A stretch of 64,000 bases of DNA. Source: Phototrophicus methaneseepsis. GTDB taxonomy: Bacteria; Chloroflexota; Anaerolineae; Aggregatilineales; Phototrophicaceae. Below are positions 1 through 64,000 of this stretch, piece after piece (position 1 is the stretch's first letter; the number at the start of each line of letters is the position of its first letter). The position numbers were made by a program, and so were the translations under genes. The DNA lies in the NCBI RefSeq assembly GCF_015500095.1, contig NZ_CP062983.1:2728001-2792000 (forward strand), written 5' to 3'. The notes under the pieces are model-generated. The model saw only the letters and a program-made list of their open reading frames with translations, did no database searches and was not told where the DNA came from.

Positions 1-219
1 CTGTGTTTTGGTACTTTCACGCTTGATATGGGCAGTTCGTATTTGCAGCGTAAGGTTAGCAGATTCAAATTATGTGCGTAATATTGTGACACTATTTTTA
101 TAGAGTTACGATGTAAAATAGATATATGCCTTTAAAATAATTATGTCGGTTATTTGTTTCTATTGTTTTATGCTTCTGCTGAACTAAATAGTCATTTTTT
201 AATCTCATCAATCAAGGCC

Positions 220-1431
220 ATGACTTTTATGCAAACCCACTATAAAACTCAGGACCTGCCGATACCGCTCGAAGCGCGTTTTCTCATAGATTGCTTGAAA
301 GTGAGCTTGCAACAAGCGGATCAAGATGTTCTGGAGACATATGCGGATGCTGCCATCGATTGGGATTATGTCCTCGAACTAACGAATGATCACTTGGTGT
401 ATCCCCTTGTCTATGAAGCCCTCAAAGACACATTCGCTGACGTGATGCCAGAAGAAATTCGCTCGCAGTATCAAGCGATCTATATGCAGAATAAGCTGCA
501 ATCGATTGTGATAATGCAAGAATTGAAGCGCATTGTGACGTTGCTGGCTGATGAAGGTATTATGGCGGTACCAGTCAAGGGGCCGCTGCTTTCCCAGGTT
601 TATCCTGAACCTTCTTTGCGCTCAGTAGGGGACCTGGATATCAGCATTGCACGTAACCAGATTGAACGTGCTGTTGATATTTTGATGGCAAATGGCTATG
701 TCAAAGCTGTCGATATGTCTGCTGGGCAGGAAAGGCTCTGGATTGAAACTAGACAGGGCTATGAACTGGATCATCCTGATTTGAATGTGTCGTTGGATAT
801 CCACTCGGATATTACCTCCGGGCGCTCACCTATCATGCTGCCTCGCAAACAGATGTTGAAATATCTGCAGGAAGTGCAGATCGACGATGTGACGATGCAT
901 GTGCCCACGTTGGAATATCTATTTTTCTTCTTGTGTATTCACGGCACCAAGCATCTGTGGATGCAGTTTAAATCGCTATGTGATTTGTCGCAGTTCTTGT
1001 TTCATTATGAGAATCGCCTGGATTGGCGCTGGATACGGAAGATGGCGCGCAGGCGTAGTGGCGAGAAGATGATTTACCTGAGCTTGTATATGTGCGAACG
1101 CATTTTTAATGCCCCTGTGCCTGCAGAGGTTCGCGCTGATTATCCTGATGAGATTATTGCTATTGGGGATCGTCTGATTGAATCGTGGTTATTTGTGCCA
1201 GGATGCACACGCTTTGAAATTACCAAGATTAAACTGACTTTGCTGGGGAATGTCATGAACCAGTTAGATTATTTCCTGCGTCTGGTATGGATCCCTCAGA
1301 AGCATAATATGCCTAATTTGCCTGAGCAAGCAGCTTATTACCCTGTCTATTATGTGATCCGGCCGTTCCAACTGGCCTGGAATATGCTCTTCAAAGAAGA
1401 GAATAAGATGTTCTCAACCTGGACCGAGTAG
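220..1431 (+). CDS. Nucleotidyltransferase-like protein of lasso-type RiPP locus
   Basis: About 403 residues. It resembles the uncharacterised nucleotidyltransferase family (PF14907 type) often found beside HprK-like kinases in paeninodin/pseudomycoidin-type lasso clusters. Seen: a VKG motif near residues 119-121, then the RSVGDLDI stretch with the paired metal-binding aspartates D138 and D140. There is no signal peptide. I chose the ATG at 220; the ATG at 229 is also possible, because the only SD-like element (AAGG near 213) is 3 nt from the first and 12 nt from the second. It converges on the ABC exporter gene with 3 nt between the stop codons. In related systems such proteins are thought to modify the phosphorylated peptide; that role here is inference. 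Confidence 0.75.
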   Translation: MTFMQTHYKTQDLPIPLEARFLIDCLKVSLQQADQDVLETYADAAIDWDYVLELTNDHLVYPLVYEALKDTFADVMPEEIRSQYQAIYMQNKLQSIVIMQELKRIVTLLADEGIMAVPVKGPLLSQVYPEPSLRSVGDLDISIARNQIERAVDILMANGYVKAVDMSAGQERLWIETRQGYELDHPDLNVSLDIHSDITSGRSPIMLPRKQMLKYLQEVQIDDVTMHVPTLEYLFFFLCIHGTKHLWMQFKSLCDLSQFLFHYENRLDWRWIRKMARRRSGEKMIYLSLYMCERIFNAPVPAEVRADYPDEIIAIGDRLIESWLFVPGCTRFEITKIKLTLLGNVMNQLDYFLRLVWIPQKHNMPNLPEQAAYYPVYYVIRPFQLAWNMLFKEENKMFSTWTE

Positions 1432-1434
1432 CGC

Positions 1435-3291
1435 TCAATTTGCTACAGAGGTGATGTAATATTGCGCTTGAGCGTTAAACATACGTGCATACTGTCCGTT
1501 GTGTGCCATGAGTGCTTCGTGTGGGCCGCTCTCAATGATGCGCCCCTGGTCCAGCACATGGATCGTATCAGCCATCTTAACGGATGAAAGCCGATGGCTG
1601 ATGAGAATGACCGTCTTCCCGGCGGTGAGTTCTCGTATTTTCTTGAAGAGCGCTTCTTCCGCGATAGCGTCAATGGCGCTGGTAGGTTCATCTAAGATGA
1701 TGATCTGGCTATCACGCAAGAAGGCCCGCGCCAGGGCGATCTTCTGCCAGTTGCCGCCGCTGGCCTCTTCGCCATCCTCAAGCCATTTACCGAGCAGCGT
1801 ATCGTAGCCATTTCGCATCTGGGTAATCATCTCATCGACCCCCGCTTTTTGAGCGGCAAGCGAAATTTGCTCAGAATCCTGGGGTAGGTTGATATTGCCG
1901 AACCAGATATTCTCCCGTGCAGTGAGATAATATTGCACAAAATCCTGGAAGATGACGCTGTAGTTTTCCCGCAGGTTTGCCAATTTGATGTTCTGGATAG
2001 GGGTGCCATCAATGCTGATTGTGCCCGACGTGGCGTCATAAAGGCGGCATAATAGCTTGACCAGCGTTGTCTTGCCGGAACCATTTTCCCCAACCAGGGC
2101 GATGACCTCGCCGGGTTTAATTGTCAGGTCGATGTTATGCAGCACGTTGGGTAAACCTGGCCCATAGGCAAAGCTAACGTCATCGAACCGGATGCCCTGT
2201 TTGATTGGCTGGGGGAGGAATCGCGGTGCAGCGCTATCAACAAGCTTGGGCTCCAGCGCGAGGAGTTCGTAAAGGTTGCTCAGGAAGAGGCTGTTTTCGT
2301 AGAGCTTTGCCAGCCCCCCCAGGAAACCGCGTAAGTAGGCTTGCCCATTCTGGAAGCCCGTATAATACATCACCAGATCGCCGACGGTTAGCAGCCCGGC
2401 CAAAGCCCGTTGAATCATGATGACAAAGGCGAAGATCAAGGCCCCTGTGGCGCTGACCTGTGCCAATAGCTCAGCGAAATAATACTGGGAAGCCATCCTG
2501 ATACGCTGCCCGCGCAACGATGACCGTAAACCATCGGATTGTTCCGTAAAGTGAGCTCCAAGCCCAAAGAGGCGGTTTTCTTTCGCATTGGCGCGGCCTG
2601 TGAGCATATCGTTGAAGTACCATGAGCGCCGTTCAATGGGGGCAACACGGCGTTTCCATCGATATTGGCGAATGGCATACCATAAGCGTGCGACGAATCC
2701 CGGCAGCGAGGCGACCACAAGGATAACAATCAACTGGCTGTACAACGAAACCAGTAGCACAGCAATCCCGACCATCGAGATGCCATTCTTCAGCATCGAG
2801 ATGAGGGCTTCAATGAGCTGCGCAGGCCGATATTCAACCTCATCCTGGGCGCGGTAAAGCATATTGAAATAATCAGGATTCTCAAAGAAGGCCAGATCAA
2901 TGCTGGCTGCTTTGGTATGCAGCAGATGATAGATGTGATCTGTGACGAGCTGCGAAAGAATATCAAAGACAAAATCTAGGGCGAGGGTAGCGAGATTATT
3001 CAATAACAACAATACGCCCAGCAGCACCACATAACGGGTGATTTCCGGGCCGATAACGGCTGCATCAATGGCGATAGGGTCCGCTGTGCCAAAGGCAACG
3101 GTGACGCTATCAAAGACTAATTTGCTGATGTACAACGCCGCCAGCGGCAAAATCGCCTGGGCAACCACAAGCACCAATGCTAAGATGAACCAGCCAGCAG
3201 CACACTCCCAGATGAGCATGACCGTATCGATAATATGCCGTGCCGCGCGGTTGATATTTTTCCGGTCAAACTTGCGTATCCACTGCTGCAT
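1435..3291 (-). CDS. ABC exporter, fused membrane and ATPase domains
   Basis: A 618-residue half-transporter: six-helix membrane domain in about residues 1-330 and an ATP-binding domain from about 370. Seen: Walker A GENGSGKT at about 401-408, a signature written ASGGNWQKIALARA (so not the usual LSGGQ) and Walker B IIILDEPTSAID. No N-terminal peptidase C39 domain is present, so leader removal must be done by the separate B1/B2 pair. It follows the HprK-like gene by 14 nt with an AGGCGG ribosome site and is probably the last gene of the minus-strand RiPP operon. Export of the mature peptide (LasD-type role) and self-immunity are inferred from context. Confidence 0.85.
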   Translation of the reverse strand: MQQWIRKFDRKNINRAARHIIDTVMLIWECAAGWFILALVLVVAQAILPLAALYISKLVFDSVTVAFGTADPIAIDAAVIGPEITRYVVLLGVLLLLNNLATLALDFVFDILSQLVTDHIYHLLHTKAASIDLAFFENPDYFNMLYRAQDEVEYRPAQLIEALISMLKNGISMVGIAVLLVSLYSQLIVILVVASLPGFVARLWYAIRQYRWKRRVAPIERRSWYFNDMLTGRANAKENRLFGLGAHFTEQSDGLRSSLRGQRIRMASQYYFAELLAQVSATGALIFAFVIMIQRALAGLLTVGDLVMYYTGFQNGQAYLRGFLGGLAKLYENSLFLSNLYELLALEPKLVDSAAPRFLPQPIKQGIRFDDVSFAYGPGLPNVLHNIDLTIKPGEVIALVGENGSGKTTLVKLLCRLYDATSGTISIDGTPIQNIKLANLRENYSVIFQDFVQYYLTARENIWFGNINLPQDSEQISLAAQKAGVDEMITQMRNGYDTLLGKWLEDGEEASGGNWQKIALARAFLRDSQIIILDEPTSAIDAIAEEALFKKIRELTAGKTVILISHRLSSVKMADTIHVLDQGRIIESGPHEALMAHNGQYARMFNAQAQYYITSVAN

Positions 3292-3305
3292 AGTTGCCGC
3301 CTGGC

Positions 3306-4217
3306 TTAGGTGTTGATGGTTGGCTCGGATGTGGTCACATCTTCTTCGATGGCACGGATCACATCAGGCATATGGTCGAGCGACCAGGGACGTTGTAACC
3401 TGCAAACGGGTACGTGCTTGATGAGTTGTGCACACTGGAAAAAATGGGATTGTGATGTGCCTGTATCATCGAGAAGGAAGACATTGTGCGAATTGTAGAC
3501 CAGTTGCATGAAGGCTTCTTGCCCGGATAAGGGCTCAACTGCAACGCTATCAGCGACACCCAGCACGTATATCCGGTGCAGGGGTACGGGTTGATCAACA
3601 AAGCCTGCTTGCAAGCGCTTGGCGCGCTTATCAATATTTGGGCTGACTTGTTCCAGTTTAGCGGCATCATCGCCAACAGCCTCTAATAAATCCGGCCAGA
3701 GCTTGAGTTGTGGGTAACCGGGCCGCAAGCGAATATTCTCCTGGTCATCTACATCAATGACGGAGAGATCATCTGCGATCAGGTCATAACCTTTGCCCTG
3801 GAGGCTGGCTGCGAGGGACGATTTCCCGTCGCCGGAGTTACCCATAATGGCGATGGCCCGTCCGTTGATTGAAATCGCACTACCATGTAGCACGAGGAAG
3901 CCGCGCTGGTGGAGAATGACGGAAATTGCAGGGCCGAGCAGCGCCAGACGTACGACGCTTTCTGGTGCGCCTTCGTCCAAATCAACAATGACTTCATCGC
4001 CATGTTGTACTAAAAAGCTGCCAATCCCTTGATAGCGGATGCAAACTTGTTCCTCAGTGACCCATAATGATTCAAAATCATCTTCTTCTAGCTCGGGCTT
4101 ATTATCAACATGACCATAATGAACGATGACATCAGGCGTGCCTGCTGCGGGTACCAGTTCGGGTAGTTCGATAATTGAATCGATGCAGAGGCCGTAAATA
4201 AGATACTTTTGTGTCAT
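3306..4217 (-). CDS. HprK-like peptide kinase
   Basis: 303 residues from the ATG at 4217. An upstream in-frame start at 4310 would add 31 residues but has poor support, whereas GGAG lies 12 nt before 4217. Similar to the HPr kinase-related proteins of lasso clusters. Seen: P-loop GNSGDGKS at residues 126-133, followed by an acidic ADDLSVIDVD stretch expected near the active site. In paeninodin clusters this kinase phosphorylates the C-terminal Ser of the precursor. The precursor here ends in Arg and its only core Ser is at core position 5, so substrate site and timing are open. It lies downstream of the precursor, past a terminator that probably lowers its expression. Confidence 0.8.
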   Translation of the reverse strand: MTQKYLIYGLCIDSIIELPELVPAAGTPDVIVHYGHVDNKPELEEDDFESLWVTEEQVCIRYQGIGSFLVQHGDEVIVDLDEGAPESVVRLALLGPAISVILHQRGFLVLHGSAISINGRAIAIMGNSGDGKSSLAASLQGKGYDLIADDLSVIDVDDQENIRLRPGYPQLKLWPDLLEAVGDDAAKLEQVSPNIDKRAKRLQAGFVDQPVPLHRIYVLGVADSVAVEPLSGQEAFMQLVYNSHNVFLLDDTGTSQSHFFQCAQLIKHVPVCRLQRPWSLDHMPDVIRAIEEDVTTSEPTINT

Positions 4218-4337
4218 AGGTCGTATGAGCTCCGAAATGAAGATGGGCAGTTCGTGTTTTAAGTTGGCATTTTGTGGGATGTGGAATAACGATAACTTTG
4301 ATGGACCCAACTTAAACGTATCTTGTAAAAAGGTCCT

Positions 4338-4376
4338 ATAAAAAGGATAGGCTTATGGTTACCCACAAGCCTATCC
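4338..4376 (-). terminator. Intrinsic terminator after RiPP precursor
   Basis: On the minus strand a 10-bp perfect stem (GGATAGGCTT with its complement, 4345-4354 and 4367-4376) is followed by TTTTTATAG. It lies 22 nt after the precursor stop and before the kinase and exporter genes, so it probably works as a leaky terminator that keeps precursor mRNA in excess. Confidence 0.8.
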
Positions 4377-4397
4377 CTTTACTGGAGTCGATGTCGA

Positions 4398-4514
4398 TTA
4401 ACGACGACCGCGACCGCGACCACGACCAGGTTGGCCGCTCATGCCAAAGTTCTGGGTCAGGGCGGTAACGTTGCCGTGTACCATCAACTTGGGTGCTTTG
4501 TATGCTTTCTTCAT
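4398..4514 (-). CDS. Lasso-type RiPP precursor with Arg-Gly core
   Basis: A 38-codon gene read directly from the minus strand: ATG at 4514, TAA at 4398, AGGAGC ribosome site 7 nt upstream. Residues 5-20 (YKAPKLMVHGNVTALT) match the lasso leader pattern YxxPxLxxxGxxxxxT exactly, including the Thr expected at position -2 from the cleavage site. Cutting after Gln21 would release the 17-residue core NFGMSGQPGRGRGRGRR. Lasso rings need Asp or Glu at core position 7, 8 or 9; here these are Gln, Pro and Gly, and the core has no acidic residue at all. It sits between the B2 peptidase and the kinase. The leader assignment is strong; the product structure is unknown. Confidence 0.82.
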   Translation of the reverse strand: MKKAYKAPKLMVHGNVTALTQNFGMSGQPGRGRGRGRR

Positions 4515-4555
4515 GGTATAGCTCCTGTAAAAAATAGATAGACATTATTGCTTAA

Positions 4556-4594
4556 CGATGCTTTTTAGAGATCTCCCAATCTGTGGAAGCATCG
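4556..4594 (-). other. Hairpin upstream of RiPP precursor
   Basis: A perfect 8-bp inverted repeat (CGATGCTT / AAGCATCG) with a 23-nt spacer lies between the B2 stop and the precursor start. It could be a processing or partial termination site; the T-run that follows on the minus strand is about 20 nt away. No convincing -35/-10 pair for the precursor was found in this 127-bp gap. Confidence 0.35.
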
Positions 4595-4641
4595 ATTAAA
4601 CACACATTCAGTCAGGCTAGCCGGATTACAGATGCTTGTGA

Positions 4642-5100
4642 TTAAGCTTTGACCATTGTGGCCGCAACTGCATCTGCCGGGAAAATCTTGTAATCTGCGA
4701 GATTTTCCAGGTAACCAAGGACGACTTCTCCTTGATATTCAACCCAGGCATGAGCCTCTAGGGCGCCCGTTTCGCTGTGCGTCACCCCAATTTTGATTGG
4801 AATAACGAGGCCGCGCCGGGCGAGCATCTGATGCATGGTGAGAGAACGTGCTAGACACTTCGATGTTGGGATTTTGCGTGATGTCAGTTCGACAACCATG
4901 GCGATGCTGTCTATGTCTTGCATAGGTATTGTCGTTTGCGCACTCGCTGACGGTGGTTCTTCCTTGACAAGGTACCTCCATGCTGTACGGAAGGGCAGGC
5001 ACTTGATCAAAATAACCACCAGCAACTGATTCAGAGCCGCTTCTATAAGAAGGAACTTCTCGGCAGGGCTTAACGCTCTGAAGGTGCGCAGCTTACTCAT
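4642..5100 (-). CDS. Lasso peptide leader peptidase B2
   Basis: 152 residues from the ATG at 5100, which overlaps the B1 stop codon (ATGA), so the two are translationally coupled. Upstream in-frame starts would run back into B1. A transglutaminase-fold cysteine protease: Cys82 in SKCLARSL and His117 in AHAWVEYQGE are the expected catalytic pair. The Asp usually found about 12 residues after the His in McjB-type proteins is Gly129 here; D136 is the nearest acidic candidate. In known systems B2 cleaves the leader after the Thr-x pair when B1 presents it. Confidence 0.85.
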   Translation of the reverse strand: MSKLRTFRALSPAEKFLLIEAALNQLLVVILIKCLPFRTAWRYLVKEEPPSASAQTTIPMQDIDSIAMVVELTSRKIPTSKCLARSLTMHQMLARRGLVIPIKIGVTHSETGALEAHAWVEYQGEVVLGYLENLADYKIFPADAVAATMVKA

Positions 5101-5375
5101 AGAACTTGAACTAACCCTGATTCTTGTAATTGCTCGAGCAGAAGGGTGAGGTCTTCCTGGCACTGTTGCTTATCGACGTCGTATTCGTTGTAAATCGTTT
5201 CTACGATATCTTCGACGCGTTGCGGTGTTTGTACCAGTTCCCAAACGCGGGCCCCCACTTCGTCCAGGCCAAAATATTTACCACTCTGGCTGTTCAGGAT
5301 AACGACATCCTGGTCAACTTCCGTCGCTACAACATGTTGACTGTTATAGACAACAGAACTTTTCAAAGTAATCAT
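5097..5375 (-). CDS. PqqD-like RiPP recognition protein B1
   Basis: 92 residues from the ATG at 5375, preceded by a strong GGAGGGGG ribosome site; an upstream in-frame start at 5453 lacks this. The sequence has the PqqD/RRE pattern: an N-terminal beta stretch, the NSQSGKYFGLDEVGARVWEL segment, then a helix pair. B1 proteins bind the YxxPxL leader motif and hand the precursor to B2. First gene of the operon B1-B2-precursor-kinase-exporter. Confidence 0.88.
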   Translation of the reverse strand: MITLKSSVVYNSQHVVATEVDQDVVILNSQSGKYFGLDEVGARVWELVQTPQRVEDIVETIYNEYDVDKQQCQEDLTLLLEQLQESGLVQVL

Positions 5376-5816
5376 TGTCCCCCTCCAGATTACTGTGTTG
5401 CAGACAAGCATCAACGAGCCTTGCCCTTTATTGACTTCATGTCTTGACTGCATGCGCTGAATAAATTTGATGCCAACAAACGTGTCTCATAATAAATGTA
5501 AGGTGCGCATGGCTTATTGAGTCTATCGTTGCATTAGCTACCTTGCACGCGCCTTACAGAACATGTCATTTACCTTGATAAATATCGACAATAGTAGGAT
5601 TTCTGACTGATTTATTAAATGTCATAACATTACACCGACAAAATCCTAATGAATTTGTAACTTCCTGGTACATGTATTTCATTTTCTTCATATACGTATG
5701 CTGCGGGATATAACGTTTCTGATGGACCCCACTATAAGGAACAAATCCAAGCAGGCTCTAGCTGAGCCTGTTTTCTGGAGGGATTGTATGTATGGATGAG
5801 CTACGGATGAGCCTGT
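5376..5816. other. Intergenic region upstream of RiPP operon
   Basis: A 441-bp gap between B1 and the araC-type gene. It is AT-rich and presumably holds the RiPP operon promoter; no near-consensus pair could be picked with confidence. A short hairpin at 5752-5774 lies at its araC side. The phrase GAGCCTGTTT occurs twice (5764 and 5809). No second precursor with a lasso leader was found on either strand. Confidence 0.5.
5752..5774. terminator. Possible terminator near araC 3' end
   Basis: Stem CAGGCTC / GAGCCTG with a 5-nt loop, followed by TTTT on the plus strand. On the minus strand, the direction of the araC-type gene, the T-run is poor, so its use as that gene's terminator is uncertain. 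Confidence 0.4.
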
Positions 5817-6659
5817 TTAGTGGGTGTTTACATGGAGACGTGTGTAAGTCTGCCGGTAAACGCCGGGTGTCATCTGTGTGTGGCGTCGGAAAATACGGCG
5901 GAAATAATCAGGGTCATTAAAGCCGCATTTCTTGGCAACTTGCCCGACAGATAGATTGGTATCTAACAGCCATTCGCAGGCTTTTTTCATACGGCGCCTG
6001 TGAATGGCCTGGGTGAGCGTAAGGCCATACTCCTGTTTATAAATACGTCCCAGGTAATCGACGTTATAGCCGATCGCTTCAGCGACGGAGCTCGCTGTGA
6101 GTGTACTATCGAAATTGATGCGTATATAGGTATGCGCTGCTGTGGCGATGACGTTTGAATCGTCATTGAGGGTGGGGCGGACTTTGGGCATCAGGCCGAC
6201 CTCAGTAAGGATGAGCATCATTAAGGTATTGGCCGTGAAGGGTTGCAGTTCGCCTGTTTCTTGGTCTTCAAGGAACATTCTAAACAATATTTCGAGTTTA
6301 TCAGGGCGATTGACACGTTTGAACTGAGGGATTTTAAGTATCGATGTATGGTTTTTTTTGGTCGTATTTTCCAGACTATGCGTCACTTCAAAATGCATCC
6401 AGAAAAAGCGCAGATCGGGCTGCATTTCCGTCAGACCACCATGCCGCCTCCCCGGCCACAAGATGAGCGTGTCTCCGGCTTCTAGATGGAAGTTCTGATT
6501 TTCTTCCCACATATCGAGCGTGCCTTGTTTAACGAATATCAATTCGTGAGAATCGATTGTGCGCGTCGGGTGGAACGCATTCCCGCGCGACATAAACAGG
6601 CCCCCATTTTGAACACGCAAAGGATCAATTAATAAGAGTTCAAGCTCTTGAGCGTCCAT
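5817..6659 (-). CDS. AraC-family transcriptional regulator
   Basis: 280 residues: an N-terminal cupin-like sugar-sensing domain (about 10-150) and a C-terminal pair of helix-turn-helix motifs (about 180-275, including SVGQVAKKCGFNDPDYFRRIFRR). Start ATG at 6659 with GGAG 9 nt upstream. Divergent from the GH127/ABC operon, so it most likely senses an arabinose-containing ligand and activates that operon. The ligand is inferred from the neighbours only. Confidence 0.88.
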   Translation of the reverse strand: MDAQELELLLIDPLRVQNGGLFMSRGNAFHPTRTIDSHELIFVKQGTLDMWEENQNFHLEAGDTLILWPGRRHGGLTEMQPDLRFFWMHFEVTHSLENTTKKNHTSILKIPQFKRVNRPDKLEILFRMFLEDQETGELQPFTANTLMMLILTEVGLMPKVRPTLNDDSNVIATAAHTYIRINFDSTLTASSVAEAIGYNVDYLGRIYKQEYGLTLTQAIHRRRMKKACEWLLDTNLSVGQVAKKCGFNDPDYFRRIFRRHTQMTPGVYRQTYTRLHVNTH

Positions 6660-6691
6660 TTTTTAGCTCCGGAAGTCGGATTTATCCTCCT

Positions 6692-6720
6692 ATTATACAA
6701 TTCTGGTGTGTTACCAACAA
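6692..6720 (-). promoter_or_regulatory. Promoter of araC-type gene
   Basis: On the minus strand TTGTTG and TATAAT are 17 bp apart. The start point would fall just before an AGGAGG, some 25-30 nt before the ATG at 6659. The 117-bp divergent region must also contain the regulator's operators. Confidence 0.65.
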
Positions 6721-6776
6721 ATCAAGTTTTGGGTACAGTCAAAGTAACTATTTTAGGTTAGCAAAAGAGTTATTGC

Positions 6777-8732
6777 ATGAAATCCCACATAAAAACCTTG
6801 CCTGCCTCCGTATACCTTGACCACATCCAATTAACTGATGGTTTCTGGAATCAGAAACAAACGTTAATTCGTAACAGGACAATTCCGGCTATCTATCATC
6901 AGCTTGATAAAACAGGCCGTTTAGCTTCCTGGGATTTGAATCCGGATCGTCAGGAACCCAAACGCCATAAAGTTATTGAGATGTTTTGGGACTCCGATAC
7001 GGGGAAATGGCTTGAAGCTGTTGGCTATAGCTTGCATACGCACCCAGATGCGGAACTCGAAAAATTGGCTGACGAACTCATCAGCCGGATGGTTAAAGCA
7101 CAGCAACCGGATGGTTACCTCAATACCTATTTTACGGTCCTGGAAAAAGACATGCGTTGGGGGAACCTGCGTGACTTCCACGAACTGTATAACGCGGGCC
7201 ATCTCATTGAAGGGGCTGTCGCTTATTACAAGGCAACGGGCAAACGCGATGTGCTCGATTTGTTAGCACGCTATGCGGATCTCATTAATGAGCGCTATGG
7301 ACCAAACGAAGGTCAGGAACGGGGCTACCCCGGCCATCCTGAGATTGAGATGGCCCTGGTCAAGCTCTATGAAGCCACTGGCGAAGAACGCTATTTAGAT
7401 CTCGCTAAATTCTTCGTTGATGAGCGTGGTCAACAAGAACCTCATTTCTTTGATCAAGAAGCGATTAGACGCGGTGAAGACCCGGATGATTATTGGGCAC
7501 AGACTTACCGTTATTGCCAGTCTCATGCCCCCTTACGCGAACAAACAGAGCCGACAGGGCACGCTGTCCGCGCAATGTACCTCTATGCTGCTGTTACGGA
7601 TCTTGCCCATGAAACGGGCGATGAAAGCCTCGCGCAGGTTGCAAAGACATTATGGCAGGACCTCGTTGCACATCAAATGTACCTGACGGGTGGGCTTGGC
7701 CCGGCACGTGCTAACGAAGGCTTCACTTTTGAATATGATTTGCCAAACGAAACCGGCTATACAGAAACTTGTGCAGCAATTGCGCTCGTCTTCTGGGCAC
7801 ACCGTATGTTCCACCTTGATCCGGATGGTCGTTATATTGATGTGCTGGAACGCTCACTTTATAACAGCGTTCTGAGCGGTATTTCGCAGCAAGGCGATGA
7901 ATACTTTTATTCCAACCCGCTCTCGTCTTACCCCAACGTAGACCCGCACGATCACTTCAGTGGCATTACTTCAGCAGAATATTATCGCCGTAAAGAATGG
8001 CTGTTGTGCCCTTGCTGCCCGCCGAACCTGGCGCGCCTGGTGTCAAGTATTGGTTCCTACTTCTATTCCACACAGGACGATAACCGCATTTACGTCCATC
8101 TTTATAACACAGGCACAGCCGATATCCCGCTCGGCGAAAAATCCGTCAAGATTGACCAGACGGCTAATTATCCCTGGGATGGTGATGTTCGCTTGAGTGT
8201 CTCTGTTGACGCTGCAACGAGCTTTGAACTGGCTTTACGTATCCCCGGCTGGTGCCGTAACTATTCTGTTAGCCTCAATGGCGAAGCTTATGACGGCCAA
8301 CCGGAAGCTGGATATATCGTTATTTCCCGCGAGTGGCAAAGTGGCGATACCATAGCCCTGACGCTCGATATGCCTGTTGAGCGTATTGGCGCAAACCCCC
8401 ATATCCGTGAAGATGCCGGGCAGGTCGCTTTACAGCGTGGCCCCCTTGTCTACTGCCTGGAAGAAGTCGATAACGGACCTCAGCTTGCAAATATCGTTCT
8501 TAAGGCGGATGCCGCCCTTGAAGCAACTGTTGATGAAGATTTATTTGGAGGTGTTCCCGTTATAAAGGGGAAGGCTGTGCGGATTGAGCCATCAACGTGG
8601 CCTGGTGGATTGTATCAACCGCAGTCTCTCGTCGATTATAAGCGTTCAGAAATTCAACTTAAGGCCATTCCGTATTACTTGTGGGCGAATCGAGAACCAG
8701 GTGAAATGCGCGTCTGGATTCGCGAAGATTAA
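6777..8732 (+). CDS. Beta-L-arabinofuranosidase, GH127 (DUF1680)
   Basis: 651 residues, close to the family length. GH127 enzymes such as HypBA1 remove beta-L-arabinofuranose using a zinc-bound cysteine nucleophile. The metal and catalytic residues are all visible: Glu330 and Cys332 in TGYTETC, and Cys411, Cys413 and Cys414 in LLCPCCPPN. There is no signal peptide, so it acts in the cytoplasm on imported oligosaccharides. First gene of a plus-strand operon with a sugar ABC importer and divergent from an AraC-type regulator. Confidence 0.9.
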   Translation: MKSHIKTLPASVYLDHIQLTDGFWNQKQTLIRNRTIPAIYHQLDKTGRLASWDLNPDRQEPKRHKVIEMFWDSDTGKWLEAVGYSLHTHPDAELEKLADELISRMVKAQQPDGYLNTYFTVLEKDMRWGNLRDFHELYNAGHLIEGAVAYYKATGKRDVLDLLARYADLINERYGPNEGQERGYPGHPEIEMALVKLYEATGEERYLDLAKFFVDERGQQEPHFFDQEAIRRGEDPDDYWAQTYRYCQSHAPLREQTEPTGHAVRAMYLYAAVTDLAHETGDESLAQVAKTLWQDLVAHQMYLTGGLGPARANEGFTFEYDLPNETGYTETCAAIALVFWAHRMFHLDPDGRYIDVLERSLYNSVLSGISQQGDEYFYSNPLSSYPNVDPHDHFSGITSAEYYRRKEWLLCPCCPPNLARLVSSIGSYFYSTQDDNRIYVHLYNTGTADIPLGEKSVKIDQTANYPWDGDVRLSVSVDAATSFELALRIPGWCRNYSVSLNGEAYDGQPEAGYIVISREWQSGDTIALTLDMPVERIGANPHIREDAGQVALQRGPLVYCLEEVDNGPQLANIVLKADAALEATVDEDLFGGVPVIKGKAVRIEPSTWPGGLYQPQSLVDYKRSEIQLKAIPYYLWANREPGEMRVWIRED

Positions 8733-8768
8733 AGTTTAAATTTCTATATTCTTTTTTTGGAGGACATC

Positions 8769-10157
8769 ATGAAGAAATTGAATATGTCTCGCCGAGACTT
8801 TTTGAAAATGATGGGCGTGTCTGGCGCTTCGCTAGCTGCATCGGCAGGTTTGGATCCTTTCCTTTTACATACACTGGCACAGGAACCGGTTCAGATCACC
8901 TTTGGTGGCTGGGGCGCTGTTGCTGAAGACGAAGGTGTGAAGGCCGCGATTGAGGTCTTCCAGGAAGAACATCCTGAGATCCAGGTTGAGTGGCAGCACA
9001 CCCCGGATGCTGGTGAATATGGGACTGTCTTGTTGACAAACCTCGCCGCTGGCACTGCCCCGGATACATCTTTCATCCTTTCAGATCAATATGAGACGCT
9101 GGCCGCAAATGGCGTCTTGATGGATATTACAGATCGCATCGCGAATGATCCCCTGTTGGGCCAGGAAAATTATTTCTTTGAGCCGCAAGAAGCTTATCGC
9201 AGCGCCGGTGGCGGTGATGGCCGTTGGTATGGCATCGGCTCTACCTGGGTGGCCCCGCAGATTTACTACAATGCCGATTTGTTTGATGAAATGGGCATTA
9301 CCCCGCCAGGGTTCCTCGATGATGAAATTTATGATTGGGATACATTCGTCGAAATTTGCAAGCAGTTGACTGTCGATACTGAGGGCCGTCACCCAGATGA
9401 TGCTGGCTTCGACTCTGAAAATATCGAACGCTATGCAGTGGATTGGAACTGGGGCTGGCAGTTCCTCGGCTCCGTCATTCACTCCAACGGCGGCCAGTAT
9501 CTGACAGATGAGCTTACATTTGCAATGGATACGCCAGAAGCCATAGAAGCTTTGCAGCGCATGGTTGACTTGATCTACGTCCATCATGTTTCTCCGCGCA
9601 GCGCGACGCTTTCTGACCTGGGTATGACCAACACCCAGATGCTGGATAGCGGTCGTCTGGCGATGGCTGTTGATGGGTCCTGGGCGCTGTCCTGGATTAA
9701 CTCCAATGAACTGGGCATTACTGTTGGGTCCGGTGCAATCCCGAAGATCGTACAGCCCGCATCCATCATGCAGGCTCACTTCCATTCAGCGCTGGCTTCA
9801 TCACAGCACCCGGACGAAGCCTGGGAATGGATTCGCTTCCTGGCGACACCTTTCTATCAGACACACTTCGCCAAAATTGGCTTATGGTTGCCGAACCAGA
9901 CCTCCATGCTGACCGAAGAAGGCCTGCAAACCTGGTTGACTGAAGGCATTCATCCAGATAATTATGCTAATTTCGTCACGGACTACCTGCCGAAGTACGG
10001 TATCGCTGTTCGTTTGCCTTCTGGCTACATCGAAGCATCAAATAACTTCATTACGCCAGCCTTCGATGCTCTGGCCGCAGGTAGTGCTGCTGCGGATGTG
10101 ATGCCGGCTGCTGTTCAGCAGGCGAATGACGTCCTTGCAATGGCTATGCAAATGTAG
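8769..10157 (+). CDS. Sugar ABC transporter substrate-binding protein
   Basis: 462 residues from the ATG at 8769 with GGAGG 5 nt upstream. The N-terminus carries a twin-arginine signal (MSRRDFLKMMG) followed by a hydrophobic segment; no lipobox Cys is seen, so it may be anchored by the uncleaved signal or released. The rest is a family 1 extracellular solute-binding fold. With the two permeases downstream it imports an oligosaccharide, probably the substrate of the GH127 enzyme. Confidence 0.9.
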   Translation: MKKLNMSRRDFLKMMGVSGASLAASAGLDPFLLHTLAQEPVQITFGGWGAVAEDEGVKAAIEVFQEEHPEIQVEWQHTPDAGEYGTVLLTNLAAGTAPDTSFILSDQYETLAANGVLMDITDRIANDPLLGQENYFFEPQEAYRSAGGGDGRWYGIGSTWVAPQIYYNADLFDEMGITPPGFLDDEIYDWDTFVEICKQLTVDTEGRHPDDAGFDSENIERYAVDWNWGWQFLGSVIHSNGGQYLTDELTFAMDTPEAIEALQRMVDLIYVHHVSPRSATLSDLGMTNTQMLDSGRLAMAVDGSWALSWINSNELGITVGSGAIPKIVQPASIMQAHFHSALASSQHPDEAWEWIRFLATPFYQTHFAKIGLWLPNQTSMLTEEGLQTWLTEGIHPDNYANFVTDYLPKYGIAVRLPSGYIEASNNFITPAFDALAAGSAAADVMPAAVQQANDVLAMAMQM

Positions 10158-10181
10158 CGTCCGCACCAACATCATAATACG

Positions 10182-10219
10182 AGGCCCTACCTTATGGCTC
10201 CTTATGTAAGGAGGGCCTT
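10182..10219 (+). other. Intercistronic hairpin after binding-protein gene
   Basis: A near-perfect inverted repeat (AGGCCCT...CCTTAT with its partner AAGGAGGGCCT) lies between the binding protein and the first permease and has no T-run. Such hairpins commonly stabilise the upstream mRNA so that binding protein is made in excess over permease. Confidence 0.6.
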
Positions 10220-10244
10220 GCCTATGGTATCTGTTTGTAGATGA

Positions 10245-11201
10245 ATGACACTTCTTATGACAACTCAAACTAGTACGAGAAAAACACCGTTTAGCTGGTT
10301 TTTTGATTGGTATAACCAACTGCCGATGGTTCGGCGACGGACCATTATTGGTTATGTCTTCATCATGCCATTTATTCTCGGTTTTATTTTATGGTTTTTA
10401 GTGCCAGCACTGGTGGCTGCAAATCTCACGTTCCAGCGTTGGAACCTGATTAGCCCGCCAACGTATGTTGGCACAGCGAATATTGAGCGACTTTTTACAG
10501 ACCCCATCCTCCCTCAATCGCTGAAGGCGACATTCCTATTTACAATTCTTTCAGTGCCAATCGGGTTGGTGTTTGCGTTTTTCCTGGCGATGTTGATTAA
10601 CACGCCGATACGCGGTATTGCTGTCTTTCGTACGATTTACTTCCTGCCGAGTATTGTCCCGGCTGTAGCCAGTGCCGTCCTTTGGGCGTGGTTGCTCAAT
10701 ACGGAATTTGGTTTGGTGAATTACTTCATCCGGGAGTTAGGCGGCCCCAAAATACCCTGGTTGCAAGACCCTGGATGGGCAATCCCGGCCTTCATCATCC
10801 TGAGTACCTGGGGTGTGGGTGGGTCGATGATTATTTTCCTCGCAGGGTTGCAGGGTATCCCAGAAGTTTACTATGAAGCGGCCAAGCTGGATGGTGCAGG
10901 GCGCTTCAGGCAGTTGTGGAATATTACGCTCCCACTGATGTCACCCATTATCTTTTTTAATCTGGTGATGGGCTTCATCAACTCGTTCCAGGTGTTTGTG
11001 AGTGCGCTGCTGATCACCAATGGTGGGCCGCAGAACGCGACCTTGTTCCTCGTCCTGTACATTTATCGTACGGCATTCCAGAGCCAGAATATGGGCTATG
11101 CGGCGACGCTCTCATGGGTCTTGTTCTTCATCTTGATGATCCTCTCGCTGATCATCTTCCGCGTTGCTGGTAGCCGTGTTTACTACGAAAACGCTGATTA
11201 G
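10245..11201 (+). CDS. Sugar ABC transporter permease 1
   Basis: 318 residues, MalF/LacF-type membrane subunit with about six helices. The EAA-type loop that contacts the ATPase is seen as [23 protein letters not shown] at about residues 209-231. Start at 10245, or 12 nt later at a second ATG; the ribosome site is weak for both. Eleven nt precede the second permease. Confidence 0.88.
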
Positions 11202-11212
11202 GGAGGGCAACC

Positions 11213-12118
11213 ATGACTGAGATAGATATGGATTCAACAATGGCTCCGCCGATTGCCGCCCCTAAGAAGTTGGAAGTGGGGCGTGCTCGTTTATCTGACA
11301 GAATCTGGCGTGGAATGACCATTTTCTTGTTGTTTTTCTTCGCCTTTGTGATGTTCGTTCCGTTTTTCTGGTTGTTGACGAGTTCGTTTAAGACGCAAAA
11401 CCAGATCTTCCAGTATCCGCCGGCATGGATCCCAGATCCTTTCGTGCCGGAAAATTACGTCAATGCGCTGACGTATAAGCCGTTCCATCTTTATCTGCGT
11501 AATTCTCTGTTTATTGCCGGGATGAACGTGCTCGCTGTGACGCTTTCGGCTTCGTTTGTGGGCTATGGTTTTGCGCGAATTCGCTTCCCAGGCCGCGATT
11601 TGTGGTTTGGCGTGGTCATGGCGACGCTCTTCCTGCCGTACGCGATTTTGATTGTGCCGAGCTTTATCATCTTCTCTCGCCTGGGGTGGGTGGATTCCTT
11701 CCTGCCGCTGATTGTGCCGCAGTTCTTCGGCGGTGGTGCGTTCAACATCTTCTTGATGCGCCAGTTCTTCCGAACGATCCCTGAAGATATTGCCGATGCA
11801 GCGCGTATGGATGGCTGTAGTGAATTTGGTGTTTATGGGCGTATCTTCCTGCCTCTGGCAAAACCTGCGCTGATCACGATTGCGATCTTCACCTTCCTAC
11901 ATGCCTGGAATGATCTGCTTGGGCCAATTATTTACCTGCGCTCACCGGAGCATTTCACCGTCGCAGCAGGTTTGGCATCTTTCCGCAGTCAGACAGACAT
12001 CAGTTGGGATTTGCAGCTTGCGGCTGCAACGGCGATGACCTTGCCTGTCATCGTGCTGTTCTTCTTCTCACAGCGTTACTTCATCCAGGGCATTGTCATG
12101 ACAGGCCTAAAGGGGTGA
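11213..12118 (+). CDS. Sugar ABC transporter permease 2
   Basis: 301 residues, MalG-type membrane subunit; start supported by GGGAGGG. The EAA loop appears as [29 protein letters not shown]. No ATPase gene follows; a terminator stands 92 nt downstream, so the importer must use an ATPase encoded elsewhere (MsmK/UgpC-type sharing). Confidence 0.88.
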
Positions 12119-12210
12119 AAAAGCCTTTTACATGTGTGCCGCCAGGTTGGGCCGCTTCGAAGCAAGAGCTGCTCAAGGTTGTTGCTTCAGTATTGTCATA
12201 AGATGTCTTT

Positions 12211-12244
12211 CAGAGGTCGGCCTAGGAGCTGGCCTCTGTTTTTG
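12211..12244 (+). terminator. Terminator of the GH127/ABC operon
   Basis: CAGAGG/CCTCTG stem with inner GGC/GC pairing, followed by TTTTT. Confidence 0.75.
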
Positions 12245-12394
12245 TCTGTCGGGTGACAATGCTATTTCAAATTTTCAATTATGAACAAGATTGACGCGTA
12301 AGTTTTGGCTATATCCACGTGTCGTAAGACGGCTGTTGTTGGCTAAAATAGGGCACGAATGGAATGGCATCAATCATTTAGAAGGATCGTTGAC

Positions 12395-13573
12395 ATGGAA
12401 CTCTATAAACGCGCCAGCGAAATTCAAGAAGACATGGTTGCGTGGCGCCGCGATATTCACATGCATCCTGAATTAGGGTTTGAAGAAAAGCGTACTGCCA
12501 ACCTCGTGGTGCAAAATCTACGAGAGATGGGTATCGAAGCAGAAGTTGGCGTGGGACGCACAGGTGTTGTCGCTCGCATCGGTGATGGCAATGGTCCTAA
12601 AGTCGGCATACGTGCGGATATGGATGCACTGCCTATTCAGGAAGCGAATGACGTGCCTTATAAGTCACAGACGCCGGGCCTGATGCACGCTTGTGGGCAT
12701 GATGCTCATACGGCTATTCTGATGGGTGTGGCGCGTATTCTTAATGATATGGCGGATCGTCCGGCGGGTGAAGTTCGCCTTCTCTTCCAGCCTAGTGAAG
12801 AAAAATGGGGCGATGATGGCATCAGCGGTGCAACCGCGATGATCCAGGATAGTGCACTGGAAGATTTAGATGCTGTGATTGCGCTGCATGTCGCCAGCGG
12901 CCAGGAATCCGGCACTGTAGAAGTCGGTGATGGCTATGTGGCCGCAGCGGTAGATTCTTTCTTCGCGACGATCAAGGGTGAGGGCACGCATGGTGCACAT
13001 CCTGATCGAGGTGTTGACCCTATCTGGATTTCTGCCCAGGTCATCAATGCGATCCAGGCGATTCGTTCCCGTCGCACAGACCCCACAACAGCTTCAGTTG
13101 TGACGATTGGTGCGATTCATGGCGGCACAGCAACCAATATTATCCCGCACGAAGTCACCTTTATGGGGACAATTCGTACTTTTGACGAAGATCTGCGTGA
13201 TCAGATCCATGAGGAATTACACCGTGCTTTCTCAGTGGCGAAGACCCTGGGTGGTGACTATGAGCTCGAAATTCAGCGAGGCTACCCGGCTATGTATAAT
13301 GCGCCGGAAGTCTCCCAATTGCTGCGGGATGTCGCTGCGGAAGCCATCGGCGAAGATAAGGTCAAAGTCGGTACGCCGATGATGGGTGCTGAAGACTTCT
13401 CTTATATGACCCAAAAAGCACCGGGCGCGATGTTCATGCTGGGTGTCAAGTATGATGATCTCAATCGGCCTCATCACAGCCCCATTTTCGATATTGATGA
13501 AAATCCCATGCAGGTTGGGGCTGCTGTCCTGGCAGAAACAGCCGTTCGTCTGCTTAAACAGCACGCGAAATAA
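12395..13573 (+). CDS. M20-family amidohydrolase
   Basis: 392 residues from the ATG at 12395 (AAGGAT 6 nt upstream). A zinc-dependent N-acyl amino acid or hippurate-type hydrolase: RRDIHMHPELGFEE start motif, metal-site motifs HACGHDAHTA and EEKWGDDG, dimerisation domain in the middle, and the C-terminal MGAEDFSYM. No signal peptide. Bounded by terminators on both sides, so it is a single-gene unit. The natural substrate cannot be told from sequence. Confidence 0.88.
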   Translation: MELYKRASEIQEDMVAWRRDIHMHPELGFEEKRTANLVVQNLREMGIEAEVGVGRTGVVARIGDGNGPKVGIRADMDALPIQEANDVPYKSQTPGLMHACGHDAHTAILMGVARILNDMADRPAGEVRLLFQPSEEKWGDDGISGATAMIQDSALEDLDAVIALHVASGQESGTVEVGDGYVAAAVDSFFATIKGEGTHGAHPDRGVDPIWISAQVINAIQAIRSRRTDPTTASVVTIGAIHGGTATNIIPHEVTFMGTIRTFDEDLRDQIHEELHRAFSVAKTLGGDYELEIQRGYPAMYNAPEVSQLLRDVAAEAIGEDKVKVGTPMMGAEDFSYMTQKAPGAMFMLGVKYDDLNRPHHSPIFDIDENPMQVGAAVLAETAVRLLKQHAK

Positions 13574-13617
13574 CATCTGAATATCTCAATCAACATTCAG
13601 ATGAAGGAAGATGAAAC

Positions 13618-13642
13618 AGAGGTCTGGAGACAGGCCTCTTTT
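13618..13642 (+). terminator. Terminator of M20 gene
   Basis: Stem AGAGGTCTG / CAGGCCTCT with a GAGA loop, followed by a short T-run. Confidence 0.7.
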
Positions 13643-13772
13643 CAATTCAGGGATGGCTTTATTTTGGAGTTGTTCTGCTATCTGGCTTCTTTTGGCGCTC
13701 ATTTGTCATCTTATAATGGCCTCCTGATTAGGATAGACTTGCAGGAAATCACATCGCACTTAGTGAGGAACT

Positions 13773-14447
13773 ATGGCTCAGTTTGATCGTCTAACCGTCT
13801 TTAATACCGTCATCGAAGATGGCATGGTGCCACTTTTTTATCACGCTGATATGGAAACCGCGCAGTCTCTAGTGGGTGCCCTGGCCGATGGGGGCAGCCG
13901 GGTGTTGGAATTCACCAATCGTGGCGAGAATGCCCTAGAAGTATTTCGTGCGCTGGTCAAATATTGCGCGCAGTTTTACCCACAGATGATTATCGGCATT
14001 GGTTCCGTTGATGATGCCCCGACTGCCGCATTGTTTTTAGCTTATGGGGCGAACTTCATCGTAGGGCCAACGTTTAACCCTGAAGTGGCACGGCTTTGTA
14101 ACCGCCGCAAGGTGGCTTATATGCCGGGCTGTGGCACTCTGAACGAAATTGCCAATGCAGAAGAATATGGCGCGGAGATCGTCAAGTTGTTCCCAGGGAA
14201 TGCAGCAGGTGGGGCTGATTTCGTCAAAAGTGTCTTGGCCCCTCGGCCATGGAGCCGCATTATGCCTACAGGTGGCGTCACACCGGAAGAAGATAATCTC
14301 CGTCAGTGGTTTTCCGCTGGTGTGACGTGTGTCGGTATGGGTAGCAAACTCGTCCGCCAGGATTGGATTGCTGCAGGCAATTATGCGGCTATCACTGAAC
14401 TGACACGTTCAACGCTCGCTTTGATCCGTCAGTTGCGCGCTGAGTGA
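13773..14447 (+). CDS. KDPG/KHG-type aldolase
   Basis: 224 residues, class I aldolase of the 2-keto-3-deoxy-6-phosphogluconate / 4-hydroxy-2-oxoglutarate family. The Schiff-base lysine lies in IVKLFPGN, and the phosphate-binding MPTGGVTPEEDN loop follows. It splits a keto-deoxy sugar acid phosphate into pyruvate and an aldehyde. No dehydratase or kinase partner is adjacent, so the pathway is not fixed. Confidence 0.88.
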   Translation: MAQFDRLTVFNTVIEDGMVPLFYHADMETAQSLVGALADGGSRVLEFTNRGENALEVFRALVKYCAQFYPQMIIGIGSVDDAPTAALFLAYGANFIVGPTFNPEVARLCNRRKVAYMPGCGTLNEIANAEEYGAEIVKLFPGNAAGGADFVKSVLAPRPWSRIMPTGGVTPEEDNLRQWFSAGVTCVGMGSKLVRQDWIAAGNYAAITELTRSTLALIRQLRAE

Positions 14448-14459
14448 GCGATAGGGCTA

Positions 14460-14492
14460 CAGTAGGGCGGTAAATGCTTTACTGCCCTACTG
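14460..14492. terminator. Bidirectional terminator
   Basis: Long stem CAGTAGGGC.GTAAA / TTTAC.GCCCTACTG between the convergent aldolase and shikimate dehydrogenase-like genes. Confidence 0.7.
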
Positions 14493-14543
14493 CCCTTAAA
14501 CTGTATGCTGTATTAGTCTGGAACGATGGGCTTGTATCTCGCT

Positions 14544-15506
14544 TTATTGTGCAGATTCGCTGCGGACGACAGATGCCACTTCCACCAGCTTTTTGAAAAT
14601 TTCAGGCGTCAACTGAATATCCAGCACTTCAATGATGACCTGTGACCATCCATGTGTGAAGTAAACCCAACCATCCTCTACCTGTAGCTCGCGGGAATCG
14701 GCCTGTCTTAGCGCCTGATGCATAAAGTCTCGTTCTCCACGGTAATTAAATTCCCACGCAATGCCCTTCCTGGGGAAGATCCCTTCATCTGTAATCGGTG
14801 AGCCCGGTGTATCCTTGCCCATACCCGTCGCATTAATGACGATGCTGGCATCTGGTAAGCTGGCCATAATTTCATCATTACGAGTTGGGTCACTGCTCTG
14901 GATGTATTCAATTTCAATATCTGTGTCATACTGCGTGGCCATTTGCTGCATGTGATTGAGCCGCTCCTGGGAGAGATCGATGGCGATGAATTTAGCAGGA
15001 CGGTCGCTCTTATCTGGCTTATTGATTAGATTGAGGAGTGTCGCGACAGCAGCGCCACCTGCACCTAATGAGAGCACATGTCCGCCTGTCTTGGCGAAGT
15101 AGCCATTTTCGATGATGGCACCCAGGCTCAAGCTGGCCGTGATAGGGTCTTTTGCATGCCCACGCAATGCGCCAGCGCGCTTGGAAATACATGAAATTTC
15201 GCCTGTGACCTGGGCGTAGGGATCGAAGTAATCAAACATATCCCGCGTGGCATTATAGAGATCAATTTTGTGTGTGGTCACCAATGCGCCGAGCGAATTG
15301 GGATCGTACTTAATCTGCGCAACAGATTGGCGATAATTTTCTGGTGCGTCATGAATCGCGTGATCAATGCCTTCGAGTTTCACTTCCGGGTGTTCAAGAA
15401 TATCCATCCACAGCGGAAAGACTTTGTTAATCGATGATTGCCCTGTGGTAACGCCAATAAAATAAAATGTAGGTTGCTCTTTTTTGACGACATCGTCATT
15501 CATCAT
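14544..15506 (-). CDS. Shikimate dehydrogenase-like oxidoreductase
   Basis: 320 residues with the shikimate dehydrogenase fold: an N-terminal substrate domain with the catalytic-type lysine in VTTHKIDLY, and a Rossmann domain with LSLGAGGAAVA. The usual substrate motif NTD is replaced by HAKDP (LRGHAKDPITA), and the protein is longer than AroE (about 270), so quinate, a related ring acid or another substrate is possible. Not next to other aromatic amino acid genes. Confidence 0.7.
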   Translation of the reverse strand: MMNDDVVKKEQPTFYFIGVTTGQSSINKVFPLWMDILEHPEVKLEGIDHAIHDAPENYRQSVAQIKYDPNSLGALVTTHKIDLYNATRDMFDYFDPYAQVTGEISCISKRAGALRGHAKDPITASLSLGAIIENGYFAKTGGHVLSLGAGGAAVATLLNLINKPDKSDRPAKFIAIDLSQERLNHMQQMATQYDTDIEIEYIQSSDPTRNDEIMASLPDASIVINATGMGKDTPGSPITDEGIFPRKGIAWEFNYRGERDFMHQALRQADSRELQVEDGWVYFTHGWSQVIIEVLDIQLTPEIFKKLVEVASVVRSESAQ

Positions 15507-15618
15507 GATTTGCCCTGGTTTTGAAGATTTTATTTCGATTCCGCCTCACATTATGGCTCATATGTCCATCTTCAGGCTACCCATGGAAAGCAGTCTATCA
15601 GCTATAGAATAAAAACAA

Positions 15619-15642
15619 CGCCAGATCGAAACGGTCTGACGT
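15619..15642 (-). terminator. Terminator of the ars operon
   Basis: Imperfect stem CGTCAGA.C / G.TCTGGCG followed on the minus strand by GTTGTTTTTATT, 28 nt after the arsC stop. Confidence 0.65.
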
Positions 15643-15670
15643 CGCTAGAAATGGATGCAGTGATGGTATT

Positions 15671-16081
15671 TTATGTCGCCAGCCATCCGCGCAGCTTGGT
15701 TTCCAGATCATCTCGGACGCGCTCAAAGGCGGCCAGTATAGCCTTTTCATCGCCTTGGACTGCAGCCGGATCGGGGAAGCTCCAATGAATGCGTTTCGCC
15801 CTGCCAGGGAAGATCGGGCATGTTTCCGCAGCTTGATCACAGACGGTGATGACTGTATCAAACGGCTGGTCCAGATATTCGTTGAGATGCTTGGAACGCT
15901 GGCCGGAGATATCAATCTCACGCTGTGCCATTGCCTGGATAGCATAGGGATTCACGGTGGATGGTCGCGTACCCGCGCTATAGACTTCCATACGATCATG
16001 AGCCAGATGGCGGAGTAAACCCTCTGCCATCTGTGACCGTGCGGAATTGCCCGTACATAAAATCAAGACGCGCTGTTTCAT
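15671..16081 (-). CDS. arsC: Arsenate reductase, LMW-phosphatase type
   Basis: 136 residues from the ATG at 16081, 4 nt after the arsM stop. Seen: the phosphatase loop CTGNSARS near the N-terminus and a further Cys pair in VCDQAAETC, the three cysteines used by thioredoxin-coupled ArsC of the Staphylococcus type. It reduces arsenate to arsenite, the substrate of the upstream ArsM. Third gene of arsR-arsM-arsC. Confidence 0.9.
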   Translation of the reverse strand: MKQRVLILCTGNSARSQMAEGLLRHLAHDRMEVYSAGTRPSTVNPYAIQAMAQREIDISGQRSKHLNEYLDQPFDTVITVCDQAAETCPIFPGRAKRIHWSFPDPAAVQGDEKAILAAFERVRDDLETKLRGWLAT

Positions 16082-16085
16082 GGCA

Positions 16086-16934
16086 TCAGGCAGGCTTATA
16101 GGCTGTAATTCTTGCGCTGTAAATACGAGGCATATCGCCGCGCTCGACCACAATGCCTTTATCTTCTGCGACGACTTTATCAACGACTTCAACAGAGTCG
16201 AATCCTGCTTGCCGCATGAGATCCATGTATTCGTTAACGTCAATCGCGCCACTGATGCAGGCAGCCCAATTATTGGCATCGGCCCGTTGTTCTTCTGTAA
16301 ACGAACCTTCGGTCACAATGTCGCTGATGGAAACACGTCCGCCCGGCTTCAGAACGCGGAACGCTTCTGCAAAGACATCGGCCTTTTGTGGGGAGAGGTT
16401 AATCACGCAGTTAGACATGATAACGTCAATGCTGTTGTCGTCGACAGGCATATTTTCAATGTGCCCTTTGCGGAACTCCACATTGGTCATATTGAGCTTA
16501 TCGCGGTTCGCATTGGCTTTTTCCAGCATATCATCCGTCATATCGACGCCGATAACATAACCTTCTGCACCGACCATCTTAGCTGCATAAAAGCAATCAA
16601 TGCCGCCACCGCTACCCAGGTCCAGCACAACTTCACCCGGTTTGAGGCCTGCTAAAGTCACGGGGTCGCCACAGCCGAGTGAAAGGCCCGTGACATCAAA
16701 AGGGAGGTCGCTGGGGAGGTTATCACCATAAAGTAAGTTGGTATCGCTTGTTGTGAGGTCTGATTTTGTGCCACAACAAGCCCCCGCCTGCGCGGTCCCG
16801 GCGTCAATCTGGTCCAGGCTGATGGTGGTATTGTCGCTGCCACAGCAAGTAGCCTGTTCCTGGCCTGTAAAACCGCGCGCGATTGATGCATAGCGGTCAC
16901 GGACATTCTCGTGGATTTTCTCGTTGTTATCCAT
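16086..16934 (-). CDS. arsM: Arsenite S-adenosylmethionine methyltransferase
   Basis: 282 residues from the ATG at 16934 with AAGGAGCG just upstream. SAM-binding motif [12 protein letters not shown]. The arsenic-binding cysteines are present: a CCG near the N-terminus, another Cys pair in GACCGTKSD, Cys in SNCVINLSP and Cys in AACISGAID. It methylates As(III) to methyl- and dimethylarsenicals. An ArsR-like operator lies in its leader, so it may have its own controlled promoter. Confidence 0.92.
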
Positions 16935-16946
16935 TTTACGCTCCTT

Positions 16947-16966
16947 ATATTGATGTTCGTCGATAT
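16947..16966 (-). promoter_or_regulatory. Second ArsR-type operator, before arsM
   Basis: 20 bp that matches the arsR operator at 16 positions, with inverted ATATTGA / TCGATAT ends. A TTGACA stands just upstream on the minus strand. This looks like a diverged copy of the arsR promoter-operator unit placed between arsR and arsM. Confidence 0.6.
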
Positions 16967-16982
16967 ATTTTGTCAAAAAAAA

Positions 16983-17303
16983 CTACTTCACCGGAATTGC
17001 TTCTGGACGAATGACCTTACCTGCATAATCTGGTGCATAGTTCGTAATGAGCTGCCCGCAACAGGTGGTCACATGTTCCTGATTGAGTGTGTAAAAGCGC
17101 TGGCGTCCTTCCTGGCGTACAAGGACTAACTCCGCATCTTCCAGCAATTTTAAATGATGGCTGACCGTGGGCTGTTTGACTTTACCGCCCAGTAGATCAA
17201 CGACATCGTTCACACTCAGCCACACACAGCAGAGGTGCTTCATCATTTCCTGACGCGTATCGTCAGCCATAGCTTTTGCGAAGAGAAGTAGTTTTTCGTC
17301 CAT
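16983..17303 (-). CDS. arsR: ArsR-family arsenite-responsive repressor
   Basis: 106 residues. Winged helix with the DNA-recognition region KQPTVSHHLKLLEDAEL. Candidate As(III) ligands are Cys25-Cys26 in HLCCVWLSVND and a second pair in TTCCGQLI; the classical ELCVCDL motif is altered. Start ATG at 17303 has no ribosome site because it falls where transcription should begin (see the promoter entry). Confidence 0.9.
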   Translation of the reverse strand: MDEKLLLFAKAMADDTRQEMMKHLCCVWLSVNDVVDLLGGKVKQPTVSHHLKLLEDAELVLVRQEGRQRFYTLNQEHVTTCCGQLITNYAPDYAGKVIRPEAIPVK

Positions 17304-17309
17304 ACCGCT

Positions 17310-17337
17310 ATTATATTGATGATTATCAATATGTCAA
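17310..17337 (-). promoter_or_regulatory. arsR promoter, predicted leaderless start
   Basis: On the minus strand TTGACA and TATAAT, both perfect consensus, are 16 bp apart. The -10 ends 6 nt before the arsR ATG, so transcription should start at or next to the ATG, giving a leaderless mRNA. Confidence 0.8.
17313..17332. promoter_or_regulatory. ArsR operator
   Basis: Perfect 8-4-8 palindrome ATATTGAT-GATT-ATCAATAT filling the spacer of the arsR promoter and overlapping its -10 hexamer, the expected place for ArsR repression. Confidence 0.8.
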
Positions 17338-17484
17338 TGAGCAAATTATAAAATGCGCTGGGTGAGCGTGTAGGCTTGATTTATGACACTTATATTGAAT
17401 GCTCAGGAAAATTGGGGCGGGGTTGTTTGGGAGGTTAGTTGGCAGCTTATTTAGTCTCTGGGTGGGTAAATCCAGATAGGTCGT

Positions 17485-18291
17485 TTATGAGTTGTTGCGC
17501 GCTGTGCTCAGCCATTGGCTCAGCATCAGCGTCAAGAATGCAAACCCTATGAGGATCATACCCACCCATGCAGCTGCGTATAAATCGCGCTCAAAGATGT
17601 TATAGACGAGCAAGGGCAGCGTTTGGGTTGTGCCCTGCAAGCTGCCTGCGAATAAGATGGTCGCGCCAAACTCACCCAGGCCACGCGCCCACGAGAGTAC
17701 CAACCCTGCGCTGAGCGCATTCATCGACATGGGTATCGTCACATAGCGAATGACCTGCCATTCTGCGGCCCCGTCCAGGCGTGCGGCATCTTCGTATTCT
17801 TTATGTACCGCTTCGAAGCCGGCAACCGATGCGCGAATATAAAAAGGTGCGCTGACGAAAACCTGGGCCATGACGACGGCTGCCATGGTGAATGGGAGGG
17901 AAATTCCCGCTTCTTCTAGCAGCGGCCCGAGTAAGCCACGTCTTCCAAACGTCAGCAGCAAGGCCAGACCTGCGACGGCAGGCGGCATGACCACGGGCAA
18001 TGCCATGATGACTTTGAGCGTCGACTTGAATTTTGAGCTGCCACGTGCCAGCCAGAGTGCAAATGGCGTCCCAATCGTGAGCGTCAGAAGGGTGCTGATG
18101 CCGGTTGTGACGAGGCTAAGCAGTGCCGCAGTCACAATCGCGTCGGCGTTCATCATGGCGCGCTCAATGCCCACAAGCGCCGTTAGGGTGAGGGCGAAAA
18201 GGGGTAAGACGAAAAAGAGCAGCGCCAGTAATATACTGGCGCGGAACGCACTTTTCCTCAAAAAGGAATTTGCTAAAGCAGTCTGACTCAT
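17485..18291 (-). CDS. modB: Molybdate-type ABC transporter permease
   Basis: 268 residues with about five membrane helices and the EAA-type loop (EYEDAARLDGAAEWQVIRYVTIPM). Follows modA by 7 nt. No ATPase gene (modC) follows: the next gene is arsR, 180 bp away on the same strand, so the ATPase must be elsewhere. Tungstate specificity cannot be excluded. Confidence 0.85.
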   Translation of the reverse strand: MSQTALANSFLRKSAFRASILLALLFFVLPLFALTLTALVGIERAMMNADAIVTAALLSLVTTGISTLLTLTIGTPFALWLARGSSKFKSTLKVIMALPVVMPPAVAGLALLLTFGRRGLLGPLLEEAGISLPFTMAAVVMAQVFVSAPFYIRASVAGFEAVHKEYEDAARLDGAAEWQVIRYVTIPMSMNALSAGLVLSWARGLGEFGATILFAGSLQGTTQTLPLLVYNIFERDLYAAAWVGMILIGFAFLTLMLSQWLSTARNNS

Positions 18292-18298
18292 GAGGTTT

Positions 18299-19219
18299 CT
18301 AGCTACACCTGATTTGGTTTGCTGTGAATTCAGGCATTTCTTCTAAATCCAGCATATAGGATGCATCCTCTGGCGCAACACAGAAGCCCCATTTGAGCAG
18401 GATCGCCTGACCTTCTTCACTCAGTATAAATGATTGGAATTGTTCAGCCAATTCTGGCGAGGCGCTGTTTGCCAGGTAAGCAATCGGGTATGATGCAATG
18501 GGGTTCGCTTCGGGTGGCATTGGAATGATTTCTACCTGATCGGCGATAGATGCGGTAACATCTGTCATGTAAACAAAAGCGGCGTCGCCTTCACCCAATG
18601 CAATGCGATTGGCTACCAGCCGTACATTGCTTTCCTCAGATACAACGTTGGCAAGGACAGCATCTTTGAAGTTTTCGCCATAATCCGCGCTATACGCCGT
18701 GGAGAGTGTCTCCAGGAAACGATCTGTATACGTGCGAACGGGCACATCCGGCGCAGCGAGCACGACCTGTATGCCAGGTTGGGCCAGGTCCTTAACGGAT
18801 TCTATAGGCGTTGTCGCTTCTTTAGGAGTAATCAATGCCAAACGATTGAATGCGAAATAACGGGTGGCTGCTGATGTAACGAGGTCACCTTCCATCACGC
18901 GTTGCATTTGGTTGGTATTGGCACTGGCAAACACATCTGCCTGAGCACCGCTGAGTAATTGAGCGGAGAGGGTCGATGATCCGGCAAATTGGTAGACGAC
19001 TTCAACATGGGTATGTTCTTCTTCGAAAACGGTCTTAATTTCGTTCATGGCATCCGTCAGCGAGGAAGCGGCAAAAACGGTTAATGTGGTCTGCTCAGGC
19101 GCACTCGTGCAAGATGTGATTAATAGCGCTGTTAGGAATATATAAACAAATGGATTCTTCCTAAAACAACGATGATATAATGTCCTAAGAGTTTGGGCTG
19201 TTGAGTGTTGTGTTTGCAT
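18299..19219 (-). CDS. modA: Molybdate-binding lipoprotein
   Basis: 306 residues. Signal peptide with lipobox LITSC at about residues 33-37, then a ModA-type binding domain starting LTVFAASSLTDAMNEI with the characteristic GSSTLSAQ and GAQADVFASA segments that bind the oxyanion. First gene of modAB. The start codon is not strongly supported by a ribosome site. Confidence 0.87.
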   Translation of the reverse strand: MQTQHSTAQTLRTLYHRCFRKNPFVYIFLTALLITSCTSAPEQTTLTVFAASSLTDAMNEIKTVFEEEHTHVEVVYQFAGSSTLSAQLLSGAQADVFASANTNQMQRVMEGDLVTSAATRYFAFNRLALITPKEATTPIESVKDLAQPGIQVVLAAPDVPVRTYTDRFLETLSTAYSADYGENFKDAVLANVVSEESNVRLVANRIALGEGDAAFVYMTDVTASIADQVEIIPMPPEANPIASYPIAYLANSASPELAEQFQSFILSEEGQAILLKWGFCVAPEDASYMLDLEEMPEFTANQIRCS

Positions 19220-19339
19220 GAATCGACTCTTGTGTATGGCATTGAATATTCGTGTAAATATATCTAGCTTGAGTGCATTCGAGTAGTACTATCGATATCC
19301 GGTTACAATGAAAATTCTATTTTGTTTGAGGAGCTTAAT

Positions 19340-19711
19340 GTGACTTCTACCTTGCTAGGTAAAATCATGATCGTCGACGACGATGCTATGAATCGGGAAG
19401 TGATGGAGGCATTCCTCACCTTTGAGCATTTTGACGTCGTCGCCGTTAAAGATGGCTGGCTTGCTCTGGAAAAAATCGAGCAGGAAAAGCCTAATCTCGT
19501 CATGCTTGACCTGCGCATGCCTGATATGGATGGCATTGAGCTTTGCCGTCAGATTAAATCCCAATATGCGATCCCTGTGTTTATCATTACAGGCATGGAT
19601 ACGCTTAAAGAACGTTCTGAATCGAAAGCGGCTGGTGCTGATGAATTTATATCCCGGCCATTTGAAGTTGAAACGCTCATTCATCGTATTAAGGCATATC
19701 TACTGTATTAG
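19340..19711 (+). CDS. Single-domain response regulator
   Basis: 123 residues from a GTG at 19340, chosen because GAGGAG lies 6 nt upstream. A CheY-like receiver alone: acidic DDD pocket near the start (MIVDDDAMN), phosphorylated Asp in VMLDLRMPD, and Lys in the SKAAGADEFI region at lower similarity. No output domain and no adjacent histidine kinase, so the partner is unknown. Confidence 0.85.
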   Translation: MTSTLLGKIMIVDDDAMNREVMEAFLTFEHFDVVAVKDGWLALEKIEQEKPNLVMLDLRMPDMDGIELCRQIKSQYAIPVFIITGMDTLKERSESKAAGADEFISRPFEVETLIHRIKAYLLY

Positions 19712-19926
19712 CCTCAACATTACTCTGTTAAGCCAGTGTTTGCCCCACGCTTGCCCCATGACGTTTTGGTCTGCTTTTATCTCCTCAGTAAAATAGTGAC
19801 GCTGTAAATGTGCTGCATTATCATGCATGCTATCGTCTGCACAGATTGATAAAGTCCTGTTTTAACCAGGTTTTGCAATACACATTTGACAATATACTTG
19901 CATTAAGCGTCTTAGTTTGCTGATCT

Positions 19927-20541
19927 ATGTCTTATTCATCGCGCCGTAGTGGGCCCCCAAGCTGGTTTATTTTTCTGATTGCCATTGCAATTGTATTTGG
20001 CATTTATTACCTATTTATTGGCGTCAGAGACTTTTTGGCAAGTGGTGGTATGAGCCGTATGGACGCTACACAGGCGGCTGCAATAGAGGCGACTTCGACG
20101 GTTGAACAGCGTTTACTGCAGGTTGATTTACCAACGCGCCGCCCTACGGGGACCCCAACGCCAGAGTGCCAGACTTTTGTCGTCAGCGTGCCCAGTGCTA
20201 TCGTCCGCGAACAACCTTCTACGACAAGTCGATTAGTTGAAAGCCTGCCAGAAGGCAGTGAAGTCTGTGTAATTCAACGGGAGGGCGACACAGACTGGTA
20301 CCTGATTGATCAGAACACGCTGACAAACCGTATAGAAGCGGCCTATATGCGTGGTGATCTGATTGTGCCGCTCAACCCAACGCCGACGCCCTCTAATACG
20401 CCGACATCAATCCCCACCATCACGGCAACGTTTACGCCTTCCGTCACACCGACGCCAACAGCGACCTTGACCCCGGACCCTGACGAAGCAACGAGACCTT
20501 CAGAGCCTGATACGCCAGAGGACGCCCCGGTTTCTTCTTAA
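19927..20541 (+). CDS. Membrane-anchored SH3-like protein with Thr/Pro tail
   Basis: 204 residues. N-terminal helix anchor at about 13-32, a bacterial SH3-like domain at about 80-150 (VPSAIVREQPSTTSRLVESL), then a low-complexity Thr/Pro tail (about 152-200) of the TPTPT kind common in Chloroflexota surface proteins. Probably outside the cell, binding wall or other surface polymers. Function not known. Confidence 0.7.
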   Translation: MSYSSRRSGPPSWFIFLIAIAIVFGIYYLFIGVRDFLASGGMSRMDATQAAAIEATSTVEQRLLQVDLPTRRPTGTPTPECQTFVVSVPSAIVREQPSTTSRLVESLPEGSEVCVIQREGDTDWYLIDQNTLTNRIEAAYMRGDLIVPLNPTPTPSNTPTSIPTITATFTPSVTPTPTATLTPDPDEATRPSEPDTPEDAPVSS

Positions 20542-20724
20542 GGTTAACGTATATCGTGCTAGTCAATTTTACGGTAGGGCATGTTACGTCATTGCAACCT
20601 TGGGGATGATTGCTTTCGTTTGCATCCAATACGACTTCGTTTAGAATAAGAATAGGTCCAACCATGGAGGCCTGGGTATTTTAAGGGTATCTCTATGGCG
20701 CATACACCAAAAGGGTGACCCTAC

Positions 20725-22047
20725 ATGTTTGATTCGCCTATTCTGGAAGTCATCGCCGGGATGATTTTCATTTATAGTCTGCTCAGTATCCTTGTCACAC
20801 AAATCAATACAGTGATCGCCACTGTGTTGAGGCTGCGTGCCCGCCATCTGTTGGAGGGCATTAACGAATTGGTCCAGGACCCGATTTTGCGGGCTAAGGT
20901 GGTGACGCATCCACTGATCCGCCTCGTCAAAAGCGATATGGTCTTGCCAAATCAGCGCATTGATGAACAGCAAGCGGAGCAAATCATTAATGCCGGTGTC
21001 CATGCCATTACGTGGATAAATCCCAAGACCTTTACAGAGGTCCTGATGAACCTCATCAAGGTTGATTCTGATAAAGAGCTGTTCGGTTCACTGCTCGAAA
21101 TTGTGGATGGAATGCCCGCTGGGGCAGACCGTCGTCGGCTGCGTGTGATCATTAATCGCCTTACAAGCAGTGGCGAAGGGCTGGATGAGTTGCGCCAGAC
21201 AATTGCCAATTTGCCAGAAGCAATCTACCGCGAGGCGCTGACCGAAGCCCTTGACGATATTGATGAAGAAATCGGCCGTATGGGGTTAGAACCGAATAGT
21301 ATTGTTTCTCTCAGGGCAGGGCTGCGTAACATCAACAATATTTACTTCCGCACAGCCTTAGAGACGATTCTTTCCACCGCGCAGAATATGCAGGAAGCTG
21401 GTGATCAAATCCAATCCTGGTTTGATGAGCAGATGGACCGGACCACTACAGCTTATAAACGCACAATGACTTTCTGGTCGCTGCTTGTTGGCTTTGTCAT
21501 CGCGGTACTCCTTAATGTCGATACGTTGAATATCGCGCGAACTTTGTGGGAAGACCCCGCACTGCGCGCCCAGGTGGCCGCGATTGCAGCGACGACGGAC
21601 CTTGTCGCACTCAACGCAGCTGCAGAAGGCAACCTCGAAGCTGCTGCTATTGGCGATTCTCAAAGTGCTGAAGATGTGATTGCAGAAATTGCTGAGCGCT
21701 CAGAAGCAGCTTTAGAAACAGTGAATACGTTAATGGGGTTACGGCTGCCTTTGGGTTGGCGCCTTGAGTCCGTGAATACGGCCCCGCCTCTGACGATTGA
21801 TACAAATGGGGATGGTGTTGCTGATGCCGCCGCCGCTGATGCACAGCTCACGGCGACGCAGCAAACGCTCCTCTGGGACCCTGGTAACGTCTGGAATTTT
21901 GTGCCGGGCAATAGTCCAAATTGGTTTAGCCTTTGGGCAGGGAAAATATTAGGTGTGCTGGCGACGATGATTGCTATCGCGCAGGGGGCCCCATTCTGGT
22001 TTAACCTGTTGAGCCGTTTGACGGGTGGTGCGACCAAAGGCGAGTAA
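20725..22047 (+). CDS. Conserved membrane protein, unknown function
   Basis: 440 residues. Seen: an N-terminal helix (about 7-30), a long helical soluble part, a second helix (about 250-265: FWSLLVGFVIAVLLNVD), and a C-terminal helix near 408-430. Between the last two is IDTNGDGVADAA, a calcium-loop-like DxNxDG motif. I do not recognise the family with confidence. Follows the SH3-like gene on the same strand at 183 bp. Confidence 0.6.
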   Translation: MFDSPILEVIAGMIFIYSLLSILVTQINTVIATVLRLRARHLLEGINELVQDPILRAKVVTHPLIRLVKSDMVLPNQRIDEQQAEQIINAGVHAITWINPKTFTEVLMNLIKVDSDKELFGSLLEIVDGMPAGADRRRLRVIINRLTSSGEGLDELRQTIANLPEAIYREALTEALDDIDEEIGRMGLEPNSIVSLRAGLRNINNIYFRTALETILSTAQNMQEAGDQIQSWFDEQMDRTTTAYKRTMTFWSLLVGFVIAVLLNVDTLNIARTLWEDPALRAQVAAIAATTDLVALNAAAEGNLEAAAIGDSQSAEDVIAEIAERSEAALETVNTLMGLRLPLGWRLESVNTAPPLTIDTNGDGVADAAAADAQLTATQQTLLWDPGNVWNFVPGNSPNWFSLWAGKILGVLATMIAIAQGAPFWFNLLSRLTGGATKGE

Positions 22048-22067
22048 GGTACCTGGAATAAATACGA

Positions 22068-22093
22068 AAACAGGGGCTAAAAGCCCCTGTTTT
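22068..22093. terminator. Bidirectional terminator
   Basis: AAACAGGGGCT / AGCCCCTGTTT stem between convergent genes. Confidence 0.85.
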
Positions 22094-22119
22094 GCTTTAA
22101 TGCACACGTTCACGTGATG

Positions 22120-23556
22120 CTATGAAATGACTGAATGACCCATCTTATCGCCTTCAGCGAGCAATGCTTGGACGTCGGCGTGTGAGGGGGCTTCTGCATA
22201 GATGCGCAGGACCGGTTCGGTCCCGCTGGGCCGGATGAGCAGCCAGCTATCATCTGCCATATAGTACTTAATGCCATCGAGCGTGTTTACCCGCGTCACA
22301 GTCTGGCCGTTCATCGTAGTAGGTGCCGTATCCTGTAACTTCTCTACAATGACATTCTTGGGCAGTTGCTTGCTGAGTCGCACGTCATTACGCGCATAAC
22401 AGGCCGGGCCAAAGGTCCGCTGTAAATCTTCGATGATTTCATTTAAGGGCGCATTGGCCTGGGCGATCACTTCCAGCAGCAGTAAGCCCATCAGGATGCC
22501 ATCGCCTTCAGGAATGTGACCTTTGACGCCGATGCCGCCGCTCTCCTCACCACCAATGAGAATGTCACGTTTCATCATCAGGTCTGCGATGTGATTGAAT
22601 CCTACAGGCGTTTCGTGCAGGGTCAGATCATAGGCCTTGCACATTTTATCAATCATATAAGTGGTCGAAATCGTCTTAACGACATCGCCGCGCATACCCC
22701 GATTTTCAATGAGGTGGCGCAGCACAAGAGCGAAAACATGGTGAGGATCTACAAAGTTGCCCAGGTTATCAACCGCGCCGATGCGGTCGGCGTCACCATC
22801 TGTTGCTAGGCCGACATGAGCTTGCTCACGCTGAACAGCGGCTGTCAGGTCGGTCAAATACTTGACGATAGGTTCTGGATGGATGCCGCCGAAGCCAGGG
22901 TTCATGATACCCCGGATTTCAGTTACTTTGGTGCGGGTCCGGGCCAGGATGGCGGGTAAGGCTCCTCGTCCGGAGCCATACATAGCATCCGTGACGACTT
23001 TCATCTCGCTGCTGCTGATGAGGTCTAAGTTGACGAGATCGCTAATGTGCTGGAAGTAAACCCATGTTGGGTCGAAGCGGCGGATCATATCGGTATCCAG
23101 GCCGCGCTGGTAATCCATAACGTTGGGGCCACGACCTTCCATCTCCATATGCTGGAGCTTTTGTTCAACCCGTTTGGATTGTTCGTGCGTGGCGCTGCCG
23201 CCATAAGGTGCCTTAAGCTTAAAGCCGTTATAGCGTGGCGGGTTGTGGCTAGCTGTGATGACGATGCCGGCATCCGCTTTTTTATCGACGACATTGTAGG
23301 AAACAGCCGGGGTTGGTACATCTGAGCGTGATAGCCATGCGATAATGCCGTTGCCCGCCATCACACGAGCGACTTCAATAGCGAAGCGATCTGATAAGAA
23401 TCGTGTGTCATAGCCGATGACGACTTCCGGTTGCTTCGTGGTATCCGTTGTTTCATTGATTGAATCTGCAACAGCCTGTGCGACCAATCTTAAGTTAGCA
23501 AAGGTAAAGGTATCCGCGATGACGGCACGCCATCCATCCGTACCAAAACTAATCAT
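22120..23556 (-). CDS. Phosphoglucomutase/phosphomannomutase family enzyme
   Basis: 478 residues, alpha-D-phosphohexomutase. Active-site serine loop TASHNPPRYNGFK, metal loop DGDADR, sugar loop GEESGG and phosphate loop RPSGTEPVLRIY are all present. It interconverts hexose 1- and 6-phosphates and so could supply glucose 1-phosphate to the dTDP-rhamnose genes about 16 kb away. Glucose versus mannose preference cannot be read safely. Confidence 0.9.
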   Translation of the reverse strand: MISFGTDGWRAVIADTFTFANLRLVAQAVADSINETTDTTKQPEVVIGYDTRFLSDRFAIEVARVMAGNGIIAWLSRSDVPTPAVSYNVVDKKADAGIVITASHNPPRYNGFKLKAPYGGSATHEQSKRVEQKLQHMEMEGRGPNVMDYQRGLDTDMIRRFDPTWVYFQHISDLVNLDLISSSEMKVVTDAMYGSGRGALPAILARTRTKVTEIRGIMNPGFGGIHPEPIVKYLTDLTAAVQREQAHVGLATDGDADRIGAVDNLGNFVDPHHVFALVLRHLIENRGMRGDVVKTISTTYMIDKMCKAYDLTLHETPVGFNHIADLMMKRDILIGGEESGGIGVKGHIPEGDGILMGLLLLEVIAQANAPLNEIIEDLQRTFGPACYARNDVRLSKQLPKNVIVEKLQDTAPTTMNGQTVTRVNTLDGIKYYMADDSWLLIRPSGTEPVLRIYAEAPSHADVQALLAEGDKMGHSVIS

Positions 23557-23803
23557 TGTTGTTTCCCTGTAAGAGGCGACTCAAATTTATTAGCCTTAAC
23601 CGCAACATCATAAAGGACATAACTCTTGTGTCGCAAGGTTCATCCTGATGAGAATCAATTGCCCGACTTTGTGGTGGTCCAATGTGATATTTGTCATGAT
23701 GAAAATAGTGACAAATGTCGCGTTTTTACACATCTGGGTAAGTGCACTTTGCGCGGAGGCGTCTCATAAATAGAGGTTTAATATCTAAAAAAGGCTTCAA
23801 AAC

Positions 23804-24010
23804 ATGACACGTAATGAAAGCAATTTGGACCGTATTATTCGCATCGTATTGGCGGTTGTTTTCTTCGTTGTTGCGGCGACTGTTGCCGATAATCAAGTTG
23901 TACAGATTGGCGGCATTGTCCTGGGTGCTATTCTACTGATTACGGCAGCCGTTGGTTTTTGCCCGCTATATCGCCTCTTTGGCTTCTCCACCTGCCCGAC
24001 CAACAGCTAG
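23804..24010 (+). CDS. Small DUF2892-type membrane protein
   Basis: 68 residues, two helices: MTRNESNLDRIIRIVL start, hydrophobic segments at about 9-27 and 33-50, and the FCPLYRLFGFSTC end with two cysteines typical of DUF2892/YgaP-like inner membrane proteins. Often linked with sulfur or rhodanese proteins; no such partner is adjacent here. Confidence 0.8.
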   Translation: MTRNESNLDRIIRIVLAVVFFVVAATVADNQVVQIGGIVLGAILLITAAVGFCPLYRLFGFSTCPTNS

Positions 24011-24042
24011 CTCATTAAATACAGCTAACCAAAAATGATATG

Positions 24043-24071
24043 ACAGGGGACCATCAACGATGGTCCCCTGT
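24043..24071. terminator. Terminator between convergent genes
   Basis: Perfect 13-bp stem ACAGGGGACCATC / GATGGTCCCCTGT with an AAC loop; T-rich on the plus-strand side. Confidence 0.85.
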
Positions 24072-24103
24072 GCTTTCTCGCTTTTAACTCGTGCTTGGCT
24101 CTT

Positions 24104-25147
24104 TTAGAGAGGCTGTTTATCTGTCAGGTCAAGCCCTGTACGAGAGATAAGCTGTTGGGCTTCTTCGCTGTTGATATCCAGATCATTGACGATACTATAG
24201 GGCAGGTTATGCTGCTTGACGTAGTCCGGCAGCAGTTGCAGCGTTTCGACGATGTCGTCACGGCGCAGTTGGCCCAGGCGTACACCAGCGCTCAGAAGGG
24301 TATCACGGATAGGCGCGATATTCTGGTCGTGTAAGGCGGCTGCAATCAGGATACCGGGGCCGACCAGATCGCTGTATGGGACGCCTTCACCATGAGAGGT
24401 GCGCGGCTCAATCGCATAGGCGAAGAATTGCTCGCTGCCTTCTTGTGGGCGATTATGGCCGAGTTGATTGGTGAGTTGGACCTCGACGCAGATTAAATCC
24501 AGCAGCTTACGGAGCGCATCCGGACTACCCTGGCCGACGCTATCCGCAATTTTATAGGCTTGCTGGGCGATGCTCGCTGCAACCTGTGCCGCCCATAGTT
24601 GATAACGCTCATTGGGGGCATTTTTACGGCGGTCGGCGGCATATTTCCAATCGAGCAAGCCGGTCGTCATGCTGAGGATTTCGACAATGCCAGTGCCACG
24701 GATGTGCTCCGGCGCGCTGCTGACGACATCAAAATCAATATAGACTTTTTCCGCCGGACCGGTCGTTTCGTAGTAAACACTGCCATCTTTGCGGACAGCC
24801 ACGAGCGATGTGAAGAAACCATCGACACTGAGCGCTGTCGGAATGATGACGGCGGGTTTGTTGTTCTTCCAGGCGACGTATTTGGCTGCATCCGCTGCGA
24901 GGCCGCCGCCGATGCCATAAACGACTTCGACGTGTTCTGGTAAGCCACTTGCCAAAGAATCCAGGAAGCTTTGATCTGCTGTGCGCGGCTCTGCCTGGAC
25001 AACAATGGGTAAATTGAGTAACGAGCCTACCGCGTTCCAGGCACGGTTACCCGTCAAAACAGCCGCGGGGCGGTGCTCTTCCAGGGTACCCAGATCATTT
25101 GTGACTTCAATGCGCGGTAAATTCCAGATTGTTTCTCTTGTAGCCAT
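24104..25147 (-). CDS. Glycerol-1-phosphate dehydrogenase-like protein
   Basis: 347 residues from the ATG at 25147 (a GTG at 25159 is possible). Belongs to the iron/zinc alcohol dehydrogenase / dehydroquinate synthase superfamily: GIGGGLAADAAKYVAW for the dinucleotide, then IPTALSVDGFFTS. In EgsA/AraM-type enzymes a GSEH motif supplies a metal His; here it reads EGSEQFF, while a later His (SHGEGV) is kept. Metal use and reaction are therefore uncertain. Confidence 0.6.
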   Translation of the reverse strand: MATRETIWNLPRIEVTNDLGTLEEHRPAAVLTGNRAWNAVGSLLNLPIVVQAEPRTADQSFLDSLASGLPEHVEVVYGIGGGLAADAAKYVAWKNNKPAVIIPTALSVDGFFTSLVAVRKDGSVYYETTGPAEKVYIDFDVVSSAPEHIRGTGIVEILSMTTGLLDWKYAADRRKNAPNERYQLWAAQVAASIAQQAYKIADSVGQGSPDALRKLLDLICVEVQLTNQLGHNRPQEGSEQFFAYAIEPRTSHGEGVPYSDLVGPGILIAAALHDQNIAPIRDTLLSAGVRLGQLRRDDIVETLQLLPDYVKQHNLPYSIVNDLDINSEEAQQLISRTGLDLTDKQPL

Positions 25148-25375
25148 AATACGGCACACTCCATGTTTGCACCTGACACAGCATCATGCATCTAAATATA
25201 GACGGAAACGCTCGAATGTGCTACCCGGTTCGCCACAACCTCGCGATATCTTCGGTATTCCTCTGGCTTCTATTTGCCTAATGGTCTGCTGTATTGCGGT
25301 ATTGTGCCGGATGACATGCTAAACTGCATCTGAGAGGGGTAAACCTACTTATTTATTCTGCTATGGAGCCCATAT

Positions 25376-27073
25376 ATGCAAACAGATTTAGAAATTGCCA
25401 AGCAAGCCAGCTTAAAACCATTATCGGAGGTGGCAGATCAACTTGGGCTAACACCTGATGATTATGATTATTATGGTAGCCCCTATGTAGCAAAGCTCAG
25501 GCTGGATGTGCTGGATCGCCTGCAAGGACGGCCTGCTGCTAAGTATATTGATATTTCCGCCATGACGCCGACGCCGTTAGGTGAAGGTAAATCCACAACG
25601 ACAGTGGGCCTTGGTCAGGCTATGAAGCATATCAACAAACGGGCCCTGGTCACGCTGCGTCAGCCCAGTATGGGACCAACATTTGGTATTAAGGGCGGTG
25701 CGGCTGGTGGGGGGTATGCCCAGGTTGTGCCGATGGATGTCTTTAACTTGCATCTCACCGGGGATATTCATGCTGTGGCGGCGGCCAATAATCTGCTCGC
25801 GGCAATGATTGATAACAAGCTGATGCGGGGGAACCCACTCAATATCGACCCGGATACGATCACATGGCGGCGCGTCGTCGATATGAATGACCGGGTGCTG
25901 CGACAGATCGTCATTGGCCTGGGTGGCAAAGAAAATGGCATCCCGCGTGAAACAGGCTTCGATATTGCTGTTGCGAGCGAAGTCATGGCGATTCTGGCAC
26001 TCTCAACATCCCTACAGGATTTGCGCGAGCGCCTGGGGCGCATCGTCATCGGTTATACTCATGACCGCGAACCTGTGACAGCGGACCAGATCGGCGCGGC
26101 TGGCGCGATGACCGTGTTGATGCAAGAAGCGCTTCGTCCGACGCTCATGCAAACGCTGGAAAATACGCCTGTACTGGTCCACGCTGGGCCTTTCGCCAAT
26201 ATCGCTCACGGTAACAGCAGCATTCTGGCTGATATGATCGGTAGCCGCTGTGCGGACTACCTCATCACAGAATCCGGCTTTGGCGCGGATATTGGCGCTG
26301 AGAAGTTCTTTAACATTAAGTGTCGCTATAGTGGGCTGAAGCCGGACGCTGCCGTACTGGTGGTGACAATCCGCGCGCTGAAGCTGCACAGCGGCAATTA
26401 CCGCGTTCGGCCTGGGCGGCCAATCCCCCCGGAGATGCTGGAAGAAAATCTGGCTGATGTGGAGGCAGGGGCTGTCAATATGGTGCGGCATATCCAGACG
26501 ATGCGCAAACATGGCGTTACGCCTGTGGTTGCGATTAATCGCTTTGAAGCGGATACGGATGCGGAGATCGCGCTTGTTAAACGCATTGCGGAAGAAAACG
26601 GTGCTTATGGCGCGGTTGAGGCGCGACACTTTGCAGAAGGTGGGGTCGGGGCTGTTGAACTAGCTGAAATGGTCGTGGCGGCCTGTGATGAAGAGAGTGA
26701 ATTCCGCTTTTTATATGACCTTGACCAGCCATTAACGACGAAAATCGAGACGATCGCCCGTGAAGTCTATGGCGCGGCAGATGTCAGTTATGAACCCCTG
26801 GCAGAATCACAACTCAAGCGTTATGAACGCAGCGGCTTTGGTCATTTGCCCATTTGTATGGCAAAGACGCACCTGAGCTTGAGCCATGACCCCTCACTGA
26901 AAGGCGCACCGAGTGGCTTTACGCTGCCGATCCGAGAAGTGCGCGCGAGTGTCGGGGCAGGTTTTATCTATCCGATTGTTGGCTCTATGAGTACGATGCC
27001 GGGGCTTGCTGCACATCCAGCGGCAGAGCAGATCGACATTGATGAAAATGGTGAAATTGTGGGCCTGTTCTAG
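25376..27073 (+). CDS. fhs: Formate--tetrahydrofolate ligase
   Basis: 565 residues, the normal length. P-loop TPTPLGEGKSTTTVGLGQ at about 63-80 and the family's QPSMGPTFGIKGGAAGGGYAQ. Makes 10-formyl-THF from formate and ATP for purine and one-carbon metabolism; by itself it does not show acetogenesis. Monocistronic in appearance. Confidence 0.95.
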   Translation: MQTDLEIAKQASLKPLSEVADQLGLTPDDYDYYGSPYVAKLRLDVLDRLQGRPAAKYIDISAMTPTPLGEGKSTTTVGLGQAMKHINKRALVTLRQPSMGPTFGIKGGAAGGGYAQVVPMDVFNLHLTGDIHAVAAANNLLAAMIDNKLMRGNPLNIDPDTITWRRVVDMNDRVLRQIVIGLGGKENGIPRETGFDIAVASEVMAILALSTSLQDLRERLGRIVIGYTHDREPVTADQIGAAGAMTVLMQEALRPTLMQTLENTPVLVHAGPFANIAHGNSSILADMIGSRCADYLITESGFGADIGAEKFFNIKCRYSGLKPDAAVLVVTIRALKLHSGNYRVRPGRPIPPEMLEENLADVEAGAVNMVRHIQTMRKHGVTPVVAINRFEADTDAEIALVKRIAEENGAYGAVEARHFAEGGVGAVELAEMVVAACDEESEFRFLYDLDQPLTTKIETIAREVYGAADVSYEPLAESQLKRYERSGFGHLPICMAKTHLSLSHDPSLKGAPSGFTLPIREVRASVGAGFIYPIVGSMSTMPGLAAHPAAEQIDIDENGEIVGLF

Positions 27074-27181
27074 GTGCTGATGGGCAGGTGCTTGCTTGAG
27101 CCCTACCCTTAATCTTAAGCATAGCGGCCCCTTGTGGTGACCAGTAAAATAGAGGTCTACTTCTCCAGAAAGTGAGCCGCT

Positions 27182-27751
27182 ATGCCCCATCTTGTTGTCG
27201 TTCGTCATTCAATCTCTAAGCCCGTGCCGGGGCAATCTGCCCATACGTGGCAGCTCACGCCGGAAGCGCATGAACGTGTCGCGGAAATGGCAAATCAACT
27301 CCTTCCTTATTCCATCACACAGGTCTATACCAGTGCTGAGCCGAAAATTCATGCAACGGGTGAATTGTTGGCCTCTGCCTTGGGCATTCCCTGTGATATT
27401 GCCCCTGAACTGCACGAAACACGACGCGAGACGGCGCCGTATTATGAAAAGATCGAAGACTTCTGGGCGGCGATTGAAGCCGCTATGGCTCAGCCAGATG
27501 CCGTTCGCTTTGGAGAAGAGTCATTTGACGATGCATACCATCGTATGGATATGTGTATACAAAATCTGGTGGCGGCTCATCCTGAGCAGACAATCGCTGT
27601 TGTGACGGGTGGGGTCACGCTCTCCTTATTTGTCAGTCGTAAGTCAGGGCAGGATGTCTACAGCCTGTGGCGTTCGTTGGGGATGCCTGCTTATACGGTG
27701 CTTTCACTGCCAGATTATGATCTGGTTGAGCTGGTAGCAGAGGTAAAGTGA
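27182..27751 (+). CDS. Histidine phosphatase-fold protein, catalytically altered
   Basis: 189 residues of the phosphoglycerate mutase/SixA fold: VVVRHSISKP at the N-terminus and YTSAEPKIHATGELLA like the usual SxxxRAxQTA segment. The catalytic RHG is RHS, and the second catalytic His region (usually VxHGG) reads AVVTGGVTLS, without the His. It may be a binding protein or bear a changed active site. Its stop lies 2 nt before the next gene's ATG, so they may act together. Confidence 0.7.
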   Translation: MPHLVVVRHSISKPVPGQSAHTWQLTPEAHERVAEMANQLLPYSITQVYTSAEPKIHATGELLASALGIPCDIAPELHETRRETAPYYEKIEDFWAAIEAAMAQPDAVRFGEESFDDAYHRMDMCIQNLVAAHPEQTIAVVTGGVTLSLFVSRKSGQDVYSLWRSLGMPAYTVLSLPDYDLVELVAEVK

Positions 27752-27753
27752 CA

Positions 27754-28806
27754 ATGCAACTGCTATCATCAGCTCAATTCCCTTTTGGGACACGTTTGCT
27801 TATTGATCTCATCAATGCAGGCGAGTTACCTATGATTGTTCAGGCTGATATTGAACCCGTTTATGGTTATGTGGGGCGACTTGTCTATGAGGATGGGACG
27901 GTTCGCTTCTTCCGCAACAGCAATAAGGGCATCAATAATCATGGCGCCAGCGCGATATGCACGGACAAAGGCTATACCAAGTATTTCCTGGATCATTTAG
28001 GCTACCGGGTGCCGGGTGGCGAGACTTTCTTAGCGGCAGATTACGCGGCCCTGATTGATACTAATCTCTCGCAGTATGGGGAGCAGCACTACAACACGCC
28101 AGATCATCTCCTGGCGGCAGTCGCTGATTTAGGCTATCCCTGTGTCATCAAGCCCAATAGCATGACCAGCGGCGGCAAGGGGGTCTTCATCTGCTATGAT
28201 GCTGAGGACGTGCAGACGGCTGTTAAAGCCATGCTCGATGATCACGTTGATGTCTTCTTGCTGGAAGAACACGTGCCTTACGTGGATTACCGGCTGGTTG
28301 TCTTTGATGGTGTGGTGCGCCTGGCCTATCAGCGCAAGCCGCTGCAAATTATGGGTGATGGTGATTCAACGATAGCGGATTTATTGGCTGATAAACGCCA
28401 GAAGTTGTGGGCACAGAATCGCCGCGTCCAGCTATCGCAGCATGACCCGCGTTTGCTCAAAAAACTGCGCTATACTGGCCGTACCCTACAGACGGTTTTG
28501 CCAGCCGATGAAACCTATCAGGTATATGACGCGGCAAATGCGAGCCTGGGCGGTGATGTGGCCGATATGCTGGATAACTGCCATCCACATTGGGTCGAAT
28601 TAGCGGAGATGGTGGCCCTTAAAATGGGGCTACGTTTGTGCGGTATTGATCTGCTGTGTGCGGATATTACACGGCCAGATGCCGCTTATGTCGTCTTGGA
28701 AATTAATGCATCACCGGGTATGGTTCATTATACGACCCTAGGCGATGTCCAATATCAGCGTGTGCGCGACCTATACCGGGATATGTTCCGTGCCAGGATC
28801 GTGTGA
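27754..28806 (+). CDS. ATP-grasp ligase, cyanophycin/glutathione synthetase-like
   Basis: 350 residues from the ATG at 27754 (GAGG 10 nt upstream; a GTG at 27748 overlaps the previous stop). ATP-grasp core: VIKPNSMTSGGKGVF, LLEEHVPYVDYRLVV, the GDGDSTIADLL segment shared with cyanophycin synthetase-type ligases, and the metal-binding VLEINASPGM. It should join a carboxylate to an amine. Substrates are unknown. Confidence 0.75.
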   Translation: MQLLSSAQFPFGTRLLIDLINAGELPMIVQADIEPVYGYVGRLVYEDGTVRFFRNSNKGINNHGASAICTDKGYTKYFLDHLGYRVPGGETFLAADYAALIDTNLSQYGEQHYNTPDHLLAAVADLGYPCVIKPNSMTSGGKGVFICYDAEDVQTAVKAMLDDHVDVFLLEEHVPYVDYRLVVFDGVVRLAYQRKPLQIMGDGDSTIADLLADKRQKLWAQNRRVQLSQHDPRLLKKLRYTGRTLQTVLPADETYQVYDAANASLGGDVADMLDNCHPHWVELAEMVALKMGLRLCGIDLLCADITRPDAAYVVLEINASPGMVHYTTLGDVQYQRVRDLYRDMFRARIV

Positions 28807-28868
28807 TATCGGTGGGTCAATGCGTCTTTAAGCAACATGTGTTATCAAATCATAGAGGTTAGTCACTC

Positions 28869-29351
28869 ATGCGAATCGCTGTTGCGACTGAACAGGATAT
28901 CCCTGCCATCCGCGAAGTGCTGCATGCGAGCTGGCTCGCGGCCAATGAAGCAATCTATAGCGCGGCCTATATTGAACGCTTTTTAAAGCGTACATTCACT
29001 GAAAAAGGCCTCACGCATGCGGTCAACAATCAAGGCGCGGTGTATCTCGTCGCGTTTGCTGAAGATCGACTTGTGGGTGTTTGCCATTTTGGAGCACCGT
29101 TGTTTGATGATTGCGAGACGCGCAAAGAACTCTATTACATCTATGTGCATCCAGATTATTGGGGTCAGGGTGTGGGCACGGCTTTGCTCGACGAACTGGG
29201 GCATTATTTACGGCCTCAGCGTAAGACAGAAGTTTTTACCTACCTTAATCCACAGAGCGACGCCGCACTGGATTTTTTCATTCATAGGGGCTTTGTTCAC
29301 CTCCCGTCTGAAGATAAAGACGGTGAATCCTATCTGCGGCGGGTACTTTAG
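28869..29351 (+). CDS. GNAT-family N-acetyltransferase
   Basis: 160 residues with the acetyl-CoA loop HPDYWGQGVGTALL at about residues 94-107 and the beta-4/beta-5 pattern ELYYIYVHP. Acceptor unknown. Follows the ATP-grasp gene by 62 bp on the same strand. Confidence 0.82.
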   Translation: MRIAVATEQDIPAIREVLHASWLAANEAIYSAAYIERFLKRTFTEKGLTHAVNNQGAVYLVAFAEDRLVGVCHFGAPLFDDCETRKELYYIYVHPDYWGQGVGTALLDELGHYLRPQRKTEVFTYLNPQSDAALDFFIHRGFVHLPSEDKDGESYLRRVL

Positions 29352-29403
29352 GGTAGGATCATCAGGATATATTGATGATGGATTGTTGTGATAAGGAAAC
29401 ATC

Positions 29404-30252
29404 GTGAAAATTTTGATCACTGGCGCTGCGGGTAAGATGGCAACAGCCCTTGCGGCGCAGTTGCGTACTCAGCACGAAGTCGTCACCCCTGCTGAATCTG
29501 AAATGGATATTACGGATTTTTCGGTGGTGCAGCAGCAAATAACAGCTCATCGGCCAGACATTGTCATCCATCCTGCCGCCTGGACGGATGTCGATGGCTG
29601 CGCGCGTGACCCGCTGCGTGCTGTTCAAATTAATGGCCTTGGGACTCAGAACATCGCTGTGGCGGCTGCAAATGCCGGAGCCGCGATTCTCTACATCAGC
29701 AGTAATGAAGTTTTTGACGGCTTATCAGATCAACTTTATTTTGAATATGACGCGACCAACCCGGCCAACCCGTATGGTTATAGTAAATGGGTTGGTGAGC
29801 AAGCTGTAAAGTCGCTTAATCCACGGCATTATATTGTGCGTACATCATGGGTATTTGCGCATGGTGGGCGCAACTTCATCCATGCAATCCTCGATGCGGC
29901 TAAAGCAGGCAAAAATTTGCGTGTTGTCACAGATGAAATCGCTAACCCGACATATAACGACGATCTCGTTGTGGCCCTGGGGCAACTCATCGAGACTGGG
30001 CGTTACGGTATTTATCACCTAACCAATGAAGGCGCTGCTACGCGTTATGATTTTGCGCGGCATGCATTGGATGCGGCAGGTTATGCCGATGTGCCCATTG
30101 AGCCGATTAAACTGGCGGATTGGCCGCGCCCCAGTACACCACCGCCAAATGCAGGCTTGGCGAATATGGCCGGGTCTATGGTTGGCGTGATGCTGCGTCC
30201 CTGGCAGGAAGCTGTCGATGCCTTTCTGGTGAAAGAGGGCCTTCATAAGTAA
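29404..30252 (+). CDS. rfbD: dTDP-4-dehydrorhamnose reductase
   Basis: 282 residues from a GTG at 29404 (AAGGAA 6 nt upstream). Short-chain/extended dehydrogenase: ITGAAGKMATALAAQL dinucleotide site, YGYSKWVGE catalytic Tyr-Lys, and VRTSWVFAHGGRNF, typical of RmlD. Last step of dTDP-L-rhamnose synthesis. The rest of the pathway is at 38.3-41.4 kb on the other strand; the 3,5-epimerase gene (rfbC) was not found. Confidence 0.87.
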   Translation: MKILITGAAGKMATALAAQLRTQHEVVTPAESEMDITDFSVVQQQITAHRPDIVIHPAAWTDVDGCARDPLRAVQINGLGTQNIAVAAANAGAAILYISSNEVFDGLSDQLYFEYDATNPANPYGYSKWVGEQAVKSLNPRHYIVRTSWVFAHGGRNFIHAILDAAKAGKNLRVVTDEIANPTYNDDLVVALGQLIETGRYGIYHLTNEGAATRYDFARHALDAAGYADVPIEPIKLADWPRPSTPPPNAGLANMAGSMVGVMLRPWQEAVDAFLVKEGLHK

Positions 30253-30373
30253 CCCTCAAATTTAGTGGCTTTCAAAATAGCTCTCAAGTTGCATGGCTCG
30301 CTCGATCTGACGCTGGCAATATGCGTTATTTTTGCGACAATAGCCGCCTGTTAGATCGACCGAGCAGGAACCA

Positions 30374-31330
30374 ATGAGCAATCCCCTCGTATCAATCGTT
30401 ATACCCAATTGGAATGGTCTGCGCTTTTTGCAAACATGCCTGGATTCCCTGGCACAGCAGACATATACCGCTACAGAGGTGATTATTGCAGATAACGCCT
30501 CGACAGATGGTTCCCAGGCTTTTATCCGTGATTATGCGCCGCAGGTGGTGCTGGTCGAACTGCCGGAGAATCGTGGTTTTACGGGGGCGTGTAATGCCGG
30601 TATGGAAGCTGCTACGGGCGAGATCGTCATCTTGCTGAATAATGACACAGAAGTTGACCCTGGGTGGGTAGCCGCCATCGTCGATGCCTTTGATCGTTAC
30701 CCAGATGCGGGCATGGTCGCTAGCAAGATGCTGCTCTTTGAACAGCGCGATCATATTCACACAGCGGGTGATGGATTTACTATTGATGGACGGCCTTTTA
30801 ACCGGGGTGTTTGGCAAAAGGACGAAGGCCAATTTGACCAGGAAGAATATGTCTTCAGCGCATGTGGTGGATCAAGCGCATACCGGCGGACGATGCTGGA
30901 TGAAATTGGCCTTTTAGATGATGATTACTTCTTCCTGATGGAAGATGTCGACCTGGGATGGCGTGCCCAACTCGCAGGTTGGCGTGCACTTTACACACCT
31001 CATGCCATCGTCTATCATCATCTTTCTGCGACTGGCGGCGGCGTGACGGCCAGCTTCCACGATGGACGCAACAATATCTATTTGCTCGTCAAAAATGTGC
31101 CTGGCGACATCTGGCGCAAGCATCGGTGGGCGATTATTGGGCGGCAGGCGCGTATTGCCTGGGATGCCCTCAAAGCGTGGCGAGGCGAGGCGGCACGAGC
31201 CCATTTGCGCGGTATTGCATCCGGCTTATGGCATATCCCGGCGCTGTTAAAAAAACGTCGTCAGGTGCAGGCAACCCGGCGCGTCTCGACAACGTATATA
31301 GAATCTGTACTTTCGCCGGTGCAGGATTGA
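30374..31330 (+). CDS. Glycosyltransferase family 2, rhamnosyl type
   Basis: 318 residues, GT-A fold: SIVIPNWNGLRFL, NNDTEVDPGW with the acidic metal motif, and the acceptor-site EDVDLGWR. Resembles WbbL-like rhamnosyltransferases, which fits the neighbouring dTDP-rhamnose genes. Cytoplasmic, no membrane segment seen. Confidence 0.82.
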   Translation: MSNPLVSIVIPNWNGLRFLQTCLDSLAQQTYTATEVIIADNASTDGSQAFIRDYAPQVVLVELPENRGFTGACNAGMEAATGEIVILLNNDTEVDPGWVAAIVDAFDRYPDAGMVASKMLLFEQRDHIHTAGDGFTIDGRPFNRGVWQKDEGQFDQEEYVFSACGGSSAYRRTMLDEIGLLDDDYFFLMEDVDLGWRAQLAGWRALYTPHAIVYHHLSATGGGVTASFHDGRNNIYLLVKNVPGDIWRKHRWAIIGRQARIAWDALKAWRGEAARAHLRGIASGLWHIPALLKKRRQVQATRRVSTTYIESVLSPVQD

Positions 31331-31419
31331 GAAACAGGATTAATGACTCTAAGTGTGTATGTTGAAGTGTTGCTTTGAAGCAGACCACACATCGGATATA
31401 AACACGAGTGGAGGGCCGT

Positions 31420-32187
31420 TTGGACGCCCACAAACCCAATCAAAAACCCTATCTTTCCATTGTCATTCCCGCATTTAACGAAGAAAAACGTTTGCCCCCT
31501 TCTCTACAGAAGATTGATGCCTTCTTAAAGACACAACCTTACGAAGCAGAAGTCGTCATCGTTGAAAATGGCAGCCAGGACAACACGGCCAAGATGGCCT
31601 TTGAATATGCGGCTAAATACCCCTATATTCGTGTGATGCAGGTGACGACGCGTGGCAAGGGCCGGGCCGTGAAAGCTGGCATGCTTGCGGCAGAAGGCCA
31701 GTATCGTTTTATCTGTGATGCGGATCTTTCTATGCCGATTGATGAACTTGTGCATTTCTTGCCGCCGTATGCGGAAGATAAAGACATCATCATCGCCAGC
31801 CGAGAAGCCCACGGTGCGCGCCGCGTTGGTGAACCGCTGTATCGGCACTTTATGGGTCGCATCAATTCGCTGATTATCAAGTTATTTGCGCTGCGCGGCT
31901 ATGAAGATACACAATGTGGCTTTAAGATGTTTAAGGGGCATGTGGCCGATGATCTGTTCACTGTGCAGCAGCTAAACGGCATCGGCTTTGATGTGGAATT
32001 GTTGTTTATCGCTGAGAAGCGCGGTTATTCCGTCAAAGAACAGCCGATTACGTGGTACTTCGACCCATATTCGACAATGCGGCTGGTCGATGATTCGCTC
32101 CATATGCTCCGTGAGATTTTTGAAATTCGCCAGAACTGGCGCAGGGGACTTTATGCCAAGCCAGAACCCAGAGAAGATGCCTCGTAG
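31420..32187 (+). CDS. Glycosyltransferase family 2, DPG synthase-like
   Basis: 255 residues from a TTG at 31420, chosen because GGAGG stands 6 nt upstream; a GTG at 31408 has no ribosome site. GT-A motifs SIVIPAFNEEKRLP, CDADLSMP and TQCGFKMFKG as in dolichyl-phosphate beta-glucosyltransferase/polyprenyl-phosphate sugar synthases. It probably loads a sugar on undecaprenyl phosphate. Confidence 0.82.
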   Translation: MDAHKPNQKPYLSIVIPAFNEEKRLPPSLQKIDAFLKTQPYEAEVVIVENGSQDNTAKMAFEYAAKYPYIRVMQVTTRGKGRAVKAGMLAAEGQYRFICDADLSMPIDELVHFLPPYAEDKDIIIASREAHGARRVGEPLYRHFMGRINSLIIKLFALRGYEDTQCGFKMFKGHVADDLFTVQQLNGIGFDVELLFIAEKRGYSVKEQPITWYFDPYSTMRLVDDSLHMLREIFEIRQNWRRGLYAKPEPREDAS

Positions 32188-32848
32188 AGACCGGACAGCC
32201 AGCCTGGACATTGAACTGGCACATTATGAGCAGGGCTATCATGCCATTGTGGGCATTGATGAAGCCGGACGCGGTCCCTGGGCTGGCCCATTGACAGTGG
32301 GGGCTGTCGCGCTGCCGTTGGATCGCTCTGATCTGTCTGTTGTGCTCAAAGGGGTGCGCGACAGCAAGATGATGACGCCGCGCCAACGTGAAGGCCTGGT
32401 CGAGACAATCAAAGAGGTATCCCTGGCCTGGGGTATTGGCGAAGTCGACGCTGAAGAAATCAGCATCATGGGCCTGACGGCAGGGACTCGCCTAGCTGCG
32501 AACCGTGCGATGAAGATGCTCATGAAAGAGGGTTTCCAGCCGGATTGCCTTTTCTGTGATTATATGAGCTTGCCGGATTGGCAAATTTACCAGCTTAGGC
32601 TTGTCAAAGGCGATCAAAAATCACTCAGTATTGCGGCGGCGAGCGTCCTGGCGAAGGTGACGCGCGATGCCTATATGATCGACATTGCGGAAGAGTTCCC
32701 GCATTATGGCTTCGAGAAGCATAAGGGCTATGGTACGGCGGCGCATCGGGCCGCCCTGGAGCAATACGGACCATGCCCCTTGCATCGCAAACATTATCGG
32801 CCTATCCGCGAATTATTAGACGCAAATCAACCGGATGGCGCTGCTTGA
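32153..32848 (+). CDS. rnhB: Ribonuclease HII
   Basis: 231 residues from the ATG at 32153, overlapping the end of the glycosyltransferase gene by 35 nt (AGGGGAC just upstream); an ATG at 32177 is the alternative. Catalytic motif GIDEAGRGPWAGP, then DSK and the second-half acidic CDYMSLPD; C-terminal HKGYGTAAHRAAL. Removes RNA from RNA/DNA hybrids. An unexpected resident of a polysaccharide gene run. Confidence 0.9.
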   Translation: MPSQNPEKMPRRDRTASLDIELAHYEQGYHAIVGIDEAGRGPWAGPLTVGAVALPLDRSDLSVVLKGVRDSKMMTPRQREGLVETIKEVSLAWGIGEVDAEEISIMGLTAGTRLAANRAMKMLMKEGFQPDCLFCDYMSLPDWQIYQLRLVKGDQKSLSIAAASVLAKVTRDAYMIDIAEEFPHYGFEKHKGYGTAAHRAALEQYGPCPLHRKHYRPIRELLDANQPDGAA

Positions 32849-32954
32849 ACGGCGGACGGGGTCGCTAATCTGACGGCTCCCCAACGATGGGGAACACCGG
32901 GCGGCTAAGGTGTGTATTTAAAGAAGATTATTTCTTCATCATAGGAGTTTGACT

Positions 32955-33800
32955 ATGAAGCGTGTTAGCTCTCTGACGGATAGTGAGCAGCTCCGTACCC
33001 AACAGTATAAGAATGCCTCGAATTTGAGTGTGCGTATTGCCATCCACGTTGATTACAGCACCAACCCGATCGGCGTATGGCAGTGGTTTTTTGATATGCT
33101 GCTGGCTGCTGTGGGTAGTGAGGCGCGTATTCTTGAAGTCGGCTGTGGGCGGGGTGATCTGTGGTTGCAGAACGCGGACCGCATCCCAAAAGGATGGGCC
33201 ATCACGCTGACAGACCTTAGTGAGGGCATGCTGGAAGATGCCCGTAAAAACCTGGGTGAATTGGCGGGGCGTTTCCAGTTACAGACGGCTAATGTGCAGG
33301 AGTTGGCTTTTGAGGATGATCAGTTCGATGCTGTGATTGCCAATTTTATGCTGTATCACGCGCCAGACCGTGAGCAAGCTGTTGGGGAATTGCGCCGTGT
33401 GCTACAGCCATCTGGTGTGCTGTTCGCCTGTACGCTGGGTCAGGACCATATGCGCCAGTTCTGGGAATTGGTGCGAGCTGCTGCTCCAGCTTCTATTCCA
33501 GACTATCAAGGCGTCGATAGCACCTTTGGCCTGGAAAATGGCGAATCTCAATTGCGTACAGCTTTTGGCGATGTGGTCATGGTGCCGTATGATTGCAACC
33601 TCAAAGTGACGAAGGCTCAGCCTCTGGTTGATTATTTTCATTCCAATGGTGATGCAGATGTCGTCAGTGGCAAGTATGATGAAGCTTTCCGCCAAGAGGC
33701 TCAGCGCCAGATTGATGACCATGGCTACGTCTTCATCCAGAAAGCGACAGGATGCTTTGTCGCTCGTGGTGATGTGCCCGGTGCTGCATCTGCCGAATAG
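32955..33800 (+). CDS. Class I SAM-dependent methyltransferase
   Basis: 281 residues from the ATG at 32955 (TAGGAG 7 nt upstream). Motif I ILEVGCGRGDLW, then LTDLSEGMLEDARKNL and FDAVIANFMLYH: the UbiE/Methyltransf_11 type. Substrate unknown; the setting suggests a sugar or lipid carrier but this is weak. Confidence 0.78.
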   Translation: MKRVSSLTDSEQLRTQQYKNASNLSVRIAIHVDYSTNPIGVWQWFFDMLLAAVGSEARILEVGCGRGDLWLQNADRIPKGWAITLTDLSEGMLEDARKNLGELAGRFQLQTANVQELAFEDDQFDAVIANFMLYHAPDREQAVGELRRVLQPSGVLFACTLGQDHMRQFWELVRAAAPASIPDYQGVDSTFGLENGESQLRTAFGDVVMVPYDCNLKVTKAQPLVDYFHSNGDADVVSGKYDEAFRQEAQRQIDDHGYVFIQKATGCFVARGDVPGAASAE

Positions 33801-33828
33801 AATCTGATTTCAGGGACCCGCTTTTTTG

Positions 33829-34983
33829 ATGAAACTTGCACTCGTACATGATTGGCTGAATCAGGTTGGTGGGGCTGAGGATGTGCTCGCTACGCTTGTA
33901 GAGATGTATCCGCAAAGCCCCATCTATACCAGTATTTACGCGCCGGATATCATGCCGGATTTTTACCGTCAGTGGGATATTCGCACGCAGTGGCTGGACC
34001 ATATGCCGGGGATTCACCGTCATCATCAACCTTATTTGCCCTTGTATCCGCTTGCCTGGGGCGGCCTGGATTTGCAAGGGTATGACGTCATCCTCAGCAA
34101 CAAGAGCGGGTTTTGTCATGGGCTACAATTCGACCCGTCGCAGACGGTGCACGTTTGTTACTGCCTCGCCCCAACGCGCTATGTGTGGCAGCTTGATGCT
34201 TATATCGCACGTGAAGGCATCAGCAAGCCGATTGAGATGGCGCTGCGCCCTGTGGTCAATTGGCTCAAGCGTTGGGATTATGAGGCCGCCCAGCGTGTCA
34301 CGCATTTCATCGCGATTAGCACGGAGATTCAAGAACGCATCCGTACCTATTATGATCGCGATTCGGTCATCATCTATCCACCTGTAGAGACAGCACGCTT
34401 CCAGCCAGTGCCGGAGAGCCACGTTGAAGATTACTTCCTCATTGTCTCGCGCTTGATCCCATACAAACGAATTGACTTAGCTGTTCAGGCTGCGACGCGG
34501 CTGGGGTTGCCACTCAAAATTGGCGGTAAGGGCCGTGATATGGAGCGTCTGCGGGCGATGGCCGGGCCGACTGTCGAGTTTTTGGGTTACGTGCCGGATG
34601 AGGACCTGCCGGGCTTGATGGCGCGAGCGAAGGCGTTTATCTTCCCAGGATTGGAAGATTTTGGTATTACGCCCGTACAGGCTGAAGCCGCCGGGAGGCC
34701 CGTCATTGCCTATAAAGGCGGTGGCGCGCTCGATACCGTGCTGCCAGGCATCACCGGCGAATTCTTCGATGAGATGACTGTCGACGCGTTGGCGGATGTG
34801 ATGATGGACTTTGATGTGTCAAAGTATGACCCGGCTGTGATACGCCGCCATGCGCTGCAATTTGATCGCAATGTCTTTGACGAGCAGATACGCGCTTTTG
34901 TGGCACAAAGCTGGCAAGCGCACCAATCTGGCGGGCCGTTTATCTGGCAGGACCCGGTTAATCAGGATGTGAGCGTCATTTAG
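33829..34983 (+). CDS. Glycosyltransferase family 4
   Basis: 384 residues from the ATG at 33829, 28 nt after the methyltransferase stop. GT-B fold: VHDWLNQVGGAEDVL at the N-terminus, and in the C-terminal half the donor site GLEDFGITPVQAEAAGRPVIA with the E-x7-E pattern. Resembles WbaZ/mannosyl- or rhamnosyl-transferases of surface polysaccharide clusters. Confidence 0.82.
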   Translation: MKLALVHDWLNQVGGAEDVLATLVEMYPQSPIYTSIYAPDIMPDFYRQWDIRTQWLDHMPGIHRHHQPYLPLYPLAWGGLDLQGYDVILSNKSGFCHGLQFDPSQTVHVCYCLAPTRYVWQLDAYIAREGISKPIEMALRPVVNWLKRWDYEAAQRVTHFIAISTEIQERIRTYYDRDSVIIYPPVETARFQPVPESHVEDYFLIVSRLIPYKRIDLAVQAATRLGLPLKIGGKGRDMERLRAMAGPTVEFLGYVPDEDLPGLMARAKAFIFPGLEDFGITPVQAEAAGRPVIAYKGGGALDTVLPGITGEFFDEMTVDALADVMMDFDVSKYDPAVIRRHALQFDRNVFDEQIRAFVAQSWQAHQSGGPFIWQDPVNQDVSVI

Positions 34984-35096
34984 AATACATCGTTCAACGT
35001 ATATGACTTAGAATGTGCCAGCTTACTCTTGCTTCTGTGCGAAGCTGGGTTATGCTAACGGCGCTTTGAATCGATTGATATACCCTGGGAGAAAGT

Positions 35097-35768
35097 ATGG
35101 AACTCCGGCTGATCCTGAGAATGCTGCGCCGCCGTTGGTGGCTGATTGTGGTGCCTGTCGTGGTCGCTGTTGTACTGACGCTGCCGCAGTTCCTCAATCG
35201 GGGGACAGCCATCTCCGGGGGATTTTATACGAGTTTACGCTATACAGCCGCTCAGGAAACGTCTAATTTGCCTAATCGGGATGGGGATTTTCAGGATGTG
35301 TGGTTGGCTTCGGAATACGTGGTGAATGCGTTCACGGATTGGGTGCGCAGTCGCTCATTCCGCGCGGAGCTTGAATCTCTCGTGCCAGATACAGTCGATG
35401 TCGGAGCGCTGGTTGTGCGTGCGGATAATGACCGCAGCATTGGCCAGATCGAGCTAGAGCACCCGGATGCGGAGCAACTCACCGAGATTGCAAACGCGAT
35501 GCTTGATATCCTGGAGACACGCAGCCAGGATTATTTCCCGCATCTCGGTGGCCAAGCCGCGCAGGTCGCTGTGATTGACAGCCCCGTGATTGTGCCGCAG
35601 TCGCCGCCGCTTACAAACCGCTTTGGCCCCATCATTCAATGGGGTGTCGCGCTGCTTGGCGGCTTGATGTTGGCGGTTATTGTGGAATACCTCGACCCAA
35701 CCTTACATCATGCTGATGAACTCCAGACAATGGGTGTTCGCGTCTTATCTAAAGTGCCGCGCTATTAA
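35097..35768 (+). CDS. Wzz-like polysaccharide chain-length protein
   Basis: 223 residues, start supported by GGGAGAAAG. N-terminal helix at about 14-31 after MELRLILRMLRRRWW, a periplasm-facing helical domain, and a C-terminal helix at about 180-197 followed by DPTLHHADEL. Typical of Wzz/YveK proteins without the kinase domain; the matching kinase-like protein is at 41.5 kb. Confidence 0.78.
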   Translation: MELRLILRMLRRRWWLIVVPVVVAVVLTLPQFLNRGTAISGGFYTSLRYTAAQETSNLPNRDGDFQDVWLASEYVVNAFTDWVRSRSFRAELESLVPDTVDVGALVVRADNDRSIGQIELEHPDAEQLTEIANAMLDILETRSQDYFPHLGGQAAQVAVIDSPVIVPQSPPLTNRFGPIIQWGVALLGGLMLAVIVEYLDPTLHHADELQTMGVRVLSKVPRY

Positions 35769-35780
35769 ATCATCCCCGGC

Positions 35781-36080
35781 CTAGAGATGCGGTTGGCGTG
35801 TATCTGTCACCCGGTGTTCAGCCATGCGGCGTAGTTCATTGCCCTGGAAGTAGTAGGCAATGATCAACGTGGCCACGCTGAAGCCCCCACCAACGATAAA
35901 ACCTACAATCAGCGCATGGGCGAATAATGTGTTTTGTGCCAGGCCGAAGAACGTCATCGAGATAATGCTGCCAAAAATACCCGCTCCTGCGATCAGGGTG
36001 GGGGATGCCAATTGACGACGAATCGCAATGTACATTGCAACCAGAATAAATGCGAACATCATAAAAAATAGCATGTGCAT
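35781..36080 (-). CDS. Small membrane protein
   Basis: 99 residues, three predicted helices (about 3-19, 27-48, 54-76) and a polar tail. GAGGAG about 8 nt before the ATG supports translation. No family recognised. It converges on the Wzz-like gene with a 12-bp gap. Confidence 0.6.
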   Translation of the reverse strand: MHMLFFMMFAFILVAMYIAIRRQLASPTLIAGAGIFGSIISMTFFGLAQNTLFAHALIVGFIVGGGFSVATLIIAYYFQGNELRRMAEHRVTDTRQPHL

Positions 36081-36114
36081 AGCTATATCTCCTCAGGAAA
36101 TAGGGAACGAGAGA

Positions 36115-36753
36115 TCAGGTTTGGCTTAGCGGACGTAAAATGGCACGTACAGGTGAGCCACATGCGAGATCTAACTTTAAGGGTAGGGCAACCAGTTCAT
36201 AATCGCCATCCGGTACATTACGTAATATCAAGCCTTCCAAGTTGACCATGCCATGCGCACAAATCGCATTGTGGCCGGGCAAATCTTTGCTATCAAAGGC
36301 ATCTACAGAGGGTGAATCCATACCGATCAACACGTAATGCATACTTGCTAACCACGCGATAAGCTCCGGCGACGGATACACAATAGCCTCAGGCCAAGCG
36401 TTATCCGGTAGATCGCTGCTGCTGCTGTGGACGAGCAGACGTTGCCCACCTCTTAAATCCACATGTGCGAAGTCTTCCGGCACCAGCGGGCCTTCTCGCT
36501 TGCTGACGGTGACGACGCGCGCAGGCCCTATATAAGCTTCTAGCGGCATCTTGTCCGCATAAGCTCCGTTCAGCGTGTAATGATAATAAGCGTCTGCATG
36601 GGTGCCGACGTGTGCTGTTGTTATGAGCGTCACAAGATTGACGCTACTACCCTCTGTCATCTGCATGACTGGCGTCACGCTATAGGGCGTATCGCCGGGC
36701 CAGACCTGGAGTTGTGGGCTAATGGTGCGGGTGATGTCGTAAATGTCAGTCAT
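36115..36753 (-). CDS. Cyclase-family amidohydrolase
   Basis: 212 residues of the kynurenine formamidase/cyclase fold. The metal motif HxGTHxDxxxH is present as HVGTHADAYYHY. Opening residues DIYDITRTISPQLQVWPGD are typical. Could hydrolyse N-formylkynurenine or another amide; no tryptophan pathway gene is near. Confidence 0.82.
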   Translation of the reverse strand: MTDIYDITRTISPQLQVWPGDTPYSVTPVMQMTEGSSVNLVTLITTAHVGTHADAYYHYTLNGAYADKMPLEAYIGPARVVTVSKREGPLVPEDFAHVDLRGGQRLLVHSSSSDLPDNAWPEAIVYPSPELIAWLASMHYVLIGMDSPSVDAFDSKDLPGHNAICAHGMVNLEGLILRNVPDGDYELVALPLKLDLACGSPVRAILRPLSQT

Positions 36754-36857
36754 TGTCGTCTCAGCAAATGTACATTCAGTTTAACAAAGAAGTCATCATG
36801 AGAGGCTTAACCTTTTCGTACTATTTACGGGCCTATTGGGTTGCCTCTAAACAGCAA

Positions 36858-36878
36858 TCAGGCCCTATAAGGGCCTGA
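36858..36878. terminator. Terminator near the PTP gene
   Basis: Stem TCAGGCCC / GGGCCTGA with a 5-nt loop, T-rich on the plus-strand side, 33 nt beyond the stop of the minus-strand phosphatase gene. Confidence 0.6.
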
Positions 36879-36910
36879 CTTTTAGTTTAATCTGGATGAT
36901 GGCTCGGGGG

Positions 36911-37384
36911 TTAGATGTTGTGTTGCTGCTGGATATGCTCAAGGAGCGCCTGGCTCCCTTTTTGTACCAGGTCATAAACGTAGTCGAAGTTGTTTGTGTA
37001 GTATGGGTCCGGCACTTCGTCCACGTCAACAAGCCCATCTTGCACAGCATAGGACAGGAATAGAGCAATCTCTGTATTTTCTGGCTCACCAAAGCGCATG
37101 ATGTCTGAAAGATTGCTGCGATCCATCACCAGCACATAATCATATTGGGCCAGTTCATCACGGACGATCTGGCGCGCGCGGCCATCATAAGGGATATTGT
37201 TTACCTTTAAGACGTTGCGTGTGCCGGAATGGGCTTGTTCGCCAGCATGCCAGCCACCCGTGCCTGCGCTGTCAATTTCGAACTGATCGCCAAGGCCAGC
37301 CTGATTCACACTGTGCTGGAAGACGGCTTCTGCCATGGGGGAGCGGCAAATATTCCCCAGGCATACAAAGAGTACGCGTATCAT
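36911..37384 (-). CDS. Low-molecular-weight protein tyrosine phosphatase
   Basis: 157 residues from the ATG at 37384 (a TTG directly before it is less likely). P-loop VCLGNICRSP at about residues 8-17 and the general-acid Asp in DEVPDPYY. Wzb-like partner for the CpsD-like kinase and Wzz-like protein in the same region. It is preceded by three tandem 15-bp repeats that carry its ribosome site. Confidence 0.88.
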   Translation of the reverse strand: MIRVLFVCLGNICRSPMAEAVFQHSVNQAGLGDQFEIDSAGTGGWHAGEQAHSGTRNVLKVNNIPYDGRARQIVRDELAQYDYVLVMDRSNLSDIMRFGEPENTEIALFLSYAVQDGLVDVDEVPDPYYTNNFDYVYDLVQKGSQALLEHIQQQHNI

Positions 37385-37385
37385 C

Positions 37386-37430
37386 AATAACGACCTCTAA
37401 AATAACGACCTCTAAAATAACGGCTTCTGA
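37386..37430. repeat. Three tandem 15-bp repeats before PTP gene
   Basis: AATAACGACCTCTAA occurs twice exactly and a third time with 3 mismatches, filling the gap between bactofilin and phosphatase genes. Each unit carries an AGAGG Shine-Dalgarno-like core on the minus strand. Confidence 0.85.
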
Positions 37431-37436
37431 TAGGGA

Positions 37437-38042
37437 CTATAGGTTGTCTGTATCGGTTTCCGATTCAACCGGACTGGTATGCGGTGCAAGGTCGTCGTGC
37501 AGGTCCGCGGATTCTTCGTCTGCTTCCAGGTCTGTCACCTCTGGCAGGGGTGCCCCGATTTCTTCCGGCGCGATGTCGTTTGGCTCTGTATCTGAGAGGC
37601 TGTCGACATCGGCAGGGAGTTTGCCAGATTGTGTGGCCTCGTGGCCGATCATCGTAATACGCCCATCAATGAAGGCGCCTTCTTCTGTGGTGAGCGCTGC
37701 CGCACGGATGTCACCCCAGATACGCCCTGTCCGCAAAAGCTGGACCTTATTGCCCGTGACGTTGCCACGTACAGCGCCAGCGATTGAGATGTTGCGCGCT
37801 TCAATATCGGCATTGATGATGGCTGTTTCGCCAACCAGAATATTCCCTTCAATCTCCAATGTGCCCGTGAAGGTGCCGTCAAGGCGGACGTTGCCTTTGC
37901 TGCTGAGCTTACCTTCCAGGTCTGCACTGGTACCCAGCACACTTTCAAAGCCGATGGGCTGCTGAGGGTAAGGACGCGGTGTTTCTGTCTTGTCGCTGTG
38001 TTCAACGTCTTCTGATTGTCGTCTACCACTAAAAAAGGACAT
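37437..38042 (-). CDS. Bactofilin-like cytoskeletal protein
   Basis: 201 residues. Central bactofilin beta-helix (about 32-135) with SVLGTSADLEGKLSSKGNVRLDGTFTG and regular GN-V/I repeats, flanked by a polar N-terminus and an acidic C-terminus. Bactofilins polymerise without nucleotide at the membrane and organise wall or polysaccharide enzymes. Upstream of the phosphatase gene, likely cotranscribed. Confidence 0.85.
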   Translation of the reverse strand: MSFFSGRRQSEDVEHSDKTETPRPYPQQPIGFESVLGTSADLEGKLSSKGNVRLDGTFTGTLEIEGNILVGETAIINADIEARNISIAGAVRGNVTGNKVQLLRTGRIWGDIRAAALTTEEGAFIDGRITMIGHEATQSGKLPADVDSLSDTEPNDIAPEEIGAPLPEVTDLEADEESADLHDDLAPHTSPVESETDTDNL

Positions 38043-38259
38043 TCGTTTTTATCCTCTCTGATTATTTGCGCAGTAAGTGCGCTTGAGATCGTTCTTGATA
38101 TGCTTTTTGGTGCGACGTGCGAGCAGCATCGGTTGCTCGCACGGCATACTACTTATTGCCTCAAACTCTTAAACATACTTACAGAATACAAAGGTCGATC
38201 AGGCTCTGCAAGCAGCGTTTCATGAATATACAGATCTGGTATCGACTTATGAACCAAAC

Positions 38260-38282
38260 AAAAAAGGGTGCAGCGCACCCTT
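38260..38282 (-). terminator. Terminator of rfbA-HAD-rfbB operon
   Basis: Stem AAGGGTGC / GCACCCTT with a 3-nt loop, followed on the minus strand by TTTTTTG; 19 nt after the rfbB stop. Confidence 0.88.
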
Positions 38283-38300
38283 CATATCACACGTTCGTGT

Positions 38301-39332
38301 TTAATCTTCACTGGCTGTGGCGATGCGGTCTGCATACTGCCGTTTATAATATTCCAGGAAGTCGCCACTCTTGATTTTACGCCACCACCACTCATTTTCC
38401 AGGTACCAGTTGATCGTCTCTTGTAAGCCCGTATCAAATGTATGCTGGCGTTCCCAGCCCAATTGACGCGCCTTTTCTGCATTCATGGCATAACGACGAT
38501 CATGGCCTTCGCGGTCGCGCACATACTTAATGAGTGATTCTGGTTTGTTGAGCAGTTCCAGCATTTTATGGACGACATCAATGTTATGGCGCAGGTCTTC
38601 GCCAGCGATGTTATAGGCCTCGCCGGCTTCACCCTTATGGAGCACCATGTCGATGCCACGCGCATGGTCGTTGACGTGCAGCCAATCGCGCATTTGCTTG
38701 CCATCTCCATAGACGGGCAGCGGGCGATCATCCAGTGCTTCCGTAATGAAGAACGGAATCAGCTTTTCAGGATATTGATAAGGGCCATAGGTGTTGCTGC
38801 CACGTGTCACAACGGTGTTCATGCCGTAAGTGATGTGATAGCTGCGCACCATGAGCTCGCCGCCTGCTTTACTGGCTGCATAGGGGCTGTTTGGTAGGAA
38901 ATGATCACTTTCCAGCGAAAAATGATCGCCTTCAATATCGCCGTAGACCTCATCTGTAGAAACCTGCAAGAAGCGCTCCACACCGATGAGGCGTGCTTCT
39001 TCCAGCAGGGCATACACGCCGACGACATCCGTCATGATGAAGGCGTTGGGGTCCAGAATGCTGCGATCCACGTGGCTTTCTGCGGCGAAGTTCACAACAG
39101 TATCCACTGAGTATTCTTCAAAAGCCCCGCGCACGGCTTCTCGGTCGGCGATATCCCCTTTGACGAAATGATGGTTGCTGGCTGATTTCACCGGCAGTAG
39201 ATTATCCATGTTGCCAGCATAGGTCAGCTTATCGAAGGTGATGATGTTATATTCAGGGTAAGTGTTCACCATATGGCGCACGAATGCGCTGCCGATAAAC
39301 CCTGCCCCCCCAGTGACCAGGATATTTTTCAT
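38301..39332 (-). CDS. rfbB: dTDP-glucose 4,6-dehydratase
   Basis: 343 residues. TGGAGFIGSAFVRHM dinucleotide motif, active-site STDEVYGDIEGD and YAASKAGGE. Makes dTDP-4-keto-6-deoxyglucose. Its ATG overlaps the stop of the HAD gene by 4 nt, so it is translationally coupled. Confidence 0.93.
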   Translation of the reverse strand: MKNILVTGGAGFIGSAFVRHMVNTYPEYNIITFDKLTYAGNMDNLLPVKSASNHHFVKGDIADREAVRGAFEEYSVDTVVNFAAESHVDRSILDPNAFIMTDVVGVYALLEEARLIGVERFLQVSTDEVYGDIEGDHFSLESDHFLPNSPYAASKAGGELMVRSYHITYGMNTVVTRGSNTYGPYQYPEKLIPFFITEALDDRPLPVYGDGKQMRDWLHVNDHARGIDMVLHKGEAGEAYNIAGEDLRHNIDVVHKMLELLNKPESLIKYVRDREGHDRRYAMNAEKARQLGWERQHTFDTGLQETINWYLENEWWWRKIKSGDFLEYYKRQYADRIATASED

Positions 39333-40279
39333 GAGGCATCCTCCGGCTTTTCGCTCAATTCTTCACTGGCCTCAGCATCGTCTTTTTCAGTTTCAGTAGA
39401 TTCTTCAGCCTTGGCTGTGGCCTCGGGTTGTTCTGGCTTCGGGTCCGGCAGGATGAACTTCTCGATGGCTTCCGCCACGCCGCTTTCGTTGTTCGTGCTG
39501 ACGATTTCATCGGCAATGGCTTGTAATTTGGGGTTGGCATTGCCAACAGCCACGCCGAACCCGGCTAATTTCAACATTTCAATGTCATTTTCGCCGTCGC
39601 CAATGACCATTACATGCTCAGGTGCGATGCCCATATCGTGGATCAACACTTTGAGCGCTTTACCTTTGGAGGCCCCTAGCGGCAGCACTTCCAACGTATT
39701 CAGGACATTGGTGCTTGTGAATGAAACCTGGCCGTCGAGCTGCTTTTCGAGCTGCCAGCGCAGCGCCTTGAGCTTACGCGGATCGCCCAAAATGAGCAGT
39801 TTGTTCATCGGGATAAGGCCCAGATGATTGACCAGGGGGCCAATGGGCTCTGGAACAGGCTCGTGATATTTGGCGATTTCGTCTACCTGCTGGACGGACA
39901 TCTTGGTAACAAGCCGATTGCCACTGTAGGCGACCACATCAAAGCCGCGTTGCTCCGCAAAGGTGATGACACGCCTTGCCAGGGCAGGATCTAATGTCTG
40001 TTGATGTAAGACGCCCCCTTGTGGGTCGCAAATCATGAGGCCCTGCACGTAAATGCCAGGTGTATCCAGATTGAGCGCTGCAAGGACTGATTCATTGCCA
40101 CCGCGTGATTTGCCTGTAGCAATGACCACTTTAATGCCTGAATCAATGGCCTTGCGTAACGCCTCGCGGTTGCGGTCGCTCAGAACATGTTCGTCGTTTA
40201 ACAGCGTACCGTCAATATCAACGACGATAAGCTTGATATTTTTTCTCTTTGTGGCGCTTTCGCGCTGTGCTGTCGTCAT
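39329..40279 (-). CDS. Cof-type HAD hydrolase
   Basis: 316 residues. Catalytic VVDIDGTLL, Lys/Asp motif IGDGENDIEML, capped by a Cof-type domain. The last 45 residues are an acidic Glu/Ala/Thr-rich tail not normal for the family. Between rfbA and rfbB, so perhaps a sugar-phosphate phosphatase of the same pathway; that is inference. Confidence 0.82.
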   Translation of the reverse strand: MTTAQRESATKRKNIKLIVVDIDGTLLNDEHVLSDRNREALRKAIDSGIKVVIATGKSRGGNESVLAALNLDTPGIYVQGLMICDPQGGVLHQQTLDPALARRVITFAEQRGFDVVAYSGNRLVTKMSVQQVDEIAKYHEPVPEPIGPLVNHLGLIPMNKLLILGDPRKLKALRWQLEKQLDGQVSFTSTNVLNTLEVLPLGASKGKALKVLIHDMGIAPEHVMVIGDGENDIEMLKLAGFGVAVGNANPKLQAIADEIVSTNNESGVAEAIEKFILPDPKPEQPEATAKAEESTETEKDDAEASEELSEKPEDAS

Positions 40280-40320
40280 GTAAGCCTACCTAATATGACT
40301 TGTTGGTCGGAATTGGATTT

Positions 40321-41391
40321 TTATACCCACAAATGGCTGTGATCGCCGAGCGTCATCTTGATGCCAGAGGGCTTTTTCGTGGCTTGCTGCACGGTCGCAT
40401 TGCGCCCGATGAGGCTGTCGCGCAGTCGTTGATCAATATCGGTGACGCGGCTGTTTTCCAGGATGATGCTGCGCTCGATTTCGCAGTTACGGATTTCAAC
40501 ATCATGCGAGATGCTGGTAAAAGGCCCGATATAACTGTTTTCGATGATGGTGTTCTCACCAATAATTGTCGGCCCGCGTACCACACTGTTGATGATCTGT
40601 GCCCCTTTTTGCACGCTGACACGGCTGTCGAGCAAGCTGTCGCTGTCGACTGTGGCGGCTTCATCAATGCAGGGTACCAGTTCTTCCAGTACGTGGCTGT
40701 TGGCTTCCAACATATCCGTGGGCTTGCCCGTGTCGATCCACCAGCCTTCATGGACGTGCGGGTACACGCTATAACCGTGATCGATTAGCCATTGAATCGC
40801 ATCGGTGATTTCGTATTCGCCACGCGCAGAAGGCTGGATGGTGTTGACAGCCTCAAAAATATGCTCATCGAACATGTAAATACCGACCAGTGCCAGGTTG
40901 CTGGGTGGGTTGGCTGGTTTTTCAATGAGTTGCTCAATGCTGCCATCAGGCCGTAATTGGGCCACGCCATAAGCGCTGGGGTTCTCGACGTGCTTCAGGA
41001 CGATTTGGCTGTTCCAATCGTTGGTACCGAAGTCACGGATCAATGCGCTGATGCCACCTTCGATGACGTTATCACCCAGGAACATCACAAATGGGCTGCC
41101 CGCCAGGAAATCCTGCGAGATTTTAACAGCATGTGCGAGCCCTTCTGGGCTATCCTGGCGAATATAGGTGAGTTGAACACCCCATTGGCTGCCATCGCCG
41201 AGTGCTTCACGGATTTCTGGCTCCGTATGCCCGACGACAATTCCAATTTCATCTACGCCTGCTTCGTGTATCGCTTCGATCACGCGGATGAGGACGGGCT
41301 TGTTTGCGACCGGGATAAGCTGTTTTGCACGGGTGTACGTCAGGGGATAAAGTCGTGTGCCTTTGCCCCCACTCAGTATGAGTCCCTTCAT
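40321..41391 (-). CDS. rfbA: Glucose-1-phosphate thymidylyltransferase, long form
   Basis: 356 residues from the ATG at 41391; in-frame codons upstream to 41460 are not needed. N-terminal nucleotidyltransferase (MKGLILSGGKGTRLYPLT, GDNVIEGG) and a C-terminal left-handed beta-helix (about 245-345), the arrangement of the long RmlA class. Starts dTDP-sugar synthesis. First of three genes: rfbA-HAD-rfbB. Confidence 0.9.
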   Translation of the reverse strand: MKGLILSGGKGTRLYPLTYTRAKQLIPVANKPVLIRVIEAIHEAGVDEIGIVVGHTEPEIREALGDGSQWGVQLTYIRQDSPEGLAHAVKISQDFLAGSPFVMFLGDNVIEGGISALIRDFGTNDWNSQIVLKHVENPSAYGVAQLRPDGSIEQLIEKPANPPSNLALVGIYMFDEHIFEAVNTIQPSARGEYEITDAIQWLIDHGYSVYPHVHEGWWIDTGKPTDMLEANSHVLEELVPCIDEAATVDSDSLLDSRVSVQKGAQIINSVVRGPTIIGENTIIENSYIGPFTSISHDVEIRNCEIERSIILENSRVTDIDQRLRDSLIGRNATVQQATKKPSGIKMTLGDHSHLWV

Positions 41392-41506
41392 TTGATAATA
41401 TGCTCCTGCCTTGCCGGATACGCGCCATATTGTCGGGGAAAGGGCCATATTTTGCAACACCAGCCCCGTTGGCGTCGGGCATGCACCTATCCAGGCATGC
41501 CGTCTG

Positions 41507-41540
41507 GTTTAGTAACGTTTTTTGTTTAGTAACGTTTTTG
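41507..41540. repeat. 17-bp tandem duplication at cpsD-like stop
   Basis: GTTTAGTAACGTTTTTT (41507-41523) is repeated at 41524-41540 with one change. The second copy contains the stop codon of the kinase gene, the first lies just outside it. Confidence 0.85.
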
Positions 41541-42176
41541 TTCGCGCGGGGCGTTCGTCAGTACGGCTCCTACGACGCGTGCATGTACTTGTTCCAACGC
41601 GCTGCGCGCGGAAGATACGTTATCGCGCCGGGTTTCGTTGGCACGGACGACGAGCAAAATGCCATCCACTTTTGTGCTGAGCACAACCGCGTCGCTGGCT
41701 GCCAGCACAGGCGGCGCGTCAAACAAGATATAGGCGGCGCGTGCCTTAAGCACCCCGATAATCTCGTCCATGCGATGACTGCTGAGAATATCTGCCGGGT
41801 TGGGTGGGCGCTGGCCGCTTGGGATCAGCATCAGATTATCAACATCTGTTGCCTGCAAGGGCGGTCTGGAAAGCAGCGTGTCATCCAGCATCATATCTGC
41901 CAGGCCCCGTTCGTTATTGATTCCCCAGATTTCATGCTGCATGGGTTGGCGCATGTCACTATCGACGAGGATGGTCTTATTACCCGCCTGGGCAAATGTG
42001 ACGGCTAAATTCGCCAGGGCTACGCTTTTATCATCTGCTTTAGAAGTCGATGTGACGAGCAGCGTTTGGATCGGCTTTTCCACACTGCTGAACATGAGAT
42101 TGGTACGCAGTGTGCGGAATGCCTCTGCTGCGTTTGAACGAGGGTCAGTCAGTGTAATGAGTTGGGTCGAAACCAT
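41526..42176 (-). CDS. CpsD/CapB-like tyrosine kinase, degenerate P-loop
   Basis: 216 residues from the ATG at 42176 (CAGGAG 7 nt upstream). BY-kinase fold: Walker A' TILVDSDMRQP and Walker B YILFDAPPVL are normal. Walker A, usually PGEGKS/T, reads SKADDKSVALANLA, keeping only KS. One Tyr at the C-terminus rather than a cluster. It should work with the separate Wzz-like activator and the LMW phosphatase. Catalytic activity is uncertain. Confidence 0.8.
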   Translation of the reverse strand: MVSTQLITLTDPRSNAAEAFRTLRTNLMFSSVEKPIQTLLVTSTSKADDKSVALANLAVTFAQAGNKTILVDSDMRQPMQHEIWGINNERGLADMMLDDTLLSRPPLQATDVDNLMLIPSGQRPPNPADILSSHRMDEIIGVLKARAAYILFDAPPVLAASDAVVLSTKVDGILLVVRANETRRDNVSSARSALEQVHARVVGAVLTNAPREQKRY

Positions 42177-42435
42177 GAAATGCTCCTGTGGCGGGTGCCA
42201 CCTGGTTATGGCTACCTTAGTACTAAGCGGCGTTATTGTAGCCACGTTCTAAAGGACTGTGTAGGGCTTTCCCGTATCCTGCTTGCATAACGGTGGGTTC
42301 TCGGCGGTAAGGATGCGCATTGACGACATTTCTGTGTAAAGGTAGCGATTTATTGTATTGCTCATCTCTTACTCAAGCACATGTTCAATAATAAGCGAAT
42401 GCATCAGAGTAACATCAAACAGCGAGGAGCGCACT

Positions 42436-43152
42436 ATGGGACAGTTTGACGGGAAAGTCGTCTTCGTCACGGGGGCTGGTGGGGGCATCGGCAGCGTTGT
42501 TGCGGCAAAGTTCGCCCAGGAAGGGGCCAAGCTGGTATTAGCTGTGCATCATAGTGATTCTGATGATGAGGTTTTAAGCAAGCTGGGCGTTGAGGTCGAT
42601 GACTATCTCGTTGTGACGGGCGATATTGGTCAGCCTGAAACGATCAACACCATGGTTGAGCAGGCTGTCGATAAGTTCGGCCAGATTGACGTGATGGCTC
42701 ATGTGGCGGGAGGCTTCGCCATGGGGGCAGTCCATGACCTCGATATCGATACGTTTGAGAAGTTGATGTATCTCAATGCACATCTGACATATGTGGCATG
42801 TGGACGTATTGCCAAGCATATGGTTGAAAAAGGCGTTCAGGGTGCGATTACTGTTGTTTTAGCACGGGCTGCGCTCAGTGGGTCCAAGAATATGGCGGCC
42901 TATGCAGCCAGTAAAGCGGCAGCAGAGCGTATCATGCAATCAATGGCACAAGACCTGAAAGAGCATAACATCCGTGTGAATGGTGTTTTGCCAAGCACGG
43001 TTGATACGGCGGCAAATCGCAAAGATATGCCCAAAGCGGATTTCAGCAAATGGGTGACGCCGGAGCAGATCGCTGATGTGATAGCATTTCTGTCTTCTGA
43101 TGCGGCCAGTGCCATCAGCGGGGCGAGTGTGCCCGTCTACAACAAAGCTTAG
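42436..43152 (+). CDS. Short-chain dehydrogenase
   Basis: 238 residues from the ATG at 42436 (GAGGAG 6 nt upstream). Classical SDR: TGAGGGIGSVVA, NAHLTYVACG, and catalytic YAASKAA; the expected catalytic Ser region reads VLARAALSGSKN. Substrate unknown. Followed 57 bp later by the disulfide reductase gene. Confidence 0.85.
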   Translation: MGQFDGKVVFVTGAGGGIGSVVAAKFAQEGAKLVLAVHHSDSDDEVLSKLGVEVDDYLVVTGDIGQPETINTMVEQAVDKFGQIDVMAHVAGGFAMGAVHDLDIDTFEKLMYLNAHLTYVACGRIAKHMVEKGVQGAITVVLARAALSGSKNMAAYAASKAAAERIMQSMAQDLKEHNIRVNGVLPSTVDTAANRKDMPKADFSKWVTPEQIADVIAFLSSDAASAISGASVPVYNKA

Positions 43153-43208
43153 GCGAGTTCCCAGCCTATCAAGTCATTTTAAGCCAATCAATTTATAGAG
43201 GAAACACG

Positions 43209-44597
43209 ATGAAATATGATGTGATCGTGATCGGTGCAGGTCAGGCTGGCCCGGGTATGGCGGCTGGCTATGTCGGCGAAGGAAAGAAAGTCGCGTTAAT
43301 TGAGGGGGATCGCCTGGGTGGGACCTGTTTGAATTATGGATGCCGCCCCACGAAGGCGCTGCGTGCCAGCGCAAGAGTGGCGCATGTGGCGCGTCGTGCA
43401 GCGGAATACGGCGTCAACACGGGGCCTGTTGAAGTCGATTTTTCAAAGGTGATGGCCCGTAAAAACGACATCATCGGCAGTATGCAAGAGAGTACGGATG
43501 AGTACTTCCAGAATATGGAAGGGCTGGACCTTTATTACGAATATGCCAGCTTTAAAGGCAAGGAAAATGGTTTATTCCAGGTTCAGGCTGGTGAGCATAA
43601 CCTGGAGGCGGAAGTCGTCTATCTTAATACCGGCACGAGCCCCTTCGTGCCTGATATTGAAGGGCTCGACAACGTGCCCTATCTGACGAATCAGTCGATT
43701 CTATCGCTGCAAGAACGACCTGAACACATGATTGTGATCGGTGGGGGTTATGTTGGCCTGGAGTTCGGCCAGATGTTCCGGCGCTTCGGCAGTGAAGTCA
43801 CGGTGATTGATCGCTCTGAGCATATTGCATCCCATGAAGATGAAGATGTGCAAGAAGCTATGGAATCCTTCCTAAAAGATGAAGGCATCAAGCTTGTCAC
43901 CAGCCATGTGGCGACGAAAGTCACTCAGGCAGATGATGGGCAGATTGAAGTCATCGTCAAACATCAAGGCACAGGGGAAACCACAACCCTCGCCGGGTCG
44001 CACTTGCTCGTCGCCCTGGGACGTGCGCCCAATACCAAGAAGCTCAACCTGGATGCAATTGGTGTCGAAACAGACGATAAGGGCTTTGTGCCGACAGATG
44101 ATAAATTCCACACCAATGTGGAAGGTATCTATGCCCTGGGGGATATAAACAAGCGGGGCGCTTTTACGCACACATCCTACCAGGATTACGAAATTGCCTG
44201 GGCTAACCATACAGGGGGTGATCGTAGTGTAAAGGAACGCATCATGGCTTATGTCATGTTTACGGACCCGCCACTGGGGCGCGTTGGCATGAGCGAAAAA
44301 GACGCGCGCCAATCAGATAAGCGTATCCTCATGGCGACGTATGACATGGCGAAAGTCTCCCGCGCTCGCCTGGATAGTGAGACGATTGGCTTGTTTAAAG
44401 TGCTTGTCGATGCCGATACGGAAGAAATCCTGGGTGCGACTGTGATGGGGATGCATGCGGATGATGTCATCGCGGTATTCAGCAACTTTATGCACACAGG
44501 CGCTTCCTATAAAGTGATGAAGGAAGCGCTGCCGATTCATCCCACGATATCTGAATTCATCCCAACGGTGCTGGCTGAGCTTAAACCGTTGGAGTAA
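43209..44597 (+). CDS. Flavin disulfide reductase, mercuric reductase-like
   Basis: 462 residues. FAD motif IGAGQAGPGMAAGY, redox pair in GGTCLNYGCRPTKAL, NAD(P)H motif VIGGGYVGLEFGQMF and the C-terminal HPTISEFIPT with the catalytic His. No heavy-metal N-terminal domain and no C-terminal Cys pair, so mercury reduction is unlikely; typical of class I pyridine nucleotide-disulfide oxidoreductases of unknown substrate. Confidence 0.85.
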   Translation: MKYDVIVIGAGQAGPGMAAGYVGEGKKVALIEGDRLGGTCLNYGCRPTKALRASARVAHVARRAAEYGVNTGPVEVDFSKVMARKNDIIGSMQESTDEYFQNMEGLDLYYEYASFKGKENGLFQVQAGEHNLEAEVVYLNTGTSPFVPDIEGLDNVPYLTNQSILSLQERPEHMIVIGGGYVGLEFGQMFRRFGSEVTVIDRSEHIASHEDEDVQEAMESFLKDEGIKLVTSHVATKVTQADDGQIEVIVKHQGTGETTTLAGSHLLVALGRAPNTKKLNLDAIGVETDDKGFVPTDDKFHTNVEGIYALGDINKRGAFTHTSYQDYEIAWANHTGGDRSVKERIMAYVMFTDPPLGRVGMSEKDARQSDKRILMATYDMAKVSRARLDSETIGLFKVLVDADTEEILGATVMGMHADDVIAVFSNFMHTGASYKVMKEALPIHPTISEFIPTVLAELKPLE

Positions 44598-44616
44598 CCA
44601 GGATAACAGATACGCT

Positions 44617-45999
44617 ATGAACATCGTTATGTTCTCGATGACGCCCTTGTTTGCGGATAAATCTATGGGAGGCGCGCAAAAGCAGTTGAAGAAAGTCGCG
44701 CTTTATCTGGCAGAGCAGGGGCACCATGTGACGATATTATGTACTCAGCGCTCGGATGCTATGGTCCCTTTCCATTGGCATCCGAACTTGCGCATCCAGC
44801 CGATTTATCGCTTTAAGCAGCCCTTCCCGGAGCCGTACGATACGCCTGTATACAATATCGCCGCTGCTATACAGGATACTGGCGATTATCTGGCTAAGGC
44901 GGATGTGTTTTACAGCCATGATGGCGGCCTGATCTTCCCGTATATCTACCAGGATATTCCGGCGGTCATTTCTCTGCGCAGCATACTATTCAGCGAAACG
45001 CTGCAAAGTGGGTTCTTGTTCCAGGGCGATGCCCTTATCCTGCCGTCGGAGCATACGGCGGCGGGCTGGCAGGCGACGGTTGGGCGCTTCTTTCCAGCGT
45101 TCTCCCAGCGTGTCCACGTGATCCATAACGGATTGGACTTTGAGGCCTATCAGCCTATGCCTGCGGGCGAACTTGCAAAGCGTCTCCAGCTTGATCTGGA
45201 TCGTTATGCTTATGTGCTTTACCCGCATCGCCCAGATGATGCGAAGGGCATCCGGCAGACAATTGCCGTGGTTGATTTACTGGTACATCAATATGGGCTG
45301 GATTATATCCGTGTGCTGGTGCCACAGTGGATTGATACAGGGCTGGCTGCTCACGTCCGAGCTTACTATCAATCGCTGCGAGATGACATCGCCAACCGTG
45401 GGCTGACCGAGCACTTCGTCTTCCATGATTGGGTGAGTGACCATGAGATGCCCCAATTTTACAGCCTGGGGACTGTCACTTTTGTATTGGGGAACTATGT
45501 AGAAACTTTCGGCAATACACCTTACGAATCGCTTGCTTGTGGGACGCCTGCCGTTGTTGCTGACGTGGGGCCTTACCGTGATATGCTGTCGGGTGATATA
45601 GTGGCGAAGGTCAATTATGGGGACGTGGCTGCCGCTGCCCAAAAAGCTGCTGCGATCATTAAAGGCCGTGAACGCACGTCGCCGGAGGCTATGGCGTGGC
45701 TGCACACGAACTTTGACCAGCGCGATATGGTTCAGGCTTATGCGGATATTATCTTGAATGTGCGTCAGTCTGGCCCGTTGGCGTACCAGCACAGGCCGCT
45801 GACGGAATCAACCGCTTTTAAGCTGGCTCCCTGGTGTGCATTGGTCGCGGGGCAGGTCTACCATGACTTTAAGGGGACCTATACCGATGATGAATCGCTC
45901 GTCAAAATCGCTCATCAGGCCCGGATTACGGCCCAAGATGTGCCATTTCATGACATCATGCATTGGTATCGAGAAGGGTATCTGGTACCTGCCATATAA
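44617..45999 (+). CDS. Glycosyltransferase family 4-like protein
   Basis: 460 residues, GT-B fold: N-terminal MGGAQKQLKKVALYLAEQGH and C-terminal donor site ETFGNTPYESLACGTPAVVADVG. The last ~80 residues after residue 380 are outside the usual domain. 19 nt after the disulfide reductase gene; the terminator follows at once. Confidence 0.8.
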   Translation: MNIVMFSMTPLFADKSMGGAQKQLKKVALYLAEQGHHVTILCTQRSDAMVPFHWHPNLRIQPIYRFKQPFPEPYDTPVYNIAAAIQDTGDYLAKADVFYSHDGGLIFPYIYQDIPAVISLRSILFSETLQSGFLFQGDALILPSEHTAAGWQATVGRFFPAFSQRVHVIHNGLDFEAYQPMPAGELAKRLQLDLDRYAYVLYPHRPDDAKGIRQTIAVVDLLVHQYGLDYIRVLVPQWIDTGLAAHVRAYYQSLRDDIANRGLTEHFVFHDWVSDHEMPQFYSLGTVTFVLGNYVETFGNTPYESLACGTPAVVADVGPYRDMLSGDIVAKVNYGDVAAAAQKAAAIIKGRERTSPEAMAWLHTNFDQRDMVQAYADIILNVRQSGPLAYQHRPLTESTAFKLAPWCALVAGQVYHDFKGTYTDDESLVKIAHQARITAQDVPFHDIMHWYREGYLVPAI

Positions 46000-46001
46000 A
46001 A

Positions 46002-46024
46002 AAAGCGCCCCGATTGGGCGCTTT
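46002..46024. terminator. Bidirectional terminator
   Basis: AAAGCGCCC / GGGCGCTTT with a 5-nt loop, between the convergent glycosyltransferase and folE genes. Confidence 0.85.
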
Positions 46025-46056
46025 CGTCTTTAATGTGAGTATTGCTACGTGTGGTG

Positions 46057-46902
46057 TTACTTATTGATCAGTGACATCACTTCTGCACGCAACTGCGCAT
46101 CTTCTTTGAAGATGCCGCGTGTCGCAACCGTTGTTGTGCTGGCTTCGTGCAGTTTGACACCGCGCGAGGACATGCATAGATGTTCAACGTCATAAAGTAC
46201 CACCATGACGCCTTTGGGCCGCAGGAGCTGCATAATTTTATCGGCGGTTTGGGCCCCGATGCGCTCCTGTAGCTGGAAGCGACGCGCATAAATATCTAGA
46301 ATGCGGCCGAGCTTGCTCAGGCCCAGCAGATTTTCATCGGCCATGTAGGCAATTGCCCCATAGCCCGTGAAAGGTGCAAGATGATGGCTGCACATGCTGT
46401 AGAATTTCATGTCCTTGACCATCACAAGGTCTTCGCTGCCGCTGGAATTGGGGAAGACAGTGACTTCATCTTCTGCTTCTCGGGCATAACCATTCGCCCA
46501 ATATTCCATGTAGGCTTTGGCGACGCGCTTGGGTGTATCCGTATAGTTGGGGTCTTCCCAGTTGACGTTGAAGGCATCCAGCAAATCGTGCACAGCTTTT
46601 TCGACCTTAGCGTATTGCTCAGGGTCGCCTGTCACTTTTTCAGTGGGTTCAAAGGCATCAATGAAGCTGGGGCCATATTCGTCAATTTTATCGATTGGCT
46701 CCAACATGGAAAGATCCGCGCCACTGACGACTGTGCCAGTCGTGGTGATGGGCAGGCTTTTCAGGCCATCCCCGGCTGCTAAGCGGAATTCTTCCGGGAA
46801 AAGCGTATTGCCGCCCCCGTTATTATTGTCTGTGGTGCTGTTGCGGAAGTTGTTGCGGCGACCATTTTTAGCATGGCCGTGACCATTGTGGTAATCGCTC
46901 AT
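46057..46902 (-). CDS. folE: GTP cyclohydrolase I with N-terminal extension
   Basis: 281 residues from the ATG at 46902 (AGGGAAC 7 nt upstream); the usual enzyme has about 190-220. The catalytic half carries the zinc ligands in MCSHHLAPF and VEHLCMSSRGV. The first ~100 residues are extra: a His/Asn/Gly-rich start (DYHNGHGHAKNG, then NNNGGG) and a 60-residue linker. First step of folate and pterin synthesis. Confidence 0.9.
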   Translation of the reverse strand: MSDYHNGHGHAKNGRRNNFRNSTTDNNNGGGNTLFPEEFRLAAGDGLKSLPITTTGTVVSGADLSMLEPIDKIDEYGPSFIDAFEPTEKVTGDPEQYAKVEKAVHDLLDAFNVNWEDPNYTDTPKRVAKAYMEYWANGYAREAEDEVTVFPNSSGSEDLVMVKDMKFYSMCSHHLAPFTGYGAIAYMADENLLGLSKLGRILDIYARRFQLQERIGAQTADKIMQLLRPKGVMVVLYDVEHLCMSSRGVKLHEASTTTVATRGIFKEDAQLRAEVMSLINK

Positions 46903-47300
46903 TGGGTTGTTCCCTATCACTACTAATGCTTGTATTTCAGGGCATTCTGGGATGAATGCCTTTCGGTTGAACATCAGCGGTCACAGGGACAAAACGACTT
47001 CGTGCGACACATACACGAGCATGTTGTGTCCAGGGTTGTAACCAACTTCTATTCAATGCGATCTGACAATACATTCCAACGAATAAACCTACTCAATGCA
47101 CTCTTATTTTGCAGAAGTTTATGAGTAGCATTTGAGCTATCTGTCAGAGTCGGCTGAGTCCCGTATCGAACCTTATTCTACACTGATTTTCCCTGATATT
47201 TATAAGAGAAAACCCTTATATATGACACTTGCTCCTATAATTTAGATGGTCAGTGTCAGCGATTTCTTACGATAATCGCCCGGTATGCTCTATACGTCGA
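46903..47300. other. Intergenic region between folE and trhO
   Basis: 398 bp without a supportable gene. It contains the folE promoter side and the 3' side of trhO. No clear terminator hairpin or repeat was seen; the stretch is AT-rich. Confidence 0.5.
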
Positions 47301-48122
47301 TTATTCAGTTGGTGTTTCAGTTTGCTGTAGAGGCTGGCCGCAATAGGGGCAGGTTGCAGTATCTTCCGCGATGACGCGATTGCATTGTTTACAGAACTGT
47401 ACCTGGCCTGGTTTTAAATCCTGGGTGACGGTGATGCGCTCATCGAAGACGAAACAATCCCCTTGCCACAGGGAGTTTTCCTGGGGGATATTCTCCAGGT
47501 AACGTAAGATGCCGCCTTTAAGATGGAAGACATTTTCAAAACCTTGATCTTTAAGGTAGGAGGTTGCTTTTTCGCAGCGGATGCCACCTGTGCAGAACAT
47601 GGCGATTTTTTTGTCTTTTTGGTCGGCTAGCTGCTGCTGGACGTAATCCGTAAATTCGCTGAAGCTCGCCGTTTGCGGGTCCACAGCGCCGTTGAAGGTG
47701 CCGACTTCATATTCATAACTATTGCGTGTATCAATCAGGAGGACATTTGGGTCACTAATGAGCGTGTTCCACTCTTCTGGCTCCACATACGTGCCGACCT
47801 GGGCATTCGGGTCGACATCAACACCCAGCGTGACGATCTCTCGTTTGAGCCGGACCTTCATCTTACGGAAGGGGATTTCGTCGGCGTAGCTCTCTTTATG
47901 CACCATGTCGCTCATGCGGCTATCCCGGCGCAGGTAGGCCAGTGTGGCATCCATGTCGCGGCGCGTCCCGGCAATCGTGCCGTTGATACCTTCTGCCGCT
48001 AACAGGATGCTGCCTTTGATATGATGCTCGTCACAAAACGCCCGCAGCGACTTTTGAATATCCCTGAAATCTGGCAGGGGGACGAATTTATAAAAGGCTG
48101 CAATGACGATCTGTTCGCTCAT
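47301..48122 (-). CDS. trhO: tRNA uridine(34) hydroxylase, rhodanese type
   Basis: 273 residues, the YceA/TrhO family. N-terminal acylphosphatase-like domain, rhodanese domain with the active-site loop CTGGIRCEK, and a C-terminal zinc-ribbon-like pair (CKQC...CPYC). It hydroxylates U34 of some tRNAs with oxygen-dependent chemistry. Confidence 0.9.
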   Translation of the reverse strand: MSEQIVIAAFYKFVPLPDFRDIQKSLRAFCDEHHIKGSILLAAEGINGTIAGTRRDMDATLAYLRRDSRMSDMVHKESYADEIPFRKMKVRLKREIVTLGVDVDPNAQVGTYVEPEEWNTLISDPNVLLIDTRNSYEYEVGTFNGAVDPQTASFSEFTDYVQQQLADQKDKKIAMFCTGGIRCEKATSYLKDQGFENVFHLKGGILRYLENIPQENSLWQGDCFVFDERITVTQDLKPGQVQFCKQCNRVIAEDTATCPYCGQPLQQTETPTE

Positions 48123-48292
48123 GAGAATCCTTTGCTTATCTGAACGCAGGTATTTTGATGTGTTTAATAACCAAAATGCCTGGATTGTAAGTTCGTTGCA
48201 ATGTTGAAAGGTCTAGTATAAGAGCCAGATGATAGGGTGAGTAGAGGCATTGTCTGCCACTGTGGGGACCTTCTGGCCCATATCGACGACTA

Positions 48293-48321
48293 TTGCAGAC
48301 CTCATGCTTCTATGCTAGCAT
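48293..48321 (+). promoter_or_regulatory. Probable promoter of metK leader
   Basis: TTGCAG and TAGCAT are 17 bp apart, with TG in the extended -10 position. It stands 48 nt before the riboswitch. A TATACT at 48330 is an alternative -10 with a poor -35. Confidence 0.45.
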
Positions 48322-48368
48322 GTTGCCGTATACTGAAACAGTAAGACTGTTTCGAAGTGCTTTATGCA

Positions 48369-48471
48369 CTCATCCAGAGTGGGCGAGAGAATCGGCTCGT
48401 AGACCCCACGGCAACCTCCGGAGCGCCGGGAAGGTGCCAAATCCGACAGCGTTGTTACGCTGGTAGATGAG
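48369..48471 (+). promoter_or_regulatory. SAM-I (S-box) riboswitch
   Basis: All SAM-I elements are recognisable: P1 CTCATC / GATGAG closing the ends, CAGAGTGGG with P2 partner CCCAC, the conserved GGCAACC, a P3 arm closed by GGTGCCAAATCC, and a P4 hairpin CAGCG / CGCTG. It stands before metK, the usual SAM-producing target. Confidence 0.9.
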
Positions 48472-48492
48472 GAAGTTGATGATAGACCCATC

Positions 48493-48519
48493 ACGCCTGC
48501 TGCCAGCATGGCGTTTTTT
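48493..48519 (+). terminator. Riboswitch-controlled attenuator
   Basis: ACGCC / GGCGT stem with further TGC/GCA pairing, followed by TTTTTT, 22 nt after the aptamer and 77 nt before the metK start. It would form when SAM is bound. Confidence 0.8.
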
Positions 48520-48595
48520 ATTTCTGGTGCTATCGCCTGGTTTGCGATTTAGCATGTTTAGCTCCAAGTTCTAAATGGAGGAAAGGAACACTCCT

Positions 48596-49804
48596 GTGCC
48601 AACCACCTTTATGACCAGTCCGAAGTATTACTTCACATCGGAATCCGTTTCTGAGGGCCATCCAGACAAGATGTGCGATCAGATCAGTGATGCCATCCTT
48701 GATGCCATTCTCACCCAGGACCCTATGGCGCGTGTCGCCTGCGAAACGGCCACCACAACAGGCCTCGTCGTCGTCGCTGGTGAGATTACCACCACTGCTT
48801 ATGTTGACATCGAACGCCTCGTCCGCGAGACAGTGCGCGAAATTGGTTACACACGTGCCAAGTATGGCTTTGATGCTGATACCTGTGGCGTGATTGTCTC
48901 TATCAAAGAACAATCTGCTGATATTGCGCAGGGTGTGGACAAAGCCCTGGAAGCGCGCGAAGGCAGCATGTCCGATGCTGAAATCGAAGCCATCGGTGCT
49001 GGTGACCAGGGTATGATGATCGGCTTTGCTTGCAATGAAACGCCTGAACTCATGCCGCTGACAGCTTCGCTATCGCATAAGCTGGTTCGCCGCCTCGCGG
49101 AAGCGCGTAAAAGCGGTGAGATTGAATGGCTGCGCCCAGATGCAAAGAGCCAGGTCACCGTTGAATATGAATATGGCAAGCCCAAGCGCGTTGATACCGT
49201 CGTTATTTCGACGCAGCACTCGCCTGACGTCAGCCAGGAAGAAATTCGTAAGACGGTGATTGAAGTCATCCGTAGCGTTGTCCCGGCTGAATTGATCGAT
49301 GATAAGACGCGCTTCTTCGTCAACCCGACCGGGCGCTTCGTTGTCGGTGGCCCGCTCGGTGACGCAGGCCTGACCGGTCGTAAGATCATTGTCGATACCT
49401 ATGGCGGCGTGGCCCGTCATGGTGGTGGTGCCTTCTCCGGTAAGGATGGTACCAAGGTCGACCGCAGTGCGGCTTATATGGCGCGTTACGTGGCTAAGAA
49501 TGTGGTCGCTGCTGGCCTTGCTGAGCGCTTCGAGTTACAGGTTTCCTATGCGATTGGCGTCGCTCAGCCGACATCACTGGCTGTTGAAACATTTGGCACT
49601 GGCGCTATCAGCGATGAGAAAATCGAAGAACTCATCCGCAAACATTTCGATATGCGCCCGGCAGCCATTATTCGTGACCTGGAAATGCGCAAGCCGCAGT
49701 TCAAGCAGGTGGCTGCTTATGGTCACTTTGGCCGTGATGATCTGAACGTCCCGTGGGAACGTACCGATAAAGCCGACATTCTGCGCGAAGAAGCTGGCCT
49801 GTAA
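48596..49804 (+). CDS. metK: S-adenosylmethionine synthetase
   Basis: 402 residues from a GTG at 48596, chosen for the GGAAAGGA 8 nt upstream; ATGs at 48575 and 48611 are alternatives. Motifs [31 protein letters not shown] and [19 protein letters not shown] are diagnostic. Makes SAM from methionine and ATP. Regulated by the SAM-I riboswitch in its leader. Confidence 0.96.
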
Positions 49805-49841
49805 ATTACATATCCGGTGCCATATCGCACAAGTGAACATC

Positions 49842-49868
49842 AAAAGGCACGGCTTGCCCGTGCCTTTT
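49842..49868. terminator. Terminator of metK
   Basis: AAAAGGCACGG / CCGTGCCTTTT stem. Confidence 0.88.
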
Positions 49869-50002
49869 GCATTCTCTGCTACCTCAGCACGGACAACCTC
49901 TTAAGTTAGAAAGTCGTTTATACACGCGGGCGATACCCCTGGTGTATACTGCAAGTGGTCTATATCTATTTTGTTTGCAATACGCACCGGGAGGCCTCCA
50001 TT

Positions 50003-51028
50003 ATGCTGCGAGCAGTCGGACGATTTATCTGGCGCTTCATGATTATCTTCTCTTTCATCGTCAACATTGTGTTGGTGATTGTGCTCGTCGCCCTGGGTAT
50101 TCTCCTGTTCGACATCAAAAATAATATTGCCGAGCCGCTGCTGACGGGCTTACATGCTACGGCGCGCGGTCTGGATGAATCCACAATTGATTGGACGATT
50201 CCGGTGCGCGATACCATCCCTGTGCGTTTGAATATTCCGTTGGAGCAGAATACAACAGTCGTACTGACGAGTGATGTAGGGCTGAACGTGACGGCGAATA
50301 TCGACTTACCTGGCATCAATGCCTATGGTGTTGCGGCAAACGTCCGGCTGACGCTGCCACAGGGTTTGCAGCTCCCCGTCGCGCTGGACCTGGATGTGCC
50401 TGTCGATGAAGAAATGGACGTCGCGCTGGACGTGCGGGCAGTCATCCCGTTAGGGGAGACACAGCTCCGTGACCCCATCGCCGCGCTGGAAAATACGGTT
50501 GGGCCTCTATCAGCACTGGTATGGGATTTGCCGAGTGACTTCTATGATGCCGGTTATCGCTTAAATGCGGCCCTACGTGGTGATACGAACGACCCATCTT
50601 ATGATGTCGATCTGCTTGATGAACACCGTCCTGTTCGGGGTGATTTCAATGGAGATGGGGTAGAAGAAGTGGTGTATGAAGAATATGATCCCTGGCCGGG
50701 CTTTTCGATCACAGCCGGGCTGAATTATGATCTGCTCAACGTAGCACCACCGCCGGAGCATGTCCGCCTGGAAACAGGCATTGTGCCGCCGGGTGGTTTG
50801 CCTGCGCTGGATGAACAGTGGCGGCCTGATTTGTATCTGGGTGATATTTCGCCCTGGTTCGTCAATGAATATGCTTATGCACAATTACAAGCGATGGGCA
50901 TCCCTACCTATGCATATGATGGCACCATGGCTGGGTATTATGAGGAACAGCAGGCCATGGCCGCTTCTGCTCAGCCGAGCCATGAAACAGATAATGGTGG
51001 CCTGGGTATTGTGCCAACCTCACCGTAA
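50003..51028 (+). CDS. Membrane-anchored protein with calcium-type loop
   Basis: 341 residues from the ATG at 50003 (GGGAGG about 10 nt upstream; upstream in-frame codons have no support). N-terminal helix at about 11-35, then an extracellular beta-rich part with repeated 'VR/LT-LP-G' phrases. The DFNGDGVEEVVYEE segment is a DxNxDG loop like those in FG-GAP or calcium-binding repeats. No family recognised. Confidence 0.6.
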   Translation: MLRAVGRFIWRFMIIFSFIVNIVLVIVLVALGILLFDIKNNIAEPLLTGLHATARGLDESTIDWTIPVRDTIPVRLNIPLEQNTTVVLTSDVGLNVTANIDLPGINAYGVAANVRLTLPQGLQLPVALDLDVPVDEEMDVALDVRAVIPLGETQLRDPIAALENTVGPLSALVWDLPSDFYDAGYRLNAALRGDTNDPSYDVDLLDEHRPVRGDFNGDGVEEVVYEEYDPWPGFSITAGLNYDLLNVAPPPEHVRLETGIVPPGGLPALDEQWRPDLYLGDISPWFVNEYAYAQLQAMGIPTYAYDGTMAGYYEEQQAMAASAQPSHETDNGGLGIVPTSP

Positions 51029-51132
51029 TTGATTGCCTTAAAAATAGAATCGGGCTTCACAGCCTGGGGCAGGGCTGATATAACCCGCCAGCATAGTCAC
51101 ACCAACATAGCTAACCTGGGGGAGACATTTTC

Positions 51133-52023
51133 ATGGTAGAACAGCCGCGCATTTGCGATTATGAAGGCTCAGACTATCGAACGCGCTTTTGGGAAGGCCA
51201 GGGCCGCAACTATGAAGACACTGTAGAGCGCCAGGTTTTACGTCGCCTGTTGCCGGAACATGGCAAGCGTCTATTAGAGATCGGGGCAGGATTTGGCCGC
51301 CTGACGCAAGAATACAATATGTATGAGCAGGTGGTGCTGCTGGATTATTCCTTCTCTCAACTGCAATATGCGCGAGATCAGTTAGGTGATGAAGGCTATG
51401 TGTATGTCGCGGCTGATGCTTATAAGCTTCCGTTTAAGCCGGGTGTCTTCGATGGCGCAACAATGATCCGTGTGCTACACCACTTTGAAGATGTCCCCAA
51501 CGTCTTCTCTGGCATTCAACGGGTGATGAGCAGTGGCGCGACTTTTGTGCTGGAATATGCCAATAAGCGTAATTTAAAGGCTATGGCCCGTTACGCCCTG
51601 CGCCGCCAGAAGTGGAACCCTTATACTTACGAACCCGTCGAATTTGTCGAACTCAATTATGATTTTCACCCGTCTTATATCCTGCGAGAGCTGCAATCCA
51701 TTGGCTTTAGCACACAGGAATACGTGCCTGTTTCATGGTTCCGTATGGGCGCTTTGAAGCGTGCCGTACCCATGAATATGCTGGTTGCTATGGATGGCAT
51801 GATGCAATCGACACGCTGGTTGCTTTCCCCCAGTGTTTTTACGAAGAACGTCATGGGCCAAAAGACCACTAACAATCTTGATGTGGCACTGCTGGATATC
51901 TTCGCCTGCCCACTCACGGGAGGGGCCTTGACGCGCGAAGATGACCGGATGGTGAACGCGGATGGTGTTGCATGGGCCATTACAGATGGTATCTATGACT
52001 TTAAAGAGCCGATTATCGAGTGA
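51133..52023 (+). CDS. Methyltransferase with Trm112-like C-terminus
   Basis: 296 residues, start supported by GGGGGAG 8 nt upstream. N-terminal class I methyltransferase: LLEIGAGFGRLTQ, ADAYKLPF and ATMIRVLHHF. The last ~45 residues (LLDIFACPLTGGALT...) resemble Trm112 proteins but keep one Cys. The fusion suggests a self-contained methyltransferase and activator pair; substrate unknown. Confidence 0.75.
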   Translation: MVEQPRICDYEGSDYRTRFWEGQGRNYEDTVERQVLRRLLPEHGKRLLEIGAGFGRLTQEYNMYEQVVLLDYSFSQLQYARDQLGDEGYVYVAADAYKLPFKPGVFDGATMIRVLHHFEDVPNVFSGIQRVMSSGATFVLEYANKRNLKAMARYALRRQKWNPYTYEPVEFVELNYDFHPSYILRELQSIGFSTQEYVPVSWFRMGALKRAVPMNMLVAMDGMMQSTRWLLSPSVFTKNVMGQKTTNNLDVALLDIFACPLTGGALTREDDRMVNADGVAWAITDGIYDFKEPIIE

Positions 52024-52093
52024 TTCAGAGCGTGGGGACCATGTGGTTAAGAGCCGTTTAAATCGCTTGACAGATCAGAACATCCGTGCTATT

Positions 52094-52137
52094 CTTGCGT
52101 AGAATAAATGTTCTTTCAGAACATTCTCCACGCAAGA
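52094..52137. other. Long imperfect hairpin
   Basis: CTTGCGT.GAAT..ATGTTCT pairs with AGAACATTCTC.ACGCAAG, a stem of about 18 bp with small bulges, in the 196-bp gap between the methyltransferase and isoaspartyl peptidase genes. No T-run on either side, so it is not a plain terminator. Confidence 0.6.
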
Positions 52138-52168
52138 GTCCCCACCCTTGCGAACAACACTCACGCCT

Positions 52169-52200
52169 GAGGCACATCCGTTACGGTGTGCTTCTTTGTT
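52169..52200 (+). terminator. Probable terminator of methyltransferase gene
   Basis: GA.GCACA.CCG / CGGTGTGC.TC imperfect stem with TTA loop, followed by TTTGTTT. Confidence 0.55.
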
Positions 52201-52219
52201 TAATGATATAGGACCCTTG

Positions 52220-53116
52220 TTAGCCCGCTTCGCCAACAGGAGGCAGCTTCACTCTGACCTGTATCTGCCCATGCTCATCAACCCAACTCAGCGCAATTTT
52301 AGCCGTTGAATGGGCTGCGCCGATGCGGCCCTGGCTGTCAATCGCAATGACGCCTACTTTTAAATCATCAATGAGTTGTTTGCTCTGGGAGATGGCTGCT
52401 TCTGCGGCTGCCTGGGCGGATTTACCGCTCGCTATCTGGTCAACTACAGCCTTCGACAGCAAGAGGCGCATACTCTGTTCACCATAGCCTGTTGCGCCCG
52501 CGCCACCAAAGCGGCTATCGGCATAGCCACCCGCCCCGAACATGGGGGAATCTCCTACGCGCCCGGCTGGTTTATGCGGTGTGCCGCCTGTAGATGTGGC
52601 GACAGCGATACTGCCCGTATGGTCAATGGCAACAGCACCAACGGTATCCGGCCCCGTAGCTGTTTTACTGCGATTAAAAAAATCGCGTTCTGCTTCTGTA
52701 ACCAGCATTTCATTTGCAATTATTGGCAATCCGAGCCGTTGTGCCAGTTCATCTGCCCCAGCCCCCACAAAGAAATTATGGCGTGTATTCTCTAGGACGT
52801 GTCTTGCAAGGGTAATCGGGTGTTGGATCTGCGTGACTGCAGCTACCGCGCCAAAATCCGGGCCATCCCCATTGATCAGAAGCGCATCCATCTCCACAAT
52901 GCCATTTGCATTAAGGTGGCTGCCAGTCCCTGCGTCGAAGAGGGGGTGATCTTCCAAATAATTCACGGCTTTTTCAACGGCATCCATCGCGCTGCTACCC
53001 GCCTGCAATAGCTGCCAGCCGATACGGGTTGCTTCTTGCATAGCTGCCAGAATGGGGCTGTCTTTGTCATCTGACCAATCCCAGGCACCGCCGTGGACAA
53101 TCAGGCTAGGTTTCAT
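52220..53116 (-). CDS. Isoaspartyl peptidase/L-asparaginase (Ntn type 2)
   Basis: 298 residues from the ATG at 53116 (GGAGAA 6 nt upstream). N-terminal IVHGGAWDW and the autocleavage site in GPDTVGAVAIDHTG, where the Thr becomes the nucleophile, followed by ATSTGGTPHKPAGRVGDSP. It degrades isoaspartyl dipeptides and asparagine. Confidence 0.9.
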   Translation of the reverse strand: MKPSLIVHGGAWDWSDDKDSPILAAMQEATRIGWQLLQAGSSAMDAVEKAVNYLEDHPLFDAGTGSHLNANGIVEMDALLINGDGPDFGAVAAVTQIQHPITLARHVLENTRHNFFVGAGADELAQRLGLPIIANEMLVTEAERDFFNRSKTATGPDTVGAVAIDHTGSIAVATSTGGTPHKPAGRVGDSPMFGAGGYADSRFGGAGATGYGEQSMRLLLSKAVVDQIASGKSAQAAAEAAISQSKQLIDDLKVGVIAIDSQGRIGAAHSTAKIALSWVDEHGQIQVRVKLPPVGEAG

Positions 53117-53436
53117 GGTGTGTTCTCCTGAGGGCGCCGGGGCGATTGTATCAATCATTCTTTAGGGTGGCGCAATGCAAGTTATTGTAGCATGAAACAA
53201 GTCTTGCTCATGAGCCACAACGCGCCAACATCGTTCCACTATCATTGTATGATGGTTCCACATTGACGCCCGCTGGCGACTTGGGCATGATAGATCGCTA
53301 AAACGCGCTTTGCCTGTGTATAAATACATTGGGTCAGTGCATCCAAGTGTTTCATGGCCCAGTTCGTAGCGCGAATATTGTTTGATCATTGTATCTAGAT
53401 AACCTGATCGTATCGACCCTATCACAGAGGTAATTT

Positions 53437-54417
53437 ATGGCAAACACAGATGTCAATCCGTCTACCGATGAGCATATCATGCGCGATCTTTCGCACCCGC
53501 GTACATTTTTTGAATACGCGCGCCTTTTCTTCTCTGGCTTTGCCATGGGGGCTGCTGATGTGGTGCCGGGTGTTTCCGGCGGTACAATGGCTTTTATCCT
53601 GGGTGTGTATGAAACACTGATTGATGCGATTAAGTCATTTAATTTGCGCGCCGCCCAACTCGCGCTGAAGCTTCAGTTTGACGAGTTGTTCAACAAGCAT
53701 ATCCCGATTCGCTTTTTGCTGGCTTTGGGGCTGGGTATCTTAACGGCTGTTTTCTTCCTGGCGAGTTTGCTGGAAGGCGCTTTAGAGAGTTCGCCGACGT
53801 ATGTCTTTGCTTTTTTCGCGGGCCTCATCCTGGCGTCGATTATCGCCGTAGGAGCTAAGGTTGAATGGTCCGCTGGCGCTTTTATTGCCTTGATCATTGG
53901 CGCAGTTGCTGCCTTTATCATTGTAGGGTTGCCTTCTCTGGGTGACCAGTTGGGGCATACGTTCCCTGTGCTGTTCGTCAGCGGGATGATCGCAATCTGC
54001 GCTATGATTTTGCCAGGTATCAGTGGGTCGTTTATCCTGCTCATCCTGGGGCAGTATCAGTTTATCCTCGGCGCTGTGAAAGACCGTGATATCGTCAGTA
54101 TCCTGGCTGTTGGCCTTGGCGCTGTGATCGGCATTGTTGCATTCTCTCGCGTTTTGAGTTGGCTGCTCAAGAATTACGAGAATGTCACGATTGCCGTGCT
54201 GGTGGGTTTCATGGCCGGGTCGCTGCGTCTGATTGTGCATCGTATGTTCAATGCGGTTACTGAGGTGGATGGACAGGAAATCACAAGCGCAATTCAGGTT
54301 GATGGCACCATGCTGGTAATTTCGATTGTGCTGATTGTGCTTGGGTTTATCCTCGTGACGGTAATTGATCACTTCCAGAGCCGCTCAAACCCGGTGATGC
54401 GTTTATTCGGACGTTAA
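53437..54417 (+). CDS. DUF368 undecaprenyl-phosphate transporter (PopT-like)
   Basis: 326 residues with about eight to nine helices. N-terminal FAMGAADVVPGVSGGTMAF and a second IAICAMILPGISGSFILL half-repeat are the hallmark of DUF368. Members (PopT) carry undecaprenyl phosphate back across the membrane, which would serve the polysaccharide genes of this window. Ends at a strong terminator. Confidence 0.88.
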   Translation: MANTDVNPSTDEHIMRDLSHPRTFFEYARLFFSGFAMGAADVVPGVSGGTMAFILGVYETLIDAIKSFNLRAAQLALKLQFDELFNKHIPIRFLLALGLGILTAVFFLASLLEGALESSPTYVFAFFAGLILASIIAVGAKVEWSAGAFIALIIGAVAAFIIVGLPSLGDQLGHTFPVLFVSGMIAICAMILPGISGSFILLILGQYQFILGAVKDRDIVSILAVGLGAVIGIVAFSRVLSWLLKNYENVTIAVLVGFMAGSLRLIVHRMFNAVTEVDGQEITSAIQVDGTMLVISIVLIVLGFILVTVIDHFQSRSNPVMRLFGR

Positions 54418-54845
54418 GCCTATTTTCTGGCCGTAGCGGCCTAAAATAGCGGTTTCCTATAGGGCCCCACTAATAGACGTGGGGCTTTTTTGTAAACATG
54501 TGACAAATTTGTTAGGTGGTTGAGGCGGCCTTACAATGCGTTTTAGCTGATGGTAATCCATAAAGTAATGAAAAATGCGGCTATTTAAGGCGATATATTC
54601 TCTTTATGCAGCAATTTAGTATATTTGGATTGTTTTTGAGTAACTTCGTAACGACATTGATTACAACCCCCTAAACATATTTCTTCTTCATACTAACGCA
54701 TCTCCTCTCAACTGATAGGTGCTTGCAAGTCCCGCGCTATTTAATGTTCTGTAATGGGACAAAAATCCACTGTCCTCATGGGAGGGCAGTCAACATAGCG
54801 AGCATTGCAAGCTGATTCAATCTATAAAGAGGATGTGAGGAACAA
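54418..54845. other. Intergenic region before repeat protein gene
   Basis: 428 bp with the terminator at 54464-54491 and, near 54769-54790, a small hairpin ACTG.CCTC / GGAGG.CAGT in the leader of the repeat-protein gene. No gene. Presumably holds that gene's promoter; none stood out clearly. Confidence 0.5.
54464..54491 (+). terminator. Terminator of DUF368 gene
   Basis: GCCCCAC / GTGGGGC with an 8-nt loop, followed by TTTTTT. Confidence 0.9.
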
Positions 54846-56018
54846 ATGAATCGCCGAACTATATCTATTACAAGTTTGCTGGTTGTCATCGGTGCGATGA
54901 TCTTCGCCCAGGTGGCAAATGCCATGACCACGAGCGGGTTGAACGTCACGTTGACCTGTAGTGGCTATTCTTACGGTAGCTTTACCTATACGCCGGATCG
55001 TGATAATACAGGGGCCAATAGCGAATCCTACTATATCCATGTATCCGATAGCCTTGGTACAACACTGTATCATGAAGATCAGACACGCAGCCTGACCTCC
55101 GGCACCATAAATGCAGGTGCTGGTTCAAAAACTTACACGAATTCTCCGCAGTCAAATACCATTTACTTTGACTGGATCAGCAATGCCGGTGAGGAATTCT
55201 CTGAGCAGACTGTCTACAGTACGTCGGCGACGCTGGATTGTGTAACCGAGACGGAAACACCGACTGAGACACCAACTGAGACGGAAACACCGACCGAGAC
55301 ACCAACTGAGACGGAAACACCGACTGAGACGCCGACCGAAACGGAAACGCCGACTGAGACGCCGACCGAGACGGAAACACCGACCGAGACACCAACTGAG
55401 ACGGAAACGCCGACTGTCACTGAGACACCCGTTGTCACGGAAGAACCAACTGTCACCGAGACACCTGTTGTCACGGAAGAACCGACTGTCACTGAGACGC
55501 CCGTTGTCACGGAAGAACCGACTGTCACTGAGACACCTGTTGTCACGGAAGAACCGACTGTCACTGAGACACCTGTTGTCACGGAAGAACCGACTGAAAC
55601 CCCGACTGAGGAAGAGGTCGTTGAAGAGACCCCAGTTTACCGCCCATACAAGCCGGATGATCGTATCGCTGCTGACCCGGGTGTTTCACTGAATGCGTAC
55701 TGCCGTGAATCTGGCTTGGTCGTTGTCACCGGAGCAGGGCAGTTCGTCGTGACAGGTGAGCAGATTGATGCTATCGGCCAGCCCGCGAACAACACGATGA
55801 TCACATCCTTCAGCGGTGTCGAACTCTACCGCCTGAGTTCTGGTGAATTCCAGCTCATGGATGTAGCAGATCAGGATGGTAAGCGTGAGTTCATCATCTT
55901 TGATCTCAGCGGCTGTGATGTTGCACGCTGGCGTCGTGGGCAGTTCAATGTCTTCACCTTAGAGACACACATCTATGCCCAGAGCGATGGTTGGGACGGC
56001 TATCCGTTCGACTACTAA
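54846..56018 (+). CDS. Secreted Thr/Glu/Pro tandem-repeat protein
   Basis: 390 residues; GAGGAAC 4 nt before the ATG. Signal peptide of about 26 residues ending ANA, a ~105-residue N-terminal domain, then two sets of tandem repeats (residues 135-250): five copies of ETETPTETPT and five of VTETPVVTEEPT, and a ~130-residue C-terminal domain. The repeats look like a stiff, acidic and probably O-glycosylated stalk between two domains. No anchor seen. Bounded by terminators. Function unknown. Confidence 0.75.
   Translation: MNRRTISITSLLVVIGAMIFAQVANAMTTSGLNVTLTCSGYSYGSFTYTPDRDNTGANSESYYIHVSDSLGTTLYHEDQTRSLTSGTINAGAGSKTYTNSPQSNTIYFDWISNAGEEFSEQTVYSTSATLDCVTETETPTETPTETETPTETPTETETPTETPTETETPTETPTETETPTETPTETETPTVTETPVVTEEPTVTETPVVTEEPTVTETPVVTEEPTVTETPVVTEEPTVTETPVVTEEPTETPTEEEVVEETPVYRPYKPDDRIAADPGVSLNAYCRESGLVVVTGAGQFVVTGEQIDAIGQPANNTMITSFSGVELYRLSSGEFQLMDVADQDGKREFIIFDLSGCDVARWRRGQFNVFTLETHIYAQSDGWDGYPFDY
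55248..55595 (+). repeat. Tandem repeats within the Thr/Glu/Pro stalk
   Basis: A 30-bp unit repeated five times (55248-55397), a partial unit, then a 36-bp unit repeated five times (55416-55595). Copies differ mainly at third codon positions, showing selection on the protein or old duplications. Confidence 0.9.
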
Positions 56019-56065
56019 GCAATACTGAGTAAGCAATCTTGTAATCTACTGCCACCAGTAGGAGC

Positions 56066-56099
56066 AAGGGCGGGGGAGATTTTTCCCTCGCCTTTTTTT
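56066..56099 (+). terminator. Terminator of the repeat protein gene
   Basis: AAGGGCGGGGGA / TCCCTCGCCTT stem with a T-rich loop, followed by a run of T. Confidence 0.85.
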
Positions 56100-56310
56100 G
56101 TTTTCTCTTTTCGTTTCAAACTTTGGGTTCAGGCGATAGGGGATGTGTGCAAAAATAAGAACAGTGACAATTTTGGCTGAGGTAAGGAAGTCTGTCATCA
56201 CTGTGAACATACACAAACTTAAACAAAGCAAGTTATAATGCACCTATTCAGCCCGGTATTTTCCCGTAAGCTGTAAACCAACCTGTATCACAAGTAAAGA
56301 AAGGCTGAGC

Positions 56311-59022
56311 ATGACTGTGACATCTACCAGGCGCAGAACGCCCTCGCTTGATAAAATCTTCAAACCGAATAACGTTGCTGTTATCGGTGCGACAGAAAAA
56401 GAGGGCAGCGTTGGTCGCACAATCATCAAGAACCTCATCACAAATCCATTTGGCGGGACGATTTTCCCGGTTAATCCCAAACGCCCCAACGTTCTAGGTA
56501 TTCAAGCCTACCCATCTATTCTCGATATTCCTGTTCCAATTGATCTCGCTGTGATTGTAACGCCAGCCCGCACCGTACCGAATGTGGTCCGTGAATGTGT
56601 GGAAAAAGGCGTCGAAGGCTGCATCATCATTTCCGCAGGCTTTAAGGAAATTGGTGAAGAAGGCGCCGCGCTGGAACGCGAGATTTTAGAGATTGCTCAA
56701 GGCAAAATGCGCATCATTGGCCCGAACTGCCTGGGCGTGATGCTGCCATTCTACGGCATGAATGCGACCTTCGCGGGCGGTATGGCTCGTCCGGGTAATG
56801 TCGCCTTCCTGAGCCAGTCTGGTGCAATCTGTACGGCTGTTCTCGACTGGAGCTTTGACGAAAATGTCGGCTTCAGCTCCTTTATTTCCATCGGCTCCAT
56901 GCTCGACGTAAGCTGGGGGGATCTCATCTACTACCTGGGTGATGATCCGCAGACGCAGAGTATCGTGATTTATATGGAGTCTGTTGGCGAGGCGCGTTCC
57001 TTCCTCTCTGCCGCGAGAGAAGTTGCTCTCAAGAAGCCGATCATCATCATTAAAGCGGGCCGTACAGAAGCCGCTGCTGCTGCTGCTGCTTCTCACACCG
57101 GGTCGCTCACAGGTAGTGACGAAGTGCTCGACGCAGCTTTCCGCCGTTCCGGCATTTTGCGTGTGAACAGCATGTCGGATGTCTTCTATATGGCTGAAGT
57201 GCTTGCAAAGCAGCCGCGCCCTGAAAATAATCGTCTGACGATTGTGACCAATGCGGGTGGCCCTGGTGTGCTTGCGACGGATGCCCTGATTAGTGGCGGT
57301 GGTGCCCTGACGGGAATCAGCGAAGGCACCATGAACGAACTCAACGAGTTCTTACCAGATGCCTGGAGCCATGGTAACCCGATTGACATCCTCGGTGATG
57401 CCACACCGGAGCGTTATGCTCAGGCTTTGGAAATCGCGGCCCGCGACCCTAACAGTGACGGTTTGCTCGTCATCCTCACACCGCAGGATATGACAGACCC
57501 AACCCAGACTGCTGAAGCCCTGCGTTCTTATGCGCACATTGAAGGTAAGCCAGTCCTGGCAAGCTGGATGGGTGGTGCTTCTATTGAAGCTGGCGAACGT
57601 ATCCTCAACCGCGCCAATATCCCGACTTTCGCTTACCCAGATACGGCTATGCGCCTGTTCAACTATATGTGGAAGTACAGCTATAACCTGCGTGCTCTGT
57701 ACGAAACCCCCATGCCGTTGGATGTCAGCGATGAGAGTATCGACCGCGAACTGGTGAAAAACCTGATTGAGCGCGTACGTTCAGAAGGTCGCCGTATCCT
57801 GACTGAGCGTGAATCCAAGCAGTTGTTGGCTGCTTATAACGTGCCGACAACGCCGATGGAAATCACGGAAGACCCGGAAGCAGCTGTGAAATATGCTGAT
57901 GAAATGGGTTACCCCGTGGTGCTGAAGCTGAACAGTGAAACCATCACCCACAAGATGGATGTTGGTGGCGTTCAGTTGAACCTGCGCAATGGAGACGAAG
58001 TTCGCGGCGCTTTTGATCGCATCAAAGAAGGCGTCACACGTGCAAAGGGTGCTGAGCACTTCCAGGGCGTTTCCATCCAGCCAATGATTGACTTCCAGGA
58101 CGGTTATGAATTGATTATCGGCAGCAGCGTAGACCCGCAGTTTGGCCCCGTGCTGCTGTTCGGTAGTGGTGGTTCACTGGTAGAAGTCTTCAAGGATCGT
58201 GCACTTGGCTTACCGCCGCTTACGACGACATTAGCTCGCCGTATGGTGGAACAGACAAAAATCAGCGAAGCACTGCATGGTGTCCGTGGGCGTGATTCCG
58301 TCGATATGGATGCGCTTTATAATCTGCTGGTGCGCTTCAGCCAGTTGGTCGCTGAACAGCCATGGATTGCGGAAATGGATATCAACCCCTTGTTGGCTTC
58401 GCCGACGAATGTTCTGGCTTTGGATGCGCGCGTTGTGCTGCATCCGGCAGATACCAAAGAAGAAGATTTGCCTGTTACAGCCATTCGTCCCTACCCTGTT
58501 CAGTATATGAGCGAGTGGGTGAGTGAGCATGATGGCACCACCTTCTTCATTCGTCCTGTACGCCCGGAAGATGAACCAGCGATGGTTCGCTTCCATGAGA
58601 CACTTTCAGAGCGTACAGTGCAACTGCGCTACTTCACGCCGATGAATCTGAGCCAGCGTGTTGAACATGAACGTCTGTCGCGTATCGTCTTCATCGACTA
58701 TGACCGCGAAATTGTGCTGGTTGCGATGACGAATAGCTCCAAGAATGGCGAACCTGAAATCGGTGGTGTGGCTCGTCTGAACCGCTCATATGACAAATTC
58801 TCTGGTGAATTTGGCATCCTCATCAGCGACCGTTACCAGGGCCTTGGTCTGGGTCGTGCGCTGCTCAACCGTGTGATCGAGATTGGGCGCGAAGAGAATG
58901 TCGCCTATATCTACGGCCGTTCGCTCAAAGAGAACGAAGGTATGATCAACCTGGCCGAGCAGATGGGCTTTAATATGCAAGAAAATGCAGAGGGCGTTGT
59001 CGAAATGACAATGGAGCTTTAA
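56311..59022 (+). CDS. ADP-forming acyl-CoA synthetase fused to GNAT
   Basis: 903 residues. Order: CoA-binding domain (about 15-140), ligase domains with His262 in ASHTGSLTG (the phospho-His position of ADP-forming acetyl-CoA synthetases), an ATP-grasp domain (about 490-710) and a C-terminal GNAT domain (about 735-900; [15 protein letters not shown] binds acetyl-CoA). This is the arrangement of the Pat/PatZ protein acetyltransferases. The His suggests the synthetase part may be active here. Either a regulator of acetyl-CoA enzymes, an acetate-forming enzyme, or both. Confidence 0.88.
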
Positions 59023-59048
59023 GCTCTACATCCGCCATATACGTAAAT

Positions 59049-59078
59049 AAAAAAGAGGCACATATGTGCCTCTTTTTT
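59049..59078. terminator. Bidirectional terminator
   Basis: Perfect palindrome AAAAAAGAGGCACAT / ATGTGCCTCTTTTTT between the convergent synthetase and mrp operons. Confidence 0.93.
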
Positions 59079-59107
59079 TATCCTGTAATGACGCTGCTAT
59101 GTGGTGA

Positions 59108-59806
59108 CTAAATCCTGTGGGGAACGTTACTGGCAATGGGTTCAAAGGTGTTGGTTGCCTGCACCAGAGTCGCTTTCAGCAATTCTTCGATTTCAGCATC
59201 CGTCATGTCGACGTTGCAGTGTAACTGTGCCACATGCGGCTGCCCACTGATTTGTGGTGGAATTTCATCTTTATAGAGCACGATGAAGACGGGCAGCGGG
59301 CGTACTGTTTCTGGCGGGAGTAGATTAATGAGTTCCATCAAGCTCTCTGTTTTGCCGATTGCCAGCGTGGGCTTTACGCTCGTCAAAATCTCCAGCGGCG
59401 CGTATTCTCCAACGTTATACACTGAATAGGATATATTGGACGTGACCTGGGCATCCAGCGCCTTTAAGATGCGTTTTGCCGCCGGGTGCGTAGGGTCTGT
59501 GACGAGGATACGCACTTCATGACGATGCAGGCTGGCTGCAATCGCATGGGAGGAGACAGGCCCGGTAAAGACCAGGAATAAGCTGAGCGCAATTACCTTT
59601 AAGGCGGCGCTCGGCATGAGAATAGCCGCGCCAATGCAAATGCCGATGACGCCCAGGGTGCCTACTTTGCCAGACGCATGCAGCCGACTGTAGGTATCTG
59701 GCAGGCGTAAGATGCCGATGACGCCCAACACGCTGAAGACAACGCCGAAGATAATGAATCCAGAACCCAGGATATTCTGTATCGTGTTGACCAGAGTGCC
59801 TTCCAT
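59108..59806 (-). CDS. mnhG: Mrp antiporter subunit G with extra C-terminal domain
   Basis: 232 residues, about twice the usual length. Residues 1-105 are a normal MnhG/MrpG (three helices, RLPDTYSRLHASGKVGTLG). The last ~120 residues form an additional soluble domain (RILVTDPTHPAAKRILKAL..., ending SNVPHRI) that I cannot assign. Its ATG abuts the mnhF stop with no gap. Confidence 0.85.
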   Translation of the reverse strand: MEGTLVNTIQNILGSGFIIFGVVFSVLGVIGILRLPDTYSRLHASGKVGTLGVIGICIGAAILMPSAALKVIALSLFLVFTGPVSSHAIAASLHRHEVRILVTDPTHPAAKRILKALDAQVTSNISYSVYNVGEYAPLEILTSVKPTLAIGKTESLMELINLLPPETVRPLPVFIVLYKDEIPPQISGQPHVAQLHCNVDMTDAEIEELLKATLVQATNTFEPIASNVPHRI

Positions 59807-60103
59807 TTAAAACACACGCCCTTCGGAAATATATCGTGCAATTGCCAGTGTCCCGGCAAAGGCAAGTGCCGTCAGGGCAATGGCAATATCGATTGTACTT
59901 TCAGATTGTTCGTATAAAGCAAGCAGCACGATGATGCCAATCAATAGCGTTGTCATGAGATCGACCGCTAGCAGGCGATCCGATGATTTACGTGCATTGC
60001 GCTTACGATTGCCCAGGACGACGCGAATAAATGTCAGCGGCAAGCATAACACCATGACAATCAGGGCGATGTTGATAATACCAGCGACAGTCGCGTTATC
60101 CAT
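59807..60103 (-). CDS. mnhF: Mrp antiporter subunit F
   Basis: 98 residues, three helices; VVLGNRKRNARKSSDRLLAVDL is the family segment after helix 1. Part of the cation/proton antiporter complex. Confidence 0.87.
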   Translation of the reverse strand: MDNATVAGIINIALIVMVLCLPLTFIRVVLGNRKRNARKSSDRLLAVDLMTTLLIGIIVLLALYEQSESTIDIAIALTALAFAGTLAIARYISEGRVF

Positions 60104-60144
60104 AATAGCGTCCTGTGAGGGCTGTTGATTGATCGATCATATCT

Positions 60145-60765
60145 TTACCTGCTTTTATAGCTATCAAGGTACTCGGCCGGGTCGTTGGATACTGTATCGG
60201 GGTTTCTATCCCCAAGCATGCGGTGAATACGGCGTACCCGTGTTAGCTGTTCTTCATCCAGCGATTGAACTGTCCATTTGTTACGATCCAGCACATGGAC
60301 GATGACAATGTCGTTTTCTTCATCAAAATCAATGACGAGCGATCCAGGTGTGATGGTAATGCCGTGAGCCGTAATTGCTTCGACAAGGCCACGTTCGTCA
60401 GGGTCGTGTACACGTAGAACGTACATCCCCGGGTCGATATCCATATTGGGGCGTAAGACACGCTGGGCAACGTCAATGCCAGAGCGCAAGATATCCACAG
60501 ATAACCGCAGGATATAGCCCGTAATGGCCCAGACTTGCCCCGGAATATTTTTCAGGCTCATTTCATCCCCAACAGGGGGTAAATCTGTGTTCGTGCGTAT
60601 GGCCCAACTGATAACCAGGCTGAATATGTAGCCGAGAATGAGGTTATGCAGCGTAGGGTTGCTCGTCAGGATGACCCAGATAATCGCCATTGGGAAGGCA
60701 AAAAATAACGCCGAGATGGGCGAGTAACGGATATGCTTGGGTTCTTGGTTTGTATCCTGGGCCAT
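60145..60765 (-). CDS. mnhE: Mrp antiporter subunit E
   Basis: 206 residues from the ATG at 60765, whose GGAGG lies in the end of mnhD; one nt separates the genes. N-terminal helices, then the MnhE segment MYVLRVHDPDERGLVEAITAHGITITPGSLVIDF. Somewhat longer than usual (about 160), with a charged C-terminal tail. Confidence 0.88.
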   Translation of the reverse strand: MAQDTNQEPKHIRYSPISALFFAFPMAIIWVILTSNPTLHNLILGYIFSLVISWAIRTNTDLPPVGDEMSLKNIPGQVWAITGYILRLSVDILRSGIDVAQRVLRPNMDIDPGMYVLRVHDPDERGLVEAITAHGITITPGSLVIDFDEENDIVIVHVLDRNKWTVQSLDEEQLTRVRRIHRMLGDRNPDTVSNDPAEYLDSYKSR

Positions 60766-60766
60766 A

Positions 60767-62278
60767 TTAACCTCCAAACAAGCCGACGACACCGATATAG
60801 ATCGATGGATCGCTGAGCTGTGCAACAGTCGCATTCGCAATATCCACCAGTGGGCGGGCGTATAAGCCCAGGAATAAGCAGATCAGCAGCAGCAGTGCAG
60901 GTGCCAGGGGGCTGTCCCCCTTTTTCTTGAACTCGACCCTGATTTCGTCTGGCTCTGCCTTGGTCTGGAAGACGTTTTGCCATGTGCGGAACATGTAAAT
61001 GAGCGTGAGTACGCCACTGCCAATGACGAGGAACAGCGGCAACCATTGGCTGTCATCAACGCCACTCTGGGCAACAGCCAGTTTGCTGATAAAACCATTC
61101 ATAGGTGGGAGGCCTGATAGGGCCATACCGCCCATAAACCACAGCGCACCAATGATCCAGGGCAATTTGTACCCGATACCGTTGATGTACCGGAAATCGG
61201 CGGATTTAGGCTTCAATCGGCTGGCGACGACACCCATCAGCATGAGTAGGGCGGATTTGATAAAGGCATGGTTGAAGGAGTAAATAATGGCCGCTGCCAG
61301 AGCCAAGGGCGTTCCCCAGCCAATGCACACGAGGATAAAACCAACCTGTCCAATTGTGGAATAGGCCAGCATGCGTTTGCCATTATATGTTTGCAAGGCG
61401 CTGAGGCTGCCGAAGAAAATGCCGATCACGCCTAATATCACCAATAACTGTTCGATCTGCTGTGCTTCTTCTGCGAATAGCAGCGTCACCAGGCGTAAAA
61501 TGCCATAAATGCCGACCTTCACCACCACAGAAGATAGCATGGCACTGAGCGGTGTCGGCGCAGTGGTGTGGAAATCTGGCTGCCAGAAGTGGAACGGGAA
61601 GACGGCACTTTTTAACAAGAAAGCTGCAATAAGCATGATAGCGGCACTGCGTGCCAGCAGCGGGCGCTGGCCTGTTGCGAGTTGCTCGCCCATATCTGCC
61701 AGATTGAGCGTGCCAAAAGTGGCATACATAGCTGCGATACCCAACAGCAAGAACAGGGTGCCCATCCCGCTGATGAAGATATACTTCATCGCGGCTTCCG
61801 GCCCGTAACGATCATCGGAGATCGCGACCAGGGAGACGGACGACAGCACCATCAGTTCCATAAAGACGAAGAAGGTGAACAGATCGCCTGTCAGCAAAGC
61901 GCCATTTAGGCCAACTTCCATAAAGAGAAAGAGCGGCATGAAGGCCGGGTACGTCAGGCATTTATCCTGACAGTTCACGGCATAAAGGACGCCCATCATT
62001 AACACCGTGCTGGCCATCACGCTAAATAAGGCAGAGAGGTTATCTGCAACCAGAATGATGCCGAATGGTGGCTCAAAGCCGCCCATCCGGTACACTTGCG
62101 GGCCATCCGTCAGCACTTGTGTGAGCAAGAACAAACTCACTGCACAGGTGAGGGCGCTCCCCATCAGGCTGATATAGCGTTGTGTGCGGTCACGCTCTGT
62201 CTGCGAAAAAAGCAGCCCGATAATTGCCGTGAAAAACGGAATAAAGACCACACCTAAGACGAGATTGTTGTTGCTCAT
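60767..62278 (-). CDS. mnhD: Mrp antiporter subunit D
   Basis: 503 residues, NuoN/MrpD-like membrane protein of about 14 helices, with the proton-channel pattern AFLLKSAVFPFHFWQPDFHTTAPTPLSAMLS (Lys in a helix) and KSALLMLMGVVA. Proton-translocating core subunit. Confidence 0.92.
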   Translation of the reverse strand: MSNNNLVLGVVFIPFFTAIIGLLFSQTERDRTQRYISLMGSALTCAVSLFLLTQVLTDGPQVYRMGGFEPPFGIILVADNLSALFSVMASTVLMMGVLYAVNCQDKCLTYPAFMPLFLFMEVGLNGALLTGDLFTFFVFMELMVLSSVSLVAISDDRYGPEAAMKYIFISGMGTLFLLLGIAAMYATFGTLNLADMGEQLATGQRPLLARSAAIMLIAAFLLKSAVFPFHFWQPDFHTTAPTPLSAMLSSVVVKVGIYGILRLVTLLFAEEAQQIEQLLVILGVIGIFFGSLSALQTYNGKRMLAYSTIGQVGFILVCIGWGTPLALAAAIIYSFNHAFIKSALLMLMGVVASRLKPKSADFRYINGIGYKLPWIIGALWFMGGMALSGLPPMNGFISKLAVAQSGVDDSQWLPLFLVIGSGVLTLIYMFRTWQNVFQTKAEPDEIRVEFKKKGDSPLAPALLLLICLFLGLYARPLVDIANATVAQLSDPSIYIGVVGLFGG

Positions 62279-62342
62279 AGTTCGTTGCTCATCGGCTGAA
62301 GCTCATATGATTGACTTGATCGGCCTATTTCTTGTGAAGTTG

Positions 62343-62687
62343 CTAGCGCTTAAGATCGCTGACTTCATCGGAATCGACAGTACGAAAACGACGTGATGCA
62401 ATGTTGATGAGGCCCAGTAACAGCGCATAACTGCCGAAGCTGACCACGACAGCCGTTAGGATGAGCGCTTGGACCAGCGGGTCACTCACGGCCAGGCCTT
62501 CTTCGACATTGCTTGTATAAGGTGCGACGACACCGTCATAGGCACCCGTCGAGAGGATGAAAAGGTTAATTGCTGTAAACAGCATAGAAAACCCCATCGC
62601 CGCTTTAATCAGGTCGCGTCGTAATAATTGGAAGACCCCAATAGCGAACAGAACGCCAACTGCCAAGGCGAATAAGAAATCTGTCAT
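62343..62687 (-). CDS. mnhC: Mrp antiporter subunit C
   Basis: 114 residues, NuoK-like: three helices with GFSMLFTAINLFILSTGA and DPLVQALILTAVVVSFG. Lies 3 nt after the A/B fusion gene. Confidence 0.92.
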   Translation of the reverse strand: MTDFLFALAVGVLFAIGVFQLLRRDLIKAAMGFSMLFTAINLFILSTGAYDGVVAPYTSNVEEGLAVSDPLVQALILTAVVVSFGSYALLLGLINIASRRFRTVDSDEVSDLKR

Positions 62688-62690
62688 GGT

Positions 62691-64000
62691 TTAGATGCCT
62701 CCTCTTGACGTGTTCGTTTCTTTTGGCGTCGTTGTTTGATGATCATCTTCTTCGTGGATAATCGGTGCTTCCTGGGGATGGGCAGTGTATTCCATCACCA
62801 CGCTGAAGCCGCCGAACACCGTCATTGCCACGCCTATCTCGAATAACAGTCCGGAATTCAAATGCAACCCCAATATCGAGATGTATTGATCAATGCCGAG
62901 CCATTTGCCATAGTCGAAGTGGCTGACGAAGCTGTAATGTGATGGATCAATCAGCATAGGCAGCAAGGCATTGACGCCGACCAGGACCAGACCCGTGCGC
63001 AGCAGCATCGTCGGGGAAAACGCACCTAGGCGCTTTCGTGCTTCGTCGTAACCAAAGATGACGAACCATACCGCTGTTACAAGGCCTGCGATGGCCCCGG
63101 CGGTAAAGCCATCCCCCGGCGCACTGCTCCCGTTGATGATATGTGCCATCGCCAGCAAAAAGCCCAACGGCAGTACAATGCGAGAGACCATCCTCGTAAA
63201 TGGCGTGTTCAAATTTTCAGGCGTGCGAATCTCGCTCAGGACGTCTTGCTGATACTCGCCCTGATCGGGAACGATTTCGCGCTCTGGGACGAACGGCCGT
63301 CCTGCGTTCTCAAGGCCGCGAGAGAGCAACGTGAGCACACCCAGGGCCGCCACTGAGAAAACGGTGATCTCTATGACGGTATCCATGCCACGGAAATCTG
63401 CCACAATAGCGCCGACAACATCTTCAACGCCTAACTCTTCTTCCGTCATGCACAGGTGGTAGCGTGCGATGGATGACCGGACGGTATCTGGGTCGCGTGG
63501 GCTGACGAAGACGCCTTCCAGCAGACAGAAATCACCTTGTGTGATTTCTGCTGGTTCCGGGCGGTTGACCAGAGCCGTTAGCGCAAAGACGAAGACGCTG
63601 ATACCGACCATTGCCGCGATGAGCACATCTCTGAAGATGCCCACGTTGATATTGCCGATATTGCTGCGCCCTTGCCACAATCGGACCATAACCTGCCGCC
63701 GCTGCCGCTCGCTGAGGCGGCCCAGCATCAAGATGATTAACACGGTTGTGAGCGTCTCTACGAGGAGTTGTACCAGGGCGACATCGGGCGCGTGCTCTAG
63801 TAGGAAAATGCCCGCAACGGAGTAGCCCATCACGCCAAGCGCGAGTGCTGCCGTGATGTGGCGGCGGACGATTGTCGCCAGGAAAGCGGCTGCAATCGTC
63901 AGGAACAGCAGGCAGGCCCGCAGGAAAGATGTGCCATCTAGCGCCGCTGTTGTGAGTTCAACCTGGTTCCCTCGCGCTAATTCTCTTAGCTGCCCACTGC
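62691..64000 (-). CDS. mnhA: Mrp antiporter A/B fusion, 5' end outside window
   Basis: At least 436 residues; the frame stays open to the window edge, so the N-terminal proton-channel part of MrpA lies beyond base 64000. Seen: the MrpA tail (ITAALALGVMGYSVAGIFLL, EHAPDVALVQLLVETLTTVL) continuing without a stop into an MrpB region (FRGMDTVIEITVFSVAALGVL, GSSAPGDGFTAGAIAG). A and B are thus one polypeptide, as in some other bacteria. A Cys-containing insert lies between the two parts. Confidence 0.85.
   Translation of the reverse strand, partial: SGQLRELARGNQVELTTAALDGTSFLRACLLFLTIAAAFLATIVRRHITAALALGVMGYSVAGIFLLEHAPDVALVQLLVETLTTVLIILMLGRLSERQRRQVMVRLWQGRSNIGNINVGIFRDVLIAAMVGISVFVFALTALVNRPEPAEITQGDFCLLEGVFVSPRDPDTVRSSIARYHLCMTEEELGVEDVVGAIVADFRGMDTVIEITVFSVAALGVLTLLSRGLENAGRPFVPEREIVPDQGEYQQDVLSEIRTPENLNTPFTRMVSRIVLPLGFLLAMAHIINGSSAPGDGFTAGAIAGLVTAVWFVIFGYDEARKRLGAFSPTMLLRTGLVLVGVNALLPMLIDPSHYSFVSHFDYGKWLGIDQYISILGLHLNSGLLFEIGVAMTVFGGFSVVMEYTAHPQEAPIIHEEDDHQTTTPKETNTSRGGI

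Follow-up and report, generated by a model that had tools for sequence, protein, structure and literature searches.

The window, a stretch of 64,000 nucleotides from the genome of Phototrophicus methaneseepsis (Chloroflexota; contig NZ_CP062983.1, positions 2,728,001 to 2,792,000), carries genes for a lasso-type precursor peptide, a discrete RRE protein (B1), a leader peptidase (B2), an HprK-like kinase, an MsbA-like ABC exporter and an uncharacterised nucleotidyltransferase (Table 1). B1, which resembles TbiB1 (PDB 5v1u; 61 bits), and B2, whose catalytic residues Cys82 and His117 are retained in the 152-aa translation, both look intact at the sequence level, and the whole genome (G000) holds one copy of each. 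The best NCBIfam model for the exporter is MsbA (281 bits, under the model cut-off of 602), and the nucleotidyltransferase gene is inverted with respect to the rest of the cluster. No modifying enzyme besides the kinase and the nucleotidyltransferase was recognised in the cluster. The adjoining region (window 5817-12118) encodes an AraC-type regulator; inspection by eye suggests a glycoside-hydrolase-like gene and a sugar ABC-transporter operon as well, and all of these are probably unrelated.

Table 1. Features of the cyclase-less cluster, in window coordinates.
Feature	Position	Strand	Remarks
Uncharacterised nucleotidyltransferase, NTP_transf_5 (PF14907)	220..1431	+	182.5 bits; start codon hand-read
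MsbA-like ABC exporter	1435..3291	-	Walker A and B motifs retained
HprK-like kinase	3306..4217	-	P-loop GNSGDGKS, His and Asp-Asp motif retained
18-bp hairpin, 3' arm ending in U's	4341..4380	-	between precursor and kinase gene; position hand-counted
Precursor peptide	4398..4514	-	ATG start, 38 aa; leader MKKAYKAPKLMVHGNVTALTQ and predicted core NFGMSGQPGRGRGRGRR
B2-precursor gap, 127 nt	4515..4641	-	place of the cyclase gene in most related clusters
Ribosome-binding site AGGAG	4522..4526	-	7 nt upstream of precursor ATG; position hand-counted
B2 leader peptidase, Transglut_core3	4642..5100	-	NF033537 74.6 bits, cut-off 33
B1, discrete RRE / PqqD-like protein	5097..5375	-	NF033536 80.7 bits, cut-off 80

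The 38-aa precursor frame proposed by the first-pass annotation is exact, lying on the minus strand and opening with ATG, and the lasso leader motif ascribed to it, YxxPxLxxxGxxxxxT, is present with its T at position -2. The precursor matches the NCBIfam model NF033528 (lasso_cyano) at 45.3 bits (E 6.2e-12; cut-off 33), a score above cut-off which argues that the frame did not arise by chance; since the alignment spans residues 1-28, the match is mostly to the leader. The predicted core NFGMSGQPGRGRGRGRR has 17 residues with neither Asp nor Glu, Ser5 is its sole hydroxyl residue, and Gln7, Pro8 and Gly9 stand where a lasso peptide has its acceptor acid, as had been read earlier; its arginines number five, not the six first counted. 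The hairpin 3' of the precursor stop codon (-33.4 kcal/mol, z -7.2 in the computed fold) was not among the results of a terminator scan with its own stem and loop rules, and looks terminator- or attenuator-like from its sequence.

No remnant of a cyclase was found in the gap between B2 and the precursor, and tblastn searches with five cyclase queries, including two divergent ones, gave no match in window positions 1-14000, in the sequence L004, which reaches 16 kb upstream, or in any of the nine cyclase-less loci described below. The genome, a single contig of 5.63 Mb that is 95.7% complete, yielded only two Asn-synthetase genes in a PF00733 search, both starting MCG and so having Cys2. The 30 cluster cyclases compared and that of locus L079 begin MSG or MSA, and the divergent cyclases of L146 and L054 have other N-termini. 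As a rule of thumb, Cys2, the Cys of a working glutaminase, marks ordinary AsnB, and by this residue both genes look like ordinary AsnB. PF00733 detects divergent cyclases (L146 at 36.7, L142 at 46.1 and L054 at 101.4 bits, against a cut-off of 21), and should therefore have seen one in this genome; a cyclase acting in trans finds no support there, the only Asn synthetases being of the MCG type. Among the features by which lasso peptides are recognised here, leader, B1 and B2 are thus present, and the cyclase and the acid at core positions 7-9 are lacking.

In a sample of 400 genomes from the phylum, 31 had B2, as did 9 of 98 from the family, a genus mate (G457) being without it; B2 relatives were found in no phage and in two plasmids. 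A contig scan for relatives gave 110 matches, of which the best 80 were kept, mostly from Cyanobacteria. Among relatives the usual gene order is B1-B2-cyclase-precursor(s)-kinase-ABC exporter, in many with a nucleotidyltransferase added, and the window follows this order except that it has no cyclase and that its nucleotidyltransferase gene is inverted. L079, a cluster from the same genome family that does have a cyclase, is ordered nucleotidyltransferase-ABC exporter-kinase-precursor-methyltransferase-cyclase-B2-B1, and its core (QMVTGDMGD...) has D6 and D9. Its methyltransferase (L079 5879-7051), between precursor and cyclase, matches PRMT_C, the arginine-methyltransferase C-terminal domain.

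The comparison genomes are nearly all drafts. Among 140 annotated B2-bearing loci, 27 had no cyclase match: nine were used, L287 duplicates L103, and L142 and L146, each of which proved to have a divergent cyclase, were reassigned to the cyclase-bearing class. The other 15 were omitted for having no recognised precursor (L055, L058, L059, L061, L064, L082, L083, L085, L087, L088, L089, L116, L117, L121 and L135), and the genomes of L089 and L116 have cyclase-like genes elsewhere. The nine loci with B2 and a leader-bearing precursor are the window, L143 and L256 (Chloroflexota), L103 and L120 (Cyanobacteria), L164 (Sumerlaeota), and L283, L273 and L286, which come from the order to which L120's genome belongs. 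All nine have the kinase and the nucleotidyltransferase, seven the exporter and eight B1. The kinase is present in 88 and the nucleotidyltransferase in 52 of 91 cyclase-bearing loci (nucleotidyltransferase difference, p 0.011), a class comprising L142, L146 and any fetched locus with an Asn-synthetase profile match, set without one-by-one inspection of N-termini, so that an AsnB neighbour could count. A kinase-profile search for further cyclase-less kin matched 41 of 376 genomes of the class, and among 30 loci viewed with 1.5 kb per side, one of them (L343) interrupted by a contig end, none was clear besides the window.

With a cluster cyclase as query, the best matches by E-value in genomes G000, G496, G497, G499, G644, G912 and G991 were 28-33% identical and their readable N-termini were MCG, several further matches without a readable N-terminus or locus lying outside this result; G500, the genome of L164, gave no match at all. 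The G644 assembly comprises 90 contigs and is reported as 100% complete. For L273 a cyclase acting in trans is conceivable, given the single true cyclase that G1047, its genome, encodes at a different lasso locus. Asn-synthetase-like proteins of a second type occur in G912, G991, G496 and G1047, and in G912, the one genome viewed, the gene adjoins by eye decarboxylase- and acyl-CoA-dehydrogenase-like frames. L143 begins inside B2 at a contig end, so that B1 and anything upstream are unseen and an upstream cyclase is excluded only by the search of its draft genome. A 276-residue frame in L143, the one weak match of a five-cyclase profile in a cyclase-less locus (16.8 bits), was rejected as a cyclase: Pfam classes it as mpaB/rubber-oxygenase-like (52.6 bits) and not as an Asn synthetase.

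Precursors were collected with a leader profile (262 matches, 210 of at least 15 bits, 195 after an exact-motif/masking filter, 175 after merging of identical sequences and 154 in B2 loci). Beside a cyclase (139 precursors), Asp or Glu stands at core positions 7-9 in 127, at 6-12 in 10 more and at neither in 2 (L054 and L094), as against 4 with such an acid at 7-9 and 11 with none at 6-12 among the 15 precursors of the nine cyclase-less loci, the window's included; nine of these 15 cores have Asp or Glu somewhere, the window's own having none. The cyclase-less cores with an acid at 7-9 belong to L164 (D8), L103 (E9, one of two precursors) and L283 (D9, two of three distinct precursors). Thus 137/139 precursors beside a cyclase vs 4/15 without one have an acid at core 6-12 (Fisher 5e-12, kinship ignored), or, counted per locus, 89/91 vs 3/9 (Fisher 1.9e-6, again ignoring kinship). 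A core net charge of at least +4 is found in 4/9 cyclase-less loci vs 1/91 others (p 1.5e-4, kinship likewise ignored). The exporter and kinase trees offer three to four independent pairs on supported branches, too few for the association of an absent cyclase with an absent acid to reach 0.05; with kinship taken into account, this association is not significant. For the acid, the exporter tree has no opposing pair and the kinase tree has few; for charge, some such pairs do occur on the exporter tree.

The window's exporter is the sister of the L143 exporter (50% identity), and its kinase that of the L143 kinase (45% identity), each with an SH-aLRT of 99, although the long end branches of the window and the quick tree method leave this placement not beyond doubt. 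The cyclase-less state requires four changes on the exporter tree (at least three on starred branches) and six on the kinase tree (at least four). The core of L143, KPGKGKGNAYGLSCGNGNVFGPSSCGNGVPARDDHGRGRGKR, whose precursor start was hand-read as GTG after GGGGAGG, has no acid at positions 6-12. Basic tails end the cores of the window (RGRGRGRR), L143 (GRGRGKR), L256 (RGRKKKKK) and L283 ((RGG)9 to (RGG)12). L283 (7784-15544) encodes four precursors with three distinct cores, two distinct precursors reading GINARPPVD and the third QGPVD, each then continuing VSSGMPP(RGG)n; the Asp stands at no fixed place, which speaks against a ring-acceptor role. The tails of 9 to 12 RGG repeats show synonymous codon variation in the one checked, and the kinase and exporter genes are separated by a fatty-acid-hydroxylase-like gene. 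QVGGSGGF- or AVGGSGGF-type cores characterise L120 (4604-13642), L273 (3540-11748) and L286 (3279-12932), which each encode two glycosyltransferases, one of group 1 and one of family 2, so that their products are perhaps glycosylated linear peptides. A locus of Latescibacterota, L094 (7712-10799), has two cyclase-like genes, but its precursors carry no acid in the usual position and have tails of the RRRRARRW or RRRRTTR type.

A conserved Ser near the core start was rejected as a distinguishing kinase site, Ser or Thr at core positions 1-6 being found in 11/15 cyclase-less and 97/139 cyclase-bearing precursors, with no enrichment in the former. The kinase P-loop is retained in 9/9 cyclase-less vs 71/87 cyclase-bearing loci, which is not a significant difference (p 0.35). 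In 16 of these 87 (L130, L137, L147 and others) it departs from GxxGxGK[ST], reading for instance ADSGFGKS.

Cyanobacterial-type lasso clusters (lasso_cyano; e.g., L130 and L137) resemble the window in their leader and in the order and presence of B1, B2, kinase and exporter, but have a cyclase, mostly between B2 and precursor, and an acid at core 7-9 (as in 127 of the 139 precursors of all cyclase-bearing loci); L130 and L137 have no nucleotidyltransferase. The kinase is likened to those of paeninodin, pseudomycoidin and Bsf, which act on the precursor before leader removal (PMC9266682 and PMC10368454). BsfK, sped up by BsfB1, phosphorylates core Ser3 at that stage (PMC10368454), and a nucleotidyltransferase homologue goes with hexoses on phosphoserine in pseudomycoidin (PMC9266682). 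The pseudomycoidin and Bsf clusters, like the window, have a nucleotidyltransferase; unlike the window, all three clusters have a cyclase, and the phosphate is on the C-terminal Ser, or on Ser3 in Bsf. The lasso cluster reported in PMC9332814 likewise retains its cyclase.

Linear polyphosphorylated peptides (LPPs; Popov et al., May 2026; PMC13381572) are presented as linear analogues of phosphorylated lasso peptides, restricted to Bacillota, with a SipW-like signal peptidase as leader peptidase, the leader motif YxxPxVLxHQxIxFETxxS, and a kinase, LppK, that phosphorylates core Ser3, where polyphosphate is carried. LPP clusters share with the window a discrete RRE, an HprK-like kinase, an NTP transferase, an MsbA-like exporter, a Tyr-type leader motif and the lack of a cyclase; the window differs in its lasso B2, its classic lasso leader with T at -2 and its Arg/Gly-rich core, and the B2-bearing form is found in Chloroflexota and Cyanobacteria. 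The window leader YKAPKLMVHGNVTALTQ does not fit the LPP motif and, by eye, no signal peptidase was recognised among the frames of the window and L004, B2 being present instead. The LPPs are a precedent for a lasso-like system that has no cyclase; searches limited to open-licence papers turned up neither a cyclase-less form with B2, in Chloroflexota or Cyanobacteria, nor RG/RGG cores.

The genes are present with their motifs kept, no cyclase was found and the acceptor acid is absent. These observations suggest that the cluster probably derives from a lasso RiPP system, operates with no macrocyclisation step and yields a linear, cationic, Gly/Arg-rich product. A linear product, one of three options put forward by the first-pass annotation, is favoured because no lasso cyclase is found in cluster or genome and because 11 of 15 cyclase-less precursors have no acid at core 6-12; the other two options, a different ring chemistry and deamidation of Gln7, find no support. 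A true lasso or other lactam closed by such means, whether on a deamidated Gln7 or by an unrelated ligase or a cyclase encoded elsewhere, is very unlikely: the leader is fully canonical and Gln7 sits at the place of an acceptor, but no cyclase-type Asn synthetase was found in the genome, no further modifying enzyme was recognised in the cluster, and not one of the 14 remaining cyclase-less cores has Gln7. It had also been proposed that homologues with an acid at core 7-9 might reveal a sequencing error or variant here. Such homologues exist among the cyclase-bearing relatives (the 127 of 139 above), without implying an error in the window, since the cyclase gene is absent as well and L143, a sister cluster, is likewise cyclase-less.

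That the window instead holds a decaying lasso cluster, in which deletion of the cyclase gene was followed by drift of core Asp9 to Gly, so that it yields nothing useful, is unlikely. The GGT codon is one transition from GAT, the core NFGMSGQPG resembles the xFGxxGxxD of the cyclase-bearing Nostocaceae-type clusters L104, L130, L137 and L147, the genus mate lacks B2, and the nucleotidyltransferase gene is inverted; but the core likeness is short and absent from L143, the remaining genes are open with catalytic motifs retained, and a ribosome-binding site and a strong hairpin flank the precursor. The sister cluster, merely 45-50% identical, also shows no cyclase, so the state looks old while the genes are still intact. 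It is quite improbable, too, that the peptide is never freed and that kinase and nucleotidyltransferase attach it to phosphate-sugar carriers, for the cell surface or a polymer. This would accord with the presence of both enzymes in all nine cyclase-less loci, with the paired glycosyltransferases of L120, L273 and L286, with the frequent location of LPPs in capsule loci (PMC13381572), and with family-2 glycosyltransferase-like (L004 9949-10950) and sugar aminotransferase-like (L004 7946-9097) frames seen by eye some 5-8 kb upstream of the window start; no glycosyltransferase, however, was seen by eye in the frame lists directly beside the cluster.

For the linear product preferred here, we infer that the core would be cleaved from its leader, possibly phosphorylated, and exported with no closure of any kind. 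B1 would bind the YxxPxL leader, and the HprK-like kinase, aided by B1, may phosphorylate the core, with Ser5 as a guess at the site by analogy with Bsf and LppK. The nucleotidyltransferase may then add to the Ser5 phosphate, B2 would cleave the leader after TQ, and the ABC exporter would release the linear Gly/Arg-rich peptide. Speculatively, membranes, polyanions or nucleic acids could be what cationic RG peptides of this kind bind.

Since lasso clusters are usually identified by way of their cyclase, a branch without one is easily overlooked. It is possible, though we hold it only tentatively, that the cyclase was shed several times in Chloroflexota and Cyanobacteria, giving rise to linear peptides with one Arg-Gly or polybasic group, and that the chemistry of kinase and nucleotidyltransferase, rather than the knot, is the conserved purpose of these clusters. 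If true, this would be a second route, besides that of the LPPs, from lasso peptides to linear modified peptides, and these clusters would offer naturally occurring systems in which leader cleavage, kinase and nucleotidyltransferase persist without a ring, allowing the roles of the enzymes to be tested apart from knot formation.
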